Shown: positions 1 to 32,289 of the stretch, piece by piece | Position numbering within the stretch: position 1 is the stretch's first letter | How the letters are laid out: every line of letters starts with the position of its first letter | Source of the DNA: a virus | Reading direction: 5' to 3' (one strand) | IMG/VR virus record: IMGVR_UViG_3300044825_001201 | Coordinates: 1-32,289 of that record | DNA: 32,289 nucleotides | Notes under the pieces: generated by a model | What the model saw: the letters and a program-made list of their open reading frames with translations, nothing else | The model's database searches: none | What the model was told of the DNA's origin: nothing | Made by a program: the position numbers and the translations under genes

Positions 1-878
1 GTCCTGTGCAGACTGTTGTGGCCGATGTGATTCGCAGCCTCATCCAAGCAGGCCCCGGAAAAGTCCTTTACGCGGCAGACTTCGCGGCCATTGAAGCGCG
101 TGTGCTGGCGTGGATTGCGGGGCAAGACAGCCTCGTAAAACAGTTTGCCGATGGCGATGATATTTACTGCAATTTTGGAAGTATCATCTACAATAAACCT
201 ATCAACAAGAAGCAACATCCCCGTGAGCGCCAAGTAGCCAAAGCGGCTGTATTGGGTCTTGGCTACGCCATGGGTGCGCCAAAGTTCGCATTGACTTGCG
301 CCAAGGACCAAATCTTTTTGGAAGAAGAAGAATATAAGCGCGTCGTTACTTTGTATCGTGAAACTTATCACCACATCCCAAAACTGTGGTATGCTTTGGA
401 GCGTGCGGCCATCAAGGCTATCAACAACCCCACCAAAGTTGTCACGCTCCGCAACATGAAGTTCAGGATGCGTGACGACAACTTGCGCCTGCTTCTCCCC
501 TCGGGCCGCGCGCTCAACTATCCAAAGGCCAAGGTCGAAGCGGTCAAGACGCCTTGGGGCGAGACGAAGCAAGGCGTTGTGATTGGTGCAGTGAATGCCC
601 TGACGCGCAAGTGGGAACGCACCGTGGTCAGCCCAGGCACGTTCACAGAGAACGTGGTGCAGGCCGTGTCGCGTGACCTGATGGTGGAGTCCATGTTCCG
701 ACTGGAGCGGCACAATTACCCGGTCGTGCTGACAGTCCACGATGAGGTCGTTTCTGAGGTTGACGAGGGCTACGGAGACGTGGCAGAGTATGAAGCGTTG
801 GTAGCGGCCACGCCCGAATGGGCGGCGGGGCTGCCGGTAAAGGCAGAAGGCTGGTCAGGCAAAAGGTATAGGAAGTAA
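1..878 (+). CDS. DNA polymerase I-like (family A), C-terminal part, truncated by window edge
   Basis: Template-directed DNA synthesis, presumably the phage replicative polymerase. The reading frame is open to the left edge, so only the palm/fingers C-terminal portion is visible; the GTG at 6 is not a convincing start. Motif A (AADFAAIEARVLAW) supplies the first catalytic Asp. The O-helix motif B begins with Arg at 228-230 (RQVAK...GLGYAMG). Motif C is VHDEV near 735. Counting from RQVAK, the residue equivalent to E. coli Phe762 is Leu, codon 252-254. The exonuclease domain, if present, lies upstream of the window. The gene ends 1 nt before the next ATG, and an AGGAAG ribosome site for that gene lies inside this one. 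Family assignment is secure because all three polymerase motifs are intact and in order. Confidence 0.95.
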   Translation, partial: PVQTVVADVIRSLIQAGPGKVLYAADFAAIEARVLAWIAGQDSLVKQFADGDDIYCNFGSIIYNKPINKKQHPRERQVAKAAVLGLGYAMGAPKFALTCAKDQIFLEEEEYKRVVTLYRETYHHIPKLWYALERAAIKAINNPTKVVTLRNMKFRMRDDNLRLLLPSGRALNYPKAKVEAVKTPWGETKQGVVIGAVNALTRKWERTVVSPGTFTENVVQAVSRDLMVESMFRLERHNYPVVLTVHDEVVSEVDEGYGDVAEYEALVAATPEWAAGLPVKAEGWSGKRYRK

Positions 879-879
879 A

Positions 880-1296
880 ATGCCCGGAACACTCGTCTAC
901 AAGAAGTTCATCTCCAAGCAAGATGTGCTTGAAGGCTTCCCCTACACGATTTTTCTCTTTGGCGACAACATGCGTCGCCAAGGTTACGGTGGTCAGGCTG
1001 CAACCATGCGCGGCCACCCCAACAGCTTCGGCGTGCCTACAAAGTGGGCACCCGACTCGCAAACGAGTTCGTATTTTAAGGACGAAGATTGGGAGTTTGT
1101 CGAAGATGCTATCCGCTTTCCATTTATGATTGCGCTTGCATGGCTAAAGGCGGGAAGAACAGTTGTAGTCCCGCATGATGGGCTTGGCACAGGATTGGCT
1201 GAATTGCCAACTCGTGCGCCAAAAATCTTTGAGGCAATCAAGTCAAGAACCGCAACACTAGAAGTATTCGCTAACACCGTCAAGCACGAGGACTAA
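880..1296 (+). CDS. Conserved phage protein of unknown function (GDNMRRQGYGGQA family)
   Basis: 138 residues. Starts at ATG 880 behind AGGAAG (about 869-874). The N-terminal half has a glycine-rich signature, FGDNMRRQGYGGQA, followed by MRGHPNSFGVPTKW. A later stretch, VVVPHDGLGTGLAELPTRAP, has an alternating hydrophobic strand then a Gly-rich loop, suggesting a Rossmann-like or macro-like nucleotide-binding fold. I recognise this as a small uncharacterised family found in phages and bacteria, but I know no demonstrated activity. It sits directly between the DNA polymerase and the GapR-like gene, in one plus-strand run with 1-5 nt gaps, so it is probably expressed early with replication genes. 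Function unknown; nucleotide or ADP-ribose binding is only a guess from the loop pattern. Confidence 0.8.
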   Translation: MPGTLVYKKFISKQDVLEGFPYTIFLFGDNMRRQGYGGQAATMRGHPNSFGVPTKWAPDSQTSSYFKDEDWEFVEDAIRFPFMIALAWLKAGRTVVVPHDGLGTGLAELPTRAPKIFEAIKSRTATLEVFANTVKHED

Positions 1297-1301
1297 GAAC
1301 A

Positions 1302-1553
1302 ATGAGCGACATCGGCCACAACTCCATCGCCTCTGATCGTCTGCTTTCGATCATTGAGCGTATCGAAAACCTCAATACCGAGAAGAAGGAAATCCAGTCC
1401 GCTATCTCTGATATTATGGCGGAAGCCAAGGGCGCGGGCTTCAACCCCAAGGTCATCCGCGAAATTATTAAGATGCGCGCGGAAGATGAGGCTGACAGGC
1501 AGGAGCGCGAAGCCATTCGCGACACCTACCTCAAGGCGCTCGGGATGTATTGA
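1302..1553 (+). CDS. GapR-like (DUF2312) nucleoid-associated protein
   Basis: 83 residues, close to the usual size of DUF2312 proteins. The sequence matches the family throughout: a helix (LLSIIERIENLNTEKKEIQSAI), then IMAEAKGAGFNPKVIREIIKMR, then the C-terminal DRQEREAIRDTYLKALG block. Caulobacter GapR binds overtwisted, AT-rich DNA ahead of replication forks and helps topoisomerases. The family is typical of Alphaproteobacteria and their phages, and is the best host clue here. The gene follows the upstream stop by 5 nt and lies next to the polymerase, consistent with a role on replicating phage DNA. Whether the phage copy helps replication, compacts phage DNA or competes with host GapR cannot be decided from sequence. 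Confidence 0.92.
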   Translation: MSDIGHNSIASDRLLSIIERIENLNTEKKEIQSAISDIMAEAKGAGFNPKVIREIIKMRAEDEADRQEREAIRDTYLKALGMY

Positions 1554-1557
1554 CGCC

Positions 1558-2172
1558 ATGCTCGGTTGTGCCGTCGCGCTTGTTCTACTTATGGACGTAA
1601 GCGCCAGCGTCAGCGATGCCGAATGGGTAAAGCAGCGCGACGGCACGGCTGAGGCGTTCAGTCACCCCACCATACAACGCACGATTGAAAACCTTGACGG
1701 CGGTATCGCTGTCAAGGTTTTGGCGTTCGGCGGCAAGGCAGAAGTCGTGGTGCCATGGCACACAGTCAAATTAGCCGAACAGGCTGATAGCCTATCCGCC
1801 AAAATCAAGAACGTGCCTCGCCGGGTTCAAATCGCCACGGAGATTGGCGTGGCGTTGGATACGGCTTCTAGCCACTTCGCTACCGCGCCATGCGCGCCTG
1901 AGCGCAAGGTTATTGACATATCCACGGACGGTATCGCCAGCAAAATCCTGACACAGGAAGCACGCGATAGGGCGCAGAAAGCCCAAATCACGGTGAACGC
2001 GATTGGCGTTGGCCTCAATGCTGAAATCGAAGCCTTCTTGCGTGACCACACCATAACCGAAGATGGCTTTGCGGTTATCTCGGAAGGCTGGGATGACTTT
2101 GCTTTAGCGATACGTCGTAAGATCATAAGGGAAATTGTTGGGCCGACGATCATCTATTGGCCCCGCACCTAA
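1558..2172 (+). CDS. DUF1194-type von Willebrand factor A-like protein
   Basis: 204 residues from ATG 1558, 4 nt after the gapR-like stop. The open frame continues upstream to 1354 but there it lies wholly inside the gapR-like gene, so that extension is rejected. The start of the protein is the first beta strand (VALVLLMDVSAS) carrying a MIDAS metal-site motif, D13-x-S15-x-S17. Later MIDAS-like residues are the Thr in QIATEIG and the Asp in DISTDG. The C-terminus (WDDFALAIRRKIIREIVG) matches the DUF1194 pattern. Bacterial DUF1194 proteins usually have a signal peptide; here the hydrophobic N-terminus is itself the first strand, so the protein is probably cytoplasmic. The binding partner is unknown. 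Confidence 0.85.
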   Translation: MLGCAVALVLLMDVSASVSDAEWVKQRDGTAEAFSHPTIQRTIENLDGGIAVKVLAFGGKAEVVVPWHTVKLAEQADSLSAKIKNVPRRVQIATEIGVALDTASSHFATAPCAPERKVIDISTDGIASKILTQEARDRAQKAQITVNAIGVGLNAEIEAFLRDHTITEDGFAVISEGWDDFALAIRRKIIREIVGPTIIYWPRT

Positions 2173-2245
2173 GTCAAGGCGTTGCTAAATACTACCCCAC
2201 CACGCTATTGCCGTCCTTGGCGCAACTCTGCCTAGGAGGCAATAC

Positions 2246-3061
2246 GTGGCAGTTCCCCGACCGACAAAGGCTGAGAAACGTCAAGCCCGCAAGGTCACAA
2301 AGACGAAACCCAAAACCACTACAACCCAATCGGAAGCATCGCTTCCACCACTTACCGCCAAGAATCTTTCCCAATCGCGGTATCTTTCTGGTATTCAAAA
2401 ATTCCAGCAAATATTTGCCCTTGGCCCTGCTGGCGCGGGCAAGACATACATAGCCACCCACTACGCTGTAAAAGAAATCATCGAAGAACGCTGCAAGAAG
2501 TTCATTGTGGCGCGGCCTATGATTTCTTCTGATAAGAGCGAGAATATTGGTTTTCTCCCTGGCGACTTGAACATGAAGTTCACGCCTTGGGCCATCCCTA
2601 TTCTCGATGTGATTGAGCGCCTTGTCGGCAAAGTGCGCGCTCAAGAATGGCTCCGCAAAGGCATTGTGGAGTTCGCCCCTTTCCAGTTCATGCGTGGGCG
2701 CACGTTTGGCGAGGATACGATTGTGCTTCTAGATGAGGCGCAGAATTGTACCATCGAACAGTTGCGGCTTTTTGTAACCCGCCTCGGTGATTGCAAAGCA
2801 ATCATTTCGGGCGACCCACAACAGGTCGATATCAGAAACTCAGGGCTTGAGCGGCTTGTTGCTTTGGCGCAGAAGAACAGGATTGAAGTGTCGGTCTGCA
2901 CCTTCAGGCCAAGTGACATTGTGAGAAGCAAAATCTGCCAGGAATGGGTAGAAGCATTTTCTCTTGACACAGAGGCCGAAACGGAACATAGCATCAACTT
3001 CTTATCGCGGCCTGCGCCAAATGCGCTTTTTGAGAACATGCAACTTTATGAAGCTGATTAG
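2246..3061 (+). CDS. phoH: PhoH-like P-loop ATPase
   Basis: 271 residues starting at GTG 2246, fixed by a perfect AGGAGG at 2234-2239 with a 6-nt spacer. The N-terminal ~40 residues are basic and Thr/Lys-rich. Walker A is GPAGAGKT (residues 60-67), and Walker B is IVLLDEAQN with D163/E164. The motifs ARPMISSDKSENIGFLPGD and IISGDPQQVD are typical of PhoH proteins. PhoH-family proteins are predicted RNA/nucleic-acid-dependent ATPases, very common in phages; their phage role is unsettled. It follows a 73-nt gap in which I see no clear promoter, and precedes the small HTH protein by 8 nt. Confidence 0.95.
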   Translation: MAVPRPTKAEKRQARKVTKTKPKTTTTQSEASLPPLTAKNLSQSRYLSGIQKFQQIFALGPAGAGKTYIATHYAVKEIIEERCKKFIVARPMISSDKSENIGFLPGDLNMKFTPWAIPILDVIERLVGKVRAQEWLRKGIVEFAPFQFMRGRTFGEDTIVLLDEAQNCTIEQLRLFVTRLGDCKAIISGDPQQVDIRNSGLERLVALAQKNRIEVSVCTFRPSDIVRSKICQEWVEAFSLDTEAETEHSINFLSRPAPNALFENMQLYEAD

Positions 3062-3069
3062 TCAGAACA

Positions 3070-3381
3070 ATGGCGCGGCACAATAAACCCGCGCCTGAGA
3101 TTGGATTCTGGACTGAACGCGACTTACGCCAAGCCCGTGATTGGAAGGCGGCGGGGTTCAGCCTAACGGACATTGCCAAGGCTCTGAACAGGGACGCGGA
3201 CCATGTGAGAATTAAATGGGAGTTGGATGCGTTTTCCTTAGAAATAAAACCAAAAATTACAAAAACCTGTTTGTCTTGTTCCCGACTCTTTGATAGTGTC
3301 GGGTCGCATAATCGCATTTGCGATCCATGCAAGGTCAAGCGAGCAACGAACGTGTCAGTGATCGAGGAATATGGAACATGA
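3070..3381 (+). CDS. Small HTH plus zinc-knuckle protein, putative DNA-binding regulator
   Basis: 103 residues from ATG 3070. Residues ~14-52 (WTERDLRQARDWKAAGFSLT through DHVRIKW) look like a Myb/SANT- or sigma-like helix-turn-helix that senses DNA. Residues 67-87 hold two CxxC pairs (C67-x2-C70 and C84-x2-C87), a likely zinc knuckle. The combination suggests a small transcription regulator. The stop overlaps the next start as ATGA at 3378-3381, so the two are translationally coupled. No family name is certain. Confidence 0.7.
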   Translation: MARHNKPAPEIGFWTERDLRQARDWKAAGFSLTDIAKALNRDADHVRIKWELDAFSLEIKPKITKTCLSCSRLFDSVGSHNRICDPCKVKRATNVSVIEEYGT

Positions 3382-3599
3382 CTATCCCGCTGAAGCAATG
3401 GATTGACATTGGCGAGCGCCCCCGGCATGTTGCCCCTTTGATGTGGCGCACATACCCCATGTCGCCGTTTACTGTTGGTGAAGCACGCGATTTGGCGCAG
3501 GAAAACAAGATCATCATGATGCACCGGCATGAGCCAGATCGCGTCGTGATGCAGGTTTGGATTCCAGGCACAGTCAAGAGCATTTATGGTCGGGAGTAA
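3378..3599 (+). CDS. Hypothetical small protein
   Basis: 73 residues from ATG 3378, chosen because it overlaps the upstream stop (ATGA). An in-frame ATG at 3318 lies well inside the previous gene. The sequence is mixed alpha/beta with a strand-like VVMQVWIPG near the C-terminus and no recognisable motif. It is part of a chain of small overlapping genes (3070-4227). Not recognised. Confidence 0.6.
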   Translation: MTIPLKQWIDIGERPRHVAPLMWRTYPMSPFTVGEARDLAQENKIIMMHRHEPDRVVMQVWIPGTVKSIYGRE

Positions 3600-3604
3600 G
3601 TAGG

Positions 3605-4039
3605 ATGCAGTTACCTACTGTCAAACTTCGCAACAAGCGAACAGGGCAGCTTAAAATCGTCAATCAGACGAAGTATGCGGACAATATCAGTCAGTGGTCT
3701 GATTGGTCGATTGTCTCCATGCGCGGTGGTTCTGCACCGGATGCTCTTGTCGCCCTAGAACGCGAACAGGAGCGTATCGAGGAAGCGCGCAAGCACAAGC
3801 CATCTTCGCCTGCGTATGCTGATCCCCAACGCGCTTTTGAGGCGCGGTCTGGCGCTGAGATCACGATCGCATATGCGGACGATAAGGAATATACAAAGGC
3901 GGTTCTTGATCCCGTAGATGCGCCTCCGATCCCCGAGATTGAGGATCGCGAAGTGCCTGTGATTGGCGGCAGCCAGACGGTGAAGGTCCGCAACAAGCCG
4001 GGCCGCAAACCAAAGACTTTGGAAGATGAGGTTCTGTGA
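3605..4039 (+). CDS. Hypothetical protein
   Basis: 144 residues from ATG 3605, 5 nt after the preceding stop; the open frame reaches back to 3557 but that part is inside the previous gene. Residues 1-45 look folded (VKLRNKRTGQLKIVNQTKYA, then a Trp-rich WSDWSI). The rest is charged with many Glu, Pro and Ala, ending in a basic KVRNKPGRKPKT segment, so probably disordered. The KVRNK motif near the end echoes KLRNKR at the start. No family recognised. Its stop overlaps the next ATG as TGATG. Confidence 0.65.
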   Translation: MQLPTVKLRNKRTGQLKIVNQTKYADNISQWSDWSIVSMRGGSAPDALVALEREQERIEEARKHKPSSPAYADPQRAFEARSGAEITIAYADDKEYTKAVLDPVDAPPIPEIEDREVPVIGGSQTVKVRNKPGRKPKTLEDEVL

Positions 4040-4227
4040 TGCGTGTATCCGTTGATGCGTTCGCCCTGAACGCGCTGTGCGAAGAGGCTCATCATCTTCT
4101 CCAGTTTCGAGAGTTGGTCAGCCGCGTTCGATCCTCTGTCAATGCCATTGAAGAAGCGGCGGCGGTGGAAGAAGAACCTGTAGTGAATGTTGCAGAAAGC
4201 GACATTCAAGAAGAACACGGCCAGTAA
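4039..4227 (+). CDS. Hypothetical small acidic protein
   Basis: 62 residues from ATG 4039, overlapping the upstream TGA; a GTG at 4036 would add one residue. The first half is predicted helical (CEEAHHLLQFRELVSRVRSS), and the second half is very acidic (EEAAAVEEEPVV...ESDIQEEHGQ). It sits just upstream of the glycosyltransferase-like cassette. Function not recognised. The tight overlap supports it as real. Confidence 0.5.
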   Translation: MRVSVDAFALNALCEEAHHLLQFRELVSRVRSSVNAIEEAAAVEEEPVVNVAESDIQEEHGQ

Positions 4228-4250
4228 AAACCGATCAAGAAGGACGACTT

Positions 4251-5039
4251 GTGAAGTATGTAGCGGTAACGTCTTTTAGCCAAGACGGATACGAAAAGTA
4301 TGGGCGCAACATGATTGCGTCTTTCATGGAAAACCCTATCCCGGATTGTCAGTTGTGGGTCTATTCGGACTCGCTTCTTCTACACGATACGCCCGAAACT
4401 GATTTGGTGCATTTCTTTATGCTGGATGAAGAAATGCCGTCTCAGGTGGATTTCGAGCTTCGGCACAATTCCCCGGTCTGTCACGGCAAGTTCGGCAAGT
4501 ATTATGACTACAGGTTTGACGCGGTGCGGTTCTCGCACAAACCGGCGACGCTCGCTGCGGCAGCGAACAAGATTGACTTTCTTGAGGTGGACCAAAAGCC
4601 GGAAGTGTTGATTTGGTTCGATGGCGATACCTTGTTCAAGAAGCCTATTCCCCATGACTTCTTGGGCGACCGCTTCCCGATTTGGGCGCATGTGGGGCAC
4701 TTCCCCCGTAATGGCAATCACACCGAAGCCGGTGTTCTGATGTTCCGCCTTGGCGGCAACGTCACCGTGCGCGGGCTGCTTCGTATCTTCTGGCAAGTCT
4801 ATGTTGAGGATCAGGTCTATCGCCTGCCTGCCTGGACGGATTGCCATGTGCTAGATGCGCTGATTGCTGGGGGCATGAAGGAAGGTAACATCCGTGCCGT
4901 GAACTTGGGTGACGACCTATCATTTGGAACGTCCCACCCCATCGTCAATTCTGTTTGGCGTGAGTATATCGACCATCTGAAGGGCGACCGCAAAGACAGT
5001 GGCGCTTCCTACCCAACCGACGTAACGGTGCAAGCATAA
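4251..5039 (+). CDS. Glycosyltransferase-like protein (GT-A type, DxD)
   Basis: 262 residues from GTG 4251, placed by AGAAGGA at 4238-4244 with a 6-nt spacer. The N-terminus (KYVAVTSFSQDGYEKYGRNM) resembles enzymes that use nucleotide sugars. The strand VLIWFDGDTLF carries a DxD-type metal and sugar-nucleotide site (D124-G-D126). A second Asp-containing stretch (AWTDCHVLDAL) follows. This is expected to be a retaining GT8-like or related fold that transfers a sugar to an unknown acceptor. It is the first of three cassette genes; its TAA overlaps the methyltransferase ATG (TAATG at 5037-5041). Acceptor and sugar are unknown. The activity itself is inferred from fold signatures. Confidence 0.75.
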   Translation: MKYVAVTSFSQDGYEKYGRNMIASFMENPIPDCQLWVYSDSLLLHDTPETDLVHFFMLDEEMPSQVDFELRHNSPVCHGKFGKYYDYRFDAVRFSHKPATLAAAANKIDFLEVDQKPEVLIWFDGDTLFKKPIPHDFLGDRFPIWAHVGHFPRNGNHTEAGVLMFRLGGNVTVRGLLRIFWQVYVEDQVYRLPAWTDCHVLDALIAGGMKEGNIRAVNLGDDLSFGTSHPIVNSVWREYIDHLKGDRKDSGASYPTDVTVQA

Positions 5040-5743
5040 TGTCTGATATCAAGTTTGTTGCCGGTGTTTGGATTCCCAGCACCGAAGAACATCTGCTGCC
5101 TTTCCTCAACCAATCTGCACGCAAGAGTGCGACCGGCGAAGGGAGTTACCAGCTTCATACCCTTGCCGCTTTTGTGAATTTCGTCCCGCCAAACCGACGA
5201 CGATTGGTGGCAGACGTTGGGGCGAATGTCGGGCTTTGGTCCCTGCACTTCAGCAAGGCGTTTGACCGCGTGGTTGGCTATGAACCGATCAAGGTCAATC
5301 AGAAGTGCTTTATGCTGAACACCATCAATCATCCTTCTCGCCCCACCAAGAACGTGGAACTGCGCCCCTATGCAGTTGGCGCTGAGAAGGGAGAGGTCAT
5401 CATCGAATATAAGCCCGACACCACATCGGGAACGCGGGTTGCGTCTTCTGACAAGGCGAAGTGGGCGAGCGAAGCGGAGCATTACCCGGTCGAAGTCATC
5501 ACCCTTGATAGCGAAAATCTTGATTGCCTAGACGCGCTCAAGATTGACGTAGAAGGCTATGAGTATCAGGTCATCAAGGGTGCGGAAGAAACAATCCGCA
5601 AGTTCAAGCCGATCATCTGCATTGAGCAGAAGCCTTGGGATGGTTTTGAGTGGGGACAATATGACGCGGTGGATTTGCTTATTTCTTGGGGTGCGAAGCC
5701 TGTAAACCGCGTTGTTGATGATTTCATCCTAGCGTGGGATTAA
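5039..5743 (+). CDS. FkbM-family SAM-dependent methyltransferase
   Basis: 234 residues. The SAM-binding glycine motif is LVADVGANVGLWS (D59, G61, G65), followed by an acidic strand end VVGYEP (E82). The later DALKIDVEGYEYQVIKGAE is diagnostic of FkbM proteins, which O-methylate sugars or polyketides. Placed between two glycosyltransferase-like genes with a 4-nt gap downstream, it most plausibly methylates the glycan that they assemble. The start overlaps the upstream stop. Family assignment is strong; the substrate is inferred from context only. Confidence 0.9.
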   Translation: MSDIKFVAGVWIPSTEEHLLPFLNQSARKSATGEGSYQLHTLAAFVNFVPPNRRRLVADVGANVGLWSLHFSKAFDRVVGYEPIKVNQKCFMLNTINHPSRPTKNVELRPYAVGAEKGEVIIEYKPDTTSGTRVASSDKAKWASEAEHYPVEVITLDSENLDCLDALKIDVEGYEYQVIKGAEETIRKFKPIICIEQKPWDGFEWGQYDAVDLLISWGAKPVNRVVDDFILAWD

Positions 5744-5747
5744 AGCC

Positions 5748-6488
5748 ATGGTCACTGTCTACATGGGTTATGACAGCCGAGAAGAGGAAGCCTACGAAGT
5801 TGCGGAGTTCAGCCTGAGGCGCCGCGCTTCGATCCCGGTCACCGTTGTCCCGATCAAGATTGACGAGATGCGCGACAAGGGTTTGATGTGGCGCAAGACT
5901 GAGACGCGCGATGGGAGGCTATGGGATACGATTTCAGACGCACCCCAAGCCACGGAATTTGCCATTTCCCGGTTTCTTACTCCTGTTCTGCACCGGGCCA
6001 AATATGGATACTCGGGCTGGGCGTTGTTTGTCGATTGCGACGTGTTGTTCTTGGATGACATCGCCAATCTGTTCAACTCGCTTGACAGCAAGTATGCGGT
6101 TATGTGCGTCAAGCACAATTACACCCCGTCCTCAATGCTGAAAATGGACGGGCAAGTGCAGACGCACTACAACTTCAAGAATTGGTCGTCCGTGATGGCG
6201 TTCAACTGCAATCACTTCGCCAATGACGCTTTGGATATCCGCGTTATCAATTCTGTTCCTGGCCGAGACTTGCATAGTTTCTGCTGGATTGCGGATAAGG
6301 AGAATCACATTGGCGCCTTGGCGCCAGAGTGGAATGCCTTGATTGGCGAACCCGGCCACGACATTGCAACCGCCAAGATCGCACACTATACGCTAGGCGG
6401 TCCTTGGATGGGCAATGCTATTTCGCCCGAAGCGGATGCGGTGTGGCTTGCGGAACGGGATGCCTTTCTAAAGTCCAAGACTATTTGA
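5748..6488 (+). CDS. Glycosyltransferase-like protein (DCD motif)
   Basis: 246 residues from ATG 5748. The N-terminus MVTVYMGYDSREEEAYEVAEFSL is typical of small GT-A enzymes that act on nucleotide sugars. The catalytic-type strand ALFVDCDVLFLDDI contains D96-C-D98. A C-terminal segment, KIAHYTLGGPWM, has a His-x-Thr-x-Gly-Gly-Pro pattern often seen at the end of such enzymes as a metal ligand. Only 4 nt separate it from the FkbM gene, so the three genes form one operon. The acceptor is not known. It could act on virion proteins, DNA or a cell-surface polymer. Confidence 0.8.
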   Translation: MVTVYMGYDSREEEAYEVAEFSLRRRASIPVTVVPIKIDEMRDKGLMWRKTETRDGRLWDTISDAPQATEFAISRFLTPVLHRAKYGYSGWALFVDCDVLFLDDIANLFNSLDSKYAVMCVKHNYTPSSMLKMDGQVQTHYNFKNWSSVMAFNCNHFANDALDIRVINSVPGRDLHSFCWIADKENHIGALAPEWNALIGEPGHDIATAKIAHYTLGGPWMGNAISPEADAVWLAERDAFLKSKTI

Positions 6489-6520
6489 TATAAGGCGTCC
6501 ATTCGAGGGGGCCTATAGGC

Positions 6521-7012
6521 ATGGCACTTATTCTTGAGGATGGATCAGCTAAGGTTGATTCTCAGACGTATGTGACGGGGCAGGACGTTGCCGCGTATGC
6601 CCGCTTGTATGGCCTCGCCCCTCCCGTGTCTGCGGATAGCGACATCATGAAGGCGATGCGTTATCTTGAAGGTGCATACTACAGCCGATGGATTGGCGTT
6701 AAGCGCACCGAGGAACAGGCCCTTTCCTGGCCTCGCGCTTACGCTGTCCGCCGCGATGGTTGGACCGTGGAGGAAAGCGAAATCCCCAAGGAAGTCAAAG
6801 ACGCGGTATGCGCTTTGGCGCTGCGGTCTCGAAGTGGGGACAATCTAATACCGGATTTGACTCGAAGTGATTCGGTCCTAGAAGAACAGATCGGCCCCAT
6901 CCGTGTAAAGTATGCGCAGAACGCACGGACCATTCCAATCTATCGCGATATTGAGTTTATCCTGACGCCTATCGTCACTTCACTCGGGTTCCCACGTATC
7001 ATACGCACATGA
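6521..7012 (+). CDS. Head-tail connector, annotated family DnaT-like ssDNA-binding
   Basis: 163 residues from ATG 6521 behind a GAGGGGG ribosome site (from 6505). The opening MALILEDGSAKVDSQTYVTGQD, the block AMRYLEGAYYSRWIGVKRTEEQALSWPRAYA and IPKEVKDAVCALALRS match the phage family usually labelled putative DnaT-like ssDNA-binding protein. Despite that label, these proteins lie in the head-completion slot and are thought to be the adaptor that docks on the portal. Here it heads a four-gene connector block. I therefore read it as a structural adaptor, not a replication protein. The next ATG overlaps its TGA. Confidence 0.85.
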   Translation: MALILEDGSAKVDSQTYVTGQDVAAYARLYGLAPPVSADSDIMKAMRYLEGAYYSRWIGVKRTEEQALSWPRAYAVRRDGWTVEESEIPKEVKDAVCALALRSRSGDNLIPDLTRSDSVLEEQIGPIRVKYAQNARTIPIYRDIEFILTPIVTSLGFPRIIRT

Positions 7013-7386
7013 CCACATCACTTTTTGAACGGCTACGCGACGGCGCAGGACTTCGGCTTCTTCAGAAGTATGGTGACGTGTTTCGCGTCACAAAGCGAGG
7101 CGATCAGGTCTATAACCCGTCCACGGGTTCTGTCACCACAAGCACGGCGACACAAGACATCCGGGGCAAGTCGTTTTCGCGGGATAGCCAGTTCGACGTT
7201 CCTGAATTGGCGGAGACGGCAGAGATTGAAGTCTACCTGACTGCAAGTGGTTTGACCTTCGCCCCACAACCCGGCATGACAATCGGCTCCCCGCCGACTA
7301 CGGCTCTGCCTTACAAGATTACGCGGGTGCAGCCAATCCCTGAAAGTGGCGTGGTCGTCATGTATCGCGTGATTGCACAACGATGA
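7009..7386 (+). CDS. Head closure / head-tail adaptor protein
   Basis: 125 residues, ATGA overlap with the gene before. The protein is rich in beta strands (EIEVYLTASGLTF, YKITRVQPI, VVVMYRVIAQR), with a loop around STGSVTTSTAT. That size and character fit the head-closure (stopper) protein that seals the portal. The assignment rests mainly on position between the adaptor and the tail-completion gene. No catalytic motif is present. The TGA overlaps the next ATG (7383-7386). Confidence 0.7.
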   Translation: MTTSLFERLRDGAGLRLLQKYGDVFRVTKRGDQVYNPSTGSVTTSTATQDIRGKSFSRDSQFDVPELAETAEIEVYLTASGLTFAPQPGMTIGSPPTTALPYKITRVQPIPESGVVVMYRVIAQR

Positions 7387-7877
7387 CATTCGCTGAGCAA
7401 GTTGCCAAATTTGCTCAAAGGACTGAACGGCGCCTTGCGAAAACGGTATCTGGCGCGGCGACGAAACTTGCGTCGAATATCGTTATGGGGACGCCGATTG
7501 ACCAAAACCCAACCCACGACGAAAACTCTGTTGGTGAAGCACGCGCAGGTTGGGTTGCAGGGTATAGCGCCGAGATTCGCTCAATACCTAACCTTTTGGA
7601 CCCCGTTGGCAACGCCACAGTCGCCCGTATCAGTCAAGTTTTCTCTACATATTCACCTCGAACGCAACGAGAGTTGTATCTGGTGAATAGCGTATCCTAC
7701 GCTCCTCTTCTGGAGTTTGGCGGATATAAAGCGCCGACGTATCCAATCATAAACCGGGAGAAGACGCTCCCTACCGGCTTTTCCATTCAAGCCCCATATG
7801 GCATGATGCACGTCAATGCTAAGGCGTGGCCGGCTCTGGTGTCTAATGCTGCACGGGTATCGAGGACAGTCCGATGA
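7383..7877 (+). CDS. Tail completion protein (HK97 gp10-like position)
   Basis: 164 residues. An N-terminal amphipathic helix (FAEQVAKFAQRTERRLAKTV) is followed by SIVMGTP-type sequence and a late SYAPLLEFGGYK, where Tyr-Ala-x-x-Leu-Glu-Phe-Gly is typical of HK97 gp10-like or Gp37-like tail completion proteins. It probably joins the head closure protein to the tail terminator. It lies third in the connector block and overlaps both neighbours by 4 nt. Confidence 0.75.
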   Translation: MTFAEQVAKFAQRTERRLAKTVSGAATKLASNIVMGTPIDQNPTHDENSVGEARAGWVAGYSAEIRSIPNLLDPVGNATVARISQVFSTYSPRTQRELYLVNSVSYAPLLEFGGYKAPTYPIINREKTLPTGFSIQAPYGMMHVNAKAWPALVSNAARVSRTVR

Positions 7878-8287
7878 GCCTACTCGCCATTCGCAACGCG
7901 CTAAACGCCCGCCTAAGCACGCTCTCATCTCTTCCTAGCGTGGCGTGGGAGAACATTGCTTTTACGCCCAAGACAACTGAGACACATTTGCGCGTCAACT
8001 TCTTGCCTGCACCTACACGGCCAGCCGCCAATCACCGCACCGCTATGGATTTTGAAAGTGGCATCTATCAAATTGACGTGTATGCGCCACAGGACCAAGG
8101 CCCGAATACGGCTTCGACTTTGGCGGAGCGGATCAGGCAGCACTTTAGCCGTGGGTTGGTGCTGACGAATAGCGGCATCTCCGTGAACATTGAAGCGACG
8201 CCCAGCATGGTCGTAGCAGACCGTGAAGGGCCATTTTGGCGTATCCGTCTCACCGTTCCTTGGTTCTCCTACGTGCCCACCACGTAA
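7874..8287 (+). CDS. Tail terminator protein (DUF4128-like)
   Basis: 137 residues, ATGA overlap upstream. Sequence features include IRNALNARLSTL at the start, then LRVNFLPAPTRPA, DFESGIYQIDVYAPQDQGPNTAS and WRIRLTVPWFSYV. These match small phage tail terminator proteins (DUF4128/gpU type), which cap the tail tube and join it to the head. It is the last gene of the connector block, ahead of a 102-nt gap holding a candidate promoter. Confidence 0.8.
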   Translation: MSLLAIRNALNARLSTLSSLPSVAWENIAFTPKTTETHLRVNFLPAPTRPAANHRTAMDFESGIYQIDVYAPQDQGPNTASTLAERIRQHFSRGLVLTNSGISVNIEATPSMVVADREGPFWRIRLTVPWFSYVPTT

Positions 8288-8298
8288 AGGGCGTTACA

Positions 8299-8328
8299 TT
8301 GACTTAGCCCGTTTTGTTGGATTATAGG
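8299..8328 (+). promoter_or_regulatory. Candidate sigma-70-type promoter for the tail tube gene
   Basis: TTGACT at 8299-8304 is followed after 17-18 nt by TTATAG/TATAGG (8322-8328). The gap upstream of the highly expressed tail tube gene is a natural place for a promoter. A second TTGACT (8339-8344) follows but has no good -10 box at 17 nt. Inferred from consensus only. Confidence 0.5.
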
Positions 8329-8389
8329 TGGTAGCGCATTGACTTTTTGCGGCGAATAAGATTGCCGCCTTAATCGCTAGGAGAAAATT

Positions 8390-9586
8390 ATGAGCGGCAC
8401 TATTGCAGTTGGTGGCCTTACAGAAATCGGCTATGTAGCGGAAGCAGTTTTCGGGTCCACCCCCGTCAGTTCCACTTTTCAGCGCGTTCGCGACGTGTCC
8501 TTCTCTGTCAATCTACAGAAGGAGGCTTATCAGTCCGAGGAGCGTCGTTCTGACCGTATGCGCCAGGACGTGCGCCACGGCTATCGTTCCGTCTCCGGTG
8601 ACATCGTTGGCGAGCTTTCGCAACAGTCCTGGGATGACTTCATTGAAGCCATCTTAGGCGGTACTTGGGCGACGGGTTCTTCCGCGCCTTTTAGCAGCAT
8701 CTCGGTCAACTCTGCCACCAATCGAATCACTTGCGGTTCTGCAAACTTCCCGACTTCTGGTTTCCGAGTTGGTGAAGTGTTCTCTGTCTCCGCCACCCCC
8801 GCAATCACGGGTCTAACGGATCGCTACTTCACGGCGCTCAGCGTTGGCGTTTCCACCATCGAGGTTGAACCCGGCACTATCGGCACCACGGCTACTGCTT
8901 CCGCCACTATCGCTGTCATGGGCCGCAAGGTTGGCGTCGGCACGACCTATCGTTCCTTCACCATTGAGCGTTGGCTGTCCGACCGCAACCTATATCAGCA
9001 GTTCAAGGGCGTCCGTTTCAACCAGATGACGATTTCCGTCCCGGCATCTGGCCTTGTTGGCGTGACATTCAGCGTGATTGGTCAAAACGGTACGGGTTTC
9101 GGCAGTACGATTGCTTCCACTTACGCCACCGCGCCCCAGACCACGCCTTTTGCTGCGGTCAATGGCGAGTTGTATGAAGGCGGCTCTGTTCTCGGCCTCG
9201 TGACTGCCGCCGAAATCACGGTCAACAATAACATGGCGGGGCCGCAGGTGGTTGGCACCAACCTAACCCCGGACCTGCTATTTGGTCGATTTGCCGATAT
9301 CAGCGGCACCATCACGGTTCTGTTCACCACTGCTGCGATGCACGACAAGTTCGTGACTGAGACCGAATCGACGCTGATCCTACGCCTACAGAATCAGGAT
9401 ACGCTCGATAGCACGACGCAATTCATCAACGTCATCCTGCCTCGCATCAAGTATAGCGGCGGCGACGTGGATGATAGCCCCGATACCGGCATCACTGTCA
9501 CCATGCCTTTCGTGGCGCTGAAGCCGCTATCCACCAACACGGCGCAGGGCACGTCTGCTATAGTGGTGCAGCGCGGCAACGTCTAA
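8390..9586 (+). CDS. Major tail protein (tail tube subunit)
   Basis: 398 residues from ATG 8390, with TAGGAG at 8378-8383. The opening GTIAVGGLTEIGYVAEAVFGSTP and the block FSVNLQKEAYQSEERRSDRMRQDVRHGYRSVSG match phage tail tube proteins of the siphovirus type. The middle (residues ~100-180) is Ser/Thr/Ala-rich beta structure, probably an Ig-like or loop insertion, and the C-terminal third is beta strands. The subunits stack into the non-contractile tail around the tape measure. It has its own candidate promoter and is followed by a strong terminator, which would give a short abundant transcript. Confidence 0.9.
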   Translation: MSGTIAVGGLTEIGYVAEAVFGSTPVSSTFQRVRDVSFSVNLQKEAYQSEERRSDRMRQDVRHGYRSVSGDIVGELSQQSWDDFIEAILGGTWATGSSAPFSSISVNSATNRITCGSANFPTSGFRVGEVFSVSATPAITGLTDRYFTALSVGVSTIEVEPGTIGTTATASATIAVMGRKVGVGTTYRSFTIERWLSDRNLYQQFKGVRFNQMTISVPASGLVGVTFSVIGQNGTGFGSTIASTYATAPQTTPFAAVNGELYEGGSVLGLVTAAEITVNNNMAGPQVVGTNLTPDLLFGRFADISGTITVLFTTAAMHDKFVTETESTLILRLQNQDTLDSTTQFINVILPRIKYSGGDVDDSPDTGITVTMPFVALKPLSTNTAQGTSAIVVQRGNV

Positions 9587-9604
9587 TCCACATAGAGATT
9601 AAAA

Positions 9605-9635
9605 AGAGAGGCGCCGCAAGGCGCCTCTTTTTTTT
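9605..9635 (+). terminator. Rho-independent terminator after the tail tube gene
   Basis: An 11-bp stem (9605-9615 with 9620-9630, one G-T pair) encloses a GCAA tetraloop and runs into eight T residues (9628-9635). It lies 18 nt after the tail tube stop. The stem/loop/T-tract geometry is near ideal. Confidence 0.92.
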
Positions 9636-9638
9636 GTC

Positions 9639-9669
9639 TTGACTTTTCTAAGGCACTCAACCAAAACAT
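9639..9669 (+). promoter_or_regulatory. Weak candidate promoter after the terminator
   Basis: CTTGACTTTT (TTGACT at 9639-9644) directly follows the terminator T-tract and precedes the tail assembly chaperone genes. No convincing -10 box lies 16-19 nt downstream (AAAACATT at 9663-9670 is the nearest AT-rich stretch). It is listed because the same TTGACTTT element recurs in other gaps. Confidence 0.3.
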
Positions 9670-9712
9670 TCAAACTTCCTTTCTTATTTGACCCAGGAGG
9701 TCTTTCGCCACC

Positions 9713-10114
9713 ATGTCACTTGACGCCCTCGCGCTTGACGTTTCAAACGCTGTTCCGGTTATCCTACTCCACCCCAAGACACGTCAGCCCCTCCGCGATG
9801 AAAACGGCAAGGAGGCTTTTATTTCTGTTGTCAGCCTTGACAGCCCGGAAGTTCAGAAGGTGCAGAAGGCCGCGCTCAACAAGCGCCTCAAGATGCGAGG
9901 ACGTGTCACGTTGACGGCGGACGAGCTTGAGGCTGAGCGTGCTGAGACCCTAGTGGCCGCTACGAAGGAATGGCACCTAGTCACCCCGGATGGCAAGGCG
10001 ATTGCCGCTCCGCTTTCTGAGACTGCGGCCCGCACCATCTACACCGATGCCCGCTTCGCTTGGATCAAGGAGCAGGTCAGTGAAGCCCTAGACGACCGCG
10101 CCACGTTTCTATGA
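9713..10114 (+). CDS. Tail assembly chaperone, short (G) product
   Basis: 133 residues from ATG 9713, with AGGAGG at 9695-9700 and a 12-nt spacer. This is the gene between tail tube and tape measure, the position of lambda gpG. The sequence is mixed: an N-terminal strand-rich part (VPVILLHPKTRQPLRDENGK) and then long helices (VQKVQKAALNKRLKMRGRV; ADELEAERAETLVAATKEW). The product is not in the virion in known phages; it coats the tape measure during tail assembly. The last codons ACG TTT CTA TGA overlap an open +1 frame; see the next entry. Confidence 0.85.
   Translation: MSLDALALDVSNAVPVILLHPKTRQPLRDENGKEAFISVVSLDSPEVQKVQKAALNKRLKMRGRVTLTADELEAERAETLVAATKEWHLVTPDGKAIAAPLSETAARTIYTDARFAWIKEQVSEALDDRATFL
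10092..10114 (+). other. Putative +1 programmed ribosomal frameshift site
   Basis: The G frame ends at TGA 10112-10114. The frame ending at 10580 opens only after TAG 10089-10091, so any switch must occur within these 23 nt. The only good slippery spot is TTT CTA (10106-10111): tRNA-Phe on TTT can slip +1 onto TTC, a perfect match, before the CTA Leu codon. No start codon lies in the downstream frame before 10296. Confidence 0.75.
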
Positions 10115-10580
10115 GGACGGTCTTGAACTTCTAAAAGAACACGCGGAAAGGTATTTCGCGCTACATACCAAGAAAGAGGATGGCACGAGCGAAGCGGATA
10201 GCGTCGCTCGTGCCTTAACTCATCTTGCACGCAGAACTGACCCTGCTTCTCGGCAACAAAAAGCAGAATTAGAAAACCGTCTCGACATTCCGCCTATGCC
10301 GGAAGAATATTCGTTTGCGTGGTCTAGTTTCTTCGACCTTCAAAGCACACGAAGTTCAAACGGGTTTTCTGCCAACCCCATCAGTTATCTGGAGATGCAA
10401 GCCTACTTGCATTTGACGGGGCGCGTATTGCTTCCCTACGAGATACGCGCTATAAAAGTTATAGACACCGCTTTCCTCAACACCCAGGCTGATTTGGCTA
10501 AAGCGGCACGGGCCGCGAGGGAAGCCGCAAAGAAATCTGACCCAACGCCCACGCCAAAACGGGTTTCTAGACGGGGGTAG
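10110..10580 (+). CDS. Tail assembly chaperone T extension (made as G-T fusion by frameshift)
   Basis: Frame-0 extension, 156 residues, read only by frameshift from the upstream G gene: the fusion would be 288 residues joining ...RATF to YEDGLELLKE. The frame is open through a helix-rich segment (LELLKEHAERYFALHTKKEDG, SVARALTHLARRTDP) and a C-terminal block with SYLEMQAYLHLTGRVLLPYEIRAIKVIDTAFL, which resembles the T part of phage tail chaperones (large hydrophobic residues around L-P-Y-E). An ATG at 10296 exists but starting there would discard about 60 conserved-looking residues and has no ribosome site. In lambda, gpG and gpGT together chaperone the tape measure; the fusion is made at low frequency. 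Confidence 0.8.
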   Translation, partial: YEDGLELLKEHAERYFALHTKKEDGTSEADSVARALTHLARRTDPASRQQKAELENRLDIPPMPEEYSFAWSSFFDLQSTRSSNGFSANPISYLEMQAYLHLTGRVLLPYEIRAIKVIDTAFLNTQADLAKAARAAREAAKKSDPTPTPKRVSRRG

Positions 10581-10582
10581 GT

Positions 10583-13500
10583 TTGTCGGATTCAGTTGCT
10601 AATCTTACAGTTAAGGTCGATACGAAGTCGGTTGCTGCTGCGATCAAGGCTTTGGACGCGCTTGCGTCGAAGGCTGGTGCGGTAGAGAAGTCGGTCGGGA
10701 ACATTGGTGCGGCGGCGAAGAAGCAATCCGAAGGCACCCGGAAAGCAGCCGACGAAACAGCAAAGGCGGAACGTGCGCTCGCTAAGATGGAAGCGCGCAT
10801 TGAAAAGGCGGCGCAACAATACGAAAAATTTAATCGTATGATGAACAAGTATACGTTGGATAGCGGGGTTCGTTCGGACCTTCAAAATAGGGTTAACCGT
10901 GAATTTGAGCGCCACAACCGAATCATCAGCAATGTTTCGGCGTCTCAACGCGATTTGAATGCGTCTACCGAACGATATAAGAATACGCTTCGGCAGTTAG
11001 AAGAAAGCGTAAAAACCGCTGCAACCCTTCAAAAAGAGAAAGCAAAGGCGCTTAAGGAGACTGAAAGACAGGCCGCTAAGACGGCAGCGATGGAAGCGTC
11101 CGCTGCAAAACAACAAGCGAGCAATCTTGCTTCTATTGAAAAGGCGTTGCAGCAAGCCCAAACTCGTGTTTCTGGAATCACCGGACGCGCGGGGAGGCAA
11201 CTAAACACTGCGGGGGCGGCGAATATATCTCGCGAAGCCGATGCCGCTCTTGCGTCTTACACCAGAAACCTACGAACATACAGCGTCGGCAGCATCGAAT
11301 CTATCCGTGCTACCGCCGATTTCAACCGAGAAATGCAACGCCTCAGCGGCGAAATTGCTCGCGTTGGCGGGTTGCTGCCAAACATCAGCAACGGGGCCAG
11401 AACCGTATCAGCAGCGTTCGGAGCGGCAAACGCATCCGTAGGTGGGTTTAGTCGCGCCATTTTCAACACAAGTGCGGCCCTAAGTGCGCTTACGGGAACA
11501 CTGGCTTTGCGTGAAATCACGCAAAGCATTATGGAATTTGAAAGATTTACGAATACCCTTCGTACCGTATCTGGTTCTTCGGGTGAATTTTCTCGCAACC
11601 TAGAATTTCTTTTTAATGAAGCCAATCGCGTTGGGTTTGCAGTCGGGGATGTAGGTAACTCTTTTGCCCGCCTCTCTTTGGCCATGCAGAGTTCTGGTTT
11701 TAATGCAAATGAGAGCAGACAGGCGTTCACGCTACTTACTGAGGCGTCGCGTAACTTCGGCCTTTCTTCTGCGGATACCATGGGTGTTATCCGCGCCTTG
11801 GAACAGTCTATGTCCAAGGGTAAGTTCATGGCTGAAGAAGTGCGGTTGCAGATGGGCGACCGCCTTCCTGTGGCTATGGCCGCGCTTGAACGGGCGGTTA
11901 CGAAAGTCGATGGCAAGCAATCTGATTTGAATAAGCGATTTGAAGAAGGGACGATTGATACTCGACGGTATGCCCTTGAGTTCGTCCGTCAAATCAACGC
12001 CTTGTCTGGTGGCGCTGATGCCTTATCGCGCACGTCCAATTCTATCGCCGCTGCATTTGGTCGCCTCAACACCGAATTTGTTTTGACGACGAAAGCATTC
12101 AGCGAAGGCGGGTTTTCAAACGCGGTCATAATCTTAACGCAAAACTTCATCGCGCTTCTTCAAACGTTACGCGAAGTCGGGGTTATCAACGCGGCTGGTG
12201 CCGCGATGGAGTTTTTGGCAAAGCAAACAACCCTCCTTACAACGGCGTTTGTTGGTTTGACTGCGGTATTGTCCGCGTCTTTTATTGGTTGGATCGCACG
12301 CACAGTAGCGGCCCTCTCTCCTATCGGTAGGATTGTCTCTACCATTGTGGCAGGCATGACACTCTTGGCGGGGTTGATTAATAATATCAGTTCCGCACAA
12401 CGACTGACCAACGACATTACTGCCGCAACCAATAATCTAAACATTGCCCATCGAGAGGGCATGGCTATTCTAGAAGGGTTTACGAGTTCGATTCAAAATA
12501 ACAGTAAGACGCTAGACGCATCCGCGTCCGCGCTCGATAAGAGAATCAATTTCCTACGTCAAATTGGTGTGTCTGAAATTGAACTAACCCGCATTGTGGC
12601 CGAAGAAGAAGGCAAACGACTAAAAACCAAATTAGAAGTCGCGCAAGCGGAATTGACGGTGTTGCAACAAACGTATGCCACGATACGCGAAAGAGAAGTT
12701 GGGTTTAGCAACGCTATTTCTAATTCTTTGAACGCGACATATGAGAATAATGCGGAGAATGTTAAACGCGGTTATGCTCAAATTTCTCGGGCGCAACTTG
12801 AAGCTCAGAAGAATTTTGCAAGCACATGGGATCGCATTCGTGGCGAAGTAGTTAGTGGGACAAAAACAGCGCAAGATGCTTATAAAGAGTTTTCTAAGGT
12901 AGCATCAGAAGCGGGTTTGTCGGCGGATGAAACCGTTCGTGGTTTGCTTCAAAGTCTATTGAAGATCGCGGAAGGAGAAAAGCCGCTTCAAAGCCAAGTG
13001 GATTTAGTCCGTGCGTTGGAAAATGCGTTCAATGCGCTTCGGCTTGCAGCGGAAGACCCGGTTACTTTTCGCGTGAGTGTTGAGACTAATTTCCCTGGTG
13101 AAGATGCGGGCCTCATGGCCGCGTTTGGTTCTAGGACGGATTATAGAAAATATCAAAGCGTAAAAGAAGCTCAAGATAAAAAAGCTGGTGAAAAAATTCT
13201 CCAAGAAGCCTACCGCCAAACAACTGGTGACGTTAAAGCCGTCGTAGATGCAGAAAAATTTCTAAAACAAGTTCGTGCAGACGCGGCATCAGGCAATGTC
13301 GGAGCAAAGAAAATTCTCGATGACTACAACGAGGCACTTGCGAAGAACGATAAAAAAATATCCGGCACGGAAAAAAGCCTGAGCAAATATATTTCGACAC
13401 TCCGGATTGAGATCGAAGAAAATCAAGGATTAATCAATGCCTACAAGCAAAGCACGCTTGCTGGCGAAGAAATGGAATTGCAAATCAAGGCGCAGACCAA

Positions 13501-16189
13501 GGCGCTCGATTTCGGGACCAAAGGCTCTAAAGAGTATGAAGCCGCCCTAAAGGCTATTCTCCCCCTCATGCGGGAGCGCAAACAGCAAGAGCGCACAGAC
13601 GAAGTGGTGAAAGCGAACACCAGACTACGAGAGGAAGAGGTAGCGGTTCTTGAAAAAGAACGTGAACTCATTGGCGCAAGCACTGTTTTGCGCGAACAAG
13701 AACTTGCTATTCTAAAATTGCGCCAGCAATATCGTGGCGCATCTCCAGACGAAATTTCTGCACTAGAAACCACAACTCGTAAATCTATTGAGCTACGCCA
13801 ACAGAATGACCGACTTGATAAATCCTATCAAGCGATAGCCGACATTGGCGTGCGGGCGTTTGAGCAAGTTGGCGACGCCATCACAGAGGCATTTGCGAAG
13901 GGCGAAATCCGCGCACTAAACTTTGGCAACGTCATACGCGGCGTGATGTCGTCTATCATCCAATCCATCCTTCGCCTTGGCGTAGTCAACCCAATCATAA
14001 ACAGTATTTTCTCCGGGACTTCACTCCCGACTTTGGGGTTGGGCCTGTCCGCTATGGGCGGTGCTGGCGCCGCTGCCGCTGCGGGTGGTGGGGGTATGGG
14101 CATCATGCAGATGCTCGGGCTTTCGTCCTTGATTCCGAAAGAAGGTCTGTTTGGGGCTATGGGTTTGACGGGGCCTGGGGGGTTATTTAGCACCCAACTC
14201 ATCGCCCCGACAGGAATGGTCGCTATCGCTGAGCCTAGCATAGCAACTGGCGCTGCGGGGTTGATGGCCCCGTCAGGCGGTTTGACCCTCGGCAGTTTCC
14301 TCGGCGCCGCAGGTCTTGGTTTTGGTGCTGGCAATCTATTCAACAGTCTGATCGGCGGCAACCAGACCGGGGGCATGGTGGGTAGCGGCCTAGGCTCTGC
14401 TGCCGGTGCCCTGCTTGCAGGCGCGGGCCTTCTTGGTCCTCTTGGCCCCATCGGTGCAGCCCTGATTGGTGGCTTGGCTGGTGGCGGTTTAGGCGGCCTC
14501 TTTGGCCCCGGTGAATCTGATCGCGGTTTTAGTTATGCGGTTCGCGGTCAAAATGGCAGACTCGCCATGACCGATATGTTCTACAACGAACAGGGCCGCG
14601 CTCAATTCCAAGAAGCAGAAGCGGGCATCAACGCTATCAACGCCTATTTGCAACAGCGCGGCCTTTCCGTAACGGGCGACCGCGCCGTGGGTGGCAATCG
14701 CTTCGGCATGGGCAACCTTGGGTATGGCGAAGCGGCCAGCTTCAGCGAAGCGATTGCTTCTATGAATTTTGCGGCAACCGCCAACGATGAATTGAACCGT
14801 GCGCTTTCGGGCCGGTCTTTCGCTGGCCTAGAAAAGTTGCAAGGATTTGTCGAAGGCTTCATCAGCATCCAAGACACCATCAAGGGATTGACCGAAGACC
14901 CGATCCCTGAATTTACAAAACAGATGGATGCGTTGATTGACTCATTCGCCCAGGCGGCTGCCAAGGCGCGTGAGTATGGCATCTCTGAAGATGAGTTGAA
15001 TGACGCGCGGGATGCAGGCATCGCCAAACTTGAAAAGCAACGCGCCCTTACCATTCGCGACACGGCACTCGGCCTTGAAATCCGTCGCCTTACCGCACTC
15101 GGCCTTGACCAACAGGCGGAGCAGATTCAACTTTCCTACAACACCCAAAAGGAGATTGAATCCTTCACCGCCTCGCTAGACGCGCTTGCGCTGACGGCAG
15201 AAGAAAAGTCCAAGATGCTCGTGAAACTAGAAGAAGTGCAGGCCGAAGAACGCGCGGCTATCATGCGTGAAAGCACAAAAGGCATCAGCGACTTCCTAGA
15301 TTCGCTACGTGTTGGCGGGCTATCAGGCACCACGGGTATGGGGCGCCTAGCCGCAGCAGGAGAAATATTCAATCGCGATCTATCCGCAGCACAAACAGGC
15401 GATAAGAATGCGCTTCAGCGCATCACGCAATCGTCTGAAACCTATCTGAATTTGGCGCGGGAGATTTATGGTTCCACCAGCGGGTTCCATGACATTAGGG
15501 ATGTTGTCACTTCGTCTCTGCAAGGATTGATTGATAATCCAATAGGTCAATCCTTAATGGATATCAACAACGTGCCTTTCGTCAAGGAAATGGCGGGACT
15601 GGGGCAAACGGCTTTTGAATCCGCCTCGCTGGAATACAGCAAGCGGTTCGATGAAAAATTGGAATCGCTTTTAGTAGTCGCAGAAAATATCCAAACGGCG
15701 GTCGAAAAGACGGCTGAAGTTCAGACGTATGCGGTGCAACAAGACTACATGTTTGATGCCGAATCTTCCTCTGGGGGAGGATTCGGAGGAGACATGAGCG
15801 GCGGTGGCGGCGGCGGAATGGCGGCAGCACTTGGTGCGGCCCTCTACCACGGTAAGGTCATGGCATACGCCAACGGCGGCATCCCTGACTACGTGAATAG
15901 CCCCACGCTGGCGCCTATGGCCTTGTTTGGTGAAGCAGGCCCTGAAGCCATCATGCCGCTGCGCCGTGGTCCTGACGGGCGCCTAGGCGTAGAGGTAAAC
16001 GGCGGTAACACCCAAGCCGTTGTCGGTGAATTGCGCGCCGTCAGGAATGCTATTGAGTCTTTGGAAGAAACCGTTGCGCGGAATGATGCGGACCAAGGCA
16101 GCGCCCTACTTGAAGCCGTCTCCGGTCTTCAGATACAGATTGGCGAATTGAGAGAAGAACTTCGCACATCCCGTCTGAGGGCACAATGA
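10583..16189 (+). CDS. Tail tape measure protein
   Basis: 1868 residues from TTG 10583 (GGGGG at 10573-10577 upstream; the first ATG in frame is ~70 codons further in). It sets tail length and guides DNA ejection. The N-terminal ~200 residues are Ala/Lys-rich coiled coil. A tape-measure domain (MEFERFTNTLRTVSGSSGEF...MSKGKFMAEEVRLQMGDR) lies near residues 310-430. A hydrophobic stretch, likely membrane-active, is near 540-600, followed by more coiled coil. A Gly/Ala-rich region runs near 1150-1305. The C-terminal motif LFGEAGPEAIMPL (~residue 1780) is typical of tape measures. It is the longest gene here; its TGA overlaps the next ATG. No lysozyme or peptidase motif was seen. Confidence 0.95.
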   Translation: MSDSVANLTVKVDTKSVAAAIKALDALASKAGAVEKSVGNIGAAAKKQSEGTRKAADETAKAERALAKMEARIEKAAQQYEKFNRMMNKYTLDSGVRSDLQNRVNREFERHNRIISNVSASQRDLNASTERYKNTLRQLEESVKTAATLQKEKAKALKETERQAAKTAAMEASAAKQQASNLASIEKALQQAQTRVSGITGRAGRQLNTAGAANISREADAALASYTRNLRTYSVGSIESIRATADFNREMQRLSGEIARVGGLLPNISNGARTVSAAFGAANASVGGFSRAIFNTSAALSALTGTLALREITQSIMEFERFTNTLRTVSGSSGEFSRNLEFLFNEANRVGFAVGDVGNSFARLSLAMQSSGFNANESRQAFTLLTEASRNFGLSSADTMGVIRALEQSMSKGKFMAEEVRLQMGDRLPVAMAALERAVTKVDGKQSDLNKRFEEGTIDTRRYALEFVRQINALSGGADALSRTSNSIAAAFGRLNTEFVLTTKAFSEGGFSNAVIILTQNFIALLQTLREVGVINAAGAAMEFLAKQTTLLTTAFVGLTAVLSASFIGWIARTVAALSPIGRIVSTIVAGMTLLAGLINNISSAQRLTNDITAATNNLNIAHREGMAILEGFTSSIQNNSKTLDASASALDKRINFLRQIGVSEIELTRIVAEEEGKRLKTKLEVAQAELTVLQQTYATIREREVGFSNAISNSLNATYENNAENVKRGYAQISRAQLEAQKNFASTWDRIRGEVVSGTKTAQDAYKEFSKVASEAGLSADETVRGLLQSLLKIAEGEKPLQSQVDLVRALENAFNALRLAAEDPVTFRVSVETNFPGEDAGLMAAFGSRTDYRKYQSVKEAQDKKAGEKILQEAYRQTTGDVKAVVDAEKFLKQVRADAASGNVGAKKILDDYNEALAKNDKKISGTEKSLSKYISTLRIEIEENQGLINAYKQSTLAGEEMELQIKAQTKALDFGTKGSKEYEAALKAILPLMRERKQQERTDEVVKANTRLREEEVAVLEKERELIGASTVLREQELAILKLRQQYRGASPDEISALETTTRKSIELRQQNDRLDKSYQAIADIGVRAFEQVGDAITEAFAKGEIRALNFGNVIRGVMSSIIQSILRLGVVNPIINSIFSGTSLPTLGLGLSAMGGAGAAAAAGGGGMGIMQMLGLSSLIPKEGLFGAMGLTGPGGLFSTQLIAPTGMVAIAEPSIATGAAGLMAPSGGLTLGSFLGAAGLGFGAGNLFNSLIGGNQTGGMVGSGLGSAAGALLAGAGLLGPLGPIGAALIGGLAGGGLGGLFGPGESDRGFSYAVRGQNGRLAMTDMFYNEQGRAQFQEAEAGINAINAYLQQRGLSVTGDRAVGGNRFGMGNLGYGEAASFSEAIASMNFAATANDELNRALSGRSFAGLEKLQGFVEGFISIQDTIKGLTEDPIPEFTKQMDALIDSFAQAAAKAREYGISEDELNDARDAGIAKLEKQRALTIRDTALGLEIRRLTALGLDQQAEQIQLSYNTQKEIESFTASLDALALTAEEKSKMLVKLEEVQAEERAAIMRESTKGISDFLDSLRVGGLSGTTGMGRLAAAGEIFNRDLSAAQTGDKNALQRITQSSETYLNLAREIYGSTSGFHDIRDVVTSSLQGLIDNPIGQSLMDINNVPFVKEMAGLGQTAFESASLEYSKRFDEKLESLLVVAENIQTAVEKTAEVQTYAVQQDYMFDAESSSGGGFGGDMSGGGGGGMAAALGAALYHGKVMAYANGGIPDYVNSPTLAPMALFGEAGPEAIMPLRRGPDGRLGVEVNGGNTQAVVGELRAVRNAIESLEETVARNDADQGSALLEAVSGLQIQIGELREELRTSRLRAQ

Positions 16190-17823
16190 GTTCGACCATC
16201 ACTGTAGCAAGCGCCGGGATCGAAGAATCCGTTTGGCTGATCGAGATCAACCCTGATCCTGAAGGCGTTGGCGCGGCTCGCCCGCCGCAACTTTTTATGC
16301 CTTCAGGCACTCCTATGTCATCGTTGAATACCGCAGGGTCCTCAATCGCTACTGCGCCAACCATTGTGGCATCAGATAAAGGATGGATCGAAAATCCCGG
16401 CGACACAGGAACAATCCCTGTATACCCACCTAGGATGCTTGAGCCACCAGCCGTTGAGCGGTTTATCCCCGTCTATCAAGGCGAAGGCCGACGTGCGCAA
16501 ATCGAAGGTGGTGAATTGCGATTTACAAACGTAGATGGGGCGCTTGATACGATTGCGGGGGAGTGGGCAATTGCTGGCAGGCGGGTTAAGTTAACCCGCG
16601 CCCCACATCGCCGTCCAGTCCACGCCGCGCGTTCTACATGGGTTGAAGTCGCATCCCTTCGTGCTTCCGAAGCCTTTGAAGGGACGGATACACTCCGTAT
16701 GCCACTTCGTTCAGCAGCCGCAGACTTACTCGTGGCCGCTAATAACCTATACTTGGGAACTGGCGGGACTGAAGGAAGTGCGGAAGCGGAAGGTGTCGCT
16801 AAGCCAAAGATTTTTGGTTTCGTCAGGAACATTCAGCCAACTTTGGTTGACGCCGCAAATCGTATATATCAGTTACATGACGGCGCAGTCCAAGAAATTG
16901 TGGCCGTGAGAGACCTTGGAATTAACCTTGCTTTCCATGCGGATGTGGGTTCATACGCATCTCTTTTAACAGAGAATCCTGGTTCTGGAAAATACGCCTC
17001 TTATCAATCTGGTGGATTTATAAAACTCCATGACGATCCGGTTTTTCTTACCGCCGATGTGCGCGGCAGCACGGACGGAGGATACGCTTCAACTTCGGCC
17101 CAAGTTGCAGCGCAAATCTTGCGTGTTTGCGGCGGTGTGGCAAGCGCCGTAGCATCTTCTTTTTCGGCTTGGCCAAACACCGAAGTAGGAATTATCGTCA
17201 GAGACGGCACCGCAGAAGATGCGATAAATAAGTTAGCGGTCGGTCTCGGTGCTGTATGGTGGGGGCCGAACGCACTAGGGGTATTTGAGGGGAACGTCAT
17301 TTCCGCCCCTCAAACAACCGCTTCAACGCTAGTCATTGAGCCTTATATGCAGACTGCTGCCCCACAAGAAACGTCGGGTTCCACACCCCCTTGGTGGCGT
17401 GTAAGAGTCTCGTATCAGGAGCTAGAAGTTACTCAACAAGGAAGTGACATATCTGACTCTCTAGGGGCTGCAACGACCGACTACTATTCTCGAAAACGCC
17501 GCGTAGCCATTGCCACAGACACATCCGTTAAAACCCGGTATCCTCTCGCCATTGATGGTCCTGAATTTCCGGGTGTTTTGGAATCCGCAACTGCGGCTTC
17601 AACTCTCACTCAATCTCTGTTGGAAACCTATAAAGTTCCAAGGCGCACTTGGTCTGTCAGAATTGGTCCCCGTGCTGGTGGCGTCCGTTGGTGGAACCTT
17701 CCAATTGGCACAACTGTTATATTAAAGTGGCCGGGCATCCCCACTCTGGCGGGTGGCAAAGCGTTATTGGTTCGTGGTATTTCTGCTAGGGGCGATTCCG
17801 CCGAGTTGGAGTTGTGGGGTTAA
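16186..17823 (+). CDS. Putative tail tip / baseplate hub protein
   Basis: 545 residues from ATG 16186, overlapping the tape measure TGA. It follows the tape measure directly, the slot of distal tail and hub proteins. Beta-rich sequence (YQGEGRRAQIEGGELRFTN, RVSYQELEVTQQG, RWWNLPIGTTVILKWPG), with no enzyme motif found. I could not assign a named family with confidence; its size and place suggest a hub or central tail-tip protein. Tail-tip peptidases of the NlpC/P60 type, common in this position, are absent. Confidence 0.65.
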   Translation: MSSTITVASAGIEESVWLIEINPDPEGVGAARPPQLFMPSGTPMSSLNTAGSSIATAPTIVASDKGWIENPGDTGTIPVYPPRMLEPPAVERFIPVYQGEGRRAQIEGGELRFTNVDGALDTIAGEWAIAGRRVKLTRAPHRRPVHAARSTWVEVASLRASEAFEGTDTLRMPLRSAAADLLVAANNLYLGTGGTEGSAEAEGVAKPKIFGFVRNIQPTLVDAANRIYQLHDGAVQEIVAVRDLGINLAFHADVGSYASLLTENPGSGKYASYQSGGFIKLHDDPVFLTADVRGSTDGGYASTSAQVAAQILRVCGGVASAVASSFSAWPNTEVGIIVRDGTAEDAINKLAVGLGAVWWGPNALGVFEGNVISAPQTTASTLVIEPYMQTAAPQETSGSTPPWWRVRVSYQELEVTQQGSDISDSLGAATTDYYSRKRRVAIATDTSVKTRYPLAIDGPEFPGVLESATAASTLTQSLLETYKVPRRTWSVRIGPRAGGVRWWNLPIGTTVILKWPGIPTLAGGKALLVRGISARGDSAELELWG

Positions 17824-18605
17824 TGGGCGCTGTTCTTTCTTGGAAGAATTGGGCAGAACAGACGGGCGCTTCACTAACCGTTTCTAGTGAGGCGACTGGG
17901 CTTGGCCCTCGCGGTATGCTTACAACTCAGGTCCAAGACGTATGGCGCAGCGGGACTTGGGATAATGTCACGAGTGTCACCGTCGATATTGACCTAGGAA
18001 CAAGCCGCGCGATCAAGACAATTGCTTTTGCGGCGCCACGAGATGGCGTGCTTCCGCCAACGGGTTCGACTGTTGCTTTGTGCGCAAGCATGTCAAGCCA
18101 AACAGGCACGGACGCCTTAAACGTAGCCGCAGCTACTTTCACGTTGAACCCTTGGGGTGTTTGGGCATGGCGCTCGGTTGCGGGGATCACAGCGCGTTAT
18201 GTCCGCATAACTTTTGTAGGCACCGTTTCTAGCAACTACATTCAGTTGGGGCGCGTATGGGTGGGAGATGCTCTTATAACCCAATACTCATACGCTTATG
18301 GCCACGGACGATCTTTCAGAGACCCCGGCGCCACAAGCCGAGCGGGTATCACTGGTATCCGGTATGCAACTCGCGGTATTCCTTATCGAGTTGAACGAAT
18401 CGGTTTCCCTATTTTAACCCAAACAGAAGCGTCAACTCTTGTCTCCGCTGTGGGCGAAGTCGGCACCACGGGGCAGGTTTTCTTTGCAAGAGAAGAAGAA
18501 TATCTAGGCGATGGTATGTTCGGGACATTTTCTGAAGTCCCCGTCGTAAATCGACAATTGGAAGATATGTGGACAACTGATTTCCAAATTGAGGAAGACG
18601 CATAA
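17823..18605 (+). CDS. Putative tail tip protein with beta-sandwich-like region
   Basis: 260 residues from ATG 17823, whose A is the last base of the upstream TAA; a GTG at 17814 in frame is less likely. Residues ~35-145 (TWDNVTSVTVDIDLGTSRAIKTIAFAAPRDG; ARYVRITFVGTVSSNYIQLGRVWVGDA) read like a galactose-binding/discoidin-type beta sandwich that could bind sugars. The C-terminal part (ITGIRYATRGIPYRVERIGFPIL) looks structural. Being between the hub and fibre genes, it is probably a tail-tip component involved in host contact. Fold assignment is inference. Confidence 0.6.
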   Translation: MGAVLSWKNWAEQTGASLTVSSEATGLGPRGMLTTQVQDVWRSGTWDNVTSVTVDIDLGTSRAIKTIAFAAPRDGVLPPTGSTVALCASMSSQTGTDALNVAAATFTLNPWGVWAWRSVAGITARYVRITFVGTVSSNYIQLGRVWVGDALITQYSYAYGHGRSFRDPGATSRAGITGIRYATRGIPYRVERIGFPILTQTEASTLVSAVGEVGTTGQVFFAREEEYLGDGMFGTFSEVPVVNRQLEDMWTTDFQIEEDA

Positions 18606-19735
18606 TGGGCGTTCCAGTTTATGTCGGTGATCGCGTTCTGGTTACGACCACTACTGTCGGAACAGGCACGTATAGCATTGACGCTACGGCGGTCACGGGC
18701 TACCTCACTCCGGCAGGTGCGGGGGTAACTTCTGGCGTCCGAGTCGCGTATGTTGTCATTGATAGCCTGACCAATCCTTCTCTTTTTGAAGTTGGTGAAG
18801 GCACGTATACAGCAGGTTCGCCATCTACAATTTCTAGGACGCTCATCATCCGAAATAGCAGCGGCGGCACAACGGCTGTAAATTGGTCCGCTGGCACCAA
18901 ATATCTATTTCTTGCGCCATCAGCTTCGCGTTTCGTCATGTATGACAGTGATGGCAATTTCTCGCTATCAACACCCCTTACTATCGGTAGTGGCACCGTA
19001 AGCAACACGGCTCTTTCGCCGATCAATGACCGCGATACTGGACCTTATTTTTCTGGTGAAAATAAGTTTGCTATTGCGGCTGGTGGTTCTCGGGTTTTTG
19101 AGGCCACCACGACTAGCACAACGATCTACAGCCCACTTACGGCGGCAAGCGGTTTGGTTGTTGGTCCAGGGGGCACGTTTAGCGTTTCAAGCACAGCAAC
19201 ATTCAGCGCAATATCGCGTTTTGGGTCTACAGTTGATGCGCCGGGGTCGGGCAACACAAATACCGGCTCCACCATTAACCCTAATGGTTCGTCTCACTTT
19301 TCTGTAAGTAGTGGCGACTACGCCATACTTGTAAACAGAAACGATACAGAAGGCGTGGGGATTACGTTTAATAGATCAGGTAGCCAGATTGGATTTATCT
19401 ACGTCTCAACTTCTGTGCGATATGCAACTTCTTCTGATTACCGCCTCAAGGAAAATTTCGAAGAATTTACCGAAGCACAAGATTTTGTAGACGCCACCCC
19501 CGTCTACAAATTTAATTGGAAAGAGAAGCCCAACGCACCAAAGATTTTTGGCTTTAAGGCGCATGAGGTCCAACATCTTATCCCCCAAGCCGTCATCGGA
19601 GAAAAAGATGGGGGAAATATGCAGGCTATCGACCACAGCCAACTTGTCCCCGTCCTGTGGGGCGCGGTGCAGAGCCTAAGTCGAAAAGTGTCTTTGCTCG
19701 AAAATCAAATCAATACGCTGACTAATTCTTCATAA
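18605..19735 (+). CDS. Tail fibre with C-terminal S74 intramolecular chaperone
   Basis: 376 residues from ATG 18605. The N-terminal ~120 residues (DRVLVTTTTVGTGTYSIDA; SRTLIIRNSSGG) form an attachment-like domain. The middle is Ser/Thr/Gly-rich and probably trimeric beta helix. The C-terminal ~100 residues are an S74 chaperone: S277-D-x-R-x-K282 begins it, followed by FGFKAHEVQHLIPQAVIGE and AIDHSQLVPVLWGAVQSL, then a short coiled coil. In the family, the Ser/Lys pair cleaves the chain just before the Ser after trimerisation, so the mature fibre would end near residue 276. It is the probable receptor-binding protein. Confidence 0.88.
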   Translation: MGVPVYVGDRVLVTTTTVGTGTYSIDATAVTGYLTPAGAGVTSGVRVAYVVIDSLTNPSLFEVGEGTYTAGSPSTISRTLIIRNSSGGTTAVNWSAGTKYLFLAPSASRFVMYDSDGNFSLSTPLTIGSGTVSNTALSPINDRDTGPYFSGENKFAIAAGGSRVFEATTTSTTIYSPLTAASGLVVGPGGTFSVSSTATFSAISRFGSTVDAPGSGNTNTGSTINPNGSSHFSVSSGDYAILVNRNDTEGVGITFNRSGSQIGFIYVSTSVRYATSSDYRLKENFEEFTEAQDFVDATPVYKFNWKEKPNAPKIFGFKAHEVQHLIPQAVIGEKDGGNMQAIDHSQLVPVLWGAVQSLSRKVSLLENQINTLTNSS

Positions 19736-19758
19736 AGTTTCGTGTGAGGGAGGCCGAC

Positions 19759-20064
19759 ATGGCGTTAGATGAATGGACAGTCCGTGAATTGGCCTCCCAA
19801 GGCGCCGTGGCTGGCGGTATGGGCATGTTGGGCCGCATGTTGGCGTTGGCCATGGCTGCCAAGCGCCCCGCAGGCTTGTGCTTGCTATGGGAAATCCCCA
19901 TGGCTATTGGCATGGGTGTTGTCGGCAAAGGCATTGCCGACGCTTTCGGCCTAACTGGATTTTCTAATTTCGCTGTCATCATCGCCATCTCGTATACCGG
20001 GCCGCGCCTTATCGACATCGCCGTTGCCAAGTATGCCGAAGGCAAGTCGATAAAGAACATCTAA
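19759..20064 (+). CDS. Holin (LydA / holin superfamily III-like)
   Basis: 101 residues from ATG 19759 behind GAGGGAGG (19746-19753); GTG 19744 in frame is ignored as it lies upstream of the ribosome site. Two to three hydrophobic segments are seen (GAVAGGMGMLGRMLALAMAA; GLCLLWEIPMAIGMGVVGKG; FSNFAVIIAISYTGPRLI), with a charged tail KYAEGKSIKNI. It opens the inner membrane at lysis time. The WTVRELASQGAVAGG and LWEIPMAIGMG pattern matches LydA-type phage holins. It begins the lysis cassette: holin, endolysin, spanin-like pair. Confidence 0.85.
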   Translation: MALDEWTVRELASQGAVAGGMGMLGRMLALAMAAKRPAGLCLLWEIPMAIGMGVVGKGIADAFGLTGFSNFAVIIAISYTGPRLIDIAVAKYAEGKSIKNI

Positions 20065-20079
20065 TTTATGGAGAACGAC

Positions 20080-20766
20080 ATGGCGGTTCGCAAAGTCAAC
20101 CAAGAAACCGTAGACCTCATCAAGCGGTGGGAAGGCTTTCGCGCTGAGCCATACAAATGCCCCGCAGGCGTAGACACGATTGGCTATGGGCATACCGCCA
20201 CCAAGTCACTTATGAAGCGCGGGACCAAGATCACTGAGGCCCGTGCCGCAAAGCTGCTTCGCTCCGACTTGGCCATTTACGAAAAAGCAATTTCAGAAAT
20301 GGTCTCGGTCGATTTGACCGACGGGCAGTATGGCGCCCTTGTTTCGTGGTGCTTCAACGTCGGCATTGGCGCGGCGCAAAAGTCTACGCTTGTCAAGAAA
20401 TTGAACGCAGGCGACTATGAAAGCGTGCCGAAAGAATTGGCGCGTTGGAACAAGGTTGGCAACACGGTCGTATCTGGATTGGTCAATCGCCGCGCAGCCG
20501 AAGCGGGCTTGTGGGCGCGAGGCAATTTTGTATCCAGCACGACTGGCGAAGAAGTCTCGGAAGCAACGGCGGGCCTCTCTACCGCCCTATCCTCCAATAC
20601 TGCCAAGGGCGCTGCTACTGTGGCCACCATCAGCGCCGCAGGCACCGCGCTCTCAGAAGCCGAGCCTGTCATCCGAATCATGGGTGGCATGTCGCCGTGG
20701 ATCATCGGGGGCCTTATCCTCGTGGCGCTGATTGGCGTCATCATTTGGCGGGCACGGAAAGAATGA
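20080..20766 (+). CDS. Endolysin, GH24 lysozyme with C-terminal membrane segment
   Basis: 228 residues from ATG 20080, chosen over ATG 20068 because GGAG at 20070-20073 gives a 6-nt spacer. The protein cuts the peptidoglycan glycan strand. The catalytic pattern is E18-x8-C27-x5-T33 (RWEGFRAEPYKCPAGVDTIGYGHT): Cys replaces the T4 lysozyme Asp, as in P1- and phage 21-type enzymes. The family body ends around residue 155 (NRRAAEAGLWARG). A Ser/Thr/Ala linker follows, then a transmembrane segment (WIIGGLILVALIGVIIW, residues ~207-223) with a positive RARKE end. There is no N-terminal signal or SAR segment, so export would need the holin, and the C-terminal anchor is unusual for a canonical endolysin. 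Confidence 0.93.
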   Translation: MAVRKVNQETVDLIKRWEGFRAEPYKCPAGVDTIGYGHTATKSLMKRGTKITEARAAKLLRSDLAIYEKAISEMVSVDLTDGQYGALVSWCFNVGIGAAQKSTLVKKLNAGDYESVPKELARWNKVGNTVVSGLVNRRAAEAGLWARGNFVSSTTGEEVSEATAGLSTALSSNTAKGAATVATISAAGTALSEAEPVIRIMGGMSPWIIGGLILVALIGVIIWRARKE

Positions 20767-21017
20767 TGCTTCTGAACGCTGTCTCATTTTTTTCTTCCAA
20801 GGTTGGCCGCTTTTTCCTTGCAATCTTCGGCGCCGCTATGCTTTTTGCATCTGCCTATCTTAAAGGCAGGCGCAACGGCATTGAATCGGAAAAGCAAAAG
20901 GCATTGGCGAGTGACATAGAGACACGGAGAACGCGGGATGAAATCGACCGTAAGGTGGGCACCACTTCTGGCAGTAGTGCTGTTGACAGGCTGCGCCAAG
21001 ACTGGCGCCGGGATTGA
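20763..21017 (+). CDS. i-spanin-like (Rz-type) inner membrane protein
   Basis: 84 residues from ATG 20763, overlapping the endolysin stop. It has an N-terminal membrane segment (residues ~14-33, VGRFFLAIFGAAMLFASAYL) and then a charged, coiled-coil-like periplasmic part (GRRNGIESEKQKALASDIET). That is the shape of the Rz inner-membrane spanin. The downstream lipoprotein gene starts inside it, in another frame. Assignment by topology and position; sequence similarity to Rz is not claimed. Confidence 0.72.
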   Translation: MMLLNAVSFFSSKVGRFFLAIFGAAMLFASAYLKGRRNGIESEKQKALASDIETRRTRDEIDRKVGTTSGSSAVDRLRQDWRRD

Positions 21018-21132
21018 TGCGTGTGGGCCTTGGAAGCCTATCTACGTATCAAAGCAAGATGCCTTTACGGATGAAACCGCAAAGCAGATTTTGGCCCATA
21101 ACCTGACAGGCCAAAAGGTTTGCAAGTGGTAA
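20938..21132 (+). CDS. Small lipoprotein, o-spanin-like (Rz1 position), nested start
   Basis: 64 residues from ATG 20938, overlapping the Rz-like gene by 80 nt in another frame, as Rz1 does in lambda. A signal peptide with lipobox LLTGC (Cys19) would give outer-membrane attachment after processing. The mature part (CGPWKPIYVSKQDAFTDETA and KQILAHN) belongs to a type often found after spanin-like genes in alphaproteobacterial phages. It is not proline-rich, unlike classical Rz1, so the o-spanin call is by position. Confidence 0.7.
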   Translation: MKSTVRWAPLLAVVLLTGCAKTGAGIDACGPWKPIYVSKQDAFTDETAKQILAHNLTGQKVCKW

Positions 21133-22124
21133 CTTCCGCTGACGACTTCATCCGCACTTGGGTCGAAAGCGGTTTCTCGCCAAACCAAGTTGCAAAGGCC
21201 CTCGGCATTCATGTCCGCAACGTCTATTCGAGGCGCAACAGGCTTGAAAGCCTCGGTTATGTGCTGCCGTCCATTACAGATGATTTGACGGTTCACGACC
21301 GCGCCTATACGCTGAGAGAGCATTTTCATATCGAAGATGGCTGCGCCGTTATCGTGAGCGACCGCCACAAGTGGCCCGGCGACGGCATCACGGCAGCCGA
21401 ATCCGCACTCTATACGCTTCTGCCGCAAATCAAGCCTGACTTTTTCGTGATGAACGGAGACTTGTTTGACGGCGCTTCTATTGGGCGCCATCCTCCCCTT
21501 GGCTGGGAGCGCAAGCCGAGCGTGAAGGAAGAATTAGACGCCTGCACCGAAGTCCTCGCCAACATTGAAGCCTTGCTGCCGCCCGGCACGCCGAAGTTCT
21601 ACACCATTGGCAACCATTGCAGACGCTTCGACTACAAGCTGGCGCTGACGGCTTCGGACTATAAAGGCATCTCAGGCTTTCGCCTGTCCGACCACTTCGT
21701 TAATTGGAAGATGAGTTGGTCCCTCCACGTCAATAGTGGCGTGCGAGGCGGGCATACGGTCATCAAGCACAAGCAGCGCCAAGGCGTCGGCGCTGCCCGC
21801 AACAACGCCATGGCAGCCGGTGTGAGCATCGTCACGGGCCATACGCACGCCCTGACCGTCTCGCCTATCGAGGACTACCAAGGGCGGCGCTGGGGCGTGG
21901 AGTGTGGCTTCTTGGCCCACAAGGACCACTCTGCCTTTGAGTATGCGGAAGATGGCCCGTCCTATTCGCGTCCCGGTTTTGCGGTGTTGACTTGGCGTGG
22001 TGGTGTGCTATTACCGCCAGAGTCGGTTGAAGTTGACGACGCAGGCGTGGCGTGGTTCAGAGGCGACGCCATCGCCACAAGCAAACCCCGTATCAGAGTG
22101 AAGGCAAACCATGTCCCCGCTTAA
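21126..22124 (+). CDS. Metallophosphoesterase with N-terminal helix-turn-helix
   Basis: 332 residues from GTG 21126 (AAAAGG at 21113-21118, 7-nt spacer; TTG 21120 is too close to that site). Residues ~8-45 form an HTH (WVESGFSPNQVAKALGIHVRNVYSRRNRLE). The calcineurin-like phosphoesterase core has D and H in VSDRHKW, GDLFDG, GNHCRR and the metal-binding GHTHAL. These four motifs are in the standard order. It probably hydrolyses phosphodiester or phosphomonoester bonds, with the HTH giving DNA targeting. It overlaps the lipoprotein end by 7 nt and the dNMP kinase start by 14 nt. Substrate unknown. Confidence 0.85.
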   Translation: MVTSADDFIRTWVESGFSPNQVAKALGIHVRNVYSRRNRLESLGYVLPSITDDLTVHDRAYTLREHFHIEDGCAVIVSDRHKWPGDGITAAESALYTLLPQIKPDFFVMNGDLFDGASIGRHPPLGWERKPSVKEELDACTEVLANIEALLPPGTPKFYTIGNHCRRFDYKLALTASDYKGISGFRLSDHFVNWKMSWSLHVNSGVRGGHTVIKHKQRQGVGAARNNAMAAGVSIVTGHTHALTVSPIEDYQGRRWGVECGFLAHKDHSAFEYAEDGPSYSRPGFAVLTWRGGVLLPPESVEVDDAGVAWFRGDAIATSKPRIRVKANHVPA

Positions 22125-22764
22125 AACTGGAAATCTTGTTGGCATCTACAGCCCATATCCCGGTGCGGGTAAAAGCACCGTAGCCGACATGCTTGTGCGC
22201 GAATACGGCTTCGTTCGCGTGAAGATGGCGGATGGCCTAAAGGCGATGCTCCGCGCCCTTTTGGCCTATCAAGGCGTGCCTATGTGCAAGATTGACGAAA
22301 TCATCGAGGGCAGCGAGAAGCACCGACACTGCCCCTTCCTTTTTGACAAGACACCCCGCCATGCCATGCAAACTCTCGGCACGGAATGGGGGCGTAATTG
22401 TATGGGGGAAAGTTTTTGGCTTGAAGTTGCTGATACCAAAATCCGCCCTCTTTTGTGGGATGGTAAGAATGTCGTCGTTGACGACGTTCGTTTCGACAAC
22501 GAGTATGACTATCTGAAGAAAGATATGAAGGCGACAATGGTGGAAATCCGTCGCCCTAGCTTGGAAGCAGAAAAGCCGAAGCGCAATTGGCTTCAGCGGC
22601 TTTTCACCAAGGAGCATTCAAGCGAGGGCAATCTATCCAACAAGCCTTTCGACCTTCATATTTTTAACGACTACCCCTCCGCAGACTCTTTTGCACGAGA
22701 TGCCGCTTACGACATTCAAGCGTATGTGAAGGCAAAGAACCAACTCCCTGACCTTCAAGGATAG
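22111..22764 (+). CDS. Deoxynucleoside monophosphate kinase-like P-loop protein
   Basis: 217 residues from ATG 22111. The P-loop is YPGAGKST (residues 16-23). Further features include RHAMQTLGTEWGRNCMGESFW, typical of phage dNMP kinases (T4 gp1-like), and VVVDDVRFDNEYDYL, the acidic segment and lid. It phosphorylates dNMPs to dNDPs for DNA synthesis. It sits with the deaminase-family gene and, at a distance, ThyX and DNA polymerase in nucleotide supply. The 14-nt overlap with the phosphoesterase gene suggests co-translation. Confidence 0.85.
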   Translation: MSPLKTGNLVGIYSPYPGAGKSTVADMLVREYGFVRVKMADGLKAMLRALLAYQGVPMCKIDEIIEGSEKHRHCPFLFDKTPRHAMQTLGTEWGRNCMGESFWLEVADTKIRPLLWDGKNVVVDDVRFDNEYDYLKKDMKATMVEIRRPSLEAEKPKRNWLQRLFTKEHSSEGNLSNKPFDLHIFNDYPSADSFARDAAYDIQAYVKAKNQLPDLQG

Positions 22765-22773
22765 TATTTCTTT

Positions 22774-23010
22774 ATGACGAAGAAGAAGAACAGCACGACT
22801 GGCGCTGGCCGTTCTCAGTTGATGGCGCAAGCCGAACGGCTATCGGAAATGGGGATTGAAAAGGCCGTCACGCTTTTTCTTGATAAAGAGGGAAATGCGG
22901 GTATGGTTATGACCGATAGCGTCTCGAATATGGAGGCTGTTTTTCTTTTCCGTCAAGGAGAATACTTCATCTTCACAACTGACGATGAAGATGAAAACGA
23001 CGAAGAGTAA
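22774..23010 (+). CDS. Hypothetical small acidic protein
   Basis: 78 residues from ATG 22774. Lys-rich start (MTKKKNSTTGAG), then a helix and beta strands (EKAVTLFLDKEGNAGMVMTD, AVFLFRQGEYFIFTTD) and a very acidic tail DDEDENDEE. The TAA stop (23008-23010) lies inside the acceptor stem of the following tRNA. Not recognised. Confidence 0.65.
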   Translation: MTKKKNSTTGAGRSQLMAQAERLSEMGIEKAVTLFLDKEGNAGMVMTDSVSNMEAVFLFRQGEYFIFTTDDEDENDEE

Positions 23011-23083
23011 GCGTAGCTCAATTAGGTAGAGCGGCCTGCTCATAACAGGCTAGGTGCAGGTTCAAGTCCTGCCGCTTACACCA
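23007..23083 (+). tRNA. tRNA with CAU anticodon (Met elongator or Ile2)
   Basis: A 77-nt cloverleaf: acceptor GTAAGCG pairs with CGCTTAC (7 bp), D arm GCTC/GAGC, anticodon stem GCCTG/CAGGC with loop CTCATAA, T arm GCAGG/CCTGC with TTCAAGT, discriminator A and encoded CCA. First base pair G-C and no GGG/CCC anticodon stem argue against initiator tRNA. CAU can read Met, or Ile AUA after lysidine modification. The 5' end lies one base before the TAA stop of the preceding gene. Confidence 0.93.
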
Positions 23084-23100
23084 AACTTAGGGGCACAAAA

Positions 23101-23502
23101 ATGCACGAGAACATATTCAATACGCTGCGTATGCTTGCGGAAGACGTATCTCCGATTAAAAGTTCACGCATAGCGGCAGCTATCGTGCGCGGCAAAGAAA
23201 TCGTATCCTTCGGTGCTAACCAGATGCGAACGCATCCGTTCCAAGCCAAATTTGGGAAAAACCCTGAATCTATTTTTTGGCACGCAGAGACAAACGCCAT
23301 TTTTAATGCTTTGCGTGTTGTGGACGTAGATAGTTTGAAGAAAGCGGACCTGTATGTGTACCGGGTCAAGTATTCTAGCACGAAACGAGAGAAATTTATT
23401 TTGGGCAATGCTAAACCCTGTCCGGGTTGCGCTAGGTGCATTACTGACTTCGGGATAAAGCGGGTATTCTATACCACTGAAAGAGGATACGAATGCCTTT
23501 AA
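23101..23502 (+). CDS. Cytidine/deoxycytidylate deaminase-family protein
   Basis: 133 residues from ATG 23101, between the two tRNAs. The zinc site is complete: H61-A-E63 (FWHAETNA) with catalytic Glu, and C107-P-G-C110 (KPCPGCARCI). It is about the size of small dCMP or cytidine deaminases, which feed dUMP to thymidylate synthase; ThyX is encoded at 30883. It could instead act on other nucleotide or RNA substrates, as the family is broad. The stop is immediately followed by the tRNA-Leu gene. Confidence 0.85.
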   Translation: MHENIFNTLRMLAEDVSPIKSSRIAAAIVRGKEIVSFGANQMRTHPFQAKFGKNPESIFWHAETNAIFNALRVVDVDSLKKADLYVYRVKYSSTKREKFILGNAKPCPGCARCITDFGIKRVFYTTERGYECL

Positions 23503-23589
23503 GGAGGCGTGGCGGAACAGGCATACGCGGCAGACTCAAAATCTGCTACCTGAAAAGGTTTGTGGGTTCAAATCCCTCCGCCTCCACCA
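23503..23589 (+). tRNA. tRNA-Leu (CAA)
   Basis: An 87-nt class II tRNA with acceptor GGAGGCG/CGCCTCC, anticodon stem GCAGA/TCTGC with loop CTCAAAA (anticodon CAA), a long variable arm (about TACCTGAAAAGGTTT) and T arm GTGGG TTCAAAT CCCTC-type ending, discriminator A and CCA. It begins at the base after the deaminase stop codon. CAA reads Leu UUG codons. Confidence 0.93.
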
Positions 23590-23596
23590 ACAAAAA

Positions 23597-23624
23597 AAGC
23601 CGGGCATTTCTGCCCGGCTTTCTT
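23597..23624. terminator. Bidirectional terminator between convergent units
   Basis: A perfect 10-bp stem (23597-23606 with 23611-23620) around TTTC. T-rich sequence lies on the right side and seven A residues on the left, so it can stop both the plus-strand tail/lysis/tRNA transcript and the minus-strand coat gene transcript. Confidence 0.88.
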
Positions 23625-23641
23625 GTTTTGTGGCGAAGCGA

Positions 23642-24778
23642 TTAGCCAGCGACGCGGGTAGCAAGGGCGGGGCGGATAGCCTTGGCGCCGTATAGCACGT
23701 CCACGGCGAAACGCTCCTGCTTGTTGTGGCGGGTCACTTCCATACGCATGGTCAGGCCAGACACCGGATCGGTCATCTGAGAGATGATCGAGCCGAGTTC
23801 AGCGCCGCCCCCAACACCGGCCAGCGGACGGTTCACGAAGGCGAAGGCTTCGCGCTGGAAGGCAAGGTTGACAACGTGAGAAGCACGCTTGGTCACGTCA
23901 GCCCCGCTGGAAGCGATGGCAACCAGGGCCGGGCTGATAGAAATAGCGGCCTTGGTGGAAGTGTAGGTGGCAGTATCAGAAGTCACCACGTAGGTCTGGC
24001 TATTGCCAGCGATGCTGAACACGTCACCCTTCTTGAAGGTGCCAGCCACGGAAGCGATGATGTCCAGGGTGGTGGCGCCAACCGCCGTGGTCGAAGCCAC
24101 GGTGATGCTGCCGATAGTGCCGGCGGTATGAGTCACGACGTTGGTGGACTGATAGAAGTCAAACCCGAACTTGCGCCCGAGCATACCTTCCATCTTCACT
24201 TCCGGGTCGCCAGTCTTCTCTAGGTCAGACATGGCAGGAAGCTGGAGCAGGCTCGCTTCGGCGTCGGGGTTCAGCACCATACGGCGGTTGCCCATCGGAG
24301 CAAGCTGCTTGTTTAGCTGCGCACGGGCGTTCACCACGTCGGCAATGGTGCTGAACGGCGTGTCACCAGCGGTGCCGACGAAGCCATACACGTCGATATA
24401 CTGGTTGTGGATGTGGCCGTCCATCGAGTTGGCAAGCGCACGAACAGTCTCGGAGACGTTCATGGGGAGGAAGGACTCGCTCTCCATGATCTCCATGCGC
24501 TGCTTGTCGGTGATGAAGAAGGGCACTTCCTTCCACTGGTCTAGGGCAATCTGCACTAGGCCGGGAGTGCTGTCCTGCGCCGAAGCCATCGTCATGCTAG
24601 GCGCGACGTTGGTGGCGGTGAAGGTGTTGCTGATCGGAATGTCGATGGTGGAGCCACGCATCGCGCCTTCGCTCGAATAGTCGAGGTTCACAAGGCGGGG
24701 CATAACGGCCTGCTCACGCAGAGCAAGTAGACCGCGCGCTAGAAGCCGGGGGATAAGATTGGAAAGACTATTGGGCAT
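23642..24778 (-). CDS. Major capsid protein (P22 coat-like)
   Basis: 378 residues from ATG at 24778, set by AGGAGG on the minus strand (24789-24784) 5 nt upstream; a TTG one codon earlier is too close. The N-terminal MPNSLSNLIPRLLARGLLALREQAVMPRLVN matches P22-type coat proteins. The block KKGDVFSIAGNSQTYVVTSD near residues 250-270 corresponds to the insertion (I) domain region of that family. It is shorter than P22 coat (430). HK97-fold shell subunit, encoded head-to-head with the tail genes across a bidirectional terminator. Codon use is like its neighbours. Confidence 0.93.
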   Translation of the reverse strand: MPNSLSNLIPRLLARGLLALREQAVMPRLVNLDYSSEGAMRGSTIDIPISNTFTATNVAPSMTMASAQDSTPGLVQIALDQWKEVPFFITDKQRMEIMESESFLPMNVSETVRALANSMDGHIHNQYIDVYGFVGTAGDTPFSTIADVVNARAQLNKQLAPMGNRRMVLNPDAEASLLQLPAMSDLEKTGDPEVKMEGMLGRKFGFDFYQSTNVVTHTAGTIGSITVASTTAVGATTLDIIASVAGTFKKGDVFSIAGNSQTYVVTSDTATYTSTKAAISISPALVAIASSGADVTKRASHVVNLAFQREAFAFVNRPLAGVGGGAELGSIISQMTDPVSGLTMRMEVTRHNKQERFAVDVLYGAKAIRPALATRVAG

Positions 24779-24783
24779 CAAAG

Positions 24784-24789
24784 CCTCCT
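24784..24789 (-). promoter_or_regulatory. Strong ribosome binding site of the coat protein
   Basis: Minus-strand AGGAGG with a 5-nt spacer to the ATG at 24778. It decides the start codon and suits the most abundant virion protein. Confidence 0.85.
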
Positions 24790-24915
24790 GTGAAATTAGG
24801 GTCTAGCGGCATCCCCGCCGTTGAAACCCGAAGGTGTCCGCGAACCGCACACGACCCACAAGATCGGCGGGAAATGCTTTTAACCCCACAGGGGTCAAAA
24901 ACGTAAACATTCACT

Positions 24916-24944
24916 ACCTATTAGGAATTAGGCAAAAAAGTCAA
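24916..24944 (-). promoter_or_regulatory. Candidate promoter for the coat gene
   Basis: Minus-strand TTGACT at 24944-24939 with ATAGGT (24921-24916) 17 nt downstream. The -10 is poor. It lies immediately after the hairpin and ahead of a ~135-nt leader. Same TTGACTTTT element as in other gaps. It would allow coat expression above scaffold. Confidence 0.35.
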
Positions 24945-24974
24945 TACCTACGGGGGTTTTTACCCCCGTAGGTA
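24945..24974 (-). terminator. Strong hairpin between scaffold and coat genes, possible attenuating terminator
   Basis: A 13-bp perfect inverted repeat (24945-24957 with 24962-24974) with a four-base loop, GC-rich core GGGGG/CCCCC. On the minus strand a run of six or more T begins about 5 nt after the stem (24939-24934), offset from the usual position, so termination may be partial. It starts 9 nt beyond the scaffold stop. An RNA-processing or stability role is equally possible. Confidence 0.5.
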
Positions 24975-24983
24975 AAGTAGTCG

Positions 24984-25772
24984 TTAGGCGAGAACAGCCT
25001 TACCAGCCGCAATCGCCTCCAGATTACCGCTGATTGCCTTGCTGTCGGACGAATTGATCTTGATGGGCGCCCGACCGTTGGCATTGTTACCACCGCCTGC
25101 GCCGCCACCAGACGGCATCCCGAAGAAGAATGGGTTGCTATCACGAAGCGAATCAACCCACGTCTCCAACGTGTGTGGGTTGCCAGTGCGGTCAATCGCG
25201 TCAATGCCGTCACGCAGGCGCGGCTTGCCAGTCTCATCGTCAAGGGCGAACATCTGTTCCGCCTTGATTCGGATATACTCCGCCGCTTCAGGCAGCGCCT
25301 TGGCCTTGCTGACGGCAGAAGTCACTTCGTAGTTCAAACGCTCCGCACGCCAACGGTTCTGCGCGGCTTCCGCCCGCGCCGCAGCCTCAGCCGCAGCCCG
25401 CTCCGCCGCTTCCTTGGCGGCACGTTCCTGAGATACAACCGTCTTTGTGCGGCGGGTCAGCACATCCTCAAACGCAGCCTTGCCGCCCTCAACGATCATA
25501 CGCAGGTCAGCATCCGCCTGCATACGCTCCATCAGTTCACGGGCCTTGTTGATATCGTCCTGACTGCCCATGCTGCGAATTTGATTCTCATATTCGACGC
25601 GGCGCTGACGTTCGGACTTAACTTCATTCAAAAGCTCTTCATTTTTGCTTTTAAGACCGGCTGTTACCTTTTGCACTTCTGCGGCGACAAGGGCCGCAAT
25701 ATCTGGCGCCCCTCCACTACCTTCGCCGTCAGCATTTCGGGTGATAGGATTGATAAGAGAACGGATAAGCAT
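24984..25772 (-). CDS. Capsid scaffolding protein
   Basis: 262 residues from ATG at 25772 with GGGGAG upstream. Highly charged, predicted coiled coil over residues ~40-150 (VQKVTAGLKSKNEELLNEV; RAAKEAAERAAAEAAARAEA), with Gly/Asn-rich linkers near the C-terminus (GGGAGGGNNANG). That composition and its position directly upstream of the coat gene on the same strand are typical of phage scaffold proteins, which shape the procapsid and then exit. No protease motif was found. The function call is by context and composition. Confidence 0.85.
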   Translation of the reverse strand: MLIRSLINPITRNADGEGSGGAPDIAALVAAEVQKVTAGLKSKNEELLNEVKSERQRRVEYENQIRSMGSQDDINKARELMERMQADADLRMIVEGGKAAFEDVLTRRTKTVVSQERAAKEAAERAAAEAAARAEAAQNRWRAERLNYEVTSAVSKAKALPEAAEYIRIKAEQMFALDDETGKPRLRDGIDAIDRTGNPHTLETWVDSLRDSNPFFFGMPSGGGAGGGNNANGRAPIKINSSDSKAISGNLEAIAAGKAVLA

Positions 25773-25838
25773 TTAGGATTACTCCCCAGGAGGCCACCAT
25801 TAACCGAGGCGACAAACGGGCGCGGCGCAGCCGCACGG

Positions 25839-25869
25839 TTGACGTGGTATGCCTAAACCATTGTATAAG
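25839..25869 (+). promoter_or_regulatory. Candidate promoter for the two nested plus-strand genes
   Basis: TTGACG at 25839-25844 and TATAAG at 25864-25869 (19-nt spacer; GTATAA gives 18). It lies in the 129-nt divergent gap between the scaffold start and ATG 25902, and would explain transcription of the genes at 25902-26446 against the surrounding strand. On the opposite strand TTATAC/TACAAT could serve the scaffold. Confidence 0.5.
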
Positions 25870-25901
25870 CGCAATTCAATATCCCCTTGGAGGCAAGTGC
25901 G

Positions 25902-26282
25902 ATGGCACCGCCAAAGAAATACGAGAAAATTGATTTTACTCCGCCACAAGGTGTACGCGAAGCCGCAAAGCGCGGCCTGGAACAGCGCCGAAAGTATGGG
26001 CGGGGCGGGCTTACAACCGCTGAAGCAGGCAAGCAAGGCATCGGTTCGGGCGTGGCGCGTGCTGCAACGTTGGCCGCAGGCAAGGACGTATCGCCTGAAA
26101 CCGCCAAGCGCATGAAGGCGTTTTTCGACCGCCATGGCGATGCGCCCAAAGCCAAGCCTGCGGATGGCGGACCAAGCGCGCGTCAGATCGCGATTAACCT
26201 ATGGGGTGGATCGGCGGGGGAATCATGGTCGAATAAGCTGGTTCGGCAGATGGAGTCTGCCGACAAGAAGGAGAAGAAGTGA
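25902..26282 (+). CDS. Conserved phage protein of unknown function, small basic
   Basis: 126 residues from ATG 25902 with TTGGAGG (25887-25893) upstream; the TTG at 25887 in frame is part of the ribosome site and is not used. The sequence (IDFTPPQGVREAAKRGLEQRRKYGRGG, then GSGVARAATLAAGKDVSPETAKRMKAFFDRH, PSARQIAINLWGGSAGESWSNKLVRQM) is a pattern I recognise in many phage head-region proteins, often as a domain in larger proteins; no function is established. Here it is a stand-alone gene on the opposite strand to scaffold and portal. It overlaps the next gene (TGATG). Confidence 0.75.
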   Translation: MAPPKKYEKIDFTPPQGVREAAKRGLEQRRKYGRGGLTTAEAGKQGIGSGVARAATLAAGKDVSPETAKRMKAFFDRHGDAPKAKPADGGPSARQIAINLWGGSAGESWSNKLVRQMESADKKEKK

Positions 26283-26446
26283 TGGACAAGCCGCTTTGGG
26301 AAAAGAAGAATCCCCGCAAGCGTTCAACACCCCTTAGCCCGCAAGACAAGGCGGCAGCAAAGCGACGGGCTGAGAAAGCCGGGCGACCTTATCCAAACGC
26401 CGTGGATAACATCGCCCAAGCACAACGGGCCAAGAAGCGGTCCTAG
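26282..26446 (+). CDS. Very small basic protein
   Basis: 54 residues from ATG 26282, whose A is the last base of the upstream TGA. Rich in Lys/Arg/Ala (MDKPLWEKKNPRKRSTPL; DKAAAKRRAEKAGRPYPN; DNIAQAQRAKKRS). Likely nucleic-acid binding or head-associated. Its TAG stop lies in a CTAG shared with the stop of the converging gene. Small size and overlap argue it is translated with its neighbour. Confidence 0.65.
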   Translation: MDKPLWEKKNPRKRSTPLSPQDKAAAKRRAEKAGRPYPNAVDNIAQAQRAKKRS

Positions 26447-27285
26447 CGCGGAACAACTCTCTCCAAGAACTCATCCGACTTCTTGGAGAGGGAAGCGGCG
26501 AGGCTGTCGCCAATAAAGAAAAACCGGTTCGGGTTTGCCTTCGCCTTGCGAGCAACCGATATGGCGCTTGGCAGCAAGTCCGCCTTTGTATACCAGAGCT
26601 TGCCGTCTACACGCGCCTTGTCGTCCAATGTCGGGCCTGTGGCGTTGCTCGCCGGTTCCGTGACAGTGGGGGCGTAGTAATCTTCGCTCTCACGCCAACC
26701 AAACGGTGCGCCTGCGATGTAAATTCGCTTAGCGCCCATCCACTCGCAAACGGCAATGGCGCGGTTTACGACCGTAAAGCCGCCGCTCGCTATGCTTTCG
26801 TAGCTGCAATTCTCTGGAAAAAACTTTTCATAGATGTCCATTTCGCTGAGATTTCCAGACGTAGCACCGCAAGCAGAATGGAAAACGACCACATTGGCCC
26901 CGCCTTTCATGAGATAGTCAAACATTTTCGGATGGCACGAGGAAGCGACGAAGTAAGTCACTCTTAGGTCGAGAGGCGTCTTTTTGATTTGCTTTTCACC
27001 AGGGTCCATCGCCACAGAGAAATCAGGGATGATATCATATTCAGAAAGAATACGGATTGCTTGCTTAACGGCGACAATTTTGTAGCCCACGGATTTAAGA
27101 CGCCTGATTTCTCGCAGCGAAGACCCTTTTACGAGCGAAGGCGCCGTGCCGCAGACGACAACGCCTTTTTCATTGGCGAGGGCATCTTTCTGCATGAACG
27201 GCAAACCAAGGGTCGAAGCGTATTCGATGTTCATAGGCAAGAAACGAAGTTCGGGATTAACCAACTTCATCATATTTTGAGACAT
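26443..27285 (-). CDS. DUF115 / MAF-like putative glycosyltransferase-related protein
   Basis: 280 residues from ATG at 27285; upstream AGGG is poorly spaced, so the start is uncertain (a second Met is at residue 5). The core GVVVCGTAPSLVKG is a Rossmann-like nucleotide-binding loop, followed by VAVKQAIRILSEYDIIPDFSVAMDPGEKQ, the signature of the DUF115 (6-hydroxymethylpterin pyrophosphokinase MptE-like) family that includes motility-accessory-factor flagellin glycosyltransferases. The C-terminal half has AKRIYIAGAPFGW. Encoded 27 nt downstream of portal and convergent with a small basic gene. It may act in glycan transfer to virion or host surface proteins; biochemical role not known. Confidence 0.72.
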   Translation of the reverse strand: MSQNMMKLVNPELRFLPMNIEYASTLGLPFMQKDALANEKGVVVCGTAPSLVKGSSLREIRRLKSVGYKIVAVKQAIRILSEYDIIPDFSVAMDPGEKQIKKTPLDLRVTYFVASSCHPKMFDYLMKGGANVVVFHSACGATSGNLSEMDIYEKFFPENCSYESIASGGFTVVNRAIAVCEWMGAKRIYIAGAPFGWRESEDYYAPTVTEPASNATGPTLDDKARVDGKLWYTKADLLPSAISVARKAKANPNRFFFIGDSLAASLSKKSDEFLERVVPR

Positions 27286-27312
27286 AAAAGTTTTTTGACC
27301 CTAATCGTGGAA

Positions 27313-28716
27313 TTACGGAGTAGCCTCGGCTGCGGCATTGGCCCTATTCGCGGGGGCGTTGTCAATAAGATTCTTCACGTCTTGGTGGGTGTAGGACGCA
27401 GGAAGCATCTCACCTTCAAAGAGCGTGCGATAGTAAGTCTCATCGTCAATGTTGCCCTGGGCGTGGGCGCGGTCAAGCTGGAGCCAAGTCCTGTATTCCA
27501 TCGCCGCGTCAACGAAATCGCGGTTCAGCTTCACTTCGACGTTGCGCGGATTGCGGCCATTCCAACGAACCCAAATCTTCAAAAGGTCCGTCAGGCCATT
27601 TTCGGCACTATCAACAATCTCGTAAAGCAGCGACGATTCGCCCTTGCTTCGCATTTCCGCAACTTGAGACGATTCGCCTGCGGTGTTCTTGCGGTCAGCC
27701 ACAAGACGGGCGCCAAGTCCCGCCATCTGGTTTTCAAGTTGCGAGCAGGCAGATTCAAGGTATCGCAGCCCTTCGCCGCGATATTCCAGAATGCCGCAAG
27801 AATTGGGTTGGTCTACAAGCCAAACTGTGTTGGGGCCAACTTGGTATTCAGGAATATCGCCCGTGTTGGGTGGGATGGCCCAATAGGTTGGCGTGGCGGT
27901 GTAGAACTGGCCGTGTGCCAATTGGGCGCTACGTTGGAAATGAAGGACATTCAATTCCGCAATATCTAGGATCGGAGAACGCTGCACCGCCATGCCTGTT
28001 TTCATCGGGCCGAAGCAGATGAAAGGCATTTCACCGTAGAAGGCTCCGGCACCCGAGATAACCGGCACCACAATATCGGAGGGCTGATAATCCACCGTGT
28101 TGTTGCGGTTCTTGACTGGTATCCAAAGGCGCTGTGCATACGAGTTACTATCGGTCAGGAAAAGTTCACGATAAACAGTGACTTCCTCGGAACCAAAACC
28201 CGTATCGCTATCAACGAGAAAGACTTCCTTCAAAATAATTTGATTAGCGATAATCTTTCCAGCGTCATTGCGAACATTTCGCCAGTTTGTGATGCTTTCT
28301 GCGGTATAGGTTGTGAAGTAGGGCTGCCCACCATTGGTCGGAGCGTCAACGAGAGCGCCAACCCGGCCCATGCTCAGGATTTCACGGACAATGGCGCGAG
28401 CAAAAACGCTAAAAGGCTGGTTGTCTACGGTGCAAGTCTCTAACTGCGGGCGAAGGCTTTCAGCATCGCCTAAAATTATTTCCGGTTCCTTGCGGAAAAT
28501 CATCCCGACAAGGCCATTCAAGGTGCGGGCGGAGGCGTTGAAGAATTGAGCGCGCTTCTTATACGCTTCATACTCGCCCCAAGACATGCCGGAAAGCTGG
28601 GGGAGATAGCGTGTCCCGCCTTCACGGATCGCCTTGGCGCCCTTCAGCACATCACGAATCATCTTCCAGTCATCTTGGTTTTCATCATACTCGGAAGCGA
28701 TGTCAGTAACGGGCAT
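27313..28716 (-). CDS. Portal protein (DUF4055 type)
   Basis: 467 residues from ATG at 28716 (weak GGA upstream, with a ~50-nt leader from the candidate promoter). The N-terminal block YLPQLSGMSWGEYEAYKKRAQFFNASARTLNGLVGMIFRKEP matches DUF4055 proteins, accepted as phage portals. The central region NVLHFQRSAQLAHGQFYTATPTYWAIPP and the helix near the end also fit. A ring of twelve forms the DNA entry channel in the capsid vertex. Transcribed opposite to the terminase genes from a divergent region. Confidence 0.9.
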   Translation of the reverse strand: MPVTDIASEYDENQDDWKMIRDVLKGAKAIREGGTRYLPQLSGMSWGEYEAYKKRAQFFNASARTLNGLVGMIFRKEPEIILGDAESLRPQLETCTVDNQPFSVFARAIVREILSMGRVGALVDAPTNGGQPYFTTYTAESITNWRNVRNDAGKIIANQIILKEVFLVDSDTGFGSEEVTVYRELFLTDSNSYAQRLWIPVKNRNNTVDYQPSDIVVPVISGAGAFYGEMPFICFGPMKTGMAVQRSPILDIAELNVLHFQRSAQLAHGQFYTATPTYWAIPPNTGDIPEYQVGPNTVWLVDQPNSCGILEYRGEGLRYLESACSQLENQMAGLGARLVADRKNTAGESSQVAEMRSKGESSLLYEIVDSAENGLTDLLKIWVRWNGRNPRNVEVKLNRDFVDAAMEYRTWLQLDRAHAQGNIDDETYYRTLFEGEMLPASYTHQDVKNLIDNAPANRANAAAEATP

Positions 28717-28747
28717 GTGCTGAAATCCAAAAATAATTTCGCAAAGT

Positions 28748-28776
28748 GGTTAGCGGTCGCGCGGCACAAAAGTCAA
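28748..28776 (-). promoter_or_regulatory. Candidate promoter for the portal operon
   Basis: Minus-strand TTGACT at 28776-28771 with CTAACC (28753-28748) 17 nt on. The -10 is weak. It is back to back with the plus-strand promoter at 28786. Confidence 0.35.
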
Positions 28777-28793
28777 TCCACCGGCTTGACTTT
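28769..28793. promoter_or_regulatory. Inverted repeat AAAGTCAA-9-TTGACTTT in the divergent region
   Basis: Perfect 8-bp arms (28769-28776 and 28786-28793) separated by 9 nt, centred between the portal and terminase genes. Each arm contains a TTGACT -35 box facing outward. It could be back-to-back promoters alone, or an operator bound by a dimer that controls both operons. Confidence 0.5.
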
Positions 28794-28815
28794 AACAATA
28801 GGTGCGGAGGATAAA
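28786..28815 (+). promoter_or_regulatory. Candidate promoter for the terminase operon
   Basis: TTGACT at 28786-28791 and GATAAA at 28810-28815 (18-nt spacer). It lies 36 nt before the terminase small subunit ATG. Confidence 0.5.
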
Positions 28816-28850
28816 CAAATTTCGTAACGCTTTTGAGGAATTCCCTTATC

Positions 28851-29564
28851 ATGTCAAACGATAAGACGGATAATATAACGCCGATCCGTCCCGATGTGAA
28901 GGTGAAGCCGAAGGCCAAGGCGCGCAAGTGGAAGTCTGGCGCGCGATGGGATGTTCTTGAGCATTATTACCGAATTGGTTGGTCTCTCAGCGATATCGCG
29001 CGGCTGCCGGAAGCAAAAGGCATTACCTCACAAGCCATCGCCAATCGTGTCAGGCGTTACAACTGGACGCGAAATCTAGAACCGCGTGTTGCCGATGCGG
29101 CCCGCGCCATGATGGTCATGGGGATGGGCGAAGATGGCAAGCCGTCTGCCGAAACGCTTTCCATGCTGCGCGGCAACAAAGCCACGGAAGATCAAGTGGT
29201 TCTGTCCTCCGCCGCCCAAATTGCTGAACGCCTCACTACGACGCGCAAGCGGTCAAAGCGCCTTGATAGCATCATCAATCGCCTTTCCAACCTGATTGAA
29301 AATGAAATTGAATATCTAGAAGCCGAAGCGGAGGAGCGCACCGACCCGAACCGTGTGCGCGTAGAAATCAACCGCCTTACCAAGTCCATCGGGCAGTTGG
29401 TCACGGCGGTCTCTAAGGCCAACGAGGAAGAACGCAACGTGCATGACCTGCGCCGCCTCATGAAGCCGAAGGAAGACATCAAGCCGATGATCGTGAAAAA
29501 GCGGGCGGTGCTTGATGCGGAGGAAGTCGGCTCGAAGGATGAGGACGAAGCAGGCGTCGCATGA
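28851..29564 (+). CDS. Terminase small subunit
   Basis: 237 residues from ATG 28851 (GAGGAA at 28835-28840, 10-nt spacer; TTG 28833 overlaps that site). Residues ~33-71 form an HTH (WDVLEHYYRIGWSLSDIARL then ITSQAIANRVRRYNW) for recognition of the packaging site. A long helical region (RLDSIINRLSNLIENEIEYLEAEAEE) should mediate ring assembly. The gene directly precedes the large subunit with ATGA overlap. The functional call is from domain plus position. Basic N-terminus (KVKPKAKARKWKSG) may aid DNA binding. Confidence 0.88.
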   Translation: MSNDKTDNITPIRPDVKVKPKAKARKWKSGARWDVLEHYYRIGWSLSDIARLPEAKGITSQAIANRVRRYNWTRNLEPRVADAARAMMVMGMGEDGKPSAETLSMLRGNKATEDQVVLSSAAQIAERLTTTRKRSKRLDSIINRLSNLIENEIEYLEAEAEERTDPNRVRVEINRLTKSIGQLVTAVSKANEEERNVHDLRRLMKPKEDIKPMIVKKRAVLDAEEVGSKDEDEAGVA

Positions 29565-30886
29565 CCTTGGATAAATTGGCTTGGAAGCCCGATCCAATTC
29601 AGGAGCAGCGGGCCGTCAAGAACTTGGGCCTGCTGCCCTGGCAGGCGCATGTCTACTTGCACCCAAGCCGCTACCGTGTGGTTGTGGCGGGGCGGCGAAG
29701 CGGCAAGTCGTTCCTCTCCAAGCATGAACTCTACCGGGCTGCCAATTCGGTTGAAAAAGGCTTGGTGGTCTACATCGCCCCTACTTTGAAGATGGCGAAG
29801 CAAATCATGTGGCGGGAATTGCTGGACTCCATACCGCCTGAGATGATTAGCGAAATCAACCGAACGGATATGTCGTTGGTGCTGAAGTCTACCGGCACCA
29901 TGATTAGGCTGTTTGGCGCCGAAGTGCCCGACCGCCTCCGTGGCCTTTCCATATCGTTTGCCATTTTTGACGAAGCGGCGGACATTACAGAGGAAATGTG
30001 GACCAAGATCGTCCGCCCTGCTTTGGCGGACCAACAGGGCGACGCCTTGTTCCTCGGCACCCCAAAGGTCAGCGCGGGTAGCAAGTGGTTTTACGAAGCC
30101 TATTGCGATGGCTTGGACCCTGGCAAGAAAAACTGGTTCAGCTACACGATTACGACGCTGAACGCCGGGATTGTGCCTCAGTCGGAAATCGAAGAAGCCA
30201 AGCGCACCATGAACCCGTTCGTGTTCAGGACGGAGTTTGAGGCGTCGTTTGAGTCGCCTACCGGCAAGGTCTACCAGCCTTTCCAGCGCAGCACGCATGT
30301 CGTCTCGCACATTGACGATGACGGCAAATGCCATTTGCATCTTGGCTTGGACTTCAACCGCTTTCCCATGTCGGGCGTATTGATGGTGAAGTTTTTGGAT
30401 GCAGAGGGCGACGAGTGCTTCTGCGCCGTGGACGAAATATTGTTGCCCAACGCCACCATCCAACGCTACGCAGATATCCTATCCGAACGCTTCAAAGGTA
30501 GGAATATTATTATCTATCCTGACGCCTCGGGCAATCAGCAGCATACCTCGGCAGGCGGGAACACAAACCACAGCGTGTTGCGCGGCATGGGTTTTCGCCT
30601 TGTCATGCCCCGTCGCAACCCCGCCGTGAATGACCGAGTGAACACCGTCAATGGCGCTTTTCTGTCGGCTTCGGGCAAAAGCCGCTTGTTCATTCATCCT
30701 CGGTGCAAGGAACTGATTACGTCCTTGGAGAGCCTTGGCTTTGACGATAACGGCGCCATAGCCAAGTCCGCACAGAGCAAATACACTCACTTGCCTGACG
30801 CGCTTGGCTATGCCGTTATGAACCTGATGCCGATTAACAAGAGAAATATTGGCTCAGGGATGGCGAAGATGCGGGGCGGCTTCTAG
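29561..30886 (+). CDS. Terminase large subunit
   Basis: 441 residues. Walker A GRRSGKS (residues 44-50), Walker B FAIFDE (D137/E138), the coupling-type LGTP motif near 165-168, and nuclease-domain Asp residues D264 (LGLDFNRF) and D321 (YPDASG), with PDALGY near the C-terminus. It packages DNA into the procapsid with ATPase power and cuts the concatemer. Its TAG stop shares a CTAG with the ThyX stop, so the two transcription units converge without a spacer. Confidence 0.95.
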   Translation: MTLDKLAWKPDPIQEQRAVKNLGLLPWQAHVYLHPSRYRVVVAGRRSGKSFLSKHELYRAANSVEKGLVVYIAPTLKMAKQIMWRELLDSIPPEMISEINRTDMSLVLKSTGTMIRLFGAEVPDRLRGLSISFAIFDEAADITEEMWTKIVRPALADQQGDALFLGTPKVSAGSKWFYEAYCDGLDPGKKNWFSYTITTLNAGIVPQSEIEEAKRTMNPFVFRTEFEASFESPTGKVYQPFQRSTHVVSHIDDDGKCHLHLGLDFNRFPMSGVLMVKFLDAEGDECFCAVDEILLPNATIQRYADILSERFKGRNIIIYPDASGNQQHTSAGGNTNHSVLRGMGFRLVMPRRNPAVNDRVNTVNGAFLSASGKSRLFIHPRCKELITSLESLGFDDNGAIAKSAQSKYTHLPDALGYAVMNLMPINKRNIGSGMAKMRGGF

Positions 30887-31758
30887 AACCAAGGCAGGTC
30901 GAAGCGGTTCACGAAGTCGCGCAACTCGCGTCCGCTCATGCCGAACTTCTCCGCCAAGACCTTTTCGCCTCGGTGGCCTTCCACCATATCAATCCACTTT
31001 ATCTTGGCGTTGCTGAGTCCGAGCATGGACTTCAGCAAGTCTAGGTCCATCCGAGACAGCGTGACGGCTTCCTGAACATAGTCCCGCCACGCCTCTACGG
31101 CGTAGGGGAACAGCGGCTCGATGATTTCTAGAATGGCGTCGGCGTAGTCGCGGATTTCCTTTTGCGCGTGAGAGTCCGTCCGCAGCGCCAGGAAGTGAAA
31201 AAGGTTGTGAAGGTCGATCTTCCAATAGAACGACGAGTAGGCGGTCAGGGGAAGAACAACTCGGGCCAATTCGCGGGCGAGGTCTTGCGCCAAGAGGCCG
31301 CGATACTGCCCATAAGCGAAGTCGTTATTGGCTTCGATGATTTCCTGCACCGCCGCCTGTTGCTTCGTAGTGTACCCGCCGGTTCGCCCCTGCTTGTTGT
31401 CTCGGCTTTGCGGGCCGATGTCGCCAAGGGCAGGGGCGAAAAACTCCTCGCGGATTTCGCTGTAGCGGCCTGATTCTTCATTAACAGCCGCAGTCCGGTG
31501 CCGAATCCACTGACGAATAACGAAGATCGGGGCACGGACATGCAACTTGATTTCCGCCATTTCAAACGGTGACGTGTGCCGATGGCGCATCAGATAGCGG
31601 ATGAGGGCGCGATCCTCGCGCGTCGCCACGGTGCCCTTCTGGTAGGAAACGCGGGCGGCTTCGACAATGGCGCCGTCGCTGCCCATGTGGTCCACGAGGC
31701 CAACGAAGCCGTGGTCGTGAATTTTGATATAGTGGCTAGGTAGCGTATCGGCTGACAT
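30883..31758 (-). CDS. thyX: Flavin-dependent thymidylate synthase (ThyX)
   Basis: 291 residues from ATG at 31758, preferred to the upstream in-frame start at 31833 because GGAGAG lies 6 nt upstream and the longer version would be read inside the preceding gene. The ThyX motif RHR-x7-S is present (R86-H87-R88 to S96, RHRTAAVNEES), followed by GRYSE. It makes dTMP from dUMP using FAD and methylenetetrahydrofolate. The early EAARVSYQKG and HTSPFEMAEIKLHVRAPIFV also match. Partner in the pathway to the deaminase at 23101. It overlaps the SLOG gene end by 23 nt. Confidence 0.95.
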   Translation of the reverse strand: MSADTLPSHYIKIHDHGFVGLVDHMGSDGAIVEAARVSYQKGTVATREDRALIRYLMRHRHTSPFEMAEIKLHVRAPIFVIRQWIRHRTAAVNEESGRYSEIREEFFAPALGDIGPQSRDNKQGRTGGYTTKQQAAVQEIIEANNDFAYGQYRGLLAQDLARELARVVLPLTAYSSFYWKIDLHNLFHFLALRTDSHAQKEIRDYADAILEIIEPLFPYAVEAWRDYVQEAVTLSRMDLDLLKSMLGLSNAKIKWIDMVEGHRGEKVLAEKFGMSGRELRDFVNRFDLPWF

Positions 31759-32179
31759 GGCACTCTCCAAGTGTGAACCCGTCAAAGGGCGGCTTGCTTT
31801 TCGGTGAAAATGGCTTCCAGATGGCGAGGCCATAGGTCTTGGCCTTCTTCACCATGTCCGTCGTTCCCTTGCCGCCGGGGAAGGCGACAAGGGCATCCGG
31901 CTTACCTTCGGTGAGCATCCGCGTGTTGCGCTCGTGCCCCGCCAGCAAGCCGTGAGACTTCCAGTTGGCGGGGAAGATGATTTGGTGGACGCTATGCACC
32001 AACGCCCAATGCCCCGCTTGGCTATCGGCGCCGGTTGCCCCTCCGTGGATAAGGGCGCCAATGGCGTAGTGCTGATGCAACTGGCTTAGCACGTCAAGCA
32101 CTAGCGCCATCTCATCAAAATGGCGCCCGCCGGTTACAAGCAGGCGCATGTTGTTGGTGAAGCCTTGGGGGCTAGTCAT
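31736..32179 (-). CDS. DUF2493 / SLOG-family protein
   Basis: 147 residues from ATG at 32179, overlapping the upstream stop as ATGA; Met11 is a possible alternative. LLVTGGRHFDEM is the nucleotide-binding loop, followed by LIHGGATGADSQAGHWA and LVAFPGGKGTTDMVKKAKTYGL, diagnostic of DUF2493 within the SLOG superfamily, which bind nucleotides or nucleotide-derived ligands. In phages this family is common beside nucleotide metabolism genes, and the role is not established. The gene ends inside the ThyX start region. Confidence 0.88.
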   Translation of the reverse strand: MTSPQGFTNNMRLLVTGGRHFDEMALVLDVLSQLHQHYAIGALIHGGATGADSQAGHWALVHSVHQIIFPANWKSHGLLAGHERNTRMLTEGKPDALVAFPGGKGTTDMVKKAKTYGLAIWKPFSPKSKPPFDGFTLGECHVSRYAT

Positions 32180-32289
32180 CCCGCCGTGCCATCTTGCTTC
32201 TGCGTCGCCAAGGGAATGGACTTACGAAGTGCTGCGATCACTCCGGCGGCAACCTTGTCGCCAAGGTGGCGCCGGGCGTGCTTCAGCAA
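32176..32289 (-). CDS. C-terminal end of an unidentified gene, truncated by window edge
   Basis: On the minus strand the last 114 nt read without a stop until TGA at 32178-32176, which overlaps the SLOG ATG (ATGA). The 37 visible residues (LLKHARRHLGDKVAAGVIAA, then LRKSIPLATQKQDGTAG) include a helix but no diagnostic motif. The ATGA coupling, as between other gene pairs here, is what supports it. Identity unknown. Confidence 0.55.
   Translation of the reverse strand: MLKHARRHLGDKVAAGVIAALRKSIPLATQKQDGTAG

Follow-up and report, generated by a model that had tools for sequence, protein, structure and literature searches.

The two small reading frames between the tail tube and tape measure genes of the phage analysed here (the window, 32,289 nucleotides long) very probably yield a tail assembly chaperone, G, and a G-T fusion that is produced by a +1 ribosomal frameshift at UUU_C, T being made only in this way. 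Comparison with relatives further suggests, with somewhat less assurance, that within this one chaperone family slipping changed its direction (-1 or +1) on at least two occasions while the hinge Phe stayed the same, through local rewriting (A_AAU_UUU_A versus AAC_UUU_C) that kept the protein register, and that the +1 versions converged on UUU_CGN, the motif of influenza PA-X that has also been proposed for plant amalgaviruses.

The G and T reading frames and their overlap are real, and the coordinates given in the preliminary description (G ending at 10114, an overlap of 23 nt, no T start before ATG 10296) agree with ours (Table 1). G starts with ATG and its 3' end reads GCC ACG TTT CTA TGA. 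The T frame is open over 10092-10580, with its own TAG at 10578-10580, and entering it from G requires an offset of +1 (equivalently -2). Two small overlapping ORFs with the tail tube gene on one side and the tape measure gene on the other had been taken for a tail chaperone pair, and the matches of the four genes to phrog_313, PF23812, Phage_tube_2 and TMP_3 bear this out. T reaches 54.7 bits against PF23812 in a profile search in which the cut-off is 27, and the identification of the two frames as a pair of the lambda G/GT type is strongly supported by these similarities.

Table 1. Coordinates of the G/T region and its neighbouring genes in the window
Feature	Position	Strand	Evidence or remarks
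Whole record			IMG/VR virus record, 32,289 bases
G, tail assembly chaperone, zero-frame product of 133 aa (...DDRATFL)	9713..10114	+	phrog_313 Tail assembly chaperone, E=1.3e-8; AGGAGG site upstream
Overlap of 23 nt, 7 candidate codons, which must contain the shift	10092..10114	+	From T-frame TAG 10089-10091 to G stop TGA 10112-10114
Putative shift site TTT_C; A-site codon CTA, then stop TGA	10106..10109	+	Sole +1 re-pairing codon of the overlap; TTT in 36/36
T domain, predicted product only as a 288 aa G-T fusion (...RATF-YEDGLELL...)	10107..10580	+	Pfam Phage_TAC_18 PF23812, E=1.1e-14
Start-less part of T, first three predicted helices (residues 2-20, 29-41, 46-58)	10107..10295	+	AlphaFold2; stop counts; dN/dS well below 1
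Tail tube protein, upstream neighbour	8390..9586	+	PF18906 Phage_tube_2, E=2.8e-37
Tape measure protein, TTG start, downstream neighbour	10583..16189	+	PF20155 TMP_3, E=4.2e-22

In an AlphaFold2 model of T only, the 157 aa from the hinge Phe onwards have a mean pLDDT of 93.5 and form six helices. Three of them precede the ATG at residue 64, in line with the helical character that had been ascribed to this part of the frame. Among the best named structural neighbours of T in BFVD are proteins of Acinetobacter phage Loki and Escherichia phage Seurat that are annotated as tail chaperones; a PDB fold search with the T model matched no solved structure, and weak calmodulin matches from a PDB sequence search were disregarded. 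When TTTC is read as one Phe, the fusion of a Limnohabitans phage (L005) aligns over residues 9-253 with positions 18-251 of the 258 of phrog_313 (E 6e-19), and the window fusion crosses the junction in phrog_8233 with an E value of 7.8e-6, versus 0.034 with T alone. On these alignments, both PHROG families appear to contain fused versions already.

The first ATG, GTG or TTG in the T frame is ATG 10296, which is codon 69 of the open frame and lies 63 codons past the junction Phe; no Shine-Dalgarno sequence precedes it (AACCGTCTCGACATTCCGCCT). The ATG at 10111-10113 that overlaps the G stop was discarded as a T start, since it belongs to the third frame, which closes at 10134. In phages whose hosts include Bradyrhizobium, Caulobacter, Vibrio, Curvibacter and Roseobacter, translated matches start no more than a few residues from the junction, and those in IMG/VR contigs begin at or near the first T residue at 99, 73, 52 and 34% identity; in the homologues, the matching region starts at the hinge Phe, long before any start codon. 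Mean dN and dS over codons 6-63 of the 73% clade are 0.012 and 0.191, respectively, the median dN/dS over codons 6-45 of the UUU_CGN clade is 0.21, and over codons 6-50 of 25 relatives the other two frames contain 95 and 137 stops, the T frame none. To judge from these comparisons, the region 10107-10295 is under purifying selection, and because its protein is also conserved down to 34% identity, it is not a chance open frame.

T might alternatively be a separate gene that is started internally, at ATG 10296 or elsewhere, by coupling or by independent entry. An ATG is indeed present, some BFVD entries resemble such truncated forms, and GenBank annotators have placed short T ORFs at internal starts: in five relatives (L001, L003, L004, L005, L006), T is recorded as a short hypothetical protein whose start codon is internal or, in Limnohabitans phage DC31, is unannotated. 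However, ATG 10296 has no ribosome site before it, a start there would remove helices 1-3 of a confidently modelled domain, and the region so lost is the one under purifying selection. Moreover, the first T start codon of the relatives is scattered from 18 to 112 codons past the hinge, T is without ATG in 12 of 36 +1 representatives, and L072 has no ATG, GTG or TTG in T at all. The preliminary description had named homologues whose T has its own start and ribosome site as a refutation, and no conserved T start or ribosome site was found among them. We regard a separate T gene as very improbable. Four tests, namely the homologous matches, the selection, the modelled helices, and the relatives lacking ATG or any start, indicate that T is translated from before its ATG. 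In many database records T would then be cut at a false internal start, which removes part of the folded domain.

For the position of the shift, about 160 related phage sequences were compared overall, the homologues having been sampled by pattern-seeded scans and not exhaustively; a scan of bacterial genomes gave no close relatives, and there was no direct DNA similarity to phage records. The direction of the shift was labelled according to which frame stayed open for longer upstream. The +1 set comprises 36 non-redundant relatives (T <95% alike) after removal of L026, L088 and L107, of which L088, an apparent +1 row without TTT, was a truncated locus. In each relative, all G codons from the upstream T-frame stop to the stop of G were scanned for re-pairing. 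Exactly one codon re-pairs at +1 in each of the 36, a hinge TTT at the same aligned position, and the permitted stretch narrows to 3 codons in L027, L028, L052 and L074. The base that follows the hinge TTT is C in 34 representatives and T in 2; the hinge is never TTC, and the other Phe codons of the same genes are 69% TTT and 31% TTC. Because the hinge TTT alone re-pairs at +1 in all 36 and is never TTC, the slip is most simply one of tRNA-Phe from UUU to UUC with the product ...RATF-YEDG..., which are the site and peptide that had been predicted from the window alone.

The codon after the hinge is CGA in 21 relatives, CGC in 6, CGT in 2, CAG in 2, and otherwise CTA, CTT, TCT, TGC or CAA. UUU_CGN is thus found in 29/36 +1 relatives, and the window clade departs from this consensus: a P-site UUU followed by C with a +1 offset, as in the UUU_CGN class, is present in the window, and CGN in the A site is absent, the codon being CTA. 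The junction ACG TTT CTA TGA is common to five contigs that are >=99% identical over T (one partial; from other metagenomes), the 73% clade has ACG TTT CTT TGA, the 52% clade ACG TTT TCT TGA, and further relatives AAC TTT CGN. Cultured Curvibacter phage P26059A, which reads AAC TTT CGA, and Limnohabitans phage DC31 carry the same +1 offset. A comparison of homologues had been recommended for TTTCTA and the offset; TTT and the offset are kept throughout the +1 relatives, and the A-site codon varies.

A -2 shift would give an identical frame offset, and it has a natural precedent in phage Mu (PMC3498833). However, no codon in the window overlap re-pairs two bases back, and only L013 of the 36 has such codons, two in number, at 21 and 25 codons upstream of the hinge; a -2 shift is therefore very improbable, and the +1 direction of the preliminary description, conserved in the homologues, stands. 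Since the window is an IMG/VR virus contig, it might be argued that a sequencing or assembly error, or decay to a pseudogene, has split what is truly one in-frame ORF. An error of this kind had been named as a refutation in the preliminary description. It can practically be dismissed, because the five near-identical contigs share the junction; the offset recurs in relatives of 73, 52 and ~34% identity, the two cultured phages included, and T is under purifying selection. Bacterial RNA polymerase normally slips only on A/T runs of far greater length, and the probability that the same fusion arises without ribosomal slipping, from transcripts with a base added or dropped at a run of only TTT (TTTT in two representatives), is negligible.

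The occurrence of the slip, its rate, a pausing element and the function in tail assembly are what we infer here, and the process may be pictured as follows. Most ribosomes would terminate at TGA 10112 and release G. In a minority, tRNA-Phe (GAA) would be paired with UUU in the P site while CUA, just before UGA, is in the A site; the tRNA would move one base forward and pair with UUC, and reading would resume at UAU GAG GAC... The outcome would be the 288-residue G-T fusion, with T made by no other route. By analogy with lambda, G may coat the tape measure protein and the rarer G-T may recruit tail tube subunits, in which case the slip rate would set the G : G-T ratio.

No notable RNA structure was found close 3' of the shift site (60-nt fold z = 0.39), and rare-codon pausing at CTA was rejected, as this codon is not rare in the phage (12.7 per 1000 in the phage's own usage). 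Two hairpins that follow the shift site at distances of ~30 and ~75 nt (10142-10210) are conserved in the window clade. In some relatives they are more stable than shuffled sequences (z about -2 to -5), and they display slight covariation, one example being C-G to U-A at columns 85/101; being too distant for the usual action and also encoding a conserved peptide, they were not retained as part of the signal. A prfB-type slip at CTT_TGA would be possible in the 73% clade only, and not at CTA or TCT.

Tail chaperones of the lambda type serve as the textbook example of -1 frameshifting. Lambda G/GT and its relatives among the tail assembly chaperones use a -1 shift (Xu, Hendrix and Duda 2004, cited through PMC5009743). 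Like lambda G/GT, the window has a pair of small ORFs flanked by tail tube and tape measure, of which the second would be expressed only as a C-terminal extension with the same presumed role; unlike it, the window would use a +1, single-tRNA slip at UUU_C, and with this offset the tandem slippage of the canonical -1 heptamer (X_XXY_YYZ) does not apply. In Escherichia coli prfB (RF2), the +1 shift occurs at CUU_UGA. The resemblance lies in a P-site +1 slip beside UGA, the 73% relatives reading TTT CTT TGA; unlike in prfB, there is no Shine-Dalgarno-like element just upstream, and the common slip codon is UUU, one codon further up. In bacteria, UUU_Ynn is reported to be especially prone to +1 slipping (PMC5009743), and in SPP1 the tail tube protein is made with a +1 shift and the chaperone with a putative -1 shift (PMC6316719).

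A +1 shift at UUU_CGN has been demonstrated in influenza PA-X and put forward for the tail chaperones of haloviruses. For the HF1-group haloviruses, it was proposed from sequence at TTT-CGC (PMC7230728). These share with the present family a tail chaperone pair of a tailed virus, the +1 offset and the conserved TTT-CGN, but they are archaeal myoviruses, whereas the present family occurs in bacterial phages and the window reads TTT CTA. In influenza A, PA-X is produced by a +1 shift at UCC_UUU_CGU (PMC3498833), and amalgaviruses, fijiviruses and chronic bee paralysis virus have been proposed to carry related sites. The features in common are a P-site tRNA-Phe slip on UUU_C, predicted in the present family, and the A-site CGN of 29/36 relatives; the differences are the eukaryotic ribosomes, the unrelated genes, an E site that is mostly AAC (ACG in the window) instead of UCC, and the A-site CUA of the window. 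The preliminary description had held that most tail chaperone shifts are -1 and that +1 cases are few. The minority status of forward slipping is confirmed by the PRFect/SEA-PHAGES training set, although the 350 forward versus 2368 backward slippery sites in it do not support great rarity (PMC10885494).

Another 33 non-redundant relatives, which are more distant, require -1, and their homologous Phe is TTT in 33/33. Their junctions are AAT TTT with a preceding A (A_AAU_UUU) in Bradyrhizobium phage ppBdUSDA122-1, L103 and L110, GAT TTT in the Roseobacter CRP-6 group, and TTT TTC, TTT TTG or TTT TTT in phages of Vibrio, Pseudomonas and Caulobacter; U_UUU_UUY is, with A_AAU_UUU, a heptamer form of the -1 relatives. 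Lambda-type heptamers occur at about the same place in Pasteurella phage Pm86 (G_GGA_AAC), whose T frame requires -1, and in Mannheimia phage 1152AP2 (G_GGA_AAG). Whichever way the frame is changed, the fusion sequence continues after ...F with Y, D, A, V, S or F, and the protein register is kept. Use of -1 at the same hinge codon is beyond what reading a single sequence could show. It should be noted that in Pm86 (L195) TTT CTA comes directly after G_GGA_AAC, the -1 heptamer thus adjoining the +1 tetranucleotide of the window.

The T tree requires two changes to account for the +1 state, with the window clade apart from the UUU_CGN clade, and trees with a single change were found in 0/200 bootstrap replicates; a single +1 clade was not rejected by the AU test (p 0.112, and 0.183 when four long rows were left out). 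An alignment-wide scan of 11 divergent T proteins found insufficient conservation. Judged by the distribution of junctions and the tree, at least one change of slip direction at the hinge appears secure, and two are likely. In the open-access literature, we found no description of a +1 shift in this chaperone family, nor of a switch in direction at one hinge. The frameshift trick itself is known; forward and backward slipping at one spot among relatives is unusual. The crossing of one junction by either -1 or +1 slipping suggests that the fusion and its rate are under selection, and not the slip mechanism, and the family would illustrate the replacement of one recoding signal by another with the product left intact. 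The cultured Curvibacter phage P26059A and Limnohabitans phage DC31 provide systems in which UUU_C +1 slipping could be tested in bacteria.

Some observations on the surroundings of the gene pair may be added. In the record of Caulobacter phage DMCA (L002 1-860), G and T come first and are shortly followed by a gene annotated as putative terminase, not tape measure, an order that may reflect the point at which the record opens or a misannotation. The window phage carries genes for tRNA-Met (CAT; 23007-23083) and tRNA-Leu (CAA; 23503-23589). Finally, a hairpin, AGAGGCGCC GCAA GGCGCCTCT, followed by a T run is located at 9607-9635 on the + strand, in the gap that separates the tail tube stop from the start of G. 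It is likely an intrinsic terminator or attenuator, which would reduce G, G-T and tape measure relative to the tail tube; a terminator is annotated at the corresponding place in Mannheimia phage 1152AP2 (L196 502-531).
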